This document shows positions 1 to 64,000 of a stretch of DNA of 64,000 bases, one piece after another; the first letter of the stretch is position 1; the number at the start of each line of letters is the position of its first letter. The DNA is taken from contig NZ_JAQIIO010000006.1 in NCBI RefSeq assembly GCF_027891095.1, positions 124,001 through 188,000 of the forward strand, read 5' to 3'. Under the pieces are notes generated by a model. That model was not told where the DNA came from. It did not search any database and saw only the letters and a list, made by a program, of their open reading frames with translations. A program made the position numbers and the translations under genes. The DNA comes from Aliiroseovarius salicola (GTDB lineage Bacteria; Pseudomonadota; Alphaproteobacteria; Rhodobacterales; Rhodobacteraceae).

Positions 1-651
1 AGTCATCATCGCGGCCGCATCGCGACCAAGTGACAATATATACCAGGTGATCAGGCCGAGAATGACAAAGGCCAATCCCAAGTGTGTGGCCAGTCGATAG
101 GAGGCAACGTCTACCATGTCACCGGACAGGCCAGAAGAAACCATCCACCAGCCAATGAACCCCTGCAACCCTCCAAGCGCACCAAGACCAATCAGACGGC
201 CGGTCCAGCCCGTGGGGATGGATTTTGTCAGTAACAACACCAAGAACCCGACCGCCCATACTAGACCAATGAAGCGACCCAGTTGGCGATGCCCCCACTC
301 CCACCAATAGATTTCTTTGAATGCGGCCAGATCCATATGACTGTTTTGCAGCTTAAATTCTGGAATCTGTTGATATTTCTCGAATTCCACCAGCCATGCG
401 GCCTCATTCAGCGGGGGAAGTGCGCCGGTGATCGGAGCCCATTCGGTAATGGAAAGGCCGGAGTCGGTAAGACGTGTCAGCCCGCCAACAACGACCATCG
501 CAGCAACCAAAACAAACAGTATCGCCAACCAGATCCGCACCCATCGCCGATTGCCACCCCCGGCCCCACCGCGATTAATGCCGCCGGTTTTTGCGACCGG
601 CTTTGCACCCTCTTCACTTACTTCTTCAAAGATGCTGCGGGGCTTGGACAT
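1..651 (-). CDS. ctaA: Heme A synthase (COX15/CtaA), N-terminal 217 residues; truncated by window edge
   Basis: This protein oxidises the C8 methyl group of heme O to a formyl group, giving heme A for aa3-type cytochrome c oxidase in the inner membrane. Reading leftward from the ATG at 651, the frame stays open to base 1. The start MSKPRSIFEE is followed by a soluble leader of about 37 residues. The first membrane segment comes next, with the signature GGLTRLTDSGLSITEW and then WWEWGHRQLGR, whose His is a typical heme/substrate ligand. Two further hydrophobic helices follow, separated by a loop containing GDMVDVASYRLATHLG. This is the type of CtaA found in alphaproteobacteria and mitochondria. 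The 3' part of the gene lies outside the window. It is divergent from gyrA across about 235 bases, so the two probably have separate promoters. Confidence 0.93.
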   Translation of the reverse strand, partial: MSKPRSIFEEVSEEGAKPVAKTGGINRGGAGGGNRRWVRIWLAILFVLVAAMVVVGGLTRLTDSGLSITEWAPITGALPPLNEAAWLVEFEKYQQIPEFKLQNSHMDLAAFKEIYWWEWGHRQLGRFIGLVWAVGFLVLLLTKSIPTGWTGRLIGLGALGGLQGFIGWWMVSSGLSGDMVDVASYRLATHLGLAFVILGLITWYILSLGRDAAAMMT

Positions 652-885
652 GCTGGGCTACTCCTCTGGCTGGCCGCAAAATTTGCGCGAGTTTCCTTTA
701 TGTAGGCGCGAAAGCCAAGAGCGAAAGCGCGCGTTTCGAGCGCTCTTGATCCACAAGACGAACTCAGATGAAAAACAGCCTAATTCACGCGTGAAATGGC
801 CCCTTTTGGTTGCCCCTGCTAACCCCCCAATGATATAGAAGGTCAATCAAGATATTGTGTGAAACGCACCAGAACGGCGGACAAC

Positions 886-3654
886 GTGAGCGATACTCCC
901 GATACCCCTGAAAACACAGGCGAAACACCCCCCGAGCGTCCGGTATATGACGGGCCGCAGATCTCAATCGAAGAGGAGATGAAGAACTCCTATCTCGATT
1001 ATGCGATGTCGGTCATTGTCAGCCGCGCGATCCCTGATCTGCGCGATGGTCTGAAACCGGTACATCGGCGCATTCTCTATGCAATGCACGAGACAAATAA
1101 CGGCCATGATAAGCCCTATCGCAAGTCTGCCCGCCCGGTAGGTGATACGATGGGTAAGTACCACCCGCACGGCGACAGCGCGATCTATGACGCGCTTGTG
1201 CGTATGGCGCAGCCATTCTCGATGTCACTGCCTTTGCTGGATGGTCAAGGCAACTTCGGCTCGATGGATGGTGATAACCCGGCGGCGATGCGTTACACCG
1301 AAGTTCGGATGGACAAACCGTCTGCTTCTCTGCTGGCCGATATCGAAAAAGACACGGTTGATTTTACCGACAACTATGATGGCAAAGACCTGGAACCCAC
1401 TGTTCTTCCGGCACGTTTCCCAAATATGCTGGTCAATGGCGCAGGCGGTATTGCGGTTGGTATGGCCACCAATATCCCGCCCCACAATTTGGGTGAGGTG
1501 ATTGACGGTACGCTCGCGCTGATTGAGGACCCAGATCTGAGCTCTGAAGGATTGATGGAATACATCCCGGGTCCAGATTTCCCAACCGGGGGAATCATGC
1601 TGGGCCGCGCAGGGGCGCGCAAAGCCTATCTTGAAGGACGCGGATCGGTGATTGTGCGGGCGAAGTCTCGCATCGAAGAGATCAGGAAAGATCGCTACGC
1701 CATTGTTCTGGATGAGATTCCCTATCAGGTGAACAAGGCAACCCTGATTGAGCGGATCGCCGAAGGTGTGCGTGACAAGAAGCTGGAAGGCATCTCGTCG
1801 GTTCAGGATGAATCGGACCGCATTGGTGTGCGGGTTGTGGTCGAGCTGAAACGCGACGCCACCCCCGAAGTGGTGCTGAACCAACTGTTCCGCTACACCC
1901 AGATGCAAACCAGCTTTGGCTGTAACATGCTTGCGCTGAATGGTGGTCGCCCAGAGCAGCTGACCCTGCGAGATTTCCTCAGCCATTTCATCACCTTCCG
2001 GGAAGAAGTTGTCACTCGTCGCACCGCATTTGAACTGCGAAAGGCGCGTGAACGCAGTCATATTCTCTGCGGATTGGCAGTGGCCGTTTCTAACGTTGAT
2101 GAAGTCGTCGCAACAATTCGGTCTTCGCAAGACCCGGCTGATGCCCGCGCCAAGCTGATGCAACGTCGCTGGCCCGCCCACGATATTGCAGAATATATCC
2201 AGCTGATCGACGACCCGACCCATAAGATGAACGAGGACGGGACCTATAATCTCAGCGAAACCCAAGCCCGCGCGATCCTGGAACTGCGCCTGCAACGCCT
2301 GACCGCAATGGGCGTAAAAGAAGTTACTGACGAACTTCAAGAGCTGGCCTCTAAGATCCGGGATTACTTGGATATTCTTCGTTCACGCGAACGGATTATG
2401 TCGATCATTTCCGGTGAACTCGTTGAGGTGAAAGATCAGTTTGCGGTTCCGCGCCGCACCGAGATTGTCGACTGGTCCGGCGATATGGACGACGAAGACC
2501 TGATCGAGCGTGAGGATATGGTCGTGACCATTACGGCCTCGGGTTGGGCTAAACGTACCCCCCTTGCCGATTTCCGGGCGCAAAAACGAGGTGGTAAAGG
2601 TCTGAGCGGGATGCAGACCAAAGACGAGGATGTGATCACCAACCTCTTCGTTGCCAATACCCACACCCAGCTCTTGTTCTTCACTGAAGATGGGATGGCC
2701 TACAAACTCAAGACCTGGCGTTTGCCACAAGGTGGTCGCACCGCCAAAGGCAAGCCGCTTGTGAACATCCTGCCGATCCCGACTGGTGTTTCCATTGCTG
2801 CAATTATGCCGGTCGATCGGGATGAAAAGGATTGGGATGATCTTCAGGTGGTGTTTGCCACCTCCAAAGGCTCGGTTCGTCGCAACCGGCTGTCAGACTT
2901 CACCAATGTGAAAGCCAACGGCAAAATTGCGATGAAATTTGAAGGTGACGACGAGGGTACCCGTCTGATCAATGCGCGAATTTGTGATGAAGATGATGAT
3001 GTTATGCTCGTCACTTCATCTGGTCGAGCCATTCGATTCCCGGTCACCGCCGCCCGTGTCTTCAACTCGCGCAGCTCAACCGGCGTGCGTGGAATTAAGT
3101 TGGTGAATGACGGGGATGAAGTTGTTTCCATGTCCGTGATCCGCCATTTTGAAGCAACTCCAGATGAGCGAAATGCTTTCATCAAACGCTTCCGCGGTGA
3201 CCTTGGCAGCGAAGCAACCGAAGAGGACGCGGTCGAAGGAACCGAAGGCGTCCTTAGCGAAGAACGCTATCAGGAAATGCTCGAGGCCAATGAACTTCTG
3301 GTCACGATCAATGTAGGCGGTGCGGGTAACCTGACCTCTAGCCATGACTACCGCGTAAGTGGGCGTGGTGGACAAGGCGTAAGCGCCATGAAAGGCGGCA
3401 ATATCATTGCGTGCTTCCCTGTGGATCTGGTCGACCAAATCATGTTGGCAACATCAAAAGGTCAGTCTATCCGCTGCCCAGTAAACGGAATTTCCTTCCG
3501 CTCGCGTTCCGCAGGAGGCGTGAAAGTCTTCAACACCGGCAAAGGTGAAAGCGTCGTGTCGGTCGCCCGTGTGGTGGAAAGCGATGAAGAAGAAGTGCAG
3601 GTGGACAGCCCCGCTGAAACGCCTGATACGGTAGATCCGAATAGCGAAAGCTGA
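886..3654 (+). CDS. gyrA: DNA gyrase subunit A
   Basis: GyrA is the cleavage-religation subunit of the ATP-dependent type II topoisomerase that supercoils DNA, acting as A2B2 with GyrB. The protein is 922 residues from the GTG at 886 ([10 protein letters not shown]), which I prefer because the family usually starts MSDTP and GGAC lies just upstream. A GTG at 859 would add nine residues. The winged-helix/tower domain carries the catalytic tyrosine in AAMRYTEVR (Tyr137 in this numbering). The quinolone-resistance region reads [12 protein letters not shown], with Ser and Asp at the positions of E. coli Ser83 and Asp87, so there is no target-site resistance change there. The GyrA box is QKRGGKG. 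Six beta-pinwheel repeats follow, ending in an acidic tail. A strong terminator follows directly. Confidence 0.97.
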
Positions 3655-3677
3655 TTGAGATCCGATAAGTTTGAGAG

Positions 3678-3708
3678 CACCCGCCCGATCCTCTGGCGGG
3701 TGTTTTCG
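3678..3708 (+). terminator. Rho-independent terminator after gyrA
   Basis: An 8-bp GC-rich stem, CACCCGCC pairing with GGCGGGTG, has a 9-base loop and is followed by TTTTCGTTT. It begins about 23 bases after the gyrA stop and ends about 45 bases before trmFO, so it separates the two genes. Confidence 0.85.
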
Positions 3709-3753
3709 TTTGAACGCTTGCCCGATCTGAACACCCCCTCTATATCCCCCCCC

Positions 3754-5100
3754 ATGACTGATAAAACACTTCATATCGTGGGCGGCGGAATGGCTGGCTC
3801 AGAGGCCGCATGGCAGGCCGCACAGATGGGCGTAGACGTGGTGATCCACGAGATGCGTCCCAAGGTGGAAACCTTTGCGCATCGCACCGGTGATTTTGCC
3901 GAGATGGTCTGCTCCAATTCCTTCCGCTCGGATGATGATGAACAGAACGCCGTCGGGTTGTTGCATTGGGAAATGCGCGCAGCGAACGGGTTGATCATGA
4001 CCACAGCCGACCGCCACAAACTGCCCGCCGGTGGTGCACTGGCCGTGGACCGCGATCCGTTTGCGGCTGACGTAACTGCACAGCTGATGGCGCTGCCGAA
4101 TGTTTCGGTGGAATACGGCGAAATCACCGAGCTGCCCATTGATGGCAACTGGATTTTCGCCACAGGTCCTCTCACATCCCCTGCCCTTGGTGAGGCAATT
4201 GCGCGCGAGACCGGCACGGACCGGTTGGCGTTCTTCGACGCGATTGCGCCGATTGTATATGCCGAAAGCATTGATATGGACGTGGCCTGGTTACAGTCGC
4301 GCTATGACAAGGGGGAAACAGAGGAAGAGCAGAAGGCTTACCTCAATTGCCCGATGACCAAGGACCAGTACGAAGCCTTCATCGATGCGCTTCTGGCGGC
4401 AGACAAGACCGAGTTCCATGAGGGTGAAACGGCGACCTATTTCGACGGCTGCCTCCCGATCGAAGTCATGGCAGAACGCGGGCGAGAGACGCTGCGCTTT
4501 GGTCCGATGAAACCAATTGGTCTGACGAACGCTCACAAACCTGATGAAAAAGCCTATGCCGTGGTTCAACTTCGTCGGGATAACGCGTTGGGAACGCTTT
4601 ATAATATTGTTGGTTTTCAGACCAAGATGAAATACGGCGCGCAGACCGAGGTGTTCAAGATGATCCCCGGTCTGGAAGACGCAAGTTTTGCCCGGCTTGG
4701 AGGCATCCACCGCAATACGTTCATGAATTCCCCCACGCTTCTGGACAATCAGATGCGGCTGAAGTCTCGTCCAAACCTGCGTTTCGCTGGTCAGGTGACC
4801 GGTGTCGAGGGTTACGTGGAAAGCTCCGCCATGGGTTTGCTTGCGGGGCGTCTTGCTGCCGCCGAGATCCTTGGCAAGGATCTGCCCGTGGTGCCGCAAG
4901 ACACGGCGATGGGCGCGCTCATCCACCACATCACTGGGGGAGCGGAGGCTAAAACTTTCCAGCCAATGAATGTGAATTTCGGGTTGTTCCGCCCCGTGGA
5001 TGGACTCAAGGGTGGTCGACGGGGGCGCAAGGACCGCTATAAGGCCTATACCGACCGCGCGAAAGTGGAATGGTCCGATTGGCTTGAAAATTTTGAATAA
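3754..5100 (+). CDS. trmFO: Methylenetetrahydrofolate-tRNA-(uracil-5-)-methyltransferase TrmFO
   Basis: TrmFO makes m5U54 in the T-loop of tRNAs using 5,10-methylene-THF as carbon donor and FADH2 as reductant. The frame is open further upstream, but that part crosses the gyrA terminator. The ATG at 3754 gives [20 protein letters not shown], with the FAD-binding GGGMAG loop near residue 10, and a 448-residue protein of normal family length. The CSNSFRSDD motif places a cysteine at residue 53, the conserved flavin/uracil-contacting position. Further family blocks include MKPIGL and [12 protein letters not shown] near the C-terminus. gluQRS follows after 14 bases, so the two tRNA-related genes are probably co-transcribed. 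Confidence 0.95.
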
Positions 5101-5114
5101 AGTGGTGGGCGCAA

Positions 5115-5957
5115 TTGGCTGATTTTATAACACGATTTGCGCCCAGCCCCACCGGTCCCCTCCATCTGGGGCACGCCTTTTCTGCGATTTTGGCCCATGA
5201 CATGGCGCGCGCTGACGGGGGAAAATTCCTGCTGCGAATGGAAGACACTGACCTTCAACGAAGCAAACCGGAATGGGACGCGCAGATCATCGAAGATCTC
5301 TCCTGGCTCGGTCTGACCTGGGATGGTCCAATTCTGCGCCAGTCTCAGCAGCTCTTCTCATATGATCCATATCTGGAACAACTCGCAAAGCTTGATCTGC
5401 TCTACCCATGCTCTTGCAGTCGCGCAGATATACGCGCGGCGCTCGCCGCACCTCAGGAAGGTCAGGAGCATGAGGTCTATCCAGGCACATGCAAGCATCG
5501 TCCGATGACAACACGTGAGCCAGGAGACGCCCTGCGCCTGCATCTCGACCGCGCTCTTGGCTTATTGAAAAATCAACTGCCTAGATTTCAGGAAACTGGC
5601 GAAAAGTTCTTCGGTCATCATCAGATCGACCCAAACCGCATCCAAGCCGAAATCGGAGATGTTGTGATCTCTCGCAAAGGAGAGGATATCGTCGCCTATT
5701 TCCTTGCCTCCGCTATCGATGATGCTGCGCAATCGATCACGGATGTCGTGCGGGGGGAAGATCTTTTTGATTTTACGCCCATCCAGGTGACTTTGCTAAC
5801 TTTGTTGAACCTGCCCATTCCAAATTACCATCATCACCGTCTAGTCCGCGACGAAAGTGGCAAACGGCTCGCTAAACGTGATGATGCCCGTGCCATCGCC
5901 AAATACCGTGCTGAAGGCGCCACCCCGGCTGATATTCGCAAAATGGTTGGCCTCTGA
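5115..5957 (+). CDS. gluQRS: Glutamyl-Q tRNA(Asp) synthetase
   Basis: This is a truncated glutamyl-tRNA synthetase paralogue that attaches glutamate to the queuosine base of tRNA(Asp) instead of charging a tRNA end. It has 280 residues with only the catalytic Rossmann half and no anticodon-binding domain. The HIGH motif is HLGHA at residues 17-21 and the KMSKS counterpart is KRLAKRD near the C-terminus. Zinc-site residues fit the GluQRS pattern: Cys99, Cys101, Tyr122, Cys126. The start is a TTG, because no ATG or GTG precedes the conserved FITRFAPSPTGPLHLGH block in frame. It sits 14 bases behind trmFO and converges on hisI. Confidence 0.93.
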   Translation: MADFITRFAPSPTGPLHLGHAFSAILAHDMARADGGKFLLRMEDTDLQRSKPEWDAQIIEDLSWLGLTWDGPILRQSQQLFSYDPYLEQLAKLDLLYPCSCSRADIRAALAAPQEGQEHEVYPGTCKHRPMTTREPGDALRLHLDRALGLLKNQLPRFQETGEKFFGHHQIDPNRIQAEIGDVVISRKGEDIVAYFLASAIDDAAQSITDVVRGEDLFDFTPIQVTLLTLLNLPIPNYHHHRLVRDESGKRLAKRDDARAIAKYRAEGATPADIRKMVGL

Positions 5958-5974
5958 TACTGCGCCTTTTCCCT

Positions 5975-6049
5975 CTTGCCGAAAATATCCCGGTGGGTGT
6001 TGTTGTGCGTCATTGGTCCGAGCGACAATGGCAACGGGGCGGAGCCCCC
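5975..6049. repeat. Roseobacter-type intergenic element (CCGAAAATATC ... GGGGCGGAGCCCC)
   Basis: Between the convergent ends of gluQRS and hisI lies TTGCCGAAAATATCCCGG, followed 45 bases later by a small hairpin, GGGGC-gga-GCCCC. From memory, short elements with this CGAAAATATC core and a GGGGC..GCCCC hairpin recur at gene ends in many Rhodobacterales genomes, and this looks like a single degenerate copy. It may act as a transcript end for one or both neighbours. I found no second complete copy in this window. Confidence 0.5.
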
Positions 6050-6065
6050 GGTTTACAAAGCCAAC

Positions 6066-6425
6066 TCACACCATCGGTGCCATCAACTCGACCTCATTCC
6101 CATCTCGAACCGCGGTATAAAAGCAGGACCGGCGATTTGTGTGACAAGCCGGGCCGGTCTGGCGCACCGTCACAAGAATGCAATCCTTGTCACAGTCGAA
6201 ACGGAAATCGACCAGTTCCTGCACATGGCCTGAGCTTTCGCCCTTTACCCAAAAGGATTGCCGCGAGCGCGACCAATAGGTCACCTTCCCACTCTCCAAT
6301 GTCCGCTGTATGGCCTCTTCGTTCATCCAGGCCATCATCAGGACCTCACCGCTTTCAGCGTCCTGCGCAATTGCTGGGATCAGCCCGCGGTCGTCGAATT
6401 TCAAACCACTCGCATCGAATTGCAT
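6066..6425 (-). CDS. hisI: Phosphoribosyl-AMP cyclohydrolase
   Basis: HisI opens the adenine ring of phosphoribosyl-AMP, the third step of histidine synthesis. It is the single-domain form without fused HisE. The ATG at 6425 ([22 protein letters not shown]) has GGAAAGGA 8 bases upstream. An ATG eight codons earlier is possible but lies beyond the family N-terminus. The body carries [11 protein letters not shown], the substrate-site block [15 protein letters not shown], and the metal-binding cluster DCDKDC ... [13 protein letters not shown]. The protein has 119 residues. The gene stands apart from any other his gene here, as is common in this group, and is divergent from the Fe-S scaffold gene. 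Confidence 0.95.
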
Positions 6426-6526
6426 CGCCTGTCCTTTCCATTTCTTCATCCCCCCCCTATGTAAGGAGCAACCAGCCCAAGCGCCACCTCACTGTTTGGT
6501 GCAAATCGATCAAAAGGCAGGAAAAG

Positions 6527-6967
6527 ATGAGCGACAGCGACCTGATCAAACTCTATTCAAAACAGATCCTGGCCCTTGCGGCGCAGATCCCACATCTGGG
6601 TAAGCTCGACGCGCCTGAAGGTGAGGCCAAAGTACGGTCGCCGCTCTGCGGGTCAACTGTCACCGCTCAGGTGGTGATGGGTGAGGGAAAAGTTGCTGAG
6701 TTTGCGCAGAATGTAAAAGCATGTGCCCTTGGGCAAAGCTCGGCGGCCTTGCTTGGGAAAATTGTCATTGGATTAGATGAAAAGACGATTCAACGTGGCC
6801 GAGATGAATTGGCAACGATGTTGCGCGAGAATGGTCCTGTCCCCTCAGCACCTTTCGAAGGCTTCGAGGTTCTGGTTCCAGCCCGAGAATTTCGTAACCG
6901 TCATGCGTCGATCCTGCTGGCTTTTGATGCCACGTTACGTGCAATCGAAGCACAAAAAGATACGTAA
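6527..6967 (+). CDS. NifU/IscU-like iron-sulfur cluster scaffold protein
   Basis: The 146-residue protein belongs to the IscU/SufU-like fold family, which holds nascent Fe-S clusters or related zinc sites. It begins MSDSDLIKLYSKQILALAAQIPHLG, with AAGGCAGGAAAAG as ribosome-binding region. A longer open frame upstream is not used because it crosses hisI. Cysteines occur in SPLCGSTVTAQV and KACALGQSSA, two of the three usual scaffold cysteines. The third, normally followed by a C-terminal CR(L/V) motif, is not obvious, because the C-terminus instead carries NRHASILLAFDATLRAI. That pattern fits the short alphaproteobacterial subfamily whose role is less certain than that of IscU. The neighbour hisI is unrelated in function. 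Confidence 0.8.
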   Translation: MSDSDLIKLYSKQILALAAQIPHLGKLDAPEGEAKVRSPLCGSTVTAQVVMGEGKVAEFAQNVKACALGQSSAALLGKIVIGLDEKTIQRGRDELATMLRENGPVPSAPFEGFEVLVPAREFRNRHASILLAFDATLRAIEAQKDT

Positions 6968-6993
6968 GCAACACTTCTCACTAACTTGATAAT

Positions 6994-7033
6994 TTGAAAA
7001 AAAGCCGCCGCGCTCCTGGCAGGGAGGCGGCGG
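6994..7033 (-). terminator. Rho-independent terminator for the leftward microprotein transcript
   Basis: Read on the minus strand, GCCGCC pairs with GGCGGC across a 16-base loop and is followed by seven T residues. There is no T tract on the plus strand, so it serves leftward transcription. The only leftward gene just upstream is the 40-codon gene, which would leave a 3' untranslated stretch of roughly 140 bases. Confidence 0.75.
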
Positions 7034-7175
7034 AGGGTGCGGTGATCCGGTATCGGAGTGGGATAGAGGCAAACACTCCGGGTTGGGACAGGTGACGGGC
7101 AGTGAACCGTCTATGCATCAATTTGGGACAGGATGCTGAACCAGACCGACCGCTGGGCAGTAATCAGAATTTAAT

Positions 7176-7298
7176 TTACGTGAACATCGGCAAGTGAAGT
7201 GCAGCGACGAGTACGACAAGCAATGACATTGCTCCGAGCGTGTCTTGCAGAATGGTATCAGATGAACGGGAGAGTACTTCTATAACCTGCTTCATCAT
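7176..7298 (-). CDS. 40-residue single-pass membrane microprotein, uncharacterised
   Basis: This small gene has a near-perfect ribosome-binding site, AGGAGG, 7 bases before the first of two adjacent ATG codons. The peptide opens with an amphipathic stretch (MMKQVIEVLSRSSDTILQD) and continues with a hydrophobic segment of about 17 residues (LGAMSLLVVLVAALHLP), ending four residues later. That is the shape of a one-helix inner-membrane peptide. It has its own terminator downstream, and a GTTC-N7-GTTC motif, the Rhodobacter-type LexA box, 79 bases upstream. No known family could be assigned by eye. The neighbour upstream is recG, whose coding end lies about 120 bases away on the same strand. Coding status rests on the RBS, the composition and the terminator. 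Confidence 0.65.
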   Translation of the reverse strand: MMKQVIEVLSRSSDTILQDTLGAMSLLVVLVAALHLPMFT

Positions 7299-7376
7299 TG
7301 TATTTCCTCCTGCTCACGTTTGTCGGCTGTTAACCTTTGTTGCTATTTTGTTCTCATATTGAAGAGATCAAGTAAA

Positions 7377-7391
7377 GAACTTATTAAGAAC
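7377..7391. promoter_or_regulatory. Candidate LexA (SOS) box, GTTC-N7-GTTC
   Basis: The plus strand reads GAAC TTATTAA GAAC, which on the minus strand is GTTC-N7-GTTC, the direct-repeat SOS box described for Rhodobacter and relatives. A third GAAC follows after six bases. It lies in the 120-base gap between the end of recG and the 40-codon membrane gene, 79 bases upstream of that gene's start. About two such 8-base matches are expected by chance in 64 kb, so position is the main argument. Confidence 0.4.
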
Positions 7392-7419
7392 ATTTGTGAA
7401 CTTTCTGACTTAAGAAATG

Positions 7420-9510
7420 CTAACCCACTGAAATTAAACGAATAGCTTGATCTTGTCGCATCAGCCAAAGAAGAACACGCGCAGCACGTCCGCGTTCAGA
7501 TTCCAATCGAGGGTCTTGAGATAACAACAATCGGGCATCTTTTTGTGCAACCGCCATCAATCCTGATTGATGTTCCAGATCCGCCACCATGAATTGTGGA
7601 AGACCAGATTGTGCGGTTCCAATCATGTCTCCTGCTCCGCGAATCTCGAGATCTGCTTCTGCGATTGCAAAACCGTCTTCGGTGTCACGCATCGTTGCCA
7701 GCCTTTTTTCACCGCCTGAAGTCAGCGGGGCATTGTACAACATCAAACAGGTCGACGCTGCTTGCCCGCGACCGACACGTCCTCGCAACTGATGCAATTG
7801 TGCTAGGCCGAAATGCTCTGCTCCTTCAATGACCATGATTGAGGCATTGGGAACATCCACACCTACTTCGATCACCGTTGTCGCGACCAGAACCTTGGTT
7901 TCATTCTGTTGAAACGCGCGCATGGCGGTGTCTTTATCTGCCGGTTGCATTTGGCCATGCACCAAACCAACTGCCCCTTCTCCCAGAGCTGCACGTAGAT
8001 GTTTGAACCGCTCTTCCGCCGCGGTCAGGTTCATCACTTCACTTTCATCAACCAATGGACAGACCCAATAAGCCTGAGCCCCCGAAGAAATGGCAGACCT
8101 GAGACGTTCCACCACTTCATCCAGTCGCGGTGACGGGATCAAAACTGTTTTGATTGGCTGACGACCTGGGGGCTTTTCATTCAGGATCGAGACATCCATA
8201 TCGCCATATTGAGCCAGAGCGAGGCTGCGCGGGATCGGCGTTGCGGTCATCACCAGGACATCCGCCGCCTGCCCCTTATCACCAAGCTTCATCCGCTGCG
8301 CGACTCCAAAGCGATGCTGTTCATCGACAATGGCAAGTCGCAGGTCATAAAACTCGACGTCCTCTTGAAACACCGCATGTGTTCCAACCAAAATATGGAT
8401 ATCGCAATTGGCCAAAGCTGCCAGTTTTGCTTTGCGCTCCGCGCCTTTATCACGGCCAGTCAGGATTTCGATGACGACACCAGCCGCCTCTGCCATCGGG
8501 CGGAGCCCCTCCAGATGCTGACGCGCAAGAATTTCGGTTGGGGCCATCATGACCCCCTGCCCGCCAGCCTCAACTGCAACCAAAAGCGCCATTAGCGCGA
8601 CAAGCGTCTTACCAGCCCCTACATCCCCTTGTAGCAAACGGTTCATGCGCTTGCCTGACGCCATGTCTTCCGTAATCTCTTCAACGGCTTGGCGTTGCGC
8701 GTTTGTTGGCGTGTAGGGCAAAGCCTCCAGAACCTTCTCCTGCAACTCGCCTGTCGCCAAGCTAACCTGGCCTTTGCCCCTCCGCATTTGGGATCTTGCC
8801 AAGGCCAGCGTTAACTGATGCGCAAAGAGCTCGTCATACGCCAGCCTACGCCGCGCAGACGACATAGGTGACACATCATCTGGGCCATCTGGTGCATGTG
8901 CCATGCGCAATGCCTCACCCCAATCAGGCCAATGCTCCTTCGACTTGAGGGGTGGATCAATCCACTCCTTCAATGCCGGAACACGGGTCAAAACTTCGCC
9001 AATCACCCGTAACATCAGTTTTGAGGTAACACCGGATGTCAGATGATAAACTGGTTCAAAATCAGGTATTTGCCCCACTTCACTGGGTTTGACAATGAAA
9101 TCCGGATGGGCGATCTGTAGATGACCGTCAAATGCTTCCACCTTACCGGATACGACACGCGTTTCACCGACCGGCAATTGTTTAGAAAGCCAATCTCGAT
9201 TGGCATGAAAAAACACCAGCGAAAATACGGTGAGCGTATCCTTTACATCCACACGGTACGGTGCCTGACGCGTTCGCCCGGGACGATGCGCCAATATTTC
9301 TACTTCGACCGTTGCGACATTTCCGGGAGTTACCTCTGTAACGGAGGCCCTAAATTTCCGATCAACGCCTCCATATGGCAGCGACATTAACAGGTCGCGT
9401 GGCGCTTCGATTTGCAGCGTAGAAAAAGCCTTGGCCGTTTTGGCACCGACGCCGCCTAAACTTTCCAGATCAGAAAAAAGTGGAAAAAGGATTTCTGGCC
9501 GTACCGACAT
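7420..9510 (-). CDS. recG: ATP-dependent DNA helicase RecG
   Basis: RecG regresses stalled replication forks and migrates branched DNA. The 696-residue protein has an N-terminal wedge/OB domain (about residues 1-230, beginning with an HhH-like LESLGGVGAKTAKAF). The superfamily 2 helicase core follows: Walker A LQGDVGAGKTLVA, motif Ia MMAPTEILARQH, motif II (DEQHRFG), motif III MTATPIPRS, and C-terminal motifs VIEVGVDVPNA and QLRGRVGRG. The ATG follows the ligA stop with no gap (TAAATG), so the two repair genes must be translationally coupled or share one transcript. Its AT-rich 3' flank carries the candidate LexA box of the next gene. Confidence 0.97.
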   Translation of the reverse strand: MSVRPEILFPLFSDLESLGGVGAKTAKAFSTLQIEAPRDLLMSLPYGGVDRKFRASVTEVTPGNVATVEVEILAHRPGRTRQAPYRVDVKDTLTVFSLVFFHANRDWLSKQLPVGETRVVSGKVEAFDGHLQIAHPDFIVKPSEVGQIPDFEPVYHLTSGVTSKLMLRVIGEVLTRVPALKEWIDPPLKSKEHWPDWGEALRMAHAPDGPDDVSPMSSARRRLAYDELFAHQLTLALARSQMRRGKGQVSLATGELQEKVLEALPYTPTNAQRQAVEEITEDMASGKRMNRLLQGDVGAGKTLVALMALLVAVEAGGQGVMMAPTEILARQHLEGLRPMAEAAGVVIEILTGRDKGAERKAKLAALANCDIHILVGTHAVFQEDVEFYDLRLAIVDEQHRFGVAQRMKLGDKGQAADVLVMTATPIPRSLALAQYGDMDVSILNEKPPGRQPIKTVLIPSPRLDEVVERLRSAISSGAQAYWVCPLVDESEVMNLTAAEERFKHLRAALGEGAVGLVHGQMQPADKDTAMRAFQQNETKVLVATTVIEVGVDVPNASIMVIEGAEHFGLAQLHQLRGRVGRGQAASTCLMLYNAPLTSGGEKRLATMRDTEDGFAIAEADLEIRGAGDMIGTAQSGLPQFMVADLEHQSGLMAVAQKDARLLLSQDPRLESERGRAARVLLWLMRQDQAIRLISVG

Positions 9511-11676
<2,166 letters not shown>

Positions 11677-11733
11677 TTATGGCTGTCCGCCTCCAAAGGT
11701 CCATACCTTTGCAAGACATTGCCACAGGAACTT

Positions 11734-11763
11734 AAAAAAAACCCGGTGGCAATTGCCACCGGG
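11734..11763 (-). terminator. Perfect-palindrome terminator after ctrA
   Basis: A 22-base perfect inverted repeat (arms CCCGGTGGCAA/TTGCCACCGGG) is followed on the minus strand by eight T residues. It lies about 45 bases beyond the ctrA stop and should end the ctrA transcript cleanly before ligA. Confidence 0.9.
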
Positions 11764-11807
11764 CCAGCAGAACCCTGTGATTGCGTATTCAGGAATTTAA
11801 GAGGCGG

Positions 11808-12521
11808 TCACGCCCCTACAGCGATATGTGCATCAAATTCAGCAGGCTGCGGATCCCGCAGAACGTATCCTCGGCCCCAGACGGTTTCGATGTAGTTATC
11901 GCCATCTGTGGCATTTGAAAGCTTCTTTCGAAGTTTGCAGATGAACACATCGATGATTTTCAGTTCAGGTTCATCCATTCCACCATAGAGGTGATTTAGG
12001 AACATTTCCTTTGTCAGAGTAGTGCCTTTGCGGAGCGATAGAAGTTCCAGCATCTGATACTCTTTTCCAGTCAGGTGTACCGTACGACCATCTACTTCGA
12101 CGGTTTTAGCGTCGAGATTTACAGACAGTTTACCGGTTTTGATTACCGATTGGGAATGCCCCTTGGATCGGCGAATAATGGCATGGATTCGCGCAACCAG
12201 TTCTTCACGGTGAAACGGCTTTGTCATGTAGTCGTCTGCACCGAACCCGAACCCTTTGATCTTATTTTCGGTATCGTCTGCGCCAGACAGGATGAGAATA
12301 GGTGTTTCGATCCGCGATATTCGCAATTGGCGAAGCACTTCGTGACCATTCATGTCTGGTAAACCCAGATCAAGAAGAATCAAATCGTAGTCATAGAGTT
12401 TGGCGAGATCGATGCCTTCTTCTCCCATATCGGTCGAATAGACGTTGAGATTCGCATGAGTGAGCATGAGCTCAATGCTGCGAGATGTGGTTGGGTCATC
12501 TTCCACAAGCAAAATACGCAT
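11808..12521 (-). CDS. ctrA: Cell-cycle response regulator CtrA
   Basis: CtrA is an OmpR/PhoB-type response regulator. In Caulobacter it silences the origin and drives division and flagellar genes; in Rhodobacterales it controls motility, quorum-linked functions and gene transfer agents and is usually not essential. The 237 residues begin [20 protein letters not shown]. The phosphoacceptor is Asp51 ([20 protein letters not shown]) and the conserved Lys is in [10 protein letters not shown]. The winged-helix domain has the family hallmarks [14 protein letters not shown] and [24 protein letters not shown] ribosome site GGAG precedes the ATG, with a GAATC between them. Its antagonist gene sciP lies directly upstream, and a TTAACCAT half-site lies in its promoter region, suggesting autoregulation. 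Confidence 0.97.
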
Positions 12522-12573
12522 ATCGGGATTCTCCGCTTAGTGTTACTTCCGATTGCAAGCAGCTTCCCTTGAA

Positions 12574-12592
12574 ATGGTTAATCACCCGTTAC
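12574..12592 (-). promoter_or_regulatory. Candidate CtrA binding site upstream of ctrA
   Basis: On the minus strand this region contains TTAACCAT, the CtrA half-site known from Caulobacter, preceded by GTAA-N7-TTAA (one mismatch to TTAA-N7-TTAA). It is about 55-70 bases upstream of the ctrA start, the expected place for autoregulation. The identical TTAACCATTT sequence occurs in the yicC/PAS-gene divergent region. Confidence 0.5.
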
Positions 12593-12619
12593 CCTATTAG
12601 AACTTTTAGTGAATACATC

Positions 12620-12898
12620 CTATGATTGTCTATACTTTTGCAATGCCGTAGCCCTTAAAGCTGCCTCTCCGTGCGATTTCATCGCATTTTCCCACTCAAA
12701 TAGCTCTTCCTTGGATAGACTGTATATTTCCATAGCTTCATCCTCACCAATCAACCCATAGGTGATACCCTTAACCACAGCAGACTTGCGACTGGCCACC
12801 CACCTACGTGTTTCCGCAGGAGGAAGGTCAGCTCGTGTCATGATGCTTCCATCTGGCAATGTCACGGCGCGTGGACCTTCGATTTTCTTTAGATACAT
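12620..12898 (-). CDS. sciP: CtrA inhibitor SciP (DUF1153)
   Basis: SciP is a small helical protein that binds CtrA and blocks its recruitment of RNA polymerase at CtrA-activated promoters. The 92-residue protein starts [20 protein letters not shown] and contains the near-invariant [17 protein letters not shown], the helix-turn-helix-like region [26 protein letters not shown], and the tail [11 protein letters not shown]. The length is normal. It lies upstream of ctrA on the same strand, so regulator and antagonist could share a transcript as well as use separate promoters. The roughly 100-base gap to ctrA holds the candidate CtrA site. Confidence 0.95.
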
Positions 12899-13033
12899 TC
12901 AGGCTCCCCTTTTACTCCCGATAATGTGCTGCGAGGCCACATTGCCTCGACAGGTTTAAAGAGAAGTGAAGTGCCCCCTTGTTGTTCCTTCGAATTTTCC
13001 TATATTTTGGCGGTCTTGTGGAAAGGATCCGTT

Positions 13034-14185
13034 ATGACACCTGAGTCTATGGTTAAGACTGAGACGCTTAATTCGCTGGGATTTGCAAAACCACCGTCTG
13101 AAACGCGTGTGGTTGTTGCGATGTCGGGCGGCGTGGACAGTTCAGTTGTCGCGGCAATGCTTGCCGATGAAGGTTATGACGTGGTTGGTGTGACGCTACA
13201 ACTTTATGACCATGGTGCGGCGCTGGCCAAAAAAGGTGCCTGCTGCGCTGGGATCGATATCCATGACGCGCGCCATGTTGCTGAAAGCATGGGCTTTCCT
13301 CATTACGTGCTGGATTATGAAAACATCTTTCAGGATGCTGTGATCGAAGAATTTGCAGACAGCTATCTGGCAGGGGCGACACCGGTTCCCTGTATCCGGT
13401 GCAATGAGCGGGTTAAGTTCAAGGACCTTCTCGAAACTGCCCGTGACCTTGGTGCAGATTGCATGGCCACGGGGCATTATATTCAACGCAAAATGGGCCC
13501 GGATGGACCGGAACTCCATTCTGCTGCGGATCCAAACCGGGATCAGAGCTATTTCCTGTTCTCGACCACCCCCGAACAACTGGAATATCTGCGTTTCCCG
13601 CTTGGCCATTTGAAAACCAAGGACGAAACCCGTGCTTTGGCTCGTAAATACGGGCTGGAAGTGGCAGATAAGCCGGACAGTCAGGACATCTGTTTTGTGC
13701 CCGAAGGAAATTACGCTGGCGTAATCGAAAAACTGCGACCAGGGGCTGCAGAGCCGGGAGAAATTGTTCATACGGATGGTCGTGTCCTGGGGCAGCATCA
13801 CGGCGTCATCCACTACACAATTGGTCAACGTCGCGGACTAGGCATCGGTGGGCTTTCGGATCCGCTTTATGTGGTCAAGCTGGATGTAGACACCAAACAG
13901 GTGGTGGTTGGCCCGAAGGAATTGTTGGCCACCCGCACAGTCCCCGTTCGTGAAATCAACTGGCTTGGAGACGAGCCGTTCACCTCCCGCAAGGAATGGC
14001 ACATGGGCGTGAAAATCCGCTCTACTCGCCCTCCACGAGAGGCTGTCATCCGACCGATTTCCGAGACCGAAGCAGAGGTTGAGTTGCTCACTCCCGAAGA
14101 GGGGGTCAGCCCGGGTCAGGCCTGCGTCTTCTACGACATGGAAAGCCCGCGTATCTTTGGTGGCGGTTGGATTTGGCGCGGCTGA
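13034..14185 (+). CDS. mnmA: tRNA-specific 2-thiouridylase MnmA
   Basis: MnmA thiolates U34 of tRNA(Lys), tRNA(Glu) and tRNA(Gln) using persulfide sulfur and ATP. The start ATG at 13034 has GAAAGGA upstream and yields 383 residues. The longer open frame upstream has no ribosome site and crosses the sciP promoter region. The ATP PP-loop is SGGVDSS (residues 31-37). The two catalytic cysteines are Cys123 in [11 protein letters not shown] and Cys220 in [11 protein letters not shown]. The C-terminal beta-barrel ends FGGGWIWRG. It is divergent from sciP. Confidence 0.96.
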
Positions 14186-14248
14186 TAGCGCGCGCTTTTT
14201 TCCAATGACTTGACCAATGTCGTTGAGAAATCCCTGACGTACCGTGAT

Positions 14249-14276
14249 GATCCGGGCAAACAGCCCGGAAAGGATC
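14249..14276 (+). promoter_or_regulatory. Hairpin that can pair with the ribosome-binding site of the DUF2059 gene
   Basis: Just before the AAGGA of the following gene lies TCCGGGC-aaaca-GCCCGGA, a perfect 7-bp stem with a 5-base loop. The flanking GATCC and GGATC can extend it around an AA bulge, so that the last arm covers the ribosome-binding site. The ATG is five bases further on. This could be a translational control element or a chance hairpin. Confidence 0.35.
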
Positions 14277-14280
14277 TTTC

Positions 14281-14787
14281 ATGCGTCGAATCGCATCTGC
14301 TATTGCCGTCAGCCTCGCACTCATCTCACCCGTTCACGTCTCCACTGCAATTGCCGAGGAAACTCATACCCAGAGACTGGCCCTGTCCGCAGGGTATATT
14401 GAAGCCACGCTTCAGGACCTCGACATGCAAGCCATGATCACAACCATGTGGGAGCCGCTGGTTGCGGATATTAGGTCAAAAGGTATCCCACTGGATGACA
14501 CGCAGATCGCCAAGATCAACAAGATCTATCAGGATGAAATGACCGAGCCGATGTATAAGATCATGCGTGATCAGGCCTATGTGATGGCTGATGTATTCAC
14601 CTTCGACGAGATCAAGGCGTTGCGCGATTTCTATGAGACGGACCTTGGGCGCGCTGCAATGATCAAGCTGCCGCAACTGGCTGAGCGCCAAACTCCGATG
14701 GTCTTACAGATGGTGCAGGAAAAAATGCCGATCATCATCCCTCAGGTGCAGGATATCCTCACAGAAGGCGTTGAGACACAGCAGTAA
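14281..14787 (+). CDS. DUF2059 family exported protein
   Basis: A 168-residue protein with a clear signal peptide (MRRIASAIAVSLALISPVHVSTAIA, probable cleavage before EETHTQ), hence periplasmic. The mature part is helical, with the DUF2059 pattern: a first helix pair around LDMQAMITTMWEPLVADI and a second block centred on VFTFDEIKALRDFYETDLGRAAMIKLPQLA. The family is widespread in proteobacteria and has no established biochemical role. It is co-directional with mnmA 95 bases away, separated by the hairpin at its ribosome site, and converges on lpxB. Confidence 0.85.
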   Translation: MRRIASAIAVSLALISPVHVSTAIAEETHTQRLALSAGYIEATLQDLDMQAMITTMWEPLVADIRSKGIPLDDTQIAKINKIYQDEMTEPMYKIMRDQAYVMADVFTFDEIKALRDFYETDLGRAAMIKLPQLAERQTPMVLQMVQEKMPIIIPQVQDILTEGVETQQ

Positions 14788-14807
14788 TCTAAAAGCCTGG
14801 GTTGGCT

Positions 14808-15995
14808 CTATCCCCTGCCCCAGTTTTGCACCACATCCAACACTGATCGAGCGGCGCGAAGTCCTGGCGCTTCTCCGCCTCGCCCAAGGCGATCCATGGT
14901 CAGGTCCATCGCGTAATCTTGCGAGCTGCGGTGCTCCAGAAGTTCCAACAGGGCCGGCGCAATTCGCTCGACCTCACACTCAGCCCCAAGAAACTCGGGT
15001 ACAGCGCGGGTTTCTGACACCAGATTGACCAGTGTCACGGTGTCGATCTTGAGCATACGACCGATCAGAATCCGGCTGATCCAATTCATGTCATATGCGA
15101 TCACCATCGGCGTGCCCGCGGCGGCTAGCTCAAGGGATACGGTTCCCGAGGCGGCCAGCGCCACGTCCGAGGCCCTGAAAGCAGCACGTTTCGCGTCAAT
15201 GTCTTCCGGGGCAATCAGGATCGGTTTTACAGGCCAGTTCGCAGTTTGCTCGCGCACCAGATCCACCACGCCTTGTGCCATTGGCAACACAACCTGTGTG
15301 CCGGGATATTCCCGTGCGACATGACCGATGATCTGGCCAAACCTCTCAGCCAAACGCGAGATTTCGCCCTTTCGAGAACCGGGCAGCGCAAGCAGAAGCG
15401 GCCCGTCACCTATCCCATACACATCACGAAAGTCCCGCGCCTGCGCTTCGGTCGCTTGAGGTTCTGAGACAACCGGATGACCGACAAAATCACAACCCAT
15501 GCCCGCATCCTGCATGTATTCCGGTTCAAACGGTAACAGGGCAAGCACATGGTCCACCCATTGCGCCATTTTTTCCGCTCGGTTTGGGCGCCAAGCCCAG
15601 ACAGATGGCGCTACATAGTGAACGATTGGAATATCGCGGCCATAGGTCACCCCTTCGATTTCTTCATCCTTTACGATCTTTGCAACGCGCAGGCAGAAAT
15701 CGGGGCTGTCGATTGTAATCAGTACGTCTGGGCGGAGACGAAGCACAGCTTCTGCCGTTTCCCGGATCCGGCGTTTCAGGTGGAAATACTTTGGGGCCAC
15801 TTCCGCAATACCCATGATCGACAGCTCAGTCATGGGAAAGAGCGAGGTTAATCCCTCGCCTTGCATGCCATCGCCACCTATGCCCTGAAATTCGATATCC
15901 GGGTTCAGTGATTTCAGCCCGGACATCAACGCCGCCCCCAGCCGATCTCCAGACGGCTCTCCCGCAATCAAAAACACCTTCAGCTTTGCACTCAT
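14808..15995 (-). CDS. lpxB: Lipid-A-disaccharide synthase
   Basis: LpxB is a GT-B glycosyltransferase (family 19) that joins lipid X with UDP-2,3-diacylglucosamine to form the beta-1,6 disaccharide of lipid A at the cytoplasmic face of the inner membrane. The 395 residues begin MSAKLKVFLIAGEPSGDRLGAALM. Diagnostic blocks are FQGIGGDGM, ELSIMGIAEV, IDSPDFCLRVA, HYVAPSVWAWRPNRA, FEPEYM ... DFVGHPVV, LPGSRKGEI and AASGTVSLELA. Its ATG overlaps the lpxI stop (ATGA), and it is the last gene of the envelope block. Confidence 0.97.
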   Translation of the reverse strand: MSAKLKVFLIAGEPSGDRLGAALMSGLKSLNPDIEFQGIGGDGMQGEGLTSLFPMTELSIMGIAEVAPKYFHLKRRIRETAEAVLRLRPDVLITIDSPDFCLRVAKIVKDEEIEGVTYGRDIPIVHYVAPSVWAWRPNRAEKMAQWVDHVLALLPFEPEYMQDAGMGCDFVGHPVVSEPQATEAQARDFRDVYGIGDGPLLLALPGSRKGEISRLAERFGQIIGHVAREYPGTQVVLPMAQGVVDLVREQTANWPVKPILIAPEDIDAKRAAFRASDVALAASGTVSLELAAAGTPMVIAYDMNWISRILIGRMLKIDTVTLVNLVSETRAVPEFLGAECEVERIAPALLELLEHRSSQDYAMDLTMDRLGRGGEAPGLRAARSVLDVVQNWGRG

Positions 15996-16825
15996 TTCCG
16001 CATCTCCAGAAAGAGGCCAAGTTTGGAAACCAGTCGTTCGACCTCAGGCTGATCCAGCACGATCACCTGACCTGCGGGAATGACGATCCCCCCAAGTCCC
16101 GCCTTTGCCACATTGCGCACGGTTTCTGGGCCGATGGTGGGAATATCCATCCGCGCATCCTGATTTCTTTTGGGGCATTTCACGAAAACCCCCGGAGCAC
16201 CTTGCTTCAAATCTTTCGGCGTCTCCGTGACATATGCAAGCAACGCATCCGTACCTCGGATGGTTTCAATGCCGAGGCATTGGCCACCTGCAACGACTGC
16301 CCCTTGCGCAATGTCCAGATCGTCCAGAGCCGCAAGGATCGCAAATCCACGTTCCGCATCCGCGTGGTCTTGTGCGCTCATGGCGCACCCGATGGTTTTG
16401 GCCTCGATGGTCAAACCAGCGGACACATCCTTTGCTGACACTACCTCAAATCCCTGTTCCTCGAAGACTTCAGCGACCAACCGAAGCACGGCGTCATCCC
16501 CTTTTCCCAGCACCGATTTGATGCGCGGAAAGAGCGACATGGTGGTCATATCCATCTTGAGCGGATTGAGTTTCGGACGCGTTACGTTGCCAACAAAGGT
16601 TACCCTCGTCACCCCGGATTTGTGCAGGGTTTTGAACAGGGCACCGAGCTTTTCGTAACTCGCCTCTATGTATTCATGTGTCTTTGGGCGGATGACCTCA
16701 ATCCCTTTGAGCGCTACAAAAAGCGCTTCGGGATTGGCTGTTGCGATGGCGCCGGGCAAATGCCCGGACCCAGCGATGATGGCCAAACGCCCGGAAGTCG
16801 CCACAGATCCGGAAGTTTCCGTCAC
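15992..16825 (-). CDS. lpxI: UDP-2,3-diacylglucosamine diphosphatase LpxI
   Basis: LpxI (formerly DUF1009) hydrolyses UDP-2,3-diacylglucosamine to lipid X, replacing the unrelated LpxH used by E. coli. The 277-residue protein starts MTETSGSVATSGRLAIIAGSGHLPGAIA. It shows the family motifs TFVGNVTRP, KGDDAVLRL, DHADAERGF, AVVAGGQCLGIETIRGTDALL, CPKRNQDARMDIPTIGPETV and GGIVIPAGQVIVLD. It overlaps both lpxA (upstream) and lpxB (downstream) by four bases, so the three lipid A genes are tightly coupled. Confidence 0.95.
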   Translation of the reverse strand: MTETSGSVATSGRLAIIAGSGHLPGAIATANPEALFVALKGIEVIRPKTHEYIEASYEKLGALFKTLHKSGVTRVTFVGNVTRPKLNPLKMDMTTMSLFPRIKSVLGKGDDAVLRLVAEVFEEQGFEVVSAKDVSAGLTIEAKTIGCAMSAQDHADAERGFAILAALDDLDIAQGAVVAGGQCLGIETIRGTDALLAYVTETPKDLKQGAPGVFVKCPKRNQDARMDIPTIGPETVRNVAKAGLGGIVIPAGQVIVLDQPEVERLVSKLGLFLEMRK

Positions 16826-17619
16826 TTGGGTGTTAGAAAGCCGCGATCGCTTTCCCCCATGATAAACGCCACCATCTCGCGTACATATTCGCTGTCAGCG
16901 TCTTCGCCCAAACGCTTGGCGCGTTCTTGAAAGCTCCCGTCCCCTTGCTTCAGGGTCTTAAAGGCAGCCCGGAGGGCAGAGATATCGCTGCGAGCAACGC
17001 CGCGCCGTTTCAGGCCAACAAGATTGAGACCATCCAGCTCGCCGCGTGGGCCCTGGACCAGAGCATGAGGCAAAACATCAGCTGTCACCATTGAAAGTGC
17101 GCCTATAATCGCTCCGCGACCAATTCGGATCCACTGATGAAGACCGGACAAACCGCCAATAATCACATCGTCCTCAATCACAACATGGCCGGCCACGGCG
17201 ACATTGTTCACAAGGATCACATTGTTTCCGATCTGTGCGTCATGGGCCACGTGACAGCCTGCCATGAAGAGCCCGTCATCCCCAACACGAGTGACATAGC
17301 CGCCTCCGGCGGTGCCGGAGTTCATGGTGACATGTTCACGGATCCGATTGCGCTTTCCGATGACAAGCTTTGTGTCCTCGCCCGAGAACTTCAGGTCTTG
17401 CGGAATTTCACCGATCACCGAAAACGGAAAGACCATTGTCTCTTCACCAATCTCGGTATCCCCGGTCACCACCACATGGGATTTCAGTTCAACCGACCGG
17501 TCGAGCTTGACGTCTGGACCGATATGGCAAAACGGTCCAATCTTGCAGTCGGGACCAATACTGGCCCCCTCTTCCACAATTGCACTCGTGTGAATATTGG
17601 CAGACGGATCAATGCCCAT
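16822..17619 (-). CDS. lpxA: Acyl-ACP--UDP-N-acetylglucosamine O-acyltransferase LpxA
   Basis: LpxA transfers a 3-hydroxyacyl chain to O3 of UDP-GlcNAc, the first step of lipid A synthesis. The 265-residue protein is a left-handed beta-helix of hexapeptide repeats from residue 3 onward (IDPSANIHTSAIVEEGASIGP). The catalytic-His region is MAGCHVAHDAQIGNNVILVNN and the acyl-ruler region is GGLSGLHQWIRIGRGAIIGALSMV. A C-terminal helical domain completes it. The gene follows fabZ after 3 bases and overlaps lpxI by 4. Confidence 0.97.
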   Translation of the reverse strand: MGIDPSANIHTSAIVEEGASIGPDCKIGPFCHIGPDVKLDRSVELKSHVVVTGDTEIGEETMVFPFSVIGEIPQDLKFSGEDTKLVIGKRNRIREHVTMNSGTAGGGYVTRVGDDGLFMAGCHVAHDAQIGNNVILVNNVAVAGHVVIEDDVIIGGLSGLHQWIRIGRGAIIGALSMVTADVLPHALVQGPRGELDGLNLVGLKRRGVARSDISALRAAFKTLKQGDGSFQERAKRLGEDADSEYVREMVAFIMGESDRGFLTPK

Positions 17620-17622
17620 CTA

Positions 17623-18087
17623 TCAGCCCTTTCCGCCGGTGACATCGATCATCGCCATGAAAGTGGCCTGACAGGCAACTTCATCACCGACTTTGGCAAC
17701 CCCATCAAACTTCCAGACCTTCGCTCCGCCGCGAACGGTTGTCACGTCCAGTGTCAACACGTCGCCCGGAACAACCTTGCGGCGGAATTTGGCACTGTCG
17801 ATGCCCATGAAATAGACCACAGCCCCGGTTCCTACCAGATCAAGGGACAGAGACACCATCACAGCAGAGGTCTGTGCCATGGCTTCAATGATTGTCACCC
17901 CCGGCATGATCGGAAGCCCCGGAAAGTGGCCCTGAAAATGGGGTTCATTCATCGTAACCATCTTGATCCCGCGGGCGAATTCCCCTTTGCGAATATCTTC
18001 CACCCGATCCACCAGCAAGAAAGGATAACGATGAGGGATACATTCTTGGATCAGTTGGATATCGGCGGTGGAGGGCACATCAACCAT
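17623..18087 (-). CDS. fabZ: 3-hydroxyacyl-ACP dehydratase FabZ
   Basis: FabZ is a hot-dog-fold dehydratase that makes trans-2-enoyl-ACP from (3R)-hydroxyacyl-ACP and competes with LpxA for the same substrate, which explains the shared operon. The ATG at 18087 has AAAGGA at ideal spacing; a TTG six codons earlier overlaps that ribosome site and is rejected. The 154-residue protein has [13 protein letters not shown]. The catalytic pair is His54 ([14 protein letters not shown]) and Glu68 (TIIEAMAQ). lpxA follows after 3 bases. About 155 bases separate it from ompH. Confidence 0.96.
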
Positions 18088-18243
18088 GCTCTTGTCCTTT
18101 CGCAAGGGTTCCCGAACCGGGACCCGTTTGTTCTTTTCTCTTGATTGTGACTATCAATTCACTGAACACGAAACAATGTCTAACAACATGAAAGATCTCG
18201 CGAGTGTGTATATCCTGGTCTCACCGGTCGCCGATATTTACGA

Positions 18244-18879
18244 TCAGTCAGGCTGTGTGGTTCCATCCCCGAGAACGGCGTCAATTCGGGCAATGGCCTC
18301 ATCCGTCACATCGATATTCTGGGTGGTAAGAAGGATCACGCGCCGATCAACGATCACAACTCCGCCACGTTCGCGCACAACGTCCCCCAGTATGGGACCA
18401 ATCTTTTCAAAATAGCTCTGCTGTTCACGTTCGAACATCTGAGTGAACGCCAATTCCTGTGCGGGGCGTTCGTTTCGCAATGCCTGAACCTTAGCATCAA
18501 AGGCATCAGCCAAGGCTCGAAATTCCTCAGAACTTAGCTGTTTGCGTTGCTCAGTGAGGTCCTTTTCTTCCGCGGCCAATGCAGCGTCGACCTTTCGTGC
18601 TTCTGTCGCAAGACGCGCACGTTCTTCTTCGACTTCTGCGAGAACCCTTTTTCCGAAAAGCGAACCGGTAAACAGCCGATCACGATCCACAGTAAGAACC
18701 GGAGAGCGGCTATTGTTGGTCGGGCCGACTTGGGACGTTCCGTTGTCTTGCTGTCCACGGGTGGGGTTGGTCGCTTCTTGAGCAAAGCCAGACCCGTAGG
18801 ATGCGACTCCAAGCGTGACGGCCAGGGTCAAACGGCGCAGGAAGCTCCCTGCGCCGAGATTTCCTGAGCACGTAGACAT
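18244..18879 (-). CDS. OmpH/Skp-family periplasmic chaperone
   Basis: Skp-type trimeric chaperones hold unfolded outer-membrane proteins in the periplasm for delivery to BamA. The ATG at 18879 lies one base after the bamA stop and gives 211 residues starting MSTCSGNLGAGSFLRRL. A hydrophobic signal region (LTLAVTLGVASYGSGFA) follows. After a low-complexity linker comes the typical VDRDRLFTGSLFGKRVLAEVEEE segment and a long charged coiled coil rich in Glu, Arg and Ala (about residues 85-160). The C-terminal part ends VIVDRRVILLTTQNIDVTDEAIARID, characteristic of the family. Confidence 0.9.
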   Translation of the reverse strand: MSTCSGNLGAGSFLRRLTLAVTLGVASYGSGFAQEATNPTRGQQDNGTSQVGPTNNSRSPVLTVDRDRLFTGSLFGKRVLAEVEEERARLATEARKVDAALAAEEKDLTEQRKQLSSEEFRALADAFDAKVQALRNERPAQELAFTQMFEREQQSYFEKIGPILGDVVRERGGVVIVDRRVILLTTQNIDVTDEAIARIDAVLGDGTTQPD

Positions 18880-18880
18880 A

Positions 18881-21238
18881 TCAGAACTGCGATGAAATCG
18901 TGAGTTCAAACTCATTCTCAATGTCATATGTCTGTTTTTCAAGCACACGCGAGTAGTTCAGGCGCAGGGGACCAATTGGGGTTCTCCAGAAGATTGAGGC
19001 CCCGATTGAGGACCGGAAATGAGAATCGTCGTCAATAGATCCACCTAGGGTATCGTCCAATCCCCACAAGGCACCAGCATCAAGGAACAGGCCGCCGGTG
19101 ATCCCATATTCCTCGGGAATCCCCAGTGGGAATTCCGCCTCCAGCCGTGCAACCGCGTAGTAGTTGCCTCCAAGCGCATCCTGATTTGTTGAGATCAGAT
19201 CACGTGGTCCAAGGCCATTTGTGGCAAATCCACGGAGTTTGGATGGTCCCAGATGGAACCGGTCGGTAAAGCGCGACACACCGCCTGTATCTAGCCCTTG
19301 AACCATACCACCTTCGAAGGTTGCTGACAGAGTAACCTGATCGTTCAACACCTTGGTTTGCGCTCGTGCAAGCGCCTCAGCTTTGAAATATTCGTAGTCG
19401 GTTCCAAAACCACCCAGGTCGGCGCTGGCACGGAACAAAATACCTGCATTCGGGTTGAGACCGGTACGTCGGCTGTCGAAGCTATAGGTCAAACCAGCCC
19501 CAACTCCGGTCTGCTGACCACGCGCGACCTCATTCTTGATGATCTGCGAACTGTCACTTTCGGCATTCAGCATTTCATTGGATTCGACGAAGGCCCGCAA
19601 GCCGATCCGGCCATTTTCACTGATGGGGAATTCAATCGACGGGCGGAAAATAAAGGTCTTTGTGTCGAACAACGCAGATGAGGCTTCTTCGCTTTCGGAA
19701 TAACTTGCATCCAAGCCGAAGCGGACATCCCGGCCAAGGAACCGCGGTTCTGCAAAATTTAGTGCGAAAGTGCTGGTGTCAGAGGTGTTGCCAAATGCCA
19801 GCTTAAGGAACTGCCCGCGACCAAGGAAATTTCGTTGCGTGTAGCTGATATTGACACCAAAGCCATTTTCAAGGCTATAAGCCCCACCAAAGGACAGGCT
19901 ACCTGTCGGGGCCTCCTCCAAATCAACATCCACGACAACCCGATCCGGGGCTGAACCCTGACGGGTTTGCACATCAGCTGTTGTAAAGAAGCCAAGTGCG
20001 CGAACCCGCTCAGCAGCTTCGCGGATTTCACGTGGATTGAACGGGTCACCTTCCGCAATACGGAACTGGCTGCGTACAACCTTGTCCAACGTGGTCGCAT
20101 TGCCTTCAATATCAATCCGTTCCACGATTATTCGAGGACCGCGGGTAACCACCAGTTCGATGTCCAACGTGCGGGTGCGTGCATTGCGGGTGACAACCGG
20201 TTCAACGCGAATGAAATTCAAGCCCTTTTGCAAGGCCAGACGTTCCATCCGGGCGATGGTGTTTTCGATGATGTTGGGACTATAGATCTGTCCTGTGCGC
20301 AGCTGCGATGCAGCAGCAAACTCATCAGCGTTCACTTCTGGCTGATCCGTCGTGGTCGTGATGTTCCCCAGTTTGAACTGTTGCCCTTCCTGCACTGAGA
20401 AGGTCACGAAAAACGCGTCACGCTCGCGTGAAAACTCTGATGTTGCGCTGAGAACCTTAAAGTCCACATAGCCACGCGATAGATAAAAATCTGTCAGAAC
20501 GCGTTTATCGAGTTCAATTCGTTCCGGGACATAACTGTCTGCCCGAATGAATGCCCGAAGCAGGCCAGCCTGCTTGGTTTCCAGAACACGACGCAGACGG
20601 CGATCAGAAAAGGCACGGTTGTTGACGAAAGACAGGCGCTCAACCTCAACAGTTTTGCCTTCAGTCACTTCAAACACTACATCCACACGGTTGTTCGAGC
20701 GGCGAATGATCTTGGGTTGAACCTGTGCGGCAAGTCGCCCCTGAGCCTGATAGATCTCAACAATGGTCTGCGCGTCCTGCTCTGCCACCGTTGGACTATA
20801 AACACGACGCGGAGTGGTTTTCAGGAACGGCTCAAATGCCTCGTCCTTCACCCGGCGGTTTCCCTCGACCGACACGACGTTGACCGTTGGGTGCTCTTGA
20901 ACCTTGATCACCAGCTTGTTGCCTTGGGGCAGAAGTTCAACAGATTCAAACAGGCCCGAGCCAATAAGGCGCTGATAGCCGTCATTCAACGCGCCCGCTG
21001 CAATGGTTTCCCCACGATTGACGCCAAGGTAGCTGAGGATTGTCGCGGCCTCAATTCTCTGCGCGCCCTGGATTTCGACATTATTGAATGCGTAAGACTG
21101 AGCATAAGAAGGTGCAACAGCCGCTGGCGACAGCGCTGTAAGGCCCAGAAACATCGCCACAGAGCTTCGCTTTGCGAAGCTGGCCAGCATGTTCTTTTTC
21201 AGCTCAAAGGCGCTGCTCGTTTCACCTGTAATATGCAT
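18881..21238 (-). CDS. bamA: Outer-membrane protein assembly factor BamA
   Basis: BamA is the Omp85 core of the machine that inserts beta-barrels in the outer membrane. The 785-residue frame begins MHITGETSSAFELKKNMLASFAKR, followed by a signal peptide (MFLGLTALSPAAVAPSYAQ). The Met of NMLAS is an alternative start. Five POTRA repeats run from about residue 49 to 400 (first: AFNNVEIQGAQRIEAATILSYL; fifth begins IIVERIDIEGNATT). The 16-strand barrel contains LRGFATNGLGPRD, the VRGF motif of loop 6 with V replaced by L, and the chain ends with the terminal Phe of outer-membrane barrels (LTISSQF). The ompH gene starts one base after its stop. Confidence 0.97.
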   Translation of the reverse strand: MHITGETSSAFELKKNMLASFAKRSSVAMFLGLTALSPAAVAPSYAQSYAFNNVEIQGAQRIEAATILSYLGVNRGETIAAGALNDGYQRLIGSGLFESVELLPQGNKLVIKVQEHPTVNVVSVEGNRRVKDEAFEPFLKTTPRRVYSPTVAEQDAQTIVEIYQAQGRLAAQVQPKIIRRSNNRVDVVFEVTEGKTVEVERLSFVNNRAFSDRRLRRVLETKQAGLLRAFIRADSYVPERIELDKRVLTDFYLSRGYVDFKVLSATSEFSRERDAFFVTFSVQEGQQFKLGNITTTTDQPEVNADEFAAASQLRTGQIYSPNIIENTIARMERLALQKGLNFIRVEPVVTRNARTRTLDIELVVTRGPRIIVERIDIEGNATTLDKVVRSQFRIAEGDPFNPREIREAAERVRALGFFTTADVQTRQGSAPDRVVVDVDLEEAPTGSLSFGGAYSLENGFGVNISYTQRNFLGRGQFLKLAFGNTSDTSTFALNFAEPRFLGRDVRFGLDASYSESEEASSALFDTKTFIFRPSIEFPISENGRIGLRAFVESNEMLNAESDSSQIIKNEVARGQQTGVGAGLTYSFDSRRTGLNPNAGILFRASADLGGFGTDYEYFKAEALARAQTKVLNDQVTLSATFEGGMVQGLDTGGVSRFTDRFHLGPSKLRGFATNGLGPRDLISTNQDALGGNYYAVARLEAEFPLGIPEEYGITGGLFLDAGALWGLDDTLGGSIDDDSHFRSSIGASIFWRTPIGPLRLNYSRVLEKQTYDIENEFELTISSQF

Positions 21239-21309
21239 TTATCTAACTTCCGCTCAAACATCCCATTTCCATCGTGAATAATAGGTCAATAGGGGCATGT
21301 CAAAGCAAC

Positions 21310-21336
21310 AAAGCGCCCCCGGCATGGGAGCGCTTT
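21310..21336 (-). terminator. Weak hairpin between the 43-codon gene and bamA
   Basis: AAAGCGC and GCGCTTT form a 7-bp stem, extended by CCC/GGG after a mismatch. On the minus strand it is followed only by TTTGTTGCTTT, so it is at best a weak terminator or pause. It may lower read-through into bamA, whose own promoter would then lie in the 70 bases before its start. Confidence 0.4.
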
Positions 21337-21432
21337 AAAAATCGTTTTGCAAAGGGTTTCTGCAGTGCCTGACTGCAGGTCTGTCAGAGGCGATGGGGCT
21401 AATACATCATCCTTAGACAGGGGATCGGAGGT

Positions 21433-21564
21433 TCAAACGAACATATTTACAATCACGACCGCACTGGTCAGCGCAAGTCCGATTGCTCCGGCAAATAGGA
21501 ACCGATCCAGATTAAGATCGATCAAAAGCGAGAGTCCGCGATATCCGCTTTGAATATGGTCCAT
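21433..21564 (-). CDS. 43-residue membrane microprotein between rseP and bamA
   Basis: The ATG at 21564 has GGAGGG six bases upstream. The peptide starts MDHIQSGYRGLSLLIDLNLD, followed by a hydrophobic helix of about 20 residues (RFLFAGAIGLALTSAVVIVNMFV) ending at the C-terminus. This predicts a single-pass protein with its N-terminus in the cytoplasm. A longer frame upstream has no ribosome site. It lies in the 480-base gap between rseP and bamA, on the same strand as both. I recall unnamed small proteins of this type at this place in Rhodobacterales but know no function. Confidence 0.65.
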   Translation of the reverse strand: MDHIQSGYRGLSLLIDLNLDRFLFAGAIGLALTSAVVIVNMFV

Positions 21565-21716
21565 TTTTACCCTCCATTTCTCACTGCTCAAGCGAGCCTC
21601 TGGATATGAGTAATCTGCGAATGTGGCACAAGATGAGGGGAAATGTGTCGATATTGAGGCAATTCTGGCTTCAATACCGAGCACTAAGTTTATCGAGACA
21701 TGAACTCGGTTGGTTT

Positions 21717-23054
21717 CTAGCAGAATAGGTCATTCGTTACGCCGAAGACCATCAGTGACAAGACAAGCGCCAATCCGATGATCAGGAGAACATTCATCAC
21801 TTTTTCGGAAGGTTTTTTCCTGGCAACCGCCTCATAGGCAAAGAACACCAGATGCCCGCCATCCAGAACTGGTATGGGAAAGAGGTTTATCAGGCCCACG
21901 GCAGTCGACAATGTCGCAACAAATGCAATAAAGCTCCCTGCCCCTTGTGACGCCGCTTGTCCGGACACTTGGGCAATTCCAATTGGACCAGACAGGTTGC
22001 AGCTGGAAATTGCGCCGCTGATCATATGCCAGAGGCCAGAAAGGCTCGACGAGATGATATAAGTTACCCTATTCCAACCACCTTCGAGTGCTTCGAGAAT
22101 ACCGGGCTGGCGTGTGGCGGGTTCGAAGACCATACCTGCCCCGATACCGATTAACCAACGGGTTTCAAAGCCACCTTCGGCAAGGGGTATATCCTGACGG
22201 CGTGGGGTGAGTGTCAGATCAAACCGGGTATCGTCCCGAAGAACACCCAATGTGATCGTTTCTCCGTTACCACCGACCACAATCTCGCGCAGGGAATCGA
22301 ATGTTTCTATAGCGGTACCATCAACGGATTCAATCAGATCATCCACCTTAAGTCCCGCATCAATCGCGGCAGATTTAGGGGCAACCGATCCCACCAGCGG
22401 GGGGAACGGATGTGTTCCGGTGAGTTCCAGTTCTTGACCGTTGCGGCTTACCCGGTACTCAACGTTTTTTGAGCTGGGCAAGTCGGCAATAAACTTGCCA
22501 AATTCTTCAAGCTCCGGCGCTTCGCGACCAGCAATGGCCAAAATCTTATCACCAGGTTCAAGACCGCCTTCGATCCCCGGCATCGTTTTGACTTTGCCGA
22601 CGGTCAGCGGGTCTGCGGCAATGCCGGAGTAGAACATGAAACCGGCAAAGATCATTGTTGAAAGAATAAAGTTGAAAATTGGTCCCGCTGCCACAGTGGC
22701 AGTGCGCGCCCAAAGTGGGGCTCCCGGCATTGTGTGCCGCTTTTCTTCTTCGCTCAATTCGGCCAGAGCATCTTCATCGGCCCCACCAGACGCCGCATTG
22801 GCGTCCCCTGCAAATTTTACATATCCACCAATAGGATACGCGGCGATTTGCCATTTCGTACCGTGCTTATCTACGCGCGAATACAGTACGGGTCCCATTC
22901 CAATTGAAAACACATCAGCCTTGATCCCGGACCAACGGCCAATAATGTAGTGCCCATATTCATGCACCGCCACAATGATCGTCAAAGCGACCACAAACGC
23001 GAGCAAGGTGAAGACCAGATTGCCGAAATCTGGCAGAAGCGAAAAGAGATCCAT
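21717..23054 (-). CDS. rseP: RIP metalloprotease RseP
   Basis: This intramembrane site-2 zinc protease cleaves anti-sigma factors and leftover signal peptides within the inner membrane. The 445-residue protein has HEYGH at residues 31-35 in its first transmembrane helix. Two PDZ regions in the periplasmic part are centred near KTMPGIEGGLEPGDKILAI and VAPKSAAIDAGLKVDDLIES. The third zinc ligand lies in PIPVLDGGHLVFF. The ATG has GGAGACGGTT upstream, 11 bases after dxr. Its place in the isoprenoid/envelope block is typical for proteobacteria. Confidence 0.96.
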   Translation of the reverse strand: MDLFSLLPDFGNLVFTLLAFVVALTIIVAVHEYGHYIIGRWSGIKADVFSIGMGPVLYSRVDKHGTKWQIAAYPIGGYVKFAGDANAASGGADEDALAELSEEEKRHTMPGAPLWARTATVAAGPIFNFILSTMIFAGFMFYSGIAADPLTVGKVKTMPGIEGGLEPGDKILAIAGREAPELEEFGKFIADLPSSKNVEYRVSRNGQELELTGTHPFPPLVGSVAPKSAAIDAGLKVDDLIESVDGTAIETFDSLREIVVGGNGETITLGVLRDDTRFDLTLTPRRQDIPLAEGGFETRWLIGIGAGMVFEPATRQPGILEALEGGWNRVTYIISSSLSGLWHMISGAISSCNLSGPIGIAQVSGQAASQGAGSFIAFVATLSTAVGLINLFPIPVLDGGHLVFFAYEAVARKKPSEKVMNVLLIIGLALVLSLMVFGVTNDLFC

Positions 23055-23065
23055 AACCGTCTCCG

Positions 23066-24256
23066 TTATCCTTGCTGTGCGATCAAATTGGGTGCAGCAC
23101 GCATGATTTCGCGCGCCCTTACTCTTGCCATGTGGTCTGCTGCGCGAACATTATCAAGTGTCATTGCAGCTTGGATCAGGCTTTGATCCCCTCCCAACAC
23201 GGTCAGTGTTTCTTCGACAATACCCGCCATATCCATAAAACCGATCTCTCCGGCGATGAACCCATCGAGGGCAATTTCTTTGGCAGCATTGAAAACCGCT
23301 CCCGTCAGACCACCCGCCGCCATCACTTCACGGGCAAGCCGCAAGGCAGGATATCGCGCGTCATCAGGAGCTTGAAACTCAAGCTTGGCGACACTTGCCA
23401 AGTCCAGCCGTTCCACTGGCAGGTCACGACGTGCGGGCCAATGCAAGGCATACCCGATAGCATGCCGCATATCCGGGGCACCAAGATGCGCCATCAGGGC
23501 GCCGTCGTTGAAACCAACAAGTGCGTGCACCAGAGATTGAGGGTGAACCAATACTTCGATTTTCTTAGGATCGATTTGGAAGTATTCTTTTGTTTCAATT
23601 ACTTCCAGAGCCTTATTAAACATGGAAGCACTGTCGATTGTGATCCGCTGCCCCATATCCCAATTGGGATGGGACGACGCCTGAGCGAGAGTTGCCTTAG
23701 CCAATTTTTCCATTGGCCAATCTCGAAACGCCCCACCGGAAGCAGTGATGATGATCCGCTCAACCGCGTCCATCTCTTCCCCCACCAACCCCTGGAATAC
23801 GGCAGAGTGTTCGCTGTCCACCGGCAGGATCCGGGCGTGATGGGCCTGCGCGGTTGCCATGATCAGGGGGCCTGCTGTTACCAGACTTTCCTTGTTGGCC
23901 AAAGCCAGAGTGGCGCGGTTTTCCAATGCGCGAAGTCCAGGCAATAGACCTGCGGCCCCCACAATGGCGGACATGACCCAGTCGGCAGGACGGCAGGCGG
24001 CCTCTTCAATGGCGTTCTCACCGGCGGCAGCTTCGACCCCACTCCCTGAAAGGGCGTCCCTCAATGCAGGAAGGTTTTCATTATGAGCCGTCACAGCCAC
24101 ATCTGCATTCAGACGGATCGCATCCTCAGCCAACCTGCTGACATTGTGTCCACCACTCAGCGCCACAACGTCGTAAGCTTCCGGGTCTCGTGCAATCAGA
24201 TCAATTGTTGATTGTCCAATTGAACCTGTCGCCCCAAAGATCGAGATCTTGCGCAT
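23066..24256 (-). CDS. dxr: 1-deoxy-D-xylulose 5-phosphate reductoisomerase
   Basis: Dxr converts DXP to 2-C-methyl-D-erythritol 4-phosphate, the committed step of the MEP isoprenoid pathway. The 396-residue protein begins MRKISIFGATGSIGQSTIDLI (NADPH-binding GATGSIG). Other key blocks are ALANKESLVTAG, ILPVDSEHSAVFQ (metal-binding Asp/Glu), TASGGAFRDWP and HPNWDMGQRITIDSASMFNKALEVIE. A GTG one codon before the chosen ATG directly follows the cdsA stop, so the two genes are coupled. Its product feeds the undecaprenyl synthase encoded two genes upstream. Confidence 0.96.
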   Translation of the reverse strand: MRKISIFGATGSIGQSTIDLIARDPEAYDVVALSGGHNVSRLAEDAIRLNADVAVTAHNENLPALRDALSGSGVEAAAGENAIEEAACRPADWVMSAIVGAAGLLPGLRALENRATLALANKESLVTAGPLIMATAQAHHARILPVDSEHSAVFQGLVGEEMDAVERIIITASGGAFRDWPMEKLAKATLAQASSHPNWDMGQRITIDSASMFNKALEVIETKEYFQIDPKKIEVLVHPQSLVHALVGFNDGALMAHLGAPDMRHAIGYALHWPARRDLPVERLDLASVAKLEFQAPDDARYPALRLAREVMAAGGLTGAVFNAAKEIALDGFIAGEIGFMDMAGIVEETLTVLGGDQSLIQAAMTLDNVRAADHMARVRAREIMRAAPNLIAQQG

Positions 24257-24259
24257 CAC

Positions 24260-25081
24260 TTATCCCGTCACGAATAGAGGAAGCGCCATGATAACTGACA
24301 GCAGATAGACCAGCGCAGCGGCGCCAATCATCGCATCGAAGCGGTCGAGAACACCACCGTGACCCGGGATCAGGTTTGAACTGTCCTTTACGCCTACAAA
24401 GCGTTTGATTGCGCTTTCAGCGATGTCCCCCATCTGCCCGGCAAAACTGGCCAAAACCGATCCGATCATCCAGAACAGAGCGGCCCCTTCTGACGAGAAG
24501 TAAAGTCCAACCAGCGCCGCACCTATCCAGCCCGCAACCGTGCCGGACCAGGTTTTCTTGGGGCTGATTTTGGGCCAGAATTTTGGTCCGCCCAACACGC
24601 GCCCGGCAAAGTAGCCCGCAACATCGGAGACGATCACAACCATGATCAGCCAAATCACAAGTTTGGAATGCGACAGGTGCAAAAAGCCAAGTGCGGAGAG
24701 CATGATCAAAAGCCCGTAGGAGCCAAACAGCAACCGGTGCTGTTGCAAAATGAGGGATCCGACAATAGGCGCCGCAAGAAGGGATACCCATACAAGACCG
24801 AAATTACCGTATGTTTCAAGCCGATAGCCTGCAAGTACCACGGCCACAGTGGCCAAAACACCCAACCCAATGGGAACCAGCGGACCATCTGGATTGATTT
24901 TGGGATGGTTCAGCAGTCGAGCAAGTTCCCAAAAACATAGACCGATAACCAAGGCAATCAATGTCACAAAGACCATGCCGCCAGCCCAGATGGCACCCGC
25001 AGCAACAACGGCCATCACGAGCCCTGCGCCAAGGCGAGGTCCCAGATCTGTCCAGTTCGATCCGGTAGTCACTTTTCCCAT
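24260..25081 (-). CDS. cdsA: Phosphatidate cytidylyltransferase
   Basis: CdsA activates phosphatidic acid to CDP-diacylglycerol, the branch point of phospholipid synthesis, in the inner membrane. The ATG at 25081 (MGKVTTGSNWTDLGPRLGAGLV) has AAAGGA upstream and gives 273 residues; the frame upstream lacks a site. About eight hydrophobic segments are visible. The signature region includes ISPKKTWSGTVAGWIGAALVG, QMGDIAESAIKR, and DSSNLIPGHGGVLDRFDAMIGA near the C-terminus, which holds the catalytic aspartates. It lies between uppS and dxr. Confidence 0.96.
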   Translation of the reverse strand: MGKVTTGSNWTDLGPRLGAGLVMAVVAAGAIWAGGMVFVTLIALVIGLCFWELARLLNHPKINPDGPLVPIGLGVLATVAVVLAGYRLETYGNFGLVWVSLLAAPIVGSLILQQHRLLFGSYGLLIMLSALGFLHLSHSKLVIWLIMVVIVSDVAGYFAGRVLGGPKFWPKISPKKTWSGTVAGWIGAALVGLYFSSEGAALFWMIGSVLASFAGQMGDIAESAIKRFVGVKDSSNLIPGHGGVLDRFDAMIGAAALVYLLSVIMALPLFVTG

Positions 25082-25136
25082 GATGATCCTTTTCCGCGAA
25101 TGTGTGCTGCCACGATCGCGCAGCAAAGACTTCCAG

Positions 25137-25868
25137 TCATTCAGCCGCTTCGTTCACAGCACCGAACCGACGATCACGTCCTCCGAACCGTCCCACGATC
25201 TTTCCGAAAATCTCAGCATCAAAATCGGGCCAAAGTGTGTCGATGAACTCATACTCGGCATAGGCTGATTGCCAGAGAAGAAAGTTCGAAATACGCGCTT
25301 CGCCGGATGTGCGAATTACAAGATCCGGATCTGGTAGAACACAAGTATCCAAATATTTTGTAAGTGTTTGTTCGTCGACTTCGTCGGCGTTGATACGGCC
25401 CGAAGCTGCATCCTGTGCCAATCGCTTGACTGCGCGCGCAACCTCATCCCGTCCGCCGTAATTCAAAGCGATAGTCAAGTGAACCCGGTCGTTGTTGCTG
25501 GTCAGCTCTTCCAACTCATCCATGAGCTTTTGCAGTTTTTTATCCAGACGGACACGGTCCCCGATGAACCGCACACGAACACCTTCATCTCGAAGCGCGC
25601 GCGCTTCTTTCTTGATGTAACGCCGAAACAGGCTCATTAGGCCTGACACTTCGGTCTGGGTTCGTTTCCAGTTTTCTGTCGAAAAGGCAAAAATGGTCAG
25701 GTATTTTACGCCGTGATCCGGGCAGGCCTCAACAATCTGGCGCACCCGTTTGGCACCGGCATGGTGTCCAAACAGACGTGGTTGCCCGCGTTTTTGAGCC
25801 CAGCGGCCATTGCCATCCATGATAATGGCCACATGTTTTGGTGATGTCCGCTCTGTGCTCACACGCAT
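25137..25868 (-). CDS. uppS: Undecaprenyl diphosphate synthase (di-trans,poly-cis)
   Basis: UppS extends farnesyl diphosphate with isopentenyl units to C55, the carrier lipid for peptidoglycan and O-antigen. The 243-residue protein carries HVAIIMDGNGRWAQKRG, where Asp18 is the catalytic metal ligand, then HHAGAKRV, FAFSTENWKR, LNYGGRDE and the C-terminal substrate block DLVIRTSGEARISNFLLWQSAYAEYEF. All family motifs are intact. The gene is 27 bases after frr and 55 before cdsA. Confidence 0.97.
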   Translation of the reverse strand: MRVSTERTSPKHVAIIMDGNGRWAQKRGQPRLFGHHAGAKRVRQIVEACPDHGVKYLTIFAFSTENWKRTQTEVSGLMSLFRRYIKKEARALRDEGVRVRFIGDRVRLDKKLQKLMDELEELTSNNDRVHLTIALNYGGRDEVARAVKRLAQDAASGRINADEVDEQTLTKYLDTCVLPDPDLVIRTSGEARISNFLLWQSAYAEYEFIDTLWPDFDAEIFGKIVGRFGGRDRRFGAVNEAAE

Positions 25869-25895
25869 TCTCCTGACAGGTCTGCCACAATAAGC

Positions 25896-26459
25896 TTAGA
25901 CCTGCATGATCTCTTCTTGTTTGGTCTCGAGCGCTGTGTCGACCATTTTGACATATTTGTCCGTCAGTTCCTGAACTTCATCATGCCACAGCTTGTTGTC
26001 GTCTTCGCTCATCGTGTCCTTGGCTTTCTTAAGCTGCTGCATCCCGTCCTGACGCACGTTGCGTACAGAAACGCGGGCACTTTCGGCATATTGGGCGGCA
26101 ACGCGGGTCAGTTCACGACGACGTTCTTCATTAAGTTCGGGAATCGGCAGCATGATGATGGTGCCATTAAGCTGCGGGTTAATTCCCAGACCGCTTTCCC
26201 GGATGGCTTTTTCGGCAGGGCCAACCAACGATTTGTCCCAGATGTTTACAGTCACCATACGTGGTTCAGGCACGTTTACGGTGCCGATCTGGTTCAGCGG
26301 CGTACGCGCGCCATAAGCCTCAACCGTAATTGGATCCAGCATCGACGCAGACGCGCGTCCAGTGCGGAGTGACGCGAACTCACTTCTCAGCGCCCCGATC
26401 GCACCATCCATACGGCGCTCCAGATCATCCAAATCCAGTTCAAACTGTTCGTCAGCCAT
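25896..26459 (-). CDS. frr: Ribosome recycling factor
   Basis: RRF splits post-termination ribosomes together with EF-G. The ATG at 26459 ([24 protein letters not shown]) has GGGGA upstream; an ATG seven codons earlier lies within that leader. The 187-residue protein is the usual L-shaped length. Conserved blocks are [64 protein letters not shown], and the C-terminal coiled coil. The pyrH-frr-uppS order is the common proteobacterial arrangement. Confidence 0.97.
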
Positions 26460-26605
26460 TGCAGACGTCCCCTTTTTCATGTGCTCTTGTTTTCGAGCGT
26501 CTTTTCATACCTATAGCCCTCAAGCGCGTGGCTTGTATAGGGTTGCACCCGCGTTACGGGAAAAACCTAGTGGATTGGGCAAAAAACTGCCCGCATCAAA
26601 CAAAG

Positions 26606-27346
26606 TCAGCCGCCAACTTTTGTATAGGTGCCCTGCCCTGACAGAATCCCTTTGAAACCGCCGGGTTCGTCTAGTCCAAACACGATCAATGGCAAGTTGT
26701 TGTCTCGTGCCAATGCAATGGCAGAAGCGTCCATAACCCGCAGGCGCTTCGCCAAAACATCATCATAGCTGACATGGTCGTAACGCACCGCGTCGGAATG
26801 TTCCTTCGGGTCCTTGTCGTAAACACCATCCACCCCGTTTTTACCCATCAAAATTGCTTCGCAATTCATTTCGTTGGCACGTAGAGTTGCTGCGGTATCG
26901 GTGGTGAAATAAGGGTTGCCGGTGCCAGCTGCAAAGATGCAGACCCGTTTCTTTTCAAGGTGACGCACCGCGCGACGGCGGATATAGGGCTCGGCGATCT
27001 CATCCATGCGGATCGCAGAGATCACTCGGGTGAAGACACCCAATCCTTCCAAGGCCGACTGTACCGCCAACGCATTCATGACGGTTGCAAGCATCCCCAT
27101 ATAGTCGGCGGTCGTGCGCTCCATTCCCTGTGCGGAGCCAGACAGCCCGCGGAAAATGTTACCACCACCGATGACCATGCAGATCTCGACACCCAGATCA
27201 TGAACGGTCTTCACTTCGCGGGCGATGCGTTCAACCGTCGGCGGATGCAGCCCATATCCCTGATCTCCCATCAGGGCCTCTCCCGAGATTTTCAGCATGA
27301 CGCGTTTATAGGCCGTTTGCGGGGTCTCGGGGGTAATCTCGTTCAT
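26606..27346 (-). CDS. pyrH: UMP kinase
   Basis: PyrH phosphorylates UMP to UDP and belongs to the amino-acid kinase fold rather than the P-loop NMP kinases. The ATG at 27346 gives 246 residues beginning [32 protein letters not shown]. Family blocks are [61 protein letters not shown], and C-terminal [20 protein letters not shown]. It heads the envelope block and is divergent from miaA. Its coding end is about 150 bases from frr. Confidence 0.96.
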
Positions 27347-27462
27347 TGCAGCATCCTGAACTGGGTGATTGTGTTGCCGGGCAAAATGGCCCAAACAGAC
27401 GCAACATTCAATGCGATAAGCATGAAGCCTCTCGAAAAAACAACAAGCCGGGAAATCCTGAC

Positions 27463-28356
27463 GTGTCTGCCTCGTTTTCATCATTGGTGAAAAACATTCC
27501 CTCTGATCTACCTGTGCTGATCGCTGGACCGACTGCATCTGGAAAATCCGCCCTGGCGCTTGAGATTGCCGAAACATCTGGCGGCGTGATCGTAAATGCA
27601 GATGCGCTACAGGTCTTTTCTAATTGGTGTATTGTTACCGCCCGCCCGTCGCCTGAAGAGGAAGCGCGCGCACCGCATCGCCTCTACGGTCACATTCCCG
27701 GAGATCAGAAGTATTCCGTCGGTCATTGGCTCAGGGATGTCAGGCCTCTGCTGAACTGCGGGCAACGTCCAATCATTGTGGGTGGGACCGGGTTGAACCT
27801 GACCGCACTGACCGAGGGGTTGGCCGATATTCCTTTGACCCCGCAGAAGATCAGGGCCGAAGGAGAAGCACTTTTATCCGAGGGGGGGCTGTCGGCCTTA
27901 TTGTCGGATATTGATCCCGATACACTGGCGCGGATAGACCAGAAAAACCCGGCTCGTGTTGCGCGCGCCTGGGAAGTTCAGCGTTCGACCGGGCGCGGGC
28001 TGGCCTCTTGGCAGGATGCCACACCTCCCCCTCTGCTTCCCCTTAATGCTGCAGCACCCTTTGTGATGGATGCCGACAGGGATTGGCTGCGGGAACGGAT
28101 TGAACGGCGGTTTGATTTGATGCTGGATGGGGGGGCATTGGAGGAAGCTTCAGCCAATCTAGCAGAATGGGATCCCAAAGCACCTCATGCCAAGGCGATT
28201 GGCGCACCTGAATTGATCGCTCACCTGAAAGGCGAGATCACACTTTCCGAAGCGCGCGACCTCGCCATCATTGCCAGTCAGCAATATGCCAAACGTCAGC
28301 GCACCTGGTTTCGAAAACGCATGAAATCCTGGCAAGCGATTACCCTTCCTGCTTGA
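27463..28356 (+). CDS. miaA: tRNA dimethylallyltransferase MiaA
   Basis: MiaA prenylates N6 of A37 in tRNAs that read codons beginning with U; the tRNA-Leu(CAA) in this window is one such substrate. The start is uncertain: I choose the GTG at 27463 ([29 protein letters not shown]), because it matches the usual N-terminal length. A GTG at 27487 is the alternative, and the frame is open further upstream. The P-loop is [11 protein letters not shown] and the prenyl-acceptor region is [10 protein letters not shown] family block follows at [21 protein letters not shown], and the tail contains [16 protein letters not shown]. The length is 297 residues. Confidence 0.93.
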
Positions 28357-28581
28357 AATTCCTATCTTTCAAGAGATGGCTTCATGTCTTCTAAACAGCC
28401 ATTTAGACGGGCCCAATCGAAGCATCGCACCCCCGTCATGTTAGCCGCAATCCCCCCCTGTTTTCTGTGGATCAATCTGGGGATAACTACTTATTGTGAA
28501 TTTCATCCGCGACAAATTCAACAAATTGCGCTATGAGGATGTCCGTTAAATTCCGAAATCTCTCATCTCTCTCTGGTCGCC

Positions 28582-29400
28582 ATGTCTCAAATGCAACCCA
28601 AATCTGCGCCATTTCGTGTTGTTCCTCTTGGAAGAATGAACAAGGGTGGCCGATGGCGCACCGAGGCAATGCGTTCTTATGGGGCGCCTGTTCTGATCTG
28701 GTTCACACGGGGTCAGGGTCGCATCACGGTCAACGGAGTTACCGCAGGTTATGGCCCTAATAATTGTGTGTATGTCCCCGCCGGGATCATGCATGGGTTT
28801 GAGCTTTCGCCGCATGTAGCTGGAACACTGATCGTACTGCCTCAAGACAGCGAAGAAGCCCTAAAGCTCCCTGAAGAACCACGGCATTTGCGCCTACGCG
28901 AAGCAGAAAAACAAATGGAACTCGGTCGAATGATCGATGATCTCCAACGCGAAATGGATCGGTTTCAGTCAAGTGGCGCCGACCGCACGCATCGCGCAAT
29001 GATGTGCCATGCCGGGCTGATCTCTGTTTGGCTGGATCGCCAGTTGTCTGATCATTCTGTGCGGGAGACCGAAAAAGACGCTTCGGCACGTCTTGCAAAT
29101 GCATTTGCTGCATTGGTTGAACAGGAATTTCACAGTTCAAAATCAGTTCGCGATTATGCCGGAGAGTTGGGTGTCACGCCCACGCATCTCAGCCGGGTCT
29201 GCAACAAAGCCTGCGGGCGTCCTGCATCTTCAATTTTGGCAGACCGGGTACATTATGAAGCGCGACGCTTGTTGAGCGAGACACATATGCCAATCAAGGA
29301 CATTGCTCATAGTCTTGGGTTCGCCTCTGCGGCATATTTCACACGGGCTTTTCAGAAACATACCGGCCAGACGCCCTCAAGCTTCAGATCCGCGCATTAG
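28582..29400 (+). CDS. AraC-family transcriptional regulator
   Basis: The 272-residue protein has an N-terminal cupin-like sensor domain (LIWFTRGQGRITVNGVTAGYGPNNCVYVPAGIMHGF). A helical linker follows, then a C-terminal double helix-turn-helix (about 175-270) with SVRDYAGELGVTPTHLSRVCNKACG and the AraC signature IKDIAHSLGFASAAYFTRAFQKHTG. It should be an effector-responsive activator. The small ABM-domain gene 48 bases downstream on the same strand is a plausible partner or target. The ribosome site is poor, so a start a few codons further in is possible. Confidence 0.88.
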   Translation: MSQMQPKSAPFRVVPLGRMNKGGRWRTEAMRSYGAPVLIWFTRGQGRITVNGVTAGYGPNNCVYVPAGIMHGFELSPHVAGTLIVLPQDSEEALKLPEEPRHLRLREAEKQMELGRMIDDLQREMDRFQSSGADRTHRAMMCHAGLISVWLDRQLSDHSVRETEKDASARLANAFAALVEQEFHSSKSVRDYAGELGVTPTHLSRVCNKACGRPASSILADRVHYEARRLLSETHMPIKDIAHSLGFASAAYFTRAFQKHTGQTPSSFRSAH

Positions 29401-29448
29401 GCCGTCTGCACCTTAAGTGGGCGATCAATTGAGAAACAGGAACAGCCG

Positions 29449-29793
29449 ATGAACGACCGGTTCGCCCCGACGCCAAAGCCACCTTATTACGCTGTGATCT
29501 TTTCCAATCAGTTATCTGAAAATCCCAACGGCTATGACCAGATGGCTGACAAAATGCTGGAAATGGCGCAAGGGCGCTCCGGCTTTCTGGGTGCGGAAAG
29601 CACGAGGGACGAAACCGGATTTGGAATAACTGTATCCTACTGGAGAGATGAGACCTCAATAGCGGACTGGAAAGCCGATGGCGCGCATATGGCCGCTCAG
29701 AGATTTGGGATCAGCGATTGGTATGACCACTATCACCTGCGTGTTGCAAAGGTTGAACGCGCCTATTCAGGTCCCGAAGGGCGGACTGCCTGA
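29449..29793 (+). CDS. Antibiotic biosynthesis monooxygenase (ABM) domain protein
   Basis: A 114-residue single-domain protein of the dimeric alpha+beta barrel (ABM) superfamily. It contains YYAVIFSNQLSENPNGYDQMADKMLEMAQGRSGFLGAESTRDETG, then GFGITVSYWRDETSIADWKAD and the typical HMAAQRFG helix. Members range from quinol monooxygenases to heme-degrading enzymes; the substrate cannot be told from sequence. AGGAACAG provides the ribosome site. The gene is directly behind the AraC regulator. Confidence 0.82.
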   Translation: MNDRFAPTPKPPYYAVIFSNQLSENPNGYDQMADKMLEMAQGRSGFLGAESTRDETGFGITVSYWRDETSIADWKADGAHMAAQRFGISDWYDHYHLRVAKVERAYSGPEGRTA

Positions 29794-29820
29794 AGAGATG
29801 CTGCGTGATTGATGCCCCGA

Positions 29821-30435
29821 TCAGCTACCAAGGATCGCTTTTACATACCCTTTGGTTTCTTTGTACGGTGGCACACCGGAGTATTTTTGTACCGCAGCAG
29901 GCCCTGCGTTATAGGCTGCCAATGCAAGCCGCCAGGTGCGGAACGTGTTATATTGCTGACGCAGATACCGCGCGCCCCCGTCTAGATTTTGATAAGGATC
30001 GTGGGGGTTTACGCCAAGTTTTCGCGCAGTGAAGGGCATCAGCTGCGCAAGACCGATTGCTCCCGCATGGCTTTTGGCACGTGGATTCCAACCGCTTTCC
30101 TGTTGCACCAGTCGCAAAAAGAGATTTTCCGGAATGCCATGGCGGCGTGCTGCCGCTTTTGCCATTTCAAGGTATTGCCCACGATATTTTCCACGGTAAT
30201 TGGGGATGCCGACGGAAACGGGCACTTTTGGCGCATTGGGTTGTAGCCGGACAGAATTGGCATATTGCTGGGCGGCTCGTGAATCAAGAACCTGAAGTTG
30301 GGAGTTGAATACCGCGCGTCCAGTGGAACTTGAGAACAAACTTTCTGCCATCACCGGCATCGCCATGATGGTTCCGACGAAAAAATACAAAGCAATAAGC
30401 GGGACAAGCCCCCGAAAAAAGCTGCTGAGAGACAT
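29821..30435 (-). CDS. Lytic transglycosylase, SLT family
   Basis: The enzyme cleaves the MurNAc-GlcNAc bond of peptidoglycan, leaving 1,6-anhydro ends. The ATG at 30435 has GGGGAAG upstream and gives 204 residues; upstream frame extension lacks a site. Residues 1-30 form a signal peptide ([24 protein letters not shown]). The SLT domain covers about 85-200, with the catalytic Glu113 in [28 protein letters not shown], then [16 protein letters not shown] and [21 protein letters not shown] short linker of about 50 residues joins signal and domain. It is convergent with the ABM gene and divergent from ssb. Confidence 0.93.
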
Positions 30436-30661
30436 CTTTCTTCCCCAAAATTGATCCGGACAATATAGGCACTTTTCGTAACATCTCAATGGTCTTGGCA
30501 GTTTCTTGCCAGTCTCAAGGGTGAACCGGACCACCAAATGAGTGTCACTCGCTTAACAAAGAGCCAATTCATCCACAGCTTTCCCGCTTTGCTCACCTTC
30601 CCCAGCCCTCATCATCTGTGTAACCTTGTGCGAAATGTGAAGAATCGAAAGGAAGCCGTCT

Positions 30662-31150
30662 ATGGCAGGCTCGCTCAATAAGGTAATGCTGATCGGCAAT
30701 TTGGGCCGTGATCCCGAGGTCCGTTCCTTCCAGAACGGCGGCAAGGTGTGCAACCTGCGCATCGCAACCTCGGAAACCTGGAAAGACCGCAACACTGGTG
30801 AACGCCGTGAACGCACGGAATGGCACTCTGTGGCCATCTTCAACGAAGGGCTGGTGCGTGTGGCAGAGCAGTATTTGCGCAAAGGGTCCAAGGTCTATGT
30901 CGAGGGCCAGTTGCAGACCCGCAAATGGCAAGATCAGTCCGGCAATGACCGTTATTCCACCGAAGTTGTCCTTCAGGGCTTTGGCTCGACCCTGACCATG
31001 TTGGATGGTCGCGGTGACAACCAAGGCGGTGGCCAGAGTGGCGGAGGATATGATCAGGGCGGAGGCTATGGCGGCGGGAACCAAGGTGGTTCAGGTGGTC
31101 AGCAATCCGGTCCGGCCGGCGGCGGTTTTGACGACGAGATCCCGTTCTAA
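30662..31150 (+). CDS. ssb: Single-stranded DNA-binding protein
   Basis: SSB coats single-stranded DNA during replication and repair and recruits partners through its C-terminal tip. The 162-residue protein starts [20 protein letters not shown]. It has the OB fold to about residue 115 ([36 protein letters not shown]), a glycine/glutamine-rich disordered linker, and the acidic tip FDDEIPF, which binds RecG, PriA and others. I saw no LexA box of the GTTC-N7-GTTC type in its upstream region. Confidence 0.97.
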
Positions 31151-31177
31151 ACGAATGTAATAACAAGGAGGTGCGCG

Positions 31178-32260
31178 ATGAGTTGGTCTTTCCCCATCGG
31201 GCATCTCTTCGGCTCGCAGATCCGTGTCCATGTGACCTTTCTTCTGCTCATTGCCTTTATAGGTGCCCAGGCCTGGAGCACCCAAGGTCCCGAAGCCGCG
31301 CTATGGACCACCATTTTTATCCTCCTCCTATTTGCCTGCGTGGTGGCGCATGAATTCGGTCATGCCCTGATGGCGCGCCGTTTCGGCATTCACACGCCCG
31401 ATGTCACCCTCTTGCCGATTGGCGGTCTGGCTCGGCTGGAAAAAATGCCCGAAAAACCGTCTCAGGAAATTTTGGTGGCTCTGGCTGGTCCTGCGGTGAA
31501 TGTGGTGATCTGGGCGGTCCTGACACTCCTCTTCGGAGCACCAACGGAACCGGAACAGATCACCGGTTTATCCGTTCAGCCTTCCACCCTTCCGGCACAG
31601 CTTGCGACGCTGAACCTCGTTCTGGCGGTCTTCAATATGTTGCCAGCTTTTCCAATGGATGGCGGTCGCGTCTTACGCGCGGTTGTGTCTTTGGTCACAG
31701 ATCGGGTGACCGCGACGCGGATTGCAGCTGCTGCGGGACAAATGTTGGCTTTCTTGATGGCCTTGAGTGGGCTTTTATCGGGGAATATCCTGCTGGTCCT
31801 GATTGCCGGGTTTATCTTTATCGCGGCAGGTGCTGAAAGTTCAGATGTGGCGATGCGGCATGTCGCCCGGCGCATGGTCGCTCGTGACGCAATGATTACG
31901 GAATATCAATCACTTGGCCCAATGGACAGTCTCGATCTGGCGGCCTTAACGCTGATACGCACCACCCAGCACGAGTTCCCGATTTTGGATAATGAGGGTT
32001 ATTTCCAAGGGTTTCTTACAAGAGACACCCTGCTCAGAAACCTCGCGGAAACCCGAGCGCAGGGCGTGCCCGCTGCCCCCGTGGGCGAGTTGATGCAGCA
32101 GGTTCCGATTGTACGCCTGACAGATGGATTGGAAAAAGTTCTAACCCGTATGGGCCAGGCCCCCGCAGTTGCGGTTACGGACCGCGAGGGGCATTTCCTT
32201 GGCTATATTACGCGCGAAAACATCGGTGAATTGATGGTGGTGGCAAACCGCGGTCGATAG
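31178..32260 (+). CDS. Site-2 protease (M50) with C-terminal CBS pair
   Basis: A membrane zinc protease of the M50 type related to SpoIVFB/Rv2625c-like enzymes. The 360 residues begin [21 protein letters not shown]. Zinc ligands lie in [16 protein letters not shown] (His58, Glu59, His62) and in the third ligand motif [10 protein letters not shown] (Asp161). Six hydrophobic helices cover residues 1-220. Residues 235-355 form two CBS motifs ([49 protein letters not shown]), which probably sense an adenine nucleotide. The ribosome site AAGGAGG is excellent. It follows ssb after 27 bases. The substrate is unknown. Confidence 0.88.
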
Positions 32261-32346
32261 GTCTTCACCATTCAGCCAATCCGCAACACAGGGATATCAG
32301 TAAATCCATGTGACCGGACCTCCCGAAGTTCGCCGGGGCGGAGACC

Positions 32347-33459
32347 CTACCCGCGCCCGGCAAGCGCTTCTGTCAGAATGTCATGCACGATCTTCATGTC
32401 CACTTCATCCGTAACAAAGGCCTCTCCAATTGCCCGCGCCATGATAAAGCGCAGTTTGCCCGCCTGCACTTTTTTGTCCTGAGACATAAGGGTGATCAAC
32501 CCGTCGGCATCCGGCAAATCACCCGGAATATCTGCCAAGTCCTTTTTCATGCCCATGGCTGCCAAATGCGCACGCCAGCGCGAGGGGCTTTCCTGAGAAA
32601 TCAATCCCATTCGCGCAGAGGTCTCAAACGCAAGCGCACATCCGATGGCAACCCCTTCACCATGCAACAGCCGGTCGGAATAGCCGGTGGCCGCCTCAAG
32701 CGCGTGACCGAATGTGTGTCCAAGGTTCAAAAGCGCACGGTCGCCCTGTTCGGTTTCATCCCGAACGACAATATCGGCTTTCATCTGCACCGAATGGCGA
32801 ACCGCTTCTTCTCGGAGATCGAGATCACCCTCAGCCAGCTTCGGACCGTTTTCCTCCAACCAGCTGAAAAACTCGGCATCCCCGAGCCCTCCATACTTAA
32901 CCACCTCACCGTAACCCGCGAGGAAATCGCGTTTTTTCAGCGTGCCAAGAGCCGCAATATCCGCCAGAACCAGCGAAGGCTGATGGAAGGCGCCAACCAG
33001 GTTTTTGCCATGTGAGGTGTTGATCCCGGTCTTGCCACCAACCGAACTATCGACCTGCGCGAGCAGGCTGGTCGGGATCTGAACAAAACGGACTCCACGG
33101 CGCAGGATCGCGGCCGCAAACCCGACCAAATCACCGATTACACCTCCGCCAAAGGCAATCACCAAATCCTTGCGTTCCACCTTCTCCGACAAAAGCCACT
33201 CAACCACTTGTGTCAGATAGGGCCAGCTTTTGGTGCCTTCGCCCGGTGGCAGGATCAGCGCTTCAGACGCAATTCCTTCTTTTCCAAGTCCCGCTTTCAA
33301 GGCGTCAAGATGAAGCCCAGCAACGGTTTCTTCGGTCACAATCCAGACCTTAGGACGGGGAAGCAGCGGCGCGATTTCTCGCCCGGCGCAGTCAATCAAT
33401 CCCGCTCCAATGCGCACATCATAGGCGCGATCTCCAAGGGGTACGTGAACGGTGGTCAT
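32347..33459 (-). CDS. aroB: 3-dehydroquinate synthase
   Basis: AroB turns DAHP into 3-dehydroquinate, step two of the shikimate pathway, using NAD+ and a divalent metal. The 370-residue protein has the family blocks LPPGEGTKSW, VIAFGGGVIGDLVGFAAAILRRGVRFVQIPTSLLAQVDSSVGGKTGIN, GYGEVVKYG and the metal-site region NLGHTFGHALEAATGYSDRLLHGEGVAIG. It starts one base after the aroK stop (TGACATG). DAHP synthase, which makes its substrate, is encoded at about 46 kb in this window. Confidence 0.97.
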   Translation of the reverse strand: MTTVHVPLGDRAYDVRIGAGLIDCAGREIAPLLPRPKVWIVTEETVAGLHLDALKAGLGKEGIASEALILPPGEGTKSWPYLTQVVEWLLSEKVERKDLVIAFGGGVIGDLVGFAAAILRRGVRFVQIPTSLLAQVDSSVGGKTGINTSHGKNLVGAFHQPSLVLADIAALGTLKKRDFLAGYGEVVKYGGLGDAEFFSWLEENGPKLAEGDLDLREEAVRHSVQMKADIVVRDETEQGDRALLNLGHTFGHALEAATGYSDRLLHGEGVAIGCALAFETSARMGLISQESPSRWRAHLAAMGMKKDLADIPGDLPDADGLITLMSQDKKVQAGKLRFIMARAIGEAFVTDEVDMKIVHDILTEALAGRG

Positions 33460-33460
33460 G

Positions 33461-34006
33461 TCAAACCTCTGTCAAAACATCTGGACGTGTAAGCAACGCA
33501 GCAATCACAGCATCGGCCATATCGGCAATGGCGTATTCCGAGCGCGCCTCGACCGCAAGATCTGAAAGAGCATATACCGGAACCCGTTTATCATAGATCT
33601 CGGTCAGGGTTTTTTTAGGATCCGCAGTGCGCAAGAGTGGGCGTGTATCCTTGTGCTTGACCCGATTCCAGAGCAGTTCGAGATCGGCCTTCAACCAAAC
33701 AGCCACCCCTCGTTCGGAAATCATTTGGCGATTGCGTTCGGCCAGAAATGCACCGCCACCGGTCGACAGCACTGCGCGTTCGGTGTCAAGCAGGCGACCA
33801 ATCACTTCGCTTTCACGATCTCGAAAAAACGCCTCGCCATCGCGTTCAAAGATCTCGGCAATCGACATGTTGGCGGCTTTTACGATCTCTTCATCGCTGT
33901 CTAGGAATGGGACGCTCAACCGATCCGCAAGCGCTTGACCAACCGCAGTTTTTCCTGCTCCCATCATGCCAACCATGACAATGGATTTGTTCAGTTGATA
34001 GGCCAT
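33461..34006 (-). CDS. aroK: Shikimate kinase
   Basis: AroK phosphorylates shikimate at O3 with ATP. The 181-residue protein has the P-loop MVGMMGAGKTAVGQALADRL and the shikimate-binding block FLDSDEEIVKAANMSIAEIFERDGEAFFRDRESEVI. ALSTGGGAFL-type sequence (VLSTGGGAFLAERN) and the lid region HKDTRPLLR complete it. aroK-aroB form a two-gene operon, divergent from the 45-codon and 540-codon genes to the right. Confidence 0.96.
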   Translation of the reverse strand: MAYQLNKSIVMVGMMGAGKTAVGQALADRLSVPFLDSDEEIVKAANMSIAEIFERDGEAFFRDRESEVIGRLLDTERAVLSTGGGAFLAERNRQMISERGVAVWLKADLELLWNRVKHKDTRPLLRTADPKKTLTEIYDKRVPVYALSDLAVEARSEYAIADMADAVIAALLTRPDVLTEV

Positions 34007-34143
34007 GCTGATCTTCCCCTTGCCCTATTCGGGGCGCCCATTTGCCGAATTACGAAGTTTTTACTTCAATGGCGTGATCTTGTGACAAAAGCCATATATA
34101 AATTGAGGTGAGGCAGAAAAGAGGCGAGAAAAAAGGGACTAGC

Positions 34144-34281
34144 ATGGCTCTTCGCGTAATCAAGTTATTGCTATTTTTGGCGATTGTGACCGGAATTAGT
34201 TTATTGGGGTATTCGTTTTTTGGGGACATGTCCCCGAACGCCGCGCCTCAGAACAAATCCGTGACACTGAATGGAGGATGA
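34144..34281 (+). CDS. 45-residue membrane microprotein overlapping the next gene
   Basis: The ATG is preceded by AAAGGGACTAGC, a fair ribosome site. The peptide MALRVIKLLLFLAIVTGISL continues LGYSFFG and then a polar tail, so one N-terminal helix anchors or exports it. The stop lies 11 bases inside the following 540-codon gene, whose ATG has no ribosome site of its own; translation coupling would explain how that gene is expressed. Families of this kind are usually unnamed, and I do not recognise it. Confidence 0.6.
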   Translation: MALRVIKLLLFLAIVTGISLLGYSFFGDMSPNAAPQNKSVTLNGG

Positions 34282-35893
34282 TAAGAAGACATCTGTCTTT
34301 GTGAAACGTCTGGTGCTGGGCTTTGCTTTGACCTGCACCGGGATGGTAAATGGTGCGCTTGCGGAAACCGGTGACAAAGATACAGCAGCGTCCGAATCCA
34401 GTCAGACACTCAAGCCGATGTCAGCCATTGACTGGCTGTCGAACAGTGTGGCCCTGCCCGCTCCTGCCCCTGCGACCCCACTGGAAACGGGTGTGACCGA
34501 TACCGCTGCGGTCGAAGATGTGACTGTTAGCCCGATTGGAACTGCAAAGGCAGATGCGGTTGGCCTGCTGCCAGCCAGTGTTACGGGGCTTCCGATCGAC
34601 CTGTGGGGGAATTCGCGCCCGGATGATCTGGCTCGGCGCATACTGTCTCTTCCGGTCGAGCTGATGCCGGCCATGCAGAAACTGCTCATCCGTCTGATGC
34701 TGGCAGAGCTGAACCCACCCAAAGGCACGGCCAACGGGTCTGACCGTCTGTTTCTGGCGCGCGTAGATCGACTTTTGGGTATCGGCGCATTGGATCAGGC
34801 AGATGCCCTGCTTGCGCGTTCCGAAATGCAGACAGCCGCAAGTTTTCGACGCGCATTTGACACCTCCTTGCTGCTTGGCGAAGAGGACATCACTTGCCAG
34901 CGCCTCAGTGACGCCCCAGAACTGAGCCCGACATTCCAAGCCCGCATTTTTTGCCTCGCTCGCAAGGGCGATTGGGACGCCGCGGTTTTGGCCTTGGGGA
35001 CAGGGCGAGCCTTGGGATATGTCAGCGAAGACGAAGATGCGATTTTGTCCCGCTTTCTGGATCCGGATCTTTTTGAAGGTGAGCCTGCCCCACCAGCCCC
35101 CCAGCAACCATCCCCTTTGACATTCCGTCTTTATGAAGCAATCGGAGAGCATATTTCCACCAGCAGCCTGCCACTTGCTTTCGCCCAGGCCGACCTGCGC
35201 GCCAATATTGGTTGGAAAGCTCGTGCAGAGGCTGGAGAACGGCTGTCAGGTGTTGGGGCAATTAGTGATAATCAAATATTTGGACTTTATACCGAACGAA
35301 AACCAGCGGCTTCCGGCGGGATCTGGGACCGGATGGCAGCTGTACGGGCGCTTGATAATGCATTGAAGAACCGTGATGCAGATACGTTATCGGTTCTGCT
35401 TCCCGAGGTTTGGTCTCGCCTTGAGGAAGCTGGTGTAGAACTTCCCTTCTCGCGAATTTTCGGACCTGAACTCGCCTCATATAATCTGAGTGGAGAGGCA
35501 GCTTTGGTCGCTCTTCACATGGGGCTATTGTCAGATCATTCAGAAGAGATCGCCCTTCGGGCTGGCGCTTCAGATGCACGTGCTCATCCCCGCCGCGCCA
35601 TTTTGCTTGCTCTTGCCAAGGGTGACACCAGCATGGTCACACCGGTAGATGCAGAAACCGAAGCCGTGCTGGAAGGGTTTGCCGTAACTGGAACCCCTAT
35701 TCGATTGCAGATGTTGGTAGAACAGGACCGTCTAGGGGAAGCCATTCTGCGGGCAATTGCGCTGTTCTCCGGGGGCGCCCTGGGTGATCTTGACGAATTG
35801 ACAGACGCATTGGCCTTTTTTCGTCAAATTGGACTTGAACAAGTCGCAAGGCAGGCTGCCATCGAATTCCTCATTCTGGATCGTCGGGGGTAG
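34271..35893 (+). CDS. Uncharacterised exported 540-residue protein
   Basis: I do not recognise a family. Residues 1-32 look like a signal peptide (basic KK and KR, then LVLGFALTCTGMVNGALA before ETGDK). A region rich in Ala, Thr and Pro follows to about residue 110. The rest is predicted helical with repeat-like stretches, for example LVELMPAMQKLLIRLMLAEL, RLLGIGALDQADALLARSEM and RAIALFSGGALGDLDELTDALAF, which suggests a tetratricopeptide-like solenoid in the periplasm. A pair of cysteines occurs in ITCQRLS and ARIFCLARKGDW. It overlaps the 45-codon gene, and xerD follows after three bases, so these three genes are one transcript. A GTG at 34301 is a weaker alternative start. Confidence 0.75.
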   Translation: MEDDKKTSVFVKRLVLGFALTCTGMVNGALAETGDKDTAASESSQTLKPMSAIDWLSNSVALPAPAPATPLETGVTDTAAVEDVTVSPIGTAKADAVGLLPASVTGLPIDLWGNSRPDDLARRILSLPVELMPAMQKLLIRLMLAELNPPKGTANGSDRLFLARVDRLLGIGALDQADALLARSEMQTAASFRRAFDTSLLLGEEDITCQRLSDAPELSPTFQARIFCLARKGDWDAAVLALGTGRALGYVSEDEDAILSRFLDPDLFEGEPAPPAPQQPSPLTFRLYEAIGEHISTSSLPLAFAQADLRANIGWKARAEAGERLSGVGAISDNQIFGLYTERKPAASGGIWDRMAAVRALDNALKNRDADTLSVLLPEVWSRLEEAGVELPFSRIFGPELASYNLSGEAALVALHMGLLSDHSEEIALRAGASDARAHPRRAILLALAKGDTSMVTPVDAETEAVLEGFAVTGTPIRLQMLVEQDRLGEAILRAIALFSGGALGDLDELTDALAFFRQIGLEQVARQAAIEFLILDRRG

Positions 35894-35896
35894 CAC

Positions 35897-36841
35897 ATGA
35901 ACGATATATCGCAGGATCACAGTCGTTGGATCTCGGCATTTCTTGAAGCGCAGGCTGCCGAATTGGACGCGTCTCAGAATACCCTATTGGCTTATGGTCG
36001 GGATCTGACGGATTTTGCCCAGCATATCGCGCCAGCTTCATTTGATGGCGTTGGTCGGGAGGATATCGAAAACTATCTGGTTGCTTGTGATGCATTGGGT
36101 CTGTCGAAATCCACGCGTGCGCGCCGCTTATCCTCGATCAAAGGTCTTTTTCGCTTTTCATATGAGGAAGGTTGGCGAGATGACAACCCGGCGCTGAAAA
36201 TCAAAGGGCCAGGGCGATCAAAGTCTTTGCCTAAAACCCTCAGCGAATCCGAGGTGGATGCGTTGCTCATGGCGGCTCGCACGCATGGACGTACAAAAAC
36301 TGACCGAACGCGCAACATATGTCTGATGGAGCTTTTATATGCGACCGGCATGCGCGTAACCGAACTGGTCAGCCTTCCGGTTTCAAGTGCCCGAGGCGAT
36401 CCCCGTATGCTTCTCGTCAAAGGCAAAGGTGGAAAAGAACGCCTCGTGCCTCTCTCTCCTCCGGCCCGTGAAGCATTGGCAAGCTGGCTGGCCATTCGCG
36501 ACGAGACCGAAGAGGTGGCACGGGTTGAAAAAAAACGCCCTGCCTCTCCATTCCTATTCCCATCCCGAGGAAAACTGGGGCATCTGACCCGCCACCGGTT
36601 CTTTGGTCTGATCAAAGAATTCGCGATAGAAGCAGGGGTATCTCCCGCCGCAGTTACCCCGCACAGATTGCGCCATGCTTTTGCCACCCATTTGCTCGCA
36701 CGAGGTGCGGACTTGCGTACCATTCAGACCTTGTTGGGGCACGCCGATGTTGCGACCACTGAAATCTATACCCATGTCCTTGAAGAACGTCTGAAAGAGC
36801 TTGTGCTTGAGCATCATCCGCTCGCGACACCGCAAGACTAG
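35897..36841 (+). CDS. xerD: Tyrosine recombinase XerD
   Basis: With XerC, XerD resolves chromosome dimers at dif under FtsK control. The 314-residue protein has a SAM-like N-terminal DNA-binding domain (SRWISAFLEAQAAELDASQNTLLAYGRDLTDF) and a catalytic domain with all key residues visible. These are Arg153 (TGMRVTELVSL), Lys177 (VKGKGGKER), His256 and Arg259 (TPHRLRHAFATHLLARGADLRTIQ), His282 (LLGHADVATTEIYTHV) and nucleophile Tyr291. Length and motifs match the housekeeping enzyme, not a phage integrase. It follows the 540-codon gene by three bases. Confidence 0.93.
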   Translation: MNDISQDHSRWISAFLEAQAAELDASQNTLLAYGRDLTDFAQHIAPASFDGVGREDIENYLVACDALGLSKSTRARRLSSIKGLFRFSYEEGWRDDNPALKIKGPGRSKSLPKTLSESEVDALLMAARTHGRTKTDRTRNICLMELLYATGMRVTELVSLPVSSARGDPRMLLVKGKGGKERLVPLSPPAREALASWLAIRDETEEVARVEKKRPASPFLFPSRGKLGHLTRHRFFGLIKEFAIEAGVSPAAVTPHRLRHAFATHLLARGADLRTIQTLLGHADVATTEIYTHVLEERLKELVLEHHPLATPQD

Positions 36842-36914
36842 GCTGGCATTCATCAGCTCCTAAAACTGAAATGTTTATCACCACGGTGAATGGGATATCC
36901 CAACATCGACATGC

Positions 36915-37373
36915 TTAGATATCAGAGGGTCCATAAAGCGCTTTGGCACGCTCTTCAAAGGCCCGTACGATCCGATGCATGGCTTCGTTGAAAACAAGTC
37001 CGATTACTTTCTGCAGAACCGGGCTCTTGAATTCAAAGTCCACATAAAACTCGATTTCACAGCCGCTCTCATGGGGGTGAAACTGCCAATGTGATCTGAG
37101 GTATTTGAAAGGTCCGTCCAGATACTCCATATCAAGCCGTGGTGTAACCGGATCCAGAACCGCGCGACTGCCAAACCGTTCTCGGAACACTTTGAAACTA
37201 ATGACCAGATCCGCCTCGATCATCTCGGTCCCGTCAGGTTGTGGCGTCCTCTTGCGCACCCGCGCAGCTGTATTCCAAGGAAGAAACTGTGGGTATTTCC
37301 CAACATCGGCCACCAACGCATACATCTGCATCGGCGTATAAGGCAGCACACGTTTTTCACCATGGGTCGGCAT
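36915..37373 (-). CDS. START/polyketide-cyclase-like protein of the RatA/Coq10 family
   Basis: A 152-residue single-domain protein starting MPTHGEKRVLPYTPMQMYALVADV. The block VADVGKYPQFLPWNTAARVRKR and the later FKYLRSHWQFHPHESGCEIEFYVDFEFKSPVLQKVIG are typical of the COQ10/RatA branch. Mitochondrial Coq10 binds coenzyme Q and assists respiration; E. coli RatA was described as an anti-association factor. The alphaproteobacterial members most resemble Coq10, so a quinone-related role is likely. The name RatA here would be by homology only. It converges on xerD and is divergent from hpt. Confidence 0.85.
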   Translation of the reverse strand: MPTHGEKRVLPYTPMQMYALVADVGKYPQFLPWNTAARVRKRTPQPDGTEMIEADLVISFKVFRERFGSRAVLDPVTPRLDMEYLDGPFKYLRSHWQFHPHESGCEIEFYVDFEFKSPVLQKVIGLVFNEAMHRIVRAFEERAKALYGPSDI

Positions 37374-37494
37374 GAGCGTTTTTTTCCTTCTCTCGCGCCC
37401 GCACATGTCTTAGGTATGCGATCGAAAATCAAGGGGTCAGATATCAGTTTTCCCCCACTTTCCAAGTCAAAAACCTAGACGCCAAGGACTGATC

Positions 37495-38040
37495 ATGACC
37501 CAGCGCCCCTACACCATTGACACCCTCATCTCTGCCAAGCGCATCGCAGCACGCGTGGAACAGCTCGCAGAAGAGATCCATGACGAGTTTGAAGGGACCG
37601 ACAAATTGGTGGTAGTTGGCCTTCTGCGTGGATCGTTTGTATTCATTGCAGATGTGGTTCGAGAACTGGATCTACCCGTAGAAGTCGATTTTCTTGAAGC
37701 TTCTTCCTATGGCAACGCGATGGAAAGTTCGCGCGAGGTTCGAATCCTGAAAGACCTGCGCGGGGAAATTGCCGGGCGCGATGTTCTTGTGGTCGAAGAT
37801 ATCGTCGATACCGGCCATACGCTGACACAAGTCGTCAAACTATTGCAGGCCAAAGACCCCAAGAAACTTCGCACAATTGCATTGCTGGATAAACCGTCTC
37901 GCCGCGAGGTCGACATCAAGGCAGATTGGACCGGTTTTGAAATCCCGGATGAGTTTGTTGTGGGCTATGGCATCGACTTCGCCCAACGCAATCGCAACTT
38001 GCCCTATATTGGTTCGGTGCGCTTCCTGGATGAAACCTGA
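37495..38040 (+). CDS. hpt: Hypoxanthine phosphoribosyltransferase
   Basis: Hpt salvages hypoxanthine (and guanine) to nucleotides using PRPP. The 181-residue protein has [30 protein letters not shown] and the PRPP loop [48 protein letters not shown] near the C-terminus contacts the purine. The signature is complete. A 59-codon membrane-protein gene follows after 12 bases. Confidence 0.95.
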
Positions 38041-38052
38041 GGGGACAGCCGC

Positions 38053-38232
38053 ATGAATCTGCGTCAGTTCCTGCGCATGTCCAAATGGGCGCGCAATCCA
38101 CCGTCAGAGAAACGGGTGAAACTGGTGCTGGGTGTGGTAGCCCTCTGCCTTCTATTGGTCGGCTATGAATACGTATTCGGAACGCCAGACTGGCTTTCAG
38201 GCTGGTCCGGCAGACCAAAATTCCGCCCCTGA
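38053..38232 (+). CDS. 59-residue single-pass membrane protein downstream of hpt
   Basis: The ATG is 12 bases after the hpt stop with GGGGACAGCCGC upstream. The peptide begins MNLRQFLRMSKWARNPPSEK, basic and tryptophan-containing. It continues with a hydrophobic helix (VKLVLGVVALCLLLVGYEYVF) and ends with an aromatic, polar tail (GTPDWLSGWSGRPKFRP). The topology would be N-in. I recall similar unnamed proteins behind hpt in related genomes; no function is known to me. A strong terminator lies just behind it. Confidence 0.75.
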   Translation: MNLRQFLRMSKWARNPPSEKRVKLVLGVVALCLLLVGYEYVFGTPDWLSGWSGRPKFRP

Positions 38233-38250
38233 CACAACCACTGCATACAC

Positions 38251-38285
38251 AAAAGGCGCACGGGCATCCGCACGCCTTTTTTCTT
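38251..38285. terminator. Bidirectional terminator between the hpt operon and lipA
   Basis: AAAAGGCG pairs with CGCCTTTT across a 16-base loop. The plus strand continues into a run of T, and the minus strand likewise has T residues after the stem because of the leading A run, so it can serve both convergent transcripts. Confidence 0.8.
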
Positions 38286-38350
38286 GCTTGCAATACCTTG
38301 GGGTGAGAACGAAGTCCGATGGGCAAAGCCCCTTTTTCCGTCCAACCCCG

Positions 38351-39304
38351 TTAACTTTTGCCTGACAATTGGGCTTCGCGATTTGCCCGTAGTCGTTCAA
38401 AGTCATTGCCAGCAAAATAGGATGACCGGGTCAGCGGTGTGGCCGACACCATGGTAAACCCTTTGCCATAGGCGGCTTTTTCATAATCCTTGAACTCGTC
38501 TGGATGCACAAACCGCTCCACCGCGTGGTGTTTCGGCGTTGGTTGCAGATACTGGCCGATGGTGATGAAATCCACGTTAGCAGCGCGCATGTCATCCATC
38601 ACCTGGCGCACACCTTGTGCGTCCTCGCCAAGACCAACCATGATACCCGACTTGGTGAACATCGAGGGATCAAGCTCTTTCACGCGCTGCAGCAGTCGAA
38701 GCGAGTGAAAATAGCGTGCGCCTGGACGCACGGTGGGATAGAGACCCGGCACCGTTTCAAGGTTGTGATTGAACACATCAGGCTTGGCCTCGACCACGGT
38801 TTCCAACACCGACGTGTCACATTTCAGAAAATCCGGTGTCAGGATCTCAATGGTGGTATCGGGCGACTTGTGACGGATCGCTCGAATGGTCTGGGCAAAA
38901 TGCTCCGCCCCGCCATCTTCAAGGTCATCCCGGTCCACAGAGGTGATCACCACATGGTTCAATCCAAGCTTTTTCACCGCATCTGCCACGCGGCCCGGCT
39001 CAAACACGTCCAGATCGTCGGGACGACCGGTCGCCACGTTACAAAACGTGCAGCCACGAGTACAGATTTCGCCCATGATCATCATGGTGGCGTGGCCCTG
39101 TGACCAGCATTCGCCCGCGTTGGGACAAGCAGCCTCTTCGCAAACGGTCGAGAGCTTGTTTTCCCGCATAATCTTGTGGGTTTCCGCATAGCCCTTGCCA
39201 CCGGGAGCGCGCACGCGAATCCAGCTTGGCTTTTTCGGCTGTGCATTGTCCTTGCGATGCGCCTTTTCCGGGTGGCGCTCTTCGGGCAGTTTCAGATCAC
39301 GCAT
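38351..39304 (-). CDS. lipA: Lipoyl synthase
   Basis: LipA is a radical SAM enzyme that inserts two sulfurs into octanoyl groups on E2 and H proteins. The 317-residue protein carries the auxiliary-cluster motif [12 protein letters not shown], the radical SAM motif CTRGCTFC, and the C-terminal RSSYFAG serine ligand for the auxiliary cluster. Substrate blocks include [23 protein letters not shown] and [11 protein letters not shown]. Everything needed for activity is present. It converges on the hpt operon at the terminator. Confidence 0.97.
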
Positions 39305-39565
39305 GGCTTGTCCTCCAATTGCCCCACTATATACGGTGCGCCTGACCCGGTGTCACCCTTCTGCATCCCTTGGGATGCGGGATTGTGATAATCGCATAGC
39401 TGGGCGAAATATACGCGATCAAATCCGACATTTAGCCCTTTTTCATACTGCGTCAAAGAAACGTATTGTGAGCAATTTGGAATGTTTCTAATACGACGCG
39501 TGTCCGGACGGAGGAATTGATTCCCCGCCAGCCAACATATTGAATTTTTATAAGGATCGAGACAG

Positions 39566-40111
39566 ATGAAAGAAGGCGTTCGCGTCCCCAATATCACCTT
39601 CAAAACCCGTGTGCGTGACGAAAGCATCGGTGGTGACAACCCGTTCCGCTGGCAGGACATGACGTCAGACGACTATTTCGCAGGCAAACGCGTGATCCTG
39701 TTCTCGCTGCCCGGCGCATTCACACCCACCTGTTCGACTTTCCAGCTGCCCGGTTTTGAAAAGGGTGCGGAAGAGTTTGCTAAAATGGGCATCGACGAGA
39801 TCTACTGCATGTCCGTGAATGACAGCTTTGTCATGAACGCCTGGGCGCGCAACCAGGAACTGGAAAACGTAAATGTCATCCCGGATGGGTCCGGTGAATT
39901 CACTCGTCAGATCGGGATGCTGGTGGCCAAGGACAACGTGGGATTTGGTGACCGTTCGTGGCGCTATGCAGCCATCATCAAGGATGGTGTAGTTGAAAAA
40001 TGGTTCGAAGAACCCGGCCGCGAAGATAACCACGGCGCAGATCCTTACGGAGAGAGCTCGCCGGAAAACGTGATGGCATGGCTGAATGACAACGCCAAGG
40101 CCGTGGCATAA
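39566..40111 (+). CDS. Prx5-type peroxiredoxin
   Basis: A thiol peroxidase that reduces peroxides. The 181-residue protein contains VILFSLPGAFTPTCSTFQLPGF, with peroxidatic Cys56 in the PGAFTPTCS motif of the atypical Prx5/AhpE-like branch. Downstream are DEIYCMSVNDSFVMNAWARNQ and the resolving-region FTRQIGMLVAKDNVGFGDRSWRYAAIIKDGVV. A second cysteine (Cys in EIYCMSV) is present. Whether glutathione/glutaredoxin or thioredoxin reduces it is not shown. It is monocistronic, with a strong terminator. The upstream 260 bases are AT-rich and presumably hold its promoter. Confidence 0.92.
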   Translation: MKEGVRVPNITFKTRVRDESIGGDNPFRWQDMTSDDYFAGKRVILFSLPGAFTPTCSTFQLPGFEKGAEEFAKMGIDEIYCMSVNDSFVMNAWARNQELENVNVIPDGSGEFTRQIGMLVAKDNVGFGDRSWRYAAIIKDGVVEKWFEEPGREDNHGADPYGESSPENVMAWLNDNAKAVA

Positions 40112-40138
40112 GCCACCCGCTACATATGTTTTGAGAAG

Positions 40139-40166
40139 GGCCACCAGTTTTTTGGTGGCCTTTTTT
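40139..40166 (+). terminator. Rho-independent terminator after the peroxiredoxin gene
   Basis: GGCCACCA pairs perfectly with TGGTGGCC across a 6-base loop (GTTTTT) and is followed by six T residues, 28 bases after the stop. Confidence 0.9.
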
Positions 40167-40196
40167 ACACCGATCTACTCTCGAACTTGGAGATAG

Positions 40197-40229
40197 GTGT
40201 CCAGTCCGCTTTGCGGACTTTCCGGACAC
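40197..40229. other. Strong nested hairpin in the gap after the peroxiredoxin gene
   Basis: The inner stem AGTCCGC/GCGGACT closes a TTT triloop. The outer stem GTGTCC/GGACAC encloses it with a 4-base bulge (TTCC) on the 3' side, giving 13 perfect base pairs in 33 bases. There is no T tract and a terminator already precedes it, so it is not explained as a terminator. The stretch to about 40459 holds no gene I can support; CGTGCAGA is repeated twice there, 20 bases apart. Confidence 0.5.
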
Positions 40230-40459
40230 GTGCAGATGCGGTGAGTGCTCGTGCAGAAACCCCTTGCGATTGCAACTCGTTTCTCGCTGTGACGCAGCCC
40301 AATTCGCCGAAGTGGGTCATTGAACCCTTCTAGGAGACACCAAAAGCAACGAGCCCGAACGCGACCAAACCGGCGAGAAATGCGCGATTTGTTGGCTCTC
40401 CAAACATCGGAGGGGCGGTTCCATGCCCCCCTTCGTTTGCTTCGAGTTCTAATCTTCGG

Positions 40460-40702
40460 TCAAGTTGGCGGGTATGCGCCTAGCCGGTAGTGGGATTCTT
40501 CCTTGGCACGGTTAGCACCAGATTCGAATTTTACGACAACTCGGTAAAGCGTATCTGCAAGGAATGCGCAAACCATGCAGCGAGCCTCATATCCAAAACC
40601 ACGTTCGGCCATTGCTTCGAATTCTACCTGCGTTCGGCCGCCTGCACGGATCACCATCAAGTCGAACTCGGTGAGCTGGGGTGTATGATTTTTGCGGGTC
40701 AT
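40460..40702 (-). CDS. 80-residue hypothetical protein
   Basis: The ATG at 40702 has AGGAGG at 7 bases, an excellent ribosome site. The soluble, charged peptide begins MTRKNHTPQLTEFDLMVIRAGG and has two cysteines (YEARCMVCAFLADTLYRVVV) spaced C-X2-C. The tail is ESHYRLGAYPPT. I do not recognise a family. It lies alone between the peroxiredoxin and the HxlR regulator, divergent from the latter across about 145 bases, and could be under its control. Confidence 0.55.
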   Translation of the reverse strand: MTRKNHTPQLTEFDLMVIRAGGRTQVEFEAMAERGFGYEARCMVCAFLADTLYRVVVKFESGANRAKEESHYRLGAYPPT

Positions 40703-40847
40703 TGTGTGCCTCCTCTTCAATGCATCCTCATTCTGGCAGGCGGTCTCACCCGGCTGATAGTGCAGGAACTGAAGCGGTCCCGGTACTTTTTTTGAACTAG
40801 AAAGGTCCGGTGGAAAAAACTATTTTTGGAAGCAGGAGGAATTGATT

Positions 40848-41546
40848 ATGGCAACCAAAACATATGGGATCTACTGCCCAACTTCGAAGGCCTGCGAAGT
40901 GCTGGAACCTCGTTGGACCATTCCGATTCTCTGCGAGCTTTGGGACAGCAACACGCGGTTCAACGAAATCCGGCGCGCGCTTCCAGCTCTGTCACCCGGG
41001 CTATTGTCAAAGCGCCTTAAGGAACTCGAAGCCAATGGAATGATCGAACGTGTAGAAAACCGTGCGCAAGGTACGGTTGACTATTTTCGCACTCAAAAAG
41101 CTGTTGAGCTTGAACCAATTTTTGACGAACTGGCCCGCTGGGCTCAGCGTCATGTGGATGCGGAAATAGCGCTTTCAGATCAAGATGCGGGAATGCTGAT
41201 GTGGAAGCTGCGTCGACGGATTAAAGCTGAGGAAATGATTGAGGGTCGAAACACTATACGGTTCCACTTCCCGGACGCCACTAGCAAGCACAACACGTAT
41301 TGGATCGTTGCCAAACGCGGTGCCGATGCCGACCTCTGTGTTCACGATCCCAAGTTGGAACCGGACTTATTCGTGGAATGTCGTGTCGGTGTTCTGACTG
41401 GTATCTACCTAGGGCGCCGCAGTCTGGCACGTGAAATTGATGACGGCAACATATTCCTGAGCGGTGACACACGCTTGATTAGGAACTTCACAAAGTGGCT
41501 GCCACACAATGTCTATGCAGATACCGCAGGTATCGCGAAGGTGTAA
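40848..41546 (+). CDS. HxlR-family transcriptional regulator with C-terminal extension
   Basis: The ATG at 40848 (MATKTYGIYCPTSKACEVLEPRWTIPILCELW) has AGGAGG upstream. A winged-helix HxlR domain fills about residues 1-105, with FNEIRRALPALSPGLLSKRLKELEANGMIERV. The rest, residues 110-232, is a second domain (RFHFPDATSKHNTYWIVAKRGADADLCVHDP ... FVECRVGVLTGIYLGRRSL), absent from short HxlR proteins. It resembles the SCP2/sterol-binding-like sensor found in some family members. An N-terminal cysteine (YCPTSKAC) could be redox-sensing. The AT-rich region upstream is shared with the divergent 80-codon gene. Confidence 0.85.
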   Translation: MATKTYGIYCPTSKACEVLEPRWTIPILCELWDSNTRFNEIRRALPALSPGLLSKRLKELEANGMIERVENRAQGTVDYFRTQKAVELEPIFDELARWAQRHVDAEIALSDQDAGMLMWKLRRRIKAEEMIEGRNTIRFHFPDATSKHNTYWIVAKRGADADLCVHDPKLEPDLFVECRVGVLTGIYLGRRSLAREIDDGNIFLSGDTRLIRNFTKWLPHNVYADTAGIAKV

Positions 41547-41689
41547 CGGTGTTTTTTAGAAAACATTTGGATCTGATGATAGTGCGGTGCCCGATGCTGT
41601 GGCGGCATTTTTAGAGAATCGCCACCGGCACCGGTTCCGATCTCTGACAAAACAAAAGTCGCGATATAGGGATTAAGCAGGAGTGTTCG

Positions 41690-42457
41690 ATGAATGATTT
41701 TTTCAACCCAAAGATGGCCGCCCAGCAGGAACGAATGGCGCGAACCGAGGACATGATGCGCCAGCGCTCGAAACACATGCGGGTTCTTTCTCCAAAATCA
41801 GGTGAAAAAATCCTGGAACTCGGCTCCGGCAACGGGATTTTCGCGCGCGAACTTGCTGAGCGCGTAAGGCCTGGCGGCGAGGTGATTGGATTGGATCCTT
41901 CGGAAGCCATCCTTGAAATGGCTCGTCATATCTACCCGCAGGGGGAATTCATTCAAGGCGACGCTCAGGATTTACCGTTCGAAGACCGGAGCTTCGATGC
42001 CGTTGCGGCAGCACAGGTGTTTTGTTTCCTAAAGGATGTTGATCAAGCACTTGCCGAAACCTATCGCGTTCTCAAACCTCAGGGCCGCGTCGTCATCCTC
42101 GACACGGATTGGGATACGCTGGTGTGGCGCACCAGGCAACCCGAGCTGATGGCAAGGGTCATGGATGCCTACAAGGCGGTCTATGCGAATGCGTATTTGC
42201 CGAGAACTCTACCGCACCGTTTATCGCAGGCAGGGTTTTCGAATATCAAAGTCAAAAGTTTCGTGGTTCTGAACAGAGGTCTGGGAGAAGAAACATATGC
42301 GCGCCAGTCCATAGGCTTCGCGACATCCATAATGGAGGGCTCGCCCGAGTTCAGCAAAGAAGAGCAAACGTGTTGGCTTGAAGATCAGGAACAGCTAGAG
42401 CGGAACGGTGACGTGTTCTTTTCGCTCAACCGCTACATTCTCTCCGGAAGAAAATGA
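41690..42457 (+). CDS. Class I SAM-dependent methyltransferase
   Basis: A 255-residue protein with the UbiE/Methyltransf_11 layout. Motif I is ILELGSGNGIFARELAERV (about 41-59), then EVIGLDPSEAILEMA, QGDAQDLPFEDRSFDAV and VFCFLKDVDQALAETYRVLKPQGRVVILDTDW. A longer C-terminal part (NAYLPRTLPHRLSQAGFSNIKVKSFVVLNRG) resembles small-molecule methyltransferases acting on quinone-like or lipid substrates, but the substrate is unknown. The ribosome site is AGGAG. It is downstream of the HxlR regulator by about 145 bases. Confidence 0.88.
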   Translation: MNDFFNPKMAAQQERMARTEDMMRQRSKHMRVLSPKSGEKILELGSGNGIFARELAERVRPGGEVIGLDPSEAILEMARHIYPQGEFIQGDAQDLPFEDRSFDAVAAAQVFCFLKDVDQALAETYRVLKPQGRVVILDTDWDTLVWRTRQPELMARVMDAYKAVYANAYLPRTLPHRLSQAGFSNIKVKSFVVLNRGLGEETYARQSIGFATSIMEGSPEFSKEEQTCWLEDQEQLERNGDVFFSLNRYILSGRK

Positions 42458-42606
42458 GTGCCTTCAAAAGGGACCCCTATCCTACCCCCGTGAGTTTGAA
42501 TGTCAGTCCTTTCACAGGCCGTATGAACGATCAGTCTAGCCGTGACATGGCAGCGATTTCAACGCTGTGAATGCGCGCAGCGAAAAATCCAAGTTCACTT
42601 GTGGGC

Positions 42607-43125
42607 TCAAACCGGCCTAAGTCCTTTCGCGAAACGCGCGGCGTTTTCCTGATAATGCAGGGCTGAGGCGATTAGCGACTGTTTGGTGGCGTCATCGATT
42701 TCCCGCACGATCTTGCCGGGGCTGCCAAGTACCATGGACCCGTCCGGAATTTCCTTGCCTTCGGTCACCAAGGCCCCTGCCCCGATCAGGCAACCTTTGC
42801 CGATCTTGGCCCCATTCATGATCGTCGCATTCATTCCGATCAGACTGCCATCCCCGATCATGCAACCATGCAAAAGCACCTTGTGGCCCACGGTGACATT
42901 GGCGCCGATGGAAAGCGGAAAACCCATGTCGGTGTGAAAAACGCAATTTTCCTGCACGTTGGTGCCTTCACCAATGTCAATAAGCTCATTATCCCCACGA
43001 AGGGTGCAACCAAACCAAATCGAAGCCTTCGCGGCCACTCTTACCTTGCCAATAAGATTGGCATCTGCGGCCACCCAGGCGTCGGGACTGATTTCAGGAG
43101 CAACTCCGTCTAGTGCATAGATCAT
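42607..43125 (-). CDS. Gamma-carbonic anhydrase family protein
   Basis: A 172-residue left-handed beta-helix of hexapeptide repeats ([32 protein letters not shown]). The three metal-binding histidines are visible: His64 (CVFHTDMG), His81 and His86 ([12 protein letters not shown]). A C-terminal helix packs against the helix stack ([22 protein letters not shown]). Many members of this family lack detectable carbonic anhydrase activity, so the product is named by family only. Its ATG overlaps the gmk stop (ATGA), linking it to gmk-yicC. Confidence 0.93.
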
Positions 43126-43775
43126 GTTTCACCCTCCTCAAATTCCGAATGCAGGCTGCGGACAAATTCCAATAGCCCTGGTTGTTGGGCACGTCGCAGA
43201 CGTTCGGCTGAAACAATGGTTTTCAACCTGTCGAACGTGGCATCCAAATCATCGTTTACCAGAACGTAATCATACCCATCCCAATGGCTGATCTCATCCC
43301 AGCTTCTCTGCATCCGCTTCTGGATGACATCGGCACTGTCCTGCCCACGGCTGACCAGTCGGCGTCTAAGTTCGGTGATCGAAGGTGGCAGCACAAAGAT
43401 CGACAATACGTGATCCCGCAAAGCAGAGTTCGAAATCTGCTGCGCGCCCTGCCAATCCACATCAAAAAGAACGTCGCGACCATCTTCGATTGCATCGCGA
43501 ACCGGTCCGGCAGGGGATCCGTAGAAATTGCCGAACACATGGGCATGTTCCAACATCTCGCCTTCGGCCACCATGCCTTTGAATGTCGGCTCATTCACAA
43601 AATGGTAATGAACGCCATCCTCTTCGCCCTTTCGAGGCGCACGTGTGGTGGCAGAAACCGAAAAGCGCAAACTGTCATCCCACTCCATCAGTCGCTTGGC
43701 GAGCGTTGATTTTCCCGCCCCTGAGGGAGATGAGAGAATGATGAGCAGACCTCTGCGTGTATCAAATTTAGTCAT
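43122..43775 (-). CDS. gmk: Guanylate kinase
   Basis: Gmk converts GMP to GDP with ATP. The ATG at 43775 has GGAG at 8 bases; a GTG three codons earlier overlaps the yicC stop. The 217-residue protein shows the P-loop [33 protein letters not shown] (GMP-binding), [10 protein letters not shown] and [14 protein letters not shown], with a C-terminal [11 protein letters not shown] block. It lies between yicC and the gamma-carbonic-anhydrase gene with overlaps at both ends. Confidence 0.96.
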
Positions 43776-43780
43776 GGTAC

Positions 43781-44674
43781 TCACTCCAGGTTTTGCACTT
43801 GTTCACGCATCTGATCGATCACGTGTTTGAGGTCCAATCCGACTGCCGTCAGTTCCTTGAACTGCGCCTTGGAACAAAGCGTATTGGCTTCGCGATTGAA
43901 CTCCTGCATCAGGAAATCGAGCTTGCGCCCAATCGGACCGTCACTTTCGAGATGTTCCTGAGCAGCAGCAACATGGGCTCGCAAACGGTCGATTTCTTCA
44001 CGTACATCAGTTTTCACAGCGATTAGTGCCAGTTCCTGCGACAGCCGATCCGCATCGACGCCGTCAGTGTTGTCCAACACACGTGATAACGCGGTGACTA
44101 GCGTTTGTTTCTGAGCATCCTGTCGGTCGTCCAGCATCGTGACGGCCTTGTCGATGAGTTGACCGACTTCTTCCACTTGTGAGGACAGGATCTTGATTAA
44201 CTCCGTCCCCTCGCGGGTCCTTTCGGATACAAACTGAGCCACCAGATCAGGAATTTGCTTTTTAAAAGCGTCCAAAAGAGCCTTGGTGTCTTCATTCGAA
44301 CCAGAACTGATCTCAAGCACCCCCCGCATCTGCGCGATGTCCGAAACGGCGACGGGGGCCACGTCTACCCCGTTTGCTTTTGCTTCAGCGCTGATCGTGT
44401 CCAGAAGGGTCAGCGCATTGGCCAGACCTGATGGGCTGATCGCCACCTGTCCAGTTTCATCATTTCGCGTCACACGTAACCCGACAGAGACATTGCCCCG
44501 TGTCACATGCTTTTTGAGTTCGCGACGCAGGACCTCGTCCAACCCCGCGATCCAGTCTGGTAGGCGCAGGCGCATATCAAGACCCCGGGCATTGACCGAA
44601 CGCATGTCCCAGCTCCAGCCATAGATCCCATTTTCGCCGGTTGCACTTGCAAAGCCTGTCATTGATTGCGCCAT
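43781..44674 (-). CDS. YicC family endoribonuclease-like protein
   Basis: The ATG at 44674 ([20 protein letters not shown]) marks the true N-terminus, because the family begins with SMTGF. The frame upstream is non-homologous. The 297-residue protein contains [43 protein letters not shown] and the C-terminal DUF1732 block [25 protein letters not shown]. coli YicC (proposed name RnaM) was reported as an endoribonuclease acting on regulatory RNA. Its gene is commonly next to gmk, as here. A TTAACCAT box lies just upstream in the divergent region. Confidence 0.92.
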
Positions 44675-44702
44675 GATCTGTCTTGCTGCCCCGTTTTCTC
44701 GG

Positions 44703-44717
44703 TTAACCATTTGATAA
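44703..44717 (+). promoter_or_regulatory. Candidate CtrA box between yicC and the PAS-protein gene
   Basis: TTAA-CCATTTG-ATAA matches TTAA-N7-TTAA with one change and contains the TTAACCAT half-site exactly. It lies 29 bases from the yicC start and about 125 from the PAS gene. Overlapping its end is GATAA-ggt-TTATC, a 5-3-5 palindrome. The same TTAACCATTT stretch occurs upstream of ctrA. Confidence 0.5.
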
Positions 44718-44839
44718 GGTTTATCACCACACTTTAATGGAATGTGGCATATTAAGATTGCGGTAAGGAATACCACAAATTCAGTTAACAGACGGTCACC
44801 AAAGGAACAAGATTGACTTGGTGTCGAAGGGGATTGGCC

Positions 44840-45565
44840 ATGAAGATCGATTATGTAAAAGACGACAATGTGATTTCCATTGCGGCCGCACGCACCGATC
44901 AGAAATTCCCGGCGGTGGCACAGGCCGAGGGATATTGGCATGGCCTGCGAAACGGAGGTTCAATCCCCTCTCGATCTGATGTCGATCCTCGCGGGATATC
45001 AGGCATTCTGGAATATGCTTTTATTCTCGAACAAATCGCGCCGGGCATCGCCAAGATCAGACTGTGCGGCCAGAGTTTGAATGAAGCTCTTGGGATGGAG
45101 ATGCGCGGAATTCCAATCTCGTCTCTCTTCCTGCCTGAGGCGCGCTATCAGTTTCAAAAAGCTCTGCAAAAGATGTTTGAAGGACCCTCGACCATCCAGG
45201 CTTCGCTGATTAGCAAAGGTGGGTTCACACAGAAGGATCTCGAAGCTCAACTGTTTATAGCACCGTTGCGTGATGAACAGGGGCGAGTTACCCGCGCTCT
45301 GGGGACATTTCAGATCAACGATAAGGTAAATCGCGCACCACGCCGTTTTGATTTTCGTGATCTGGTGATCACCAGGATCGAAAGCAATGCAGCCGCTTTA
45401 GAGGCAAGCCGATTGAAACAGGCGACATCGGATCTTTGCCGCGATGTTCAGGGTTTAGCTGAACAAAGAACCGATTTTTCTTTTGAGGCTGATGCAACAC
45501 CACGATCTAAACCCATCAAATCACGATCAGATGTTTCACATCTTCGTCTGGTTCAAACTGACTGA
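44840..45565 (+). CDS. PAS-domain protein (PAS_5/PF07310-like)
   Basis: The ATG at 44840 (MKIDYVKDDNVISIAAARTDQKFPAVAQAEGYWHGLRNG) has GAAGGGG upstream and gives 241 residues. Residues 30-165 form the PAS-like fold typical of short alphaproteobacterial proteins: RSDVDPRGISGILEYAFILEQIAPGIAKIRLCGQSLNEALGMEMRGIPISSLF, then LFIAPLRDEQGRVTRALGTFQIND. The C-terminal 70 residues look disordered. There is no output domain, so it may act through partner proteins. The ligand is unknown. A candidate CtrA box lies upstream. It ends before a bidirectional terminator. Confidence 0.8.
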   Translation: MKIDYVKDDNVISIAAARTDQKFPAVAQAEGYWHGLRNGGSIPSRSDVDPRGISGILEYAFILEQIAPGIAKIRLCGQSLNEALGMEMRGIPISSLFLPEARYQFQKALQKMFEGPSTIQASLISKGGFTQKDLEAQLFIAPLRDEQGRVTRALGTFQINDKVNRAPRRFDFRDLVITRIESNAAALEASRLKQATSDLCRDVQGLAEQRTDFSFEADATPRSKPIKSRSDVSHLRLVQTD

Positions 45566-45626
45566 ATTTCATTTAGGTCTGCGAAAACCACGAACCTGTT
45601 CGCTCTGATGATGCTTTTGTAAAATG

Positions 45627-45655
45627 AAAAACCCTGGCGAAAACCAGGGTTTTTC
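45627..45655. terminator. Bidirectional terminator between the PAS gene and DAHP synthase
   Basis: ACCCTGG and CCAGGGT form a perfect stem around CGAAAA, flanked by an A run on the left and a T run on the right, so it works for both convergent transcripts. Confidence 0.88.
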
Positions 45656-45687
45656 TTGTGTTTTTGGTAAGTCCGAAACCCGGGGTC

Positions 45688-47058
45688 TTACCCCGCCTTG
45701 CGGGCCTCGCTTGGTTGACGCAACGAAGACAATTCTTCTGCCACCAGAAAGGCGAGCTCCAGGGATTGCGATGCGTTGAGGCGCGGATCGCAGGCTGTGT
45801 GATACCGATCCGAGAGGTCCTCGTCTGTCACGGCACGAACACCGCCAGTGCATTCGGTCACATCGGTGCCGGTCATTTCGAAATGAACACCACCCGGGAT
45901 GGTGCCTTCTGATTGATGCACGCCAAAGAAATCTTGCACTTCCTTCAGTACGCTGTCGAAGGGCCGTGTCTTATAGCCTGAAGCCGATTTGATGGTGTTG
46001 CCATGCATCGGATCACAGGACCAGACCACATTCGCACCTTCGGATTTGACGGTTTCGATGAGGCGCGGCAGGTGATCTCCCACTTTGCCAGCCCCGAAAC
46101 GTGCAATCAGCGTCAACCGACCTGCTTCGTTTTCAGGGTTCAGCTTGTTCATCAGAACTTTCAGATCCTCAGCCGTGGTGGTTGGGCCGCATTTCAAACC
46201 AATCGGGTTGATCACACCGCGCAGGAACTCGACATGCGCCCCGTCTGGTTGACGGGTGCGATCACCAATCCAGAGCATATGCCCCGAACCGGCCACGGTT
46301 TTGCCCGTGGTGGCGTCCAATCGGGTCAGCGCTTCTTCATATTCCAGAAGCAGGCTTTCGTGAGAGGTGTAGAAATCTACGGTTTGCAGCGTGTGCATCC
46401 GATCAGCGGTCACGCCTGCGGATTTCATGAAATCAAGGCTATCCTGAATCCGTTCGGCCATTGCACGGTATTTTTCGGCCTCGTCGCTCTCGGTAAAATC
46501 AAGCGTCCATTGGTGCACCTGATGCACATCCGCCAGACCGCCCGTCGAAAACGCGCGTAAAAGGTTCAGTGTGGCAGCCGATTGGGTGTAGGCAGCCAGC
46601 ATCTTGCGTGGATCAGGAATGCGTGCCTGAGACGTGAAGTCGAGTTCGTTGATGATATCGCCACGGTAGCTCGGCAGCTCCACGCCATCCACTGTTTCCG
46701 TCGGCGCGGAACGCGGTTTGGCAAATTGCCCGGCCATGCGACCAACTTTGACCACCGGAACCTTTGCTCCAAAGGTCAGTACCATGGCCATTTGCAGCAT
46801 CACTTTGAACGTGTCACGAATGCCATCTGCCGAGAAATCCGCGAAACTCTCCGCACAATCCCCGCCTTGCAGCAAGAAGGCTTCGCCACGAGAAGCCTTG
46901 CCCAGCTCTTCTTTCAGCCGGATAGCTTCACCCGCAAAGACCAATGGGGGATACTTCCCAAGCTGCGCTTCGACCTCGGCCAACGCAGCCGGGTCGGTAT
47001 AGTCAGGCATCTGCACTCTTGGCTTTGCACGCCAGGCCGACTTTTCCCAATCCGTCAT
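45688..47058 (-). CDS. 3-deoxy-7-phosphoheptulonate (DAHP) synthase, class II
   Basis: The enzyme condenses PEP with erythrose 4-phosphate at the head of the shikimate pathway. The ATG at 47058 ([20 protein letters not shown]) has GGAG upstream; the ORF further up lacks homology. The 456-residue protein is the plant/actinobacterial class II type, not Aro[20 protein letters not shown]-like ([16 protein letters not shown]), [62 protein letters not shown] and [12 protein letters not shown] are visible. Class II is usual in Rhodobacterales. aroK-aroB at 32-34 kb use its product. Confidence 0.96.
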
Positions 47059-47375
47059 AATCTTTGCTCCATTTTTCAGTATTGCCCCCTCCTCTGGGGC
47101 ATCAAGGCCCTCTTGATAGCGTCTAAGATCGGCAGGTGCAAACAGTGACGAAATGTTTAGAAGTTTTGATAGCAAAACAGGAGCATTTGCCGCGATTTAA
47201 CCGTTGCGATATGCTGCTGATACCCTGGTAAAAATACGCTGTCTTGTTGGCGTTAAATATCTAGTTCACATCGGGAATATTCGGTCTTCGGATTAAATTC
47301 ACTTGAAGGGTCGCTCTAAAACTGATGTGGTCAATTTCACCTTAACACCAGCCCTCTCAAGCAAGTGAGTCGCAC

Positions 47376-48362
47376 ATGGTTCAAAACACAACACCAAACA
47401 ATGCCCAAACGGACGGCCAATGCCGCTATGTGTTTGTGCTGGTGAATGAGTTTACTCTTTTGAGTTTTGCGGGCGCTGTCGATGCGCTGCGGATTGCCAA
47501 TCGCGCATCTGGGCGTGAGATTTACGACTGGGTGTTGCTCAGCGAAGGCGGGCAGCCCGTCACTTGTTCTGCCGGGGCAGTATTTCAGGTTGATGGCGAT
47601 CTGGGTGAGTTGAAACGAGATGACATCATGGTCATCTGCTCAGGGGTAAACGTGCAGTCAAACTGTTCTCAGAAACTGCTTAACTGGCTGCGTCGCGAAG
47701 CGCGCCGAGGTGTCAAGATTGCGGGACTCTGTACCGCGTCGCACATCATGGCAAAAGCAGGTCTTCTGACGGACAAACGCGCCACGATTCATTGGGAAAA
47801 CCACGACAGTTTTGCAGAAGAATTCGACGATGTAGAACTGACAAAACGGGTATTTGTCATTGACGGTTCGCGTATGACCGCTGCGGGTGGCACCGCGTCA
47901 ATGGACCTGATGCTGAAGCTGATTGCCCAGCAGCGTGGAGAAGAGATCGCCAACGTGGTGGCAGATCAGCAGATCTATACTTCGATCCGTACTGATCGCG
48001 ACAGTCAACGCCTGTCCGTTCCGACGCGGATCGGTGTACGTCATCCGAAACTGTCCGAAGTTATTCAGCGTATGGAAGCCAATATCGAAGAGCCAATCTC
48101 TCCTTCTGTACTGGCCACTGAGGTTGGGATGTCCACCCGACAATTGGAACGCCTCTTCCGCCGTTATCTCAACCGTTCACCCAAACGCTACTATATGGAA
48201 CTGCGCCTGCAAAAAGCGCGGAACCTGTTGATGCAGACGAATATGAGCGTGATCAACGTTGCGCTTGCCTGTGGTTTTTCCAGCCCGTCGCATTTCTCGA
48301 AATGCTACCGGTCGCATTATGAAACTACACCTTATCGGGAACGCGGCAGCCAGTCAGGGTAG
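47376..48362 (+). CDS. GlxA-family transcriptional regulator (DJ-1/PfpI + AraC)
   Basis: The 328-residue protein joins an N-terminal DJ-1/PfpI-like domain (RYVFVLVNEFTLLSFAGAVDALRIANRASG, and GLCTASHIMAKAGLLTDKRATIHWEN around the former nucleophile elbow). A C-terminal AraC double HTH follows (PISPSVLATEVGMSTRQLERLFRRYLNRSPKRYY; VALACGFSSPSHFSKCYRSHY). This architecture includes GbdR, CdhR and ArgR, regulators of glycine betaine, carnitine and arginine catabolism. The GlcxxS-type Cys is in GLCTAS. It is 220 bases upstream of the ABC importer on the same strand, a likely target. It is divergent from DAHP synthase across 317 bases. Confidence 0.88.
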   Translation: MVQNTTPNNAQTDGQCRYVFVLVNEFTLLSFAGAVDALRIANRASGREIYDWVLLSEGGQPVTCSAGAVFQVDGDLGELKRDDIMVICSGVNVQSNCSQKLLNWLRREARRGVKIAGLCTASHIMAKAGLLTDKRATIHWENHDSFAEEFDDVELTKRVFVIDGSRMTAAGGTASMDLMLKLIAQQRGEEIANVVADQQIYTSIRTDRDSQRLSVPTRIGVRHPKLSEVIQRMEANIEEPISPSVLATEVGMSTRQLERLFRRYLNRSPKRYYMELRLQKARNLLMQTNMSVINVALACGFSSPSHFSKCYRSHYETTPYRERGSQSG

Positions 48363-48584
48363 CCCGAACATTCCTTTGCCAGAACGAACATCCTAGGTTT
48401 TACTTATGAATTCCAAGTGGTTGTCTGGGGTTTTAACTGTTGGGCAATGACCGGTCCGGTTGAGAAGACCGAATTGATGTCGCGACGGATTTGCGAGTCA
48501 TTTCTTCGCATGCGGGTCTTTTCATTTTCCTTATTCGGCCCTAGTGTGACCTTTGGGAGAATTTTCCAATTGGGAGAGAAAAAT

Positions 48585-49772
48585 ATGAAAAAGATGCTGA
48601 TGGCGACCGCTGCCACTGCACTGATGACTGGCGCCGCATTTGCTGATGGAGATGTCATCAAACTGGGTACTATTCTCGGCTATACCGGGCCCATCGAAAG
48701 CCTGACCCCGCATATGGCGGGTGGTGCAGAGCTTGCCATGGCAGAAGTTTCTGCCTCGGGTCTTTTGCTCGGCGGAAAGACCGTTGAATCCGTTCGTGCA
48801 GATTCGACTTGTGTAGACAGTGCCGCAGCAACCGCTGCTGCTGAAAAACTGATCACCTCGGATGGCGTCAAAGGTCTGATGGGCCCGGATTGCTCGGGTG
48901 TTACCGGTGCGGTTCTGGCAAACGTTGCTGTTCCGAATGGCATCGTAATGATCTCACCTTCGGCAACTTCGCCGGGCCTGACCGATGCTGAAGACAACGG
49001 ACTGTTCTTCCGCACCGCTCCGTCAGATGCACGTCAGTCGAGCGTCATGTCAGACATTCTGAAAGAAAATGGCGTTGGTTCTGTTGCTGTGACCTACACC
49101 AACAACGACTACGGCAAAGGCATGGCTGACGCTTTCAAAGCCGCGTTTGAAGCCGCTGGCGGTGAAGTGACCATCGTCGCTGCTCACGAAGACGGTAAAG
49201 CTGACTACACCGCAGAAGTTGGTGCTCTGGCCTCGGCAGGCGGTGACCTTCTGGTTGTTGCCGGTTACGTGGATCAAGGTGGTGCAGGCATCGTACGCGG
49301 CGCGCTCGACACCGGTGCATTTGACATGTTCCACTTCCCAGACGGCATGATCGGTGAGAACCTCGAGAACAACTTCGGGTCAGAAATCGAGGGCTCAACC
49401 GGGCAGATCGCGGGTACAGACAGCCCGGGTGCTTCGACCTTTGCTGATCTTGTGGGTGACAAGTTCACCGTCGACAGCCCCTACACTGGTGAAAGCTACG
49501 ACGCTGCAGCTTTGATCCTTCTGGCGATGCAGGCTGCTGGTTCGGCTGAATCTGCTGACTACGCTTCGAAGGTGGAAATGGTTGCCAACGCTCCGGGTGA
49601 GAAAATCTATCCGGGTGAACTCGCAAAAGGCCTGCAGATCCTGGCTGATGGTGGCGAAATCGACTATGTCGGCGCCACCGCGGTTGAACTGATCAATGGT
49701 GGCGAAGCCTCCGGCGGATACCGCGAGATCAAGATCGATGGCGGCAAAATCGAAACGGTTAAATTCCGCTGA
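48585..49772 (+). CDS. ABC transporter substrate-binding protein (branched-chain amino acid type)
   Basis: A periplasmic binding protein of the LivJ/K (Peripla_BP_6) type. The ATG at 48585 has GGGAGAG upstream and starts a signal peptide (MKKMLMATAATALMTGAAFA, mature from DGDVIKLGT). The 395-residue protein shows TILGYTGPIESLTPHMAGGAELAMAEV, DSTCVDSAAATAAAEKLITSDGVKGLMGPDCSG, VTYTNNDYGKGMADAFKAAFEAAGGEV and YTGESYDAAALILLAMQ. The ligand is unknown: branched-chain amino acids, amides, urea and aromatic acids all use this family. A terminator-like stem after it would raise its level above that of the membrane components. Confidence 0.93.
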   Translation: MKKMLMATAATALMTGAAFADGDVIKLGTILGYTGPIESLTPHMAGGAELAMAEVSASGLLLGGKTVESVRADSTCVDSAAATAAAEKLITSDGVKGLMGPDCSGVTGAVLANVAVPNGIVMISPSATSPGLTDAEDNGLFFRTAPSDARQSSVMSDILKENGVGSVAVTYTNNDYGKGMADAFKAAFEAAGGEVTIVAAHEDGKADYTAEVGALASAGGDLLVVAGYVDQGGAGIVRGALDTGAFDMFHFPDGMIGENLENNFGSEIEGSTGQIAGTDSPGASTFADLVGDKFTVDSPYTGESYDAAALILLAMQAAGSAESADYASKVEMVANAPGEKIYPGELAKGLQILADGGEIDYVGATAVELINGGEASGGYREIKIDGGKIETVKFR

Positions 49773-49797
49773 ATCTGACGCCATAACAGAAACGATG

Positions 49798-49823
49798 CAG
49801 CCCGGATTTTTCCGGGCTGTTTC
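49798..49823 (+). terminator. Attenuating terminator between binding protein and ATPase genes
   Basis: CAGCCCGGA pairs perfectly with TCCGGGCTG around a TTTT loop, followed by TTTCC. The short T tract suggests partial read-through, which fits an operon whose first gene must be made in excess. Confidence 0.8.
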
Positions 49824-49865
49824 CGTAAGATACGCGGCCATCTTAAGGTTGTGAGAGGGGAAAAC

Positions 49866-50645
49866 ATGATCGTCATAGAAGACGTTCACAAGCACTTTGG
49901 CGGCTTTCGGGCTGTGGATGGTGCAACGATGCGGATCGAAGATCGCTCGATCACCGGGCTGATTGGCCCCAACGGGGCGGGCAAGACCACGCTCTTTAAC
50001 GTGATTGCCGGTGTGCTGAAACCGACCTCTGGTCGGATCACCATGGCTGGTGAAGACATCACCGGCCTGCCTCCGCATGAATTGTTTCATAAGGGCTTGT
50101 TGCGTACGTTCCAGATTGCCCATGAGTTTGGCTCGATGACCTGTCGCGAGAACCTGATGATGGTTCCGGGTGGTCAGTCAGGTGAACAACTCTGGAACAC
50201 CTGGTTCGGTCGCAAACGCATCGCGGATGAAGAACGCGCCCTGCGGGCCAAAGCGGACGAAGTTCTTGAATTTCTGACCATTTCCCACATTGCAGATCTG
50301 CGGGCGGGTGAGATTTCGGGGGGCCAGAAAAAGCTCCTGGAATTGGGCCGCACCATGATGGTCGACGCCAAGATCGTGTTCCTCGATGAGGTGGGCGCCG
50401 GCGTGAACCGCACCCTGCTCTACACCATCGCCGACGCGATCAAGCGCCTGAATGAAGAGCGTGGATACACCTTTGTTGTGATCGAACACGACATGGATTT
50501 CATCGAAAAACTTTGCGACCCGGTCATCTGTATGGCTGAGGGCAAAGTACTCGCACAGGGCACATTGGCCGAGATTAAGGCCAATGAACAGGTGATCGAG
50601 GCTTATCTCGGCACCGGGCTCAAGAACAAGAAAGAGGACGCGTAA
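49866..50645 (+). CDS. ABC transporter ATP-binding protein, LivG type
   Basis: The ATG at 49866 (MIVIEDVHKHFGGFRAVDGATM) has GAGGGG upstream; a GTG five codons earlier is in frame but badly placed. The 259-residue ATPase has Walker A GPNGAGKTT, signature ISGGQKKLLELGRTM, and Walker B KIVFLDEVGAGVN. The last is unusual: LDEV replaces the common LDEP, although the catalytic Glu is kept. The His of the switch region is in FVVIEHDMDFI. The C-terminus (NEQVIEAYLG) is typical of LivG. It is directly followed by the LivF-type gene. Confidence 0.93.
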   Translation: MIVIEDVHKHFGGFRAVDGATMRIEDRSITGLIGPNGAGKTTLFNVIAGVLKPTSGRITMAGEDITGLPPHELFHKGLLRTFQIAHEFGSMTCRENLMMVPGGQSGEQLWNTWFGRKRIADEERALRAKADEVLEFLTISHIADLRAGEISGGQKKLLELGRTMMVDAKIVFLDEVGAGVNRTLLYTIADAIKRLNEERGYTFVVIEHDMDFIEKLCDPVICMAEGKVLAQGTLAEIKANEQVIEAYLGTGLKNKKEDA

Positions 50646-51362
50646 ATGGCTGACCCTTTCCTGATTGGTGACAACATGACCGGCGGCTATGGCAGACATG
50701 GTCCGGACATCCTGCATGATTGCACCATCTCCGTCGAAAAAGGCGAAATTGCCGTGATTGTCGGCCCCAATGGCGCAGGCAAATCAACTGGCATGAAAGC
50801 CGTGTTTGGGATGCTGAACCTGCGACAGGGCGCAGTGCGTCTGGATGGCGAAGACATCACCAATCTGTCTCCGCAAGCCCGCGTATACAAGGGCATGGGT
50901 TTTGTTCCCCAGACCCACAATATCTTTGGCTCGATGAGTGTGGAAGAGAACCTCGAGATGGGCGGATTTATCCGCACCGACGATATCTCTGAGACCATCG
51001 AACAGGTTTACGAGCTTTTCCCGATCCTGCGCGAAAAACGCAATCAGGCCGCGGGTGAGCTGTCTGGCGGTCAACGTCAACAGGTGGCCGTGGGCCGCGC
51101 GTTAATGACCAAACCGAGCGTTCTGATGCTGGACGAACCCACCGCTGGGGTATCCCCCATCGTGATGGACGAACTTTTTGACCGGATCATCGAAGTGGCA
51201 AAAACCGGGATCTCGATCCTGATGGTGGAGCAAAACGCTCGCCAAGCCCTCGAAATCGCTGACAAAGGTTATGTTCTTGTTCAGGGGCGCAATGCCCACA
51301 CCGGAACTGGCAAATCCCTTCTGGCCGACCCTGAGGTCCGCCAATCGTTCCTGGGAGGCTGA
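50646..51362 (+). CDS. ABC transporter ATP-binding protein, LivF type
   Basis: A 238-residue ATPase starting immediately after the preceding stop (TAAATG). Walker A is GPNGAGKST, signature LSGGQRQQVAVGRALM, Walker B VLMLDEPTAGVSP, and the switch-region residue in ILMVEQNARQALEI is Gln, as is normal for LivF. The short C-terminus (GTGKSLLADPEVRQSFLGG) matches the family. It pairs with the LivG-type subunit to drive the two permeases that follow. Confidence 0.93.
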   Translation: MADPFLIGDNMTGGYGRHGPDILHDCTISVEKGEIAVIVGPNGAGKSTGMKAVFGMLNLRQGAVRLDGEDITNLSPQARVYKGMGFVPQTHNIFGSMSVEENLEMGGFIRTDDISETIEQVYELFPILREKRNQAAGELSGGQRQQVAVGRALMTKPSVLMLDEPTAGVSPIVMDELFDRIIEVAKTGISILMVEQNARQALEIADKGYVLVQGRNAHTGTGKSLLADPEVRQSFLGG

Positions 51363-51364
51363 TT

Positions 51365-52375
51365 ATGGACTTTCTCAATGCAATTGTGGCGCTCAGTAAC
51401 TTTGTTCTGATCCCCGCCATCGCTTACGGCTCGCAGCTCGCCATTGGCGCGCTGGGGGTCACAATGATCTATGGCATCCTACGCTTTTCCAACTTCGCCC
51501 ATGGCGACAGCATGGCCTTTGGTGCGATGATCACGATCTTTGTCACTTGGTGGTTCCAGTCGATGGGCGTGTCGATCTCGCCCCTGCCAACCGCCCTACT
51601 CGCCCTGCCCTTCGGCATCCTTGGAACCGCGCTGATGGTGTTGGCGACAGACCGCATGGTCTATCGCTTCTATCGTCAGGTGAAAGCCAAACCGATTGTG
51701 TTTGTGATGGCATCGCTTGGCGTCATGTTTATCATGAACGGTGTGGTACGCTTTCTAATTGGGCCGGGAGAACAGCGGTTTGCCGATGGTGCACGTTTCA
51801 TCATAAAGGCGCGTGATTTCAAAGAGATGACCGGGCTTCGCGAAGGTCTGGCCTTCAAAACCAGTCAGGGCATCACTGTGATCACAGCAATTTTGATTGT
51901 GGCGTTCCTGTTCTGGTTCCTAAACAAGACCCGCACCGGCAAATCGATGCGTGCCTTTAGTGACAACGAAGATCTGGCTCTGCTGTCGGGCATCAACCCG
52001 GAGCGCGTGGTGATGGTCACTTGGATCATCGTTGCCTCGCTAATAACCATCGCAGGTGTGCTTTACGGTCTGGACAAGAGCTTCAAACCCTTCACATATT
52101 TCCAGCTTCTGCTGCCAATCTTTGCCTCCGCCATTGTTGGCGGGCTCGGCAACCCGCTTGGCGCGATTGCCGGTGGTTTCGTGATTGCCTTTTCCGAGGT
52201 CACGATCACCTATGCCTGGAAGAAGGTGGCGGTCTATCTGCTGCCTGAAGCGTTGGAGCCATCGGGTCTCGCCCAACTACTTTCCACCGACTATAAATTC
52301 GCGGTCAGTTTCGTGATCCTGATCGTGGTTCTGCTGATCAAGCCCACCGGGCTATTCAAGGGGCAATCGGTATGA
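51365..52375 (+). CDS. ABC transporter permease, LivH type
   Basis: A 336-residue inner-membrane permease with about eight hydrophobic segments. The block IYGILRFSNFAHGDSMAFGAMITIF is the LivH hallmark. The EAA-like loop is seen at FSDNEDLALLSGINPERVVMVTWIIV, followed by FASAIVGGLGNPLGAIAGGFVIAFSEV. It starts two bases after the LivF-type stop, and its end overlaps the next permease (ATGA). Confidence 0.93.
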   Translation: MDFLNAIVALSNFVLIPAIAYGSQLAIGALGVTMIYGILRFSNFAHGDSMAFGAMITIFVTWWFQSMGVSISPLPTALLALPFGILGTALMVLATDRMVYRFYRQVKAKPIVFVMASLGVMFIMNGVVRFLIGPGEQRFADGARFIIKARDFKEMTGLREGLAFKTSQGITVITAILIVAFLFWFLNKTRTGKSMRAFSDNEDLALLSGINPERVVMVTWIIVASLITIAGVLYGLDKSFKPFTYFQLLLPIFASAIVGGLGNPLGAIAGGFVIAFSEVTITYAWKKVAVYLLPEALEPSGLAQLLSTDYKFAVSFVILIVVLLIKPTGLFKGQSV

Positions 52376-53727
52376 CCAAGGATATGCGCACTCCGATCCT
52401 GTTTGCCGTCATGGCACTTCTGTTCATCCTCGAAGGCACCACCTCGTTCTGGGTCTTCTCCGGCAGCTGGAACACTTCGCTTGCGATCCTCAATATGGCG
52501 TTGATCTCGGCGATCATGGCGTTGGGGGTGAACCTTCAATGGGGTTATGCGGGGCTTTTCAATGTCGGTATCATGGGCTTTGTCGCTCTTGGCGGTCTGG
52601 CGACTGTGCTGATCTCGATGCCTGCCACGCCGGGCGCCTGGACCGGTGGCGGGTTCCAAATTGTATTTAGCCTGCTGCTTGGGGCTGGAACGGTGGCTGC
52701 GGCGATTTCACTTTTCAAACGCATGGCACCGGGCCGCAATCGCGGAATAGCCCTGTTTGCTTTGCTGGCCATCGGGTTCTTCCTGTTCCGCTATGTCTTT
52801 GACGGCGGTGTGGAAGGTGTCGAAGCGATCAACCCGGCCTCGACCGGTAACATCGGCGGTCTCAACCCCGGTGGTCCGGACGGTTACAAGGATCATGGCT
52901 ATATGGCACTGATCGCGTGGCCTGTAGGTGGCCTGTTGGCAGCTGGCGCTGCATGGATCGTCGGAAAAACCGCTCTTGGTCTGCGTTCAGATTACCTTGC
53001 CATTGCCACGCTGGGCATTGCCGAGATTGTGCTGGCCGTAGTGAAAAACGAAGATTGGCTGGCCCGAGGTGTAAAGAACGTCATCGGCCTGCCTCGTCCC
53101 GTGCCTTACGAGGTTGACCTACAGAACAGCGCCGAGTTTGTGGCGAAGGCAGAAAGCTGGGGGGCCGATGTGACCACGGCATCGACCATTGCGGTAAAGC
53201 TGTCTTACGGTCTGCTGTTCACCGCTGTACTCCTTGTGCTTCTGGTTCTCGCCCAACTGTCGCTGAAGTCGCCTTGGGGCCGGATGATGCGTGCGATCCG
53301 TGACAATGAAGTCGCGGCTCAGGCCATGGGCAAAAACGTAACCAAACGCCATCTACAGATCTTTGTTCTGGGCTCTGCCATTTGTGGTCTGGCCGGTGCG
53401 ATGATGACCACGCTGGACGGGCAGTTGACTCCCGGGTCCTACCAACCACTGCGTTTCACCTTCCTGATTTGGGTCATGGTGATCGTTGGCGGATCGGGCA
53501 ATAATTTTGGCTCGGTACTGGGCGGTTTGCTGATTTGGTTCTTCTGGATCAAAGTTGAGCCGATTGGCAATTGGCTGATGCAGGTTGTCACCTTCGGGAT
53601 GGAAGACGGGTCTTCGTTGAAGGCACATCTACTGAACTCTGCGGCACATATGCGGTTGTTCTCAATGGGAATTGTACTGCTTCTGGTGCTACGCTTCAGT
53701 CCACGCGGTCTGATCCCAGAAAAGTAA
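52372..53727 (+). CDS. ABC transporter permease, LivM type
   Basis: The second permease, 451 residues, with LGVNLQWGYAGLFNVGIMGFVALGGLATVLI (family hallmark) near residue 55. It also has LRSDYLAIATLGIAEIVLAV, MMRAIRDNEVAAQAMGKNVTKRHLQIFVLGSAICGLAGAM, and C-terminal VLRFSPRGLIPEK. It is longer than a typical LivM: an extra stretch of about 90 residues (KRMAPGRNRGIAL through GPDGYKDHGYMAL) separates helices in the first half. The MocA-like gene starts at the base after its stop. Confidence 0.92.
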   Translation: MTKDMRTPILFAVMALLFILEGTTSFWVFSGSWNTSLAILNMALISAIMALGVNLQWGYAGLFNVGIMGFVALGGLATVLISMPATPGAWTGGGFQIVFSLLLGAGTVAAAISLFKRMAPGRNRGIALFALLAIGFFLFRYVFDGGVEGVEAINPASTGNIGGLNPGGPDGYKDHGYMALIAWPVGGLLAAGAAWIVGKTALGLRSDYLAIATLGIAEIVLAVVKNEDWLARGVKNVIGLPRPVPYEVDLQNSAEFVAKAESWGADVTTASTIAVKLSYGLLFTAVLLVLLVLAQLSLKSPWGRMMRAIRDNEVAAQAMGKNVTKRHLQIFVLGSAICGLAGAMMTTLDGQLTPGSYQPLRFTFLIWVMVIVGGSGNNFGSVLGGLLIWFFWIKVEPIGNWLMQVVTFGMEDGSSLKAHLLNSAAHMRLFSMGIVLLLVLRFSPRGLIPEK

Positions 53728-54327
53728 ATGAAAGGCTCTCCCCATCTCTGCATTCTGTTGCTGGCCGCAGGTCAGTCGAAGCGGATGGGAGGAGCTGACA
53801 AGCTGATGTTATCGATCGGTGGGCAACCGCTTCTGGCGGATCGGATCGAAACTGCACTGGCGACCGGACTTGATCTGACAGTTGTGCTTCCCCAGAAGAA
53901 AAACGCCCCACACCGATGGGCGCTTATTCCCAACGGGAACTTAAACGCCCTTCCCTGTCTAACGGCGTATCTTGGAATGGGAGAAGCCCTTGCCACCGGA
54001 TTTAAATCTATTGGCAACAGCTATGATGGGGTGCTGGTCCTGCTTGCCGATATGCCAGATTTGACAACTTTGGATATTCAGGAAGTGGCCCGTAACTATC
54101 AACATGGTTCCGTAGTACGAGGGGCTTCGCAAGACGGATCACCCGGGCATCCGGTACTTATCCCCAAACGTTTGTTTAATGGAATGACTGCGCTGCGTGG
54201 AGATCAAGGCGCTAAGGACTTGTTGTTGCGCGAAGACATCATAAAGGTTCCTCTGCCTGAGCACCACGCTTTGACGGATTTGGATACGCCAACGGATTGG
54301 GCGAACTACAAGAAGCGTTTCAAGTGA
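53728..54327 (+). CDS. MocA-like nucleotidyltransferase
   Basis: A 199-residue NTP-transferase (MobA/MocA-like) with the N-terminal nucleotide loop LLAAGQSKRMGGADKLMLSIGGQPLL. LADMPDLTTLDIQEVA (metal-binding Asp) and SPGHPVLIPKRLFNGMTALRGDQGAKDLL follow. Such proteins make cytidylylated or guanylylated molybdopterin for xanthine dehydrogenase-type enzymes, so a molybdoenzyme partner should exist outside the window. It starts directly after the permease stop (TAAATG) with no ribosome site other than AGAAAAG, hence is coupled to the importer operon. Its last eight bases overlap the convergent Hint gene. Confidence 0.85.
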   Translation: MKGSPHLCILLLAAGQSKRMGGADKLMLSIGGQPLLADRIETALATGLDLTVVLPQKKNAPHRWALIPNGNLNALPCLTAYLGMGEALATGFKSIGNSYDGVLVLLADMPDLTTLDIQEVARNYQHGSVVRGASQDGSPGHPVLIPKRLFNGMTALRGDQGAKDLLLREDIIKVPLPEHHALTDLDTPTDWANYKKRFK

Positions 54328-55003
54328 AAAGGCATGTAACTTCGTGATCATTCAGAACGATATGGTTCCGAATATAGTTGGCGATAGCCGTATCATGCGC
54401 AAGTCGTGGCATTACCCTCACGATCTCATCAAACAATTCGGGATCCGTATGCCTAATTCGCGGCATGTCGGGGCAATGTGATTCAACCCAAACACCTCCG
54501 ATTTCGATCAACTCACAATGATCGAACAGCAGATGGCATAGAGTTGGTGTCGCGGAAACCTCCCGTTCAAATTGGCTTGAAGCAAACAAACTTTGAACCG
54601 GGCAAAGCACTTCGGAGGACCCAAACAAAAGGTTCGCTCGGTCATTTGTCAGTAGAACCAAATTTCCCGGAGCCAATAGTACCTGTGTTTGGCTTTTATC
54701 TGCACCGAGAACCCGAACAAGCGGTCCTTGCTCCGGTCGAGGGCGAGATTGTCCGATCCAGCGTAACGTCTGCAAACCATTGTCGCGCGTTACCATCTGA
54801 TCCCCGATGCGTAATTCACGCGCAGGAATTTGCCCGCGTGCGGTACGAACCAAAGCGTTTAACGATATTCCGGCATCGCTGAGATTACTGCGTATTTTTT
54901 GACGTGAAGGACTTCCATGGCGCGCTCTAAAACCTTGGGGCCCTTTTGGCACGTCATAACGGGAAATATCGTATTCTATTTCTTTTACACGCAATTCAAA
55001 CAT
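54320..55003 (-). CDS. Orphan Hint-fold protein lacking the self-processing residues
   Basis: The 227-residue protein has GAGG upstream of its ATG. After 45 residues it aligns with the Hint domain of the neighbouring RTX protein: ARELRIGDQMVTRDNGLQTLRW against VEELRVGDRVITRDNGIQEIRW, and VLLTNDRANLLFGSSEVL against VLVANDRTTLYFDEREVL. The C-terminal VESHCPDMPRI and FDEIVRVMPRLA match too. The nucleophilic Cys of the CFTPGTLI block is replaced by Gly45 (GISLNALV), and the SPNH histidine of block B by Asn114 (APGN). Autocleavage by the Hint mechanism is therefore predicted to be impossible. It is not a broken gene, because reading frame, RBS and conserved blocks are intact. No signal peptide is seen. 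Confidence 0.85.
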   Translation of the reverse strand: MFELRVKEIEYDISRYDVPKGPQGFRARHGSPSRQKIRSNLSDAGISLNALVRTARGQIPARELRIGDQMVTRDNGLQTLRWIGQSRPRPEQGPLVRVLGADKSQTQVLLAPGNLVLLTNDRANLLFGSSEVLCPVQSLFASSQFEREVSATPTLCHLLFDHCELIEIGGVWVESHCPDMPRIRHTDPELFDEIVRVMPRLAHDTAIANYIRNHIVLNDHEVTCLFT

Positions 55004-55319
55004 GCGCTTACCTCATTTCACTTGTTACATACATCGATGGGTATAGATTAATCACGTCTGAAATGTGAACAGACAGGGGAAAAAAAAGCAAATTTATCGA
55101 AAATGTAAAGCGAACCCCTTTCAGGAGCTGTGTCGCTCTCATAATTTTGCCCCATTTCCACCTATGTCTCTCTAGCCGCACGTATTTCTTTATGAGCAAC
55201 GACCTCGTCATGACGTTCAACGGGCTAAATCATATTGGGTCCCGCGCCAATTGCACGAGACCCATGGTTTCAACCCCCGTTGAAACTTAGTTAATCCGCC
55301 GTTCAAGTGGACCATTCAT
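55004..55319. other. AT-rich gap between the two Hint-protein genes, with a motif shared at 58.05 kb
   Basis: No gene is supported here. The stretch is upstream of the orphan Hint gene and downstream of the RTX gene. At 55089-55104 it contains CAAATTTATCGAAAAT, nearly identical to CAAATTATCGAAAAT in the gap upstream of the RTX operon; AGGGGAAAAA and AAGCGAAC also recur in both. It may hold the promoter or a shared operator for the orphan Hint gene. I see no clear terminator for the RTX gene. Confidence 0.5.
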
Positions 55320-57419
55320 CTATGTAAGCAACGCCGCTTCGTGTTTTTTCAACGTTCGACGCGCAGATTCGTAGTCCTCCAACCCTTCGCGCGATGCCAG
55401 TTCGGGGAACAATTCGAAAATCTCATTTCGTTGTGAGTTTCCAATACCTTTGAGTGAGTAATCACTTGGTTGGAAGCTTTCAGTCCAGGCCCCATCCGAC
55501 AACACAACCTCATGCCGGTCAAACATGAAGTGAATATAGGTCATTCCGCGTGTTTCCGCCTGAAAGATCCCTTTGTTGTCCACCAGATGCTTTGCAGCTG
55601 CGAGAACCTCGCGTTCATCAAAGTAAAGCGTGGTGCGATCATTGGCTACCAAGACACGATGGTTCGGACTTACCATCAAATCTCGTTCCGGCAGACCATT
55701 GCCCAAAGAACCGGCTGTGATCAGGATCGGCTTTAGGTGCCCCGACTTTCTCATATCCTGCCAGCTGACCGGTTTGCCCCCGACCCAACGGATTTCCTGA
55801 ATGCCATTGTCCCGTGTAATTACCCGGTCGCCGACCCGCAGTTCTTCGACCCTACGTTCGCCTTTTGGCGTCGCAATCAGCGTGCCTGGTGTAAAGCAGG
55901 GAGTGACGTTTTCGATGTTGAAGAATTCCATCGTACCGGTGCTGTCACCGTTTTCATCGAAGAACTCGACCACACCGTTTTCAGAATTTTCCGGATCATA
56001 GGTTACATGAAGTGATCCATTGCTTGGTGCAGCACCCGTCAGGTCCAGCGTATCCCAATCGTTTCCGCCTTCATTGCCATCAACAACATCGCCACTGTTG
56101 ACGTTAATAAAGGTGTCACGATCATCACCACCCGACATGGTATCCGTACCCGACCCACCATCAATCAGGTCGTCACCCAAATTCCCGTAGATCGTGTCGT
56201 TCCCGTCACCACCGTAAATCGTATCGTCGAAGGTGCCGTCTGTGCCGGAACCATTGTTGAGATCGGGATCATAGATTTCATAAAAGTCCGAATACTGAAC
56301 AACAAAGTCGTTTTCGGGACCAGTATTCAGAATGGGGCCGTCATCCGGGGCTGACCCATTTGAGTTACCTTCGACAGAATAGAAGATTTCATCTGTGCTG
56401 CCCTTGATCGATACCCCGATCACAGGTTCCAACCCCTCAAGTGTTGGGTCTTGGGAAATCACAAAAGCCTGTAGTTGGGCGTAGAAGTCATCCAGATCAT
56501 TGCTGATGAAGGTCTCTGAACTGGAATCTGGGAATTCATCTACTTTCACCGAATAGTCAAATTCGCCATCACCATCGGTGTCATAGTAGAGAACGATGTT
56601 GGATATATCGTGCTCAAACTCATCAAAATAGTCGGTGTCATCGTAATTATCGCCGTGCAGCACGTCATTTCCTGTACCGCCATGGATCAGATCGTCACCT
56701 ACACCGCCGAAAACCGTGTCATCACCGCTGCCGGCATAAATCTCGTCATCCCCGAGCCCAGCCTTGACTAGATCATCGCCATTACCCGCCTGCACGATGT
56801 CATCGTTGGGTTCTTCACCCGACAGGATTGCATCACCTGCGTCTATTAAATCGCCATGAGGATCTCCGGTATACGAGGTGTCGATCACATCGTTTCCGTC
56901 GGTACCGTCAACGATGCCATCTGGCTGCGCGTCAAGTGCTGCGAAAGTTGTGTCGTTAACGCTCTGGTCCGTGTGCCAACCGCTATCGATCTCCCCGGTG
57001 ATTTCCAAAATCTCGATATTGGAAATATCCAGATTATCCAATGTGCCACCATCCAACAGATCGGTAATGAAAAGATCTCCGTTCTGCATCTGCACCAAAA
57101 CAACTTCGATGGTCTGTACTGAACCATCTGCCAAAGTGATCTCAGCAAGCGCGCTCATGGTGCTGTCTGTGGTCTGGCTGGCTTCGCCAGTACCTGTGTC
57201 GTATGTGACGTAATCGCTATTCGGATTGCCCTCATCCACATCGATCACGCCATCATGATTGCGATCTACTGCGGTGACGGTTACCAGGCTCAATTCAGAA
57301 TAATCGTGTTCCAACCCAATCAGGGTATCAGCGAGTTCTGTGGTGAAATCGCCTTCAACACTGTCGGTGGTTGAATAATTACCGAGATAAATCAGAGTGG
57401 GATAAGTATAGGCAGCCAT
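55320..57419 (-). CDS. RTX-type calcium-binding protein with intact Hint domain
   Basis: A 699-residue acidic protein without an N-terminal signal peptide, as expected for type I secretion. An EF-hand-like loop is at residues 52-63 (DRNHDGVIDVDE). Two clusters of glycine/aspartate nonapeptides of the GGxGxDxx type follow (AGNGDDLVKAGLGDDEIYAGSGDD and GGDGNDTIYGNLGDDLIDGG regions, about 220-270 and 400-440). The Hint domain starts at Cys508 (CFTPGTLIATPKG), has VTRDNG-type block (VITRDNGIQEIRW) and SPNH at 584-587 (His587), and the usual FDRHEVVLSDGAWTESFQP. Both residues for N-S acyl shift and cleavage are present, so the C-terminal part may be cut off or attached to another molecule. It starts one base after the 72-codon gene. 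Confidence 0.9.
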   Translation of the reverse strand: MAAYTYPTLIYLGNYSTTDSVEGDFTTELADTLIGLEHDYSELSLVTVTAVDRNHDGVIDVDEGNPNSDYVTYDTGTGEASQTTDSTMSALAEITLADGSVQTIEVVLVQMQNGDLFITDLLDGGTLDNLDISNIEILEITGEIDSGWHTDQSVNDTTFAALDAQPDGIVDGTDGNDVIDTSYTGDPHGDLIDAGDAILSGEEPNDDIVQAGNGDDLVKAGLGDDEIYAGSGDDTVFGGVGDDLIHGGTGNDVLHGDNYDDTDYFDEFEHDISNIVLYYDTDGDGEFDYSVKVDEFPDSSSETFISNDLDDFYAQLQAFVISQDPTLEGLEPVIGVSIKGSTDEIFYSVEGNSNGSAPDDGPILNTGPENDFVVQYSDFYEIYDPDLNNGSGTDGTFDDTIYGGDGNDTIYGNLGDDLIDGGSGTDTMSGGDDRDTFINVNSGDVVDGNEGGNDWDTLDLTGAAPSNGSLHVTYDPENSENGVVEFFDENGDSTGTMEFFNIENVTPCFTPGTLIATPKGERRVEELRVGDRVITRDNGIQEIRWVGGKPVSWQDMRKSGHLKPILITAGSLGNGLPERDLMVSPNHRVLVANDRTTLYFDEREVLAAAKHLVDNKGIFQAETRGMTYIHFMFDRHEVVLSDGAWTESFQPSDYSLKGIGNSQRNEIFELFPELASREGLEDYESARRTLKKHEAALLT

Positions 57420-57420
57420 T

Positions 57421-57639
57421 TTATTTTGTAACCTTGCTCAAATTTATCCGCCCCAAGGCTTTGATTAAAAAGTTGATTGCCGGGATGTCGCAGGTTTTCT
57501 GGTATAGATCTCGCACATTGATTTTGCCGGGAAAGAAAGACGCAATCCCGAATGATCTGTTGTGTTGTGCGTAAGCCTTGAGAAATGCCTCCCGATCAAA
57601 CATGCAAAATTGGACGGGGACAGGTACAATAGCACTCAT
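57421..57639 (-). CDS. 72-residue protein coupled to the RTX-Hint gene
   Basis: The most likely start is the ATG at 57639 (MSAIVPVPVQFCMFDREAFLKAY), with AGAGGA about ten bases upstream. The frame is open further up without a good site. The peptide is basic and aromatic, with RSFGIASFFPGKINVRDLYQ and the tail NFLIKALGRINLSKVTK. I do not recognise it. The stop and the RTX start are separated by one base (TAAAATG), and AAGG within its last codons is the RTX gene's ribosome site. That coupling is the main reason to believe it is real. Confidence 0.55.
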   Translation of the reverse strand: MSAIVPVPVQFCMFDREAFLKAYAQHNRSFGIASFFPGKINVRDLYQKTCDIPAINFLIKALGRINLSKVTK

Positions 57640-58578
57640 AAAAATATATCCTCTACTCTTCACAGCCAACGCGCCCACTTGTTGGTTCGCAGTTGGTATC
57701 TTCCCCTGTACACCAAATCTGTTGGTACGCTCAGATCCGCATCCATGTGACAATGTTCGCATCGCCATTTCTCGATCCTCAGTTTGCACACCCTTCACAG
57801 GGCGTTGGTCATCTCATTGGCGACCGCACGAACCAAGGTTTGTTGTACCCGTTTTTGGAGAAGAAAAACCGATTTGGCCCAGAACCAACCGTAGACCGGC
57901 AAAGAACCGTCCCGAGCATTTCGCGTTCAAATGTGCCAATTTACCTTCTGGCAAACAACGGACACACTCCCTCCATGGGTTACACCATGAAACTTGTGCG
58001 GCCGCCCCCGTGGCCTATAGATTTCGCCCCCCAGTGGGCCATTACAAATTATCGAAAATCCCCCCCTAACCAAAGGGGAAAAAGCGAACACAGACTGCCC
58101 AGGAAAAAAGAAGTGGTTAATTTTTGGACAAAATGTGGAAAAAATAAGGCAGTCGGATTTTAACGATTGTTTCCTATAAATTGTTCTTTCTCACAGAAAA
58201 CGTGCAAAGCATTCACTTTGAATTTGCAATTAACCAGGAAAAATTCTTTTTTTATTAGGGGTGAAATCCCGCATAAGTGGTAATCTTTGTGCATTTGTTT
58301 CCAGATCCTACACAGTCTTCACCGTATGAATACGGAAATAGAGTTCACTGAAATAATCTATATATTGTATGAAATTTTACGGATGTTTGATCTTCTATTG
58401 GGGTCAATTCTTTCAAATTCGACAGATTGTTTCCTGATGATAAATTACCGTTGGAGAAGCTTTAGAATCGTTAGCAACTACCTGTGTAGAATTCACAGGG
58501 GCGACTAACAGCGTTCAAACCATATTGAAGTGACGCAAGCCAAAGGCATGTTTGACGATAACGAGCTTCACAATTCAA
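57640..58578. other. AT-rich gene-poor gap upstream of the RTX operon
   Basis: About 940 bases in which I support no gene. The right half is markedly AT-rich (for example GGAAAAATTCTTTTTTTATTAG), unlike the rest of the window. It holds CAAATTATCGAAAAT at 58045-58059, followed by CCCCCCC and AAGGGGAAAAAGCGAAC, matching elements upstream of the orphan Hint gene. TTAACCAG near 58.23 kb is one base from the CtrA half-site. The RTX operon promoter must lie in this gap. Short frames here lack ribosome sites. Confidence 0.5.
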
Positions 58579-59682
58579 TTAGATACTGGAAAGGCTGTTC
58601 AGAATGTCATCCAATAGTGCCGAAACCGGCTCGCAGCCTACGGATAGTCTTACATACCCAGCTGGGACGTCATCTCCCCAGCGGGCGCGACGTTCGGCAG
58701 AACTATGAACCCCACCAAAAGACGTTGCCGGTCGCAGGAACTTGCAGCCGGAAATGAACCTTTCCGCAGCGGACTCATTTTTCAGCGTCATCGTAATAAG
58801 AAAACCAAACGTTGACATTTGCTGCGACGCGATCAAGTGACCCGGGTCATCCGGCAATCCCGGATAGCGTATTGATATCAGGTTTTTATGACCCTCAAAA
58901 GCGGTCGCGATTTCTAGCGCCGACTGACACATACGATCAAACCGGACATCCAGCGTTTCAAGCCCTCGATGCAACAACCACGCGGCCTGAGGACCGGGAA
59001 TGGCCCCTGACATCTTTCGCCAGCTTACAACGCGCCCGAACAGCGTCTCGTCCCGCGTGGCCACATGGCCCATCAACAAGTCTGAATGCCCACCTGGCGC
59101 CTTGGTATCGGATGCCACAACGATATCGGCACCAAGATCCAGTGGTCGTTGCCCAAGCGGTGTCATCGTCGTGTTGTCAACGATACTCACCCCTCCCGCA
59201 GAACGAACCCGCGCCGTGACACCGGCGAGGTCACAAAGATCGAGGCCCGGATTGGATGGGGTTTCGATGAAGACAACCTGATAGCTGCTCATATCATCCA
59301 GATCGTAGTCCAGAGTGCGTTTTTCGATAATCTCCACACCAAGACCGGACAGAAATTCCTGTGCCAACACCCGGGTCACATAATAACCGTCTGACGGTAT
59401 CAGAACCCGATCCCCGGCTTTCACCGTGGCAAAGAGAGCGGCTGATATTGCGGCCATTCCAGAGGGGAACGCCACACATGGGGCGTCCTCCAAATGGCTG
59501 AGCAGATGTTCCAACACTTCCCAAGTGGGATTGTCCACCCGCCCATAACCCGCATGACCTGCTGGATCTCCCGGCAGATGAAACATCGAGCTAGTGACCA
59601 GAGGAGGAGCAATTGGCTCCCCTTTTGACAGGTCTTGCCCGCGCAGGTGCAGCGTTTTTGCACGTTTTTTATTGCTGAACAT
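58579..59682 (-). CDS. Cys/Met metabolism PLP-dependent lyase (cystathionine beta/gamma-lyase-like)
   Basis: A 367-residue fold-type I PLP enzyme. The ATG at 59682 has GAGAGGGA upstream. The family pattern is clear: HLRGQDLSKGEPIAPPLVTSSMFHLP, GYGRVDNPTWEVLE, FPSGMAAISAALFA (phosphate-binding), VFIETPSNPGLDLCDL, IVDNTTMTPLGQRPLDLGADIVVASDTK and the Schiff-base Lys194 in SDTKAPGGHSDLLMG. TKAPGGHSD replaces the common TKYLGGHSD. It probably cleaves or transfers the sulfur chain of cystathionine, but the exact reaction cannot be told. tRNA-Leu lies behind its start on the same strand. Confidence 0.9.
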   Translation of the reverse strand: MFSNKKRAKTLHLRGQDLSKGEPIAPPLVTSSMFHLPGDPAGHAGYGRVDNPTWEVLEHLLSHLEDAPCVAFPSGMAAISAALFATVKAGDRVLIPSDGYYVTRVLAQEFLSGLGVEIIEKRTLDYDLDDMSSYQVVFIETPSNPGLDLCDLAGVTARVRSAGGVSIVDNTTMTPLGQRPLDLGADIVVASDTKAPGGHSDLLMGHVATRDETLFGRVVSWRKMSGAIPGPQAAWLLHRGLETLDVRFDRMCQSALEIATAFEGHKNLISIRYPGLPDDPGHLIASQQMSTFGFLITMTLKNESAAERFISGCKFLRPATSFGGVHSSAERRARWGDDVPAGYVRLSVGCEPVSALLDDILNSLSSI

Positions 59683-59745
59683 CACGTCCCTCTCAATCGA
59701 AATATCACAATGATCACCCCGATTGTCAGGGTTTGTCGAGGGGAT

Positions 59746-59831
59746 TGGTGCCCAAGGTGAGACTCGAACTCACACGATGTTACCATCGGGGGATTTTGAA
59801 TCCCCTGCGTCTACCATTCCGCCACTTGGGC
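59746..59831 (-). tRNA. tRNA-Leu (anticodon CAA)
   Basis: The minus strand folds as a class II tRNA: acceptor stem GCCCAAG/CTTGGGC with discriminator A and encoded CCA. D-arm TGGCGGAATGGTAGACGCA and anticodon arm GGGGA-TTCAAAA-TCCCC (CAA) follow, then a long variable arm (CGATGGTAACATCG) and T-arm GTGAGTTCGAGTCTCAC. The length is 86 bases including CCA. It reads UUG codons. A37 following CAA fits as a MiaA substrate. Confidence 0.97.
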
Positions 59832-59903
59832 ACGTTCACATCGGATACAATTGCCGCGCGGAGAGGTCAACGGGTGAAAACACGGTTTTTTGACAAAGTG
59901 AGG

Positions 59904-59928
59904 CCCCGCCACGATTTTCATGGCGGGG
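59904..59928. terminator. Inverted repeat behind dctM
   Basis: CCCCGCCA pairs with TGGCGGGG around CGATTTTCA. There is only a weak T tract on either strand. It lies about 25 bases past the dctM stop and probably ends the TRAP transcript before the tRNA gene. Confidence 0.6.
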
Positions 59929-59953
59929 TCGTTTCTAAAACTGGCGTATCTCG

Positions 59954-61306
59954 TCAGAACAAGACGCCCACAAGCCAGAGCGTGATCCCTGGGAAAGCAA
60001 CCAACACCACCACACGAATAAGGTCTGACAGCACAAACGGGGCCACGCCACGATAGGTTTGCACCATGGGAATGTCGCGTGCCATCGAGTTGATAATGAA
60101 GAGGTTCATGCCGACGGGAGGCGTGATCAACCCGACCTCAACGACAATCAGCGCAAGGATACCAAACCAGATCCCTGCCTCTTCTGGGGTCAGTCCAAAA
60201 TCTAGAACTTCAACAATCGGATAGAAGATCGGGATGGTCAGCAGGATCATGGACAGGCTGTCCATCACGCATCCGAATATCAGGTAAGCCACCAGCATCA
60301 GTGCCAAGATCAGAAGGGGTGAGAAGCCTTGCCCGACGACCCAATCCGCAAGCTGCATCGGTGCTTGCGTGAAAGCCAAGAACGAGTTGAAGATCTGCGC
60401 GCCCAACACGATGAAGAAAATCATTGCGGTGGATTGTGCAGTGGCCAGAACGCTGTCGAGGAACCCTTTCCAAGTCAGCCCACCGGTCATAACGCCGTAA
60501 AGCCCAGTGGCAACAGCGCCAACGGCTGCACCCTCGGTGGGCGTAAACAGTGCCTGAACGCCGGTCTTGGTCCAATTCCAGTCTCCTGCGATACCGCCCA
60601 TGACCAATCCGAAAATCACTACCACCGGCCAGATCGACAGGAGTGTACGGAACCGATGCCCATAGGGAACCCGTTCCGCAGTTGTGGCGCTGTCAGGATT
60701 GATGCGCACCATAACGGCGACAGTCAGCATGTAACCAAGTGCGGCAAGGATCCCCGGAACCAAAGCTGCAATGAACATCTTCACGATGTTCTGCTCGGTC
60801 AGGATCGCGTAGATCACGAGGATGACGGATGGAGGGATGAGAATGCCCAACGTCCCACCAGCTGCCAACACCCCGGTGGACAGCGCATCGGAATATCCGC
60901 GTTTGCGCATCTCAGGCAAAGCCACCTGCCCCATGGTGGAGGCGGTCGCCAGCGAAGAACCACAGACCGCGCCAAAGCCGGCACAGGCCCCCACGGCAGC
61001 CATCGCCACACCGCCTTTGCGGTGGCCCAGCCAGTCAGATGCCGCATTAAACAATGCCCCGGACATACCCGATTTGGTGGCAAACTGCCCCATCAGCAGG
61101 AACAGCGGTACAATTGACAGCGAGTAGCTTGAGAACGTGTCATATGAAAGCGTCTTGAGCTGGCTCAGCGTCACCTTCGGGTGACCCATCATGTACCAGA
61201 TCCCAAAAAACCCGGTCAGCCCCATAGCAAGTCCAATGGGCAGGCGCAGGAAAATCGCCAAAAGCATCAGCGCAAAGGCGAGTATTGCAAGTTCGATACC
61301 GGTCAT
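59954..61306 (-). CDS. dctM: TRAP transporter large permease, DctM
   Basis: DctM is the large membrane subunit (DctM/SiaM family) of tripartite ATP-independent transporters, which use a sodium gradient with a periplasmic binding protein. The ATG at 61306 has AAGGAG upstream and overlaps the dctQ stop (ATGA), giving 450 residues and about 12 hydrophobic segments. Hallmarks are VPLFLLMGQFATKSGMSGALFNAA, GAVCGSSLATASTMGQVALPEM, GGTLGILIPPSVILVIYAILTEQ, TPTEGAAVGA and the C-terminal VGLITPPVGMNLFII. The substrate is set by DctP. Confidence 0.95.
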   Translation of the reverse strand: MTGIELAILAFALMLLAIFLRLPIGLAMGLTGFFGIWYMMGHPKVTLSQLKTLSYDTFSSYSLSIVPLFLLMGQFATKSGMSGALFNAASDWLGHRKGGVAMAAVGACAGFGAVCGSSLATASTMGQVALPEMRKRGYSDALSTGVLAAGGTLGILIPPSVILVIYAILTEQNIVKMFIAALVPGILAALGYMLTVAVMVRINPDSATTAERVPYGHRFRTLLSIWPVVVIFGLVMGGIAGDWNWTKTGVQALFTPTEGAAVGAVATGLYGVMTGGLTWKGFLDSVLATAQSTAMIFFIVLGAQIFNSFLAFTQAPMQLADWVVGQGFSPLLILALMLVAYLIFGCVMDSLSMILLTIPIFYPIVEVLDFGLTPEEAGIWFGILALIVVEVGLITPPVGMNLFIINSMARDIPMVQTYRGVAPFVLSDLIRVVVLVAFPGITLWLVGVLF

Positions 61307-61887
61307 ACGTGGCGCTCCTTGCCATCCAGAACCCAATTAAATGACCGCCATGTGGTATAGGCAGCAACGAGCAGGAAAAATCCGGCCCCGATCGTGCAGA
61401 GGCCGAAGGGGATCCAAAGCGGGACCTCAAGCTCGTATGTGCTTTCGGCAAAGAACGGTTTCGATCCCAAATTGAAAAATGCCCGGACAGCGTCAGAGCC
61501 ATAGGGAAACTTTTCACCAAACCCCAGCCACAAGCGCCACAGAATGATAAAGGCCGCACCGGTCAGCAAAACATCTCCGATAAATCCCAATATCGCCTGT
61601 TTGCGATCAGATAAACGCGAAATGAAGATATCGACCGTTACGTGGCCGCGCTTCAGTTGGCACCAGGGCATGAAGGCGAATACGGCCACAGCACAGCCCA
61701 TTTCAACAATTTCAAAATCACCTTTGACCGGGGCCAGGCCGAAACCGGAAAGCGCACGACCAATGATCGAGACCACAGTTGTCAACGCGATGGCGACCAA
61801 CACTGCCCCACCAGAATAGGCCATCCAGCGGCTGAGAAATTCCATGAGGCGCCCGACGCGCTGTTCCGCAGATTTCGCAATTGCCAC
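61303..61887 (-). CDS. dctQ: TRAP transporter small permease, DctQ
   Basis: The 194-residue small subunit has four hydrophobic segments and the family stretch RALSGFGLAPVKGDFEIVEMGCAVAVFAFMPWCQLKRGHVTVDIF. It bridges DctP docking and DctM. The first helix starts at about residue 18 (MAYSGGAVLVAIALTTVVSIIGRAL). The dctM ATG overlaps its stop. The dctP-dctQ gap (101 bases) contains a terminator, so dctQM expression depends on read-through or a second promoter. Confidence 0.93.
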   Translation of the reverse strand: MAIAKSAEQRVGRLMEFLSRWMAYSGGAVLVAIALTTVVSIIGRALSGFGLAPVKGDFEIVEMGCAVAVFAFMPWCQLKRGHVTVDIFISRLSDRKQAILGFIGDVLLTGAAFIILWRLWLGFGEKFPYGSDAVRAFFNLGSKPFFAESTYELEVPLWIPFGLCTIGAGFFLLVAAYTTWRSFNWVLDGKERHV

Positions 61888-61937
61888 GTTGCCCCCTCCC
61901 TCTGACTGTTCCCGGATTTGTTCAGGGTATATCTAAG

Positions 61938-61970
61938 AAAAATCCGGGCACACCACGAAGGTTGCCCGGA
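61938..61970 (-). terminator. Terminator-like stem between dctP and dctQ
   Basis: On the minus strand TCCGGGCA pairs with TGCCCGGA around a 12-base loop and is followed by five T residues. It ends or attenuates the dctP transcript, so the binding protein can be made in excess over the permease, as with the ABC importer at 49.8 kb. Confidence 0.85.
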
Positions 61971-61988
61971 AATTTGTTCAACACCAGA

Positions 61989-63026
61989 TCACTGGTCGGC
62001 GTATTTCGCTATAAGATCTTTAGCCAAAGCGACCATGCCCTCGCCATCGAGCCCTTTCGACGTCATGTCAGCGGCCCAGGCTTCGACCTGTGCATCACCG
62101 ATGGTTTTGATTTCGGCCACCAGCGCCGGATCCAGTTCGTGGATCTTATTATCGGTACCGGCCACGATTTCACGACCGATTACGTCCCCTTTGTCGAATG
62201 AGGCCCCAGCCCAACCCGAGGTTTCCAAACCGGAGTTGGCGTCGATTACGGCCTTCAGATCGTCCGGCAGACCGGCATAGGTGTCCTTGTTCATCGCCCA
62301 GATGAAGAAAGTGTTATAGAGCGAACGGTCACCCGGGATTTCGGTATGCGCGTCCGCCAGTTCATGCACTTTCAGGGGCGGAACGATTTCCCACGGGATC
62401 ACGCCCCCTTCAACGACACCTTTCGACAGGCTTTCCGGGAAGGTCGGCAACGGCATCCCTACCGGGGTCGCGCCGAGAGTTTCAAAGAGTGTATTGGCCT
62501 GACGCGATGGGCCGCGCAGTTTCAGGCCGTCAAAATCTGCAAGCGCCATGACAGGCTCGCCTTTTTTGTGGATCACACCCGGACCATGCACGTGGGTGGC
62601 GAGAAGATGCACATCACCCATGCGATCTTTCAGGTATTTCTCTGAAAACTCCCACGCTGCTTTCGAAGACGCTTCGGCGTTGCGGCCCGTCATGAAGGGC
62701 AGCTCAAATGCTTCTGCCTCAGGGAAACGACCGGGTGTGTAAGCTGGCAGCGCCCAGCCACAATCAATTACACCATCGCGGATCTGATCATAAAGGGCCT
62801 GTGGTTTACCGCCCAATTGCATGGCCGGGTAAAGTTCAACTTTGATACGGCCACCGCTTTCTTTTTCCACTTTCTCAGCCCAAGGCGTCATGAAATAGAG
62901 CGGGGTCGATCCTTTCGGCGGCAGGAAGTGCTGACACCGGAGTGTGACCTCTTGCGCAAAACTTGCTGTGGCTGTGAAGCCCAGAACGACAGCACCGGCA
63001 AGGGCAGTTTTCAGAGTGAATTTCAT
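61989..63026 (-). CDS. dctP: TRAP transporter substrate-binding protein, DctP
   Basis: A periplasmic binding protein of the DctP/TAXI-distinct family. The ATG at 63026 has GGGAGGAA upstream. Residues 1-24 are a signal peptide (MKFTLKTALAGAVVLGFTATASFA), and the mature protein starts QEVTLRCQHFLPPKGSTPLYFMTPW. Key blocks are VELYPAMQLGGKPQALYDQIRDGVIDCGWALPAYTPGRFP and LKLRGPSRQANTLFETLGATPVGMPLPTFPESLSKGVVEGG. The second includes the conserved Arg (LRGPSRQ) that binds a substrate carboxylate. A carboxylic acid is therefore the likely ligand. The length is 345 residues. Confidence 0.94.
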   Translation of the reverse strand: MKFTLKTALAGAVVLGFTATASFAQEVTLRCQHFLPPKGSTPLYFMTPWAEKVEKESGGRIKVELYPAMQLGGKPQALYDQIRDGVIDCGWALPAYTPGRFPEAEAFELPFMTGRNAEASSKAAWEFSEKYLKDRMGDVHLLATHVHGPGVIHKKGEPVMALADFDGLKLRGPSRQANTLFETLGATPVGMPLPTFPESLSKGVVEGGVIPWEIVPPLKVHELADAHTEIPGDRSLYNTFFIWAMNKDTYAGLPDDLKAVIDANSGLETSGWAGASFDKGDVIGREIVAGTDNKIHELDPALVAEIKTIGDAQVEAWAADMTSKGLDGEGMVALAKDLIAKYADQ

Positions 63027-63322
63027 TTCGCTTCCTCCCAAAAGGCGAACGTTACATTTCTTGCAGGCAATGACCCGTGAGCCTCATATTATTGCCCGTC
63101 GAGGCGATAAGAGCAGGCTTATGAGCGTTAAGCAAGAACAATCGACCGACCGGTCAGCTTTACTGCGACGCAACTTCCTTTTGGTAGCCATATTTCATTG
63201 CATATGCAACAGTATACTTAACCTGTTATATTTCTGAAAGAAATTGATCCATGACGGGAAAACCAAATCTTCATACCTACGGATTCTTGAGCGTAAGAAT
63301 CAGATTCGAGAGTATCAACCTG
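63027..63322. other. Gap between dctP and the metallopeptidase gene
   Basis: About 295 bases hold the dctP promoter region and the end of the zinc metallopeptidase transcript. I see no strong terminator stem. A short plus-strand frame at 63121 (38 codons, ending FHCICNSILNLLYF) has only a poor ribosome site and is not called. Confidence 0.5.
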
Positions 63323-64000
63323 TCAGATTCGATTGGCTGAAAAGGTATCGCATTTCCGAATATCTCCAGTTTTATACCCGGTGCTGAACCAGCGCATTCG
63401 CTGTTCCGATGTCCCATGGGTGAAGGTGTGTGGCATCGGAGTTCGACCTGCGTTTTGCTGCAAAGTATCATCACCAATCTGACGAGCAGCATTTACAGCT
63501 TCGCCAATATCGCCTTGTTCTAGTGTTCCAAATTGTTGTTCAACTTCCCTTGCCCAAAGGCCCGAAAAACAATCCGCCTGCAATTCAATCCGCACAGAAA
63601 TTCCGTTGCTTTCAGACTGACTGACCTGCTGGCGCAGTTGATTGGCTCTACCCAGGATTCCTAATTCATTTTGCACATGGTGCGCGACTTCGTGGGCAAC
63701 GACATAAGCGGCAGCAAAATCACCGCCTGCCCCAAGCTTTTGAGACATTGTGGTGAAAAAACCTGTGTCCAAATAAACCTTGCGATCGCCGGGACAATAG
63801 AATGGGCCAGTGGCTCCAGAAGCACCGCCACACGGGCTTTGGGTTATTCCTTTGTAAAGCACCAGCGTGACAGGAGTATACTGATCTCCCAACTGTTTGC
63901 GGAAAATTCCGGCCCAGACTTCTTCTGTGTCGGCAAGAGTCACCGAAACGAACTCGCCCGCCTGACGATCTGCATCAGTAATTGTGCCTCCGGTGGATTG
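63323..64000 (-). CDS. Neutral zinc metallopeptidase (YpfJ/zincin family), C-terminal part
   Basis: The frame is open to the right edge, so the N-terminus is missing; 225 residues are visible. The zinc motif is in VVAHEVAHHVQNELGI (HEVAHH, two ligands and the catalytic Glu). The preceding block GASGATGPFYCPGDRKVYLDTGFF and the following IELQADCFSGLWA, whose acidic residues include a candidate third ligand, identify the family formerly called KPN_02809. The end, GTSEQRMRWFSTGYKTGDIRKCDTF, is typical. Members are usually membrane-anchored and periplasmic with unknown substrates. It is the first gene of the leftward strand here, upstream of the TRAP genes. Confidence 0.92.
   Translation of the reverse strand, partial: QSTGGTITDADRQAGEFVSVTLADTEEVWAGIFRKQLGDQYTPVTLVLYKGITQSPCGGASGATGPFYCPGDRKVYLDTGFFTTMSQKLGAGGDFAAAYVVAHEVAHHVQNELGILGRANQLRQQVSQSESNGISVRIELQADCFSGLWAREVEQQFGTLEQGDIGEAVNAARQIGDDTLQQNAGRTPMPHTFTHGTSEQRMRWFSTGYKTGDIRKCDTFSANRI

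Follow-up and report, generated by a model that had tools for sequence, protein, structure and literature searches.

The window analyzed here is a stretch of 64,000 nucleotides from the genome of Aliiroseovarius salicola. It carries, in this order, genes for a CtrA-like regulator, ligA, recG, and a microprotein, which bears out the adjacency to recG and ligA given in the original prediction. The 40-codon gene and its AGGAGG ribosome site were also both present in the sequence as described there. Comparisons between loci were made with 102 loci from 102 different genomes. These are mostly the better scoring of the 248 genomes with a match to the protein family and, therefore, are not a random sample. 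The features of the locus are as follows:

6997-7034, reverse strand: intrinsic terminator, a GC hairpin followed by a T run, read from the sequence and recognized by pattern after the unit in 100 of the 102 loci.
7025-7160, reverse strand: structured 3' UTR RNA with a long closing helix, hairpins, and CUGYC-rich loops, from a covariance-model match, covariation, and folding z scores.
7176-7298, reverse strand: microprotein open reading frame of 40 amino acids with an ATG start, a charged N-terminal half, and then a single hydrophobic stretch.
7306-7311, reverse strand: ribosome-binding site AGGAGG, read in the sequence.
7338-7342, reverse strand: probable transcription start region CAACA, a conserved block.
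7349-7355, reverse strand: inverted half-site GAGAACA at the probable -10, from conservation over the 102 loci.
7372-7377, reverse strand: probable -35 element CTTTAC, with GTTCTTTAC nearly invariant in the 102 loci.
7377-7391, reverse strand: LexA-type operator GTTCTTAATAAGTTC, from a motif scan, conservation, and the same motif before lexA and recA.
7398-7401, reverse strand: third GTTC half-site, six bases upstream of the operator, a spacing seen in 96 of the 102 loci.
7420-9510, reverse strand: recG, the upstream neighbor, with Pfam RecG domains.
11808-12521, reverse strand: response regulator with receiver and winged-helix domains, which we take to be CtrA-like, upstream of ligA, recG, and the microprotein gene on the same strand.

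The recG gene lies upstream of the microprotein gene on the same strand in 100 of the 102 loci. Although it travels with recG, the microprotein gene, with a promoter and a terminator of its own, reads as its own transcription unit.

Of 295 Rhodobacteraceae genomes, each representing a genus, 193 gave a match to the microprotein in a single-sequence search (E≤0.01). With a profile of 22 members (E≤0.001), the family was found in 248 of the 295, a few of these matches being near the threshold, and in all 21 genomes of the genus, with one match partial. Each genome had a single copy among the profile matches listed. When 385 genomes drawn across the class were searched, six profile matches were obtained; five came from Rhodobacteraceae, and the sixth was a weak match inside a 495-residue frame that was taken as chance. 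Thus, no credible match outside the Rhodobacteraceae was seen among these 385 genomes. The microprotein frame had a pN/pS of 0.32 in 20 genomes of the genus, compared to values of 0.52-2.9 in the five other frames (the two remaining forward ones gave 1.0 and 2.9, and those of the reverse strand 0.5-2.9). These ratios indicate that the frame is under purifying selection and evolves as a protein, and we regard it as practically certain that the microprotein is real. Conservation of the frame among relatives, on which the original prediction depended, was therefore found at the level of both the genus and the family. No family in Pfam, NCBIfam, or PHROGs matched the window protein or any of the 22 profile members. 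The sole sequence match in the PDB had an E value of 0.93 and was ignored.

The 102 proteins are 36-42 residues long, and 84 of them have exactly 40 residues. In the 22-row alignment, M1, T15, D19, G22, L26, L34, and P37 are invariant, and the C-terminal end is LHLP or close to it. Composition was examined in the 95 of the 102 proteins that have 39 or 40 residues. Nearly all charges fall within the first 19 residues; after residue 19 there is no lysine or arginine and almost no aspartate or glutamate, and the mean best 17-residue hydropathy is 2.3. AlphaFold2 predicted a single helix covering residues 2-39 (mean pLDDT 83, pTM 0.42). The gene had been predicted to encode one hydrophobic helix behind an amphipathic leader. 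The helix was upheld, but the leader found only moderate support, since the N-terminal hydrophobic moment in the same 95 proteins averaged 0.35 compared to 0.25 for shuffled residues, at a mean percentile of 75. Modeling and composition together suggest that the microprotein is, very probably, a membrane helix with its N-terminus inside.

The sequence upstream of the gene contains GTTC-N7-GTTC on the coding strand (GTTCTTAATAAGTTC), and an extra GTTC is present six bases upstream of it, as had been pointed out. The same prediction cautioned that the eight-base match means little by itself, and this was confirmed by our counts. The window holds seven GTTCN7GTTC sites compared to 2.3 expected, a number reached by 0 of 100 shuffles, and the whole genome holds 115 compared to 121 for a reversed control pattern. 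The motif is thus at chance genome-wide and was rejected as evidence on its own. Three of the seven window sites fall within fewer than 800 bases (28690-29454), in or beside an open reading frame of AraC-like look at 28582-29400. Since there is no genome-wide excess, this cluster is probably due to chance.

What places the operator above chance is its conservation across loci. The motif was found 54-100 nt before the microprotein ATG in all 102 loci. All 104 of its same-strand occurrences fall within 125 nt upstream of the gene (12,750 nt in total) and none in the other 220,694 nt of these loci, and the opposite orientation gave six occurrences in all. A third GTTC six bases upstream of the box was present in 96 of the 102 loci, as was GAGAACA at a narrow distance downstream of it. 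Within the genus, the box was kept in 20 of 20 loci, the partial locus L355 having been dropped, and four tandem GTTC half-sites (N6, N6, N7) were seen in six of the seven other genus loci displayed (L336, L339, L343, L346, L348, and L354). The box is, therefore, retained wherever the gene was kept in these two sets. The exception is L356, a locus found via its RNA, in which a diverged peptide and the RNA are kept and the box is broken. Eleven further loci could not be used to judge retention because they were picked for having the promoter.

The same half-sites occur at lexA and recA. In all 19 genus genomes compared (our own and 18 others), three GAAC half-sites at a seven-base spacing lie in the lexA promoter (e.g., L165) and one GAAC-N7-GAAC pair lies in the recA promoter (e.g., L194). 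The GAAC motif is the microprotein-gene motif read on the other strand. In other families, the motif was present at 6 of 6 lexA and 5 of 6 recA loci shown, some perhaps by chance, and at L171 it is in the opposite orientation. The GTTC repeats could instead be the site of some other regulator. In favor of this, conservation extends past the length of a LexA box, and GTTCN7GTTC by itself is no commoner across the genome than chance would give. Against this, the half-sites before lexA and recA are the same and have the same spacing in 19 of 19 genus genomes, and those of lexA also come as three in tandem, so another regulator in the place of LexA seems highly improbable. Conservation in 102 of 102 loci, together with the presence of the motif at lexA and recA, supports the predicted LexA-type box, and control of the microprotein gene by LexA is very likely on these sequence grounds.

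The distribution of lexA itself was also compared. It was undetected in 5 of the 47 genomes without a microprotein match (G008, G029, G033, G167, and G195, two of which are less than 85% complete) compared to 0 of 30 with a match. A sixth genome has only a lexA match below the cut-off, and 27 of the 47 no-match genomes were identified by subtraction. This co-absence is weak and suggestive only. An in silico list of LexA sites for Dinoroseobacter shibae that covers quorum-sensing-related genes names no such gene (PMC6473078).

Conservation extends well past the LexA half-sites. A promoter of about 65 bp is conserved over the 102 loci, with the layout GTTC-N-CAAAT-GTTC-TCAAAAA-GTTCTTTACA, an unconserved stretch, and then AATATGAGAACAAA and CAACA. 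We infer that CTTTAC is the -35 and AGAACA the -10, with a 17-bp spacer, and that CAACA is the start region. The proposed -10 is far from TATAAT. The lexA promoter has the same layout (TTGACA, 17 bp, TAGAAC), in which the -10-like TAGAAC also overlaps a half-site. The pattern GTTCTTTAC-N13-17-GAGAACA occurred at most once per genome and in 182 of the 295 genomes, while the reversed control gave 3 matches. A longer promoter pattern was found in at least 118 stretches of named genomes; the 80 records whose titles were listed are, by title, all Rhodobacteraceae-type or unassigned alphaproteobacterial. The peptide comes next in 116 of the 118 stretches listed. The two exceptions are L284, which ends too early, and L272 (Paracoccus amoyensis), which has a different one-helix peptide. 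The profile fails at L272, L324, L325, and L326, where another one-helix peptide follows the same promoter, and the 11 promoter-bearing loci with a weak or no profile match have short peptides of 32-47 residues (L272 included) with one hydrophobic stretch. As these loci were selected by promoter, they demonstrate that a peptide follows the promoter and not the reverse. Since so much of the promoter outside the LexA half-sites is conserved, a further factor may act on it.

Downstream of the gene, the transcript appears to be structured. The folding z score from stop codon to terminator averaged -2.6 in 100 loci compared to -0.25 for recG coding stretches (50 loci). Where the fold is clearer, hairpins are enclosed by an outer helix, and the loops and the leading single strand carry CUGCCUG, CCUGUCCC, and CUGCCU. 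When 100 3' UTRs were aligned together, RNAalifold recovered only the terminator hairpin, and with a hand-picked set of 22 it recovered only the outer helix, in which 7 of 10 pairs covary. In a MAFFT alignment of the 22 loci, the full structure had 85% of cells pairing and 16 of 27 pairs changing on both sides. Among 500 shuffles, none reached the covariation score; of the five measures compared, four were never reached and one was reached twice. Sliding the partners dropped pairing to 30-50%. A covariance model was then applied to 100 of the 102 loci (L114 and L115 were left out) and matched 77 of the 100, 22 of which had trained it. The 77 matches begin between 1 and 110 nt past the stop codon, with a median of 8, and across these loci 26 of 26 pairs covary somewhere, with a score reached by 0 of 500 shuffles. 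Both alignments lean towards structure because the 22 loci were hand-picked for a clear outer helix and the 77 were fitted to the model. Seven or more outer pairs were found in 90 of 100 real sequences compared to 256 of 500 shuffled ones, a weaker control. With strict filters and a narrow model, the RNA was found in 99 of the 295 genomes, with one match each; the E value was 1.3e-4 in our own genome and 8.1e-6 in L001. In the few of these genomes whose positions were compared by eye, the RNA lay beside the microprotein gene. No Rfam family matched the 3' RNA in the ten loci searched (E≤1); the five matches obtained, all to Ysr141, scored far under its cut-off, lay outside the unit, and were set aside. 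From covariation and folding, we are highly confident that a structured RNA of about 140 nt follows the microprotein gene. This RNA and the conserved promoter beyond the box are additions to what had been predicted for the locus.

The RNA could itself be the main product, that is, a LexA-controlled 3'-UTR small RNA whose CUGYC loops pair with mRNAs or bind a protein, with the peptide as an accessory. The covariation of 16 of 27 pairs and of 26 of 26 pairs would suit this, as would the exposure of the CUGYC-type motifs: CTGCC, CTGCCTG, and CTGTCC were unpaired at 76%, 69%, and 68%, compared to 43% for bases overall and 49% for C alone. A precedent in Rhodobacter sphaeroides is UdsC, which is reported to derive from the 3' UTR of an mRNA for a hypothetical protein, RSP_7527 (PMC9779115). 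UdsC resembles our unit in this arrangement but is 67 nt long and has an RpoHII-dependent promoter (PMC9779115), and because of the RpoHII control it is unlikely to be the same locus. Several observations weigh against the RNA as main product. The protein was found in 248 of the 295 genomes compared to 99 for the RNA under the strict filters and narrow model, L327, L324, and L272 have the promoter and a peptide but no obvious RNA by eye, and the coding frame is under purifying selection. We, therefore, think it unlikely that the peptide is only an accessory.

For the peptide, one possible function is that of the SOS membrane peptides TisB and DinQ of Escherichia coli, in which case it would lower the membrane potential and slow growth after damage, with its translation controlled by RNA. 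DinQ is described as an SOS-regulated, toxic one-helix peptide that depolarizes the membrane and is held by an antisense RNA, similar to tisB-istR (PMC3567139). The microprotein is like TisB/IstR and DinQ/AgrB in being a one-helix peptide under probable SOS control with a possible RNA layer, and its mRNA has an unusual structured part. However, those systems are toxic and have antisense RNA antitoxins, while in the 102 loci, inspected from recG to the promoter, we noticed no additional stretch of conservation where an antisense gene might lie. The hydrophobic half of the microprotein is also without charged residues. In addition, the 3' RNA leaves the start region accessible in silico (unpaired 0.32 with the RNA and 0.35 without it, 59 loci), which gives no clear sign of cis-inhibition of translation by this RNA. 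Toxin modules are often patchy, whereas this gene is kept in 248 of 295 genera and is present once per genome among the matches listed. A function of the TisB or DinQ type is improbable, and in our judgement a peptide with a plain hydrophobic anchor, one gene copy, and such wide retention fits a specific binder more readily than a membrane disrupter.

A specific binder need not act on division. Many one-helix microproteins tune larger membrane proteins, and the client of a LexA-controlled membrane peptide could be a respiratory complex or a transporter, or it could lie in the gene transfer agent pathway. The last of these would fit with reports that LexA of Rhodobacter capsulatus acts on cckA, and hence on CtrA and the gene transfer agent network, and that in D. 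shibae some gene transfer agent genes have predicted LexA sites (PMC6473078). The neighbors of the microprotein gene (recG, ligA, and the CtrA-like regulator) point to no such client, and we doubt this possibility.

The closest parallel by description is to SidA of Caulobacter. There, the LexA box is given as GTTCN7GTTC and sidA is described as being expressed early in the SOS response from a strong promoter (PMC12700426). SidA itself, at 29 aa, is an inner membrane protein that acts on FtsW (PMC4211646). By sequence and prediction, the microprotein is likewise a small, single-helix inner-membrane peptide, and its operator is of the same GTTCN7GTTC type. It differs in its length of 40 aa and in the structured 3' RNA, and the likeness is drawn from description and not from sequence. 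YneA, SosA, and DidA are also reported to be small membrane proteins made on DNA damage (PMC13396833, PMC6851548, PMC4211646). They too are likened by description and not by sequence, and YneA differs in its extracellular LysM domain and DidA in being SOS-independent. YneA is reported to act on FtsW via its transmembrane domain, and AlphaFold 3 models suggest FtsW as the target of several SOS inhibitors (PMC13396833).

We propose a unit, kept across the Rhodobacteraceae in a wide, GTDB-like sense, that LexA would repress and DNA damage would switch on. LexA would sit on the tandem GTTC half-site array overlapping the promoter, and its RecA-stimulated self-cleavage would free the promoter. The 40-aa peptide would then form one long helix, with its first 19 or so residues at the cytoplasmic side, its second half spanning the inner membrane, and the conserved LHLP end on the periplasmic side. 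This helix may bind a membrane protein of the late divisome, with FtsW or its partners FtsI and FtsN as the most plausible targets, and septum synthesis would be delayed until LexA has accumulated again. The structured 3' RNA may stabilize the message or act as a regulatory RNA, maybe in trans. What the sequences themselves show is the protein family, the conserved operator, the recurrence of its box at lexA and recA, and the structured 3' RNA, while LexA binding, induction, topology, the divisome target, and the RNA role would follow from them by inference. Since no named protein family matches the microprotein, the division role rests on the analogy of size, shape, and control. We put the chances as even that it is an SOS-induced inner-membrane peptide that delays division, SidA-like in action and without a detectable relative. 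That the FtsW complex is its direct target is a guarded and somewhat unlikely suggestion. It is a tentative and rather unlikely idea that the transcript has a dual function, in which the microprotein delays division and a released 3' RNA, through its CUGYC loops, reprograms mRNAs or a protein. If this were true, a checkpoint and an RNA response would come from a single promoter.

The SOS division inhibitors of different bacteria are reported to be unrelated genes (PMC4211646) and, thus, have to be found group by group. We noticed none named for the Rhodobacterales, an order with marine and phototrophic models, and recognized no report of the microprotein gene or the 3' RNA, in a literature that consisted of main texts and included few subscription papers. 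The small size of the gene and the lack of a family model suggest that it is easily overlooked in annotation, so SOS transcriptomes may already hold the answer unread. In the analysis presented here, the microprotein is a good candidate for a brake on division during DNA repair in the Rhodobacteraceae. As a single gene found in most of the genera sampled, it would offer a precise operator for mutation, and the same unit adds an undescribed structured RNA.
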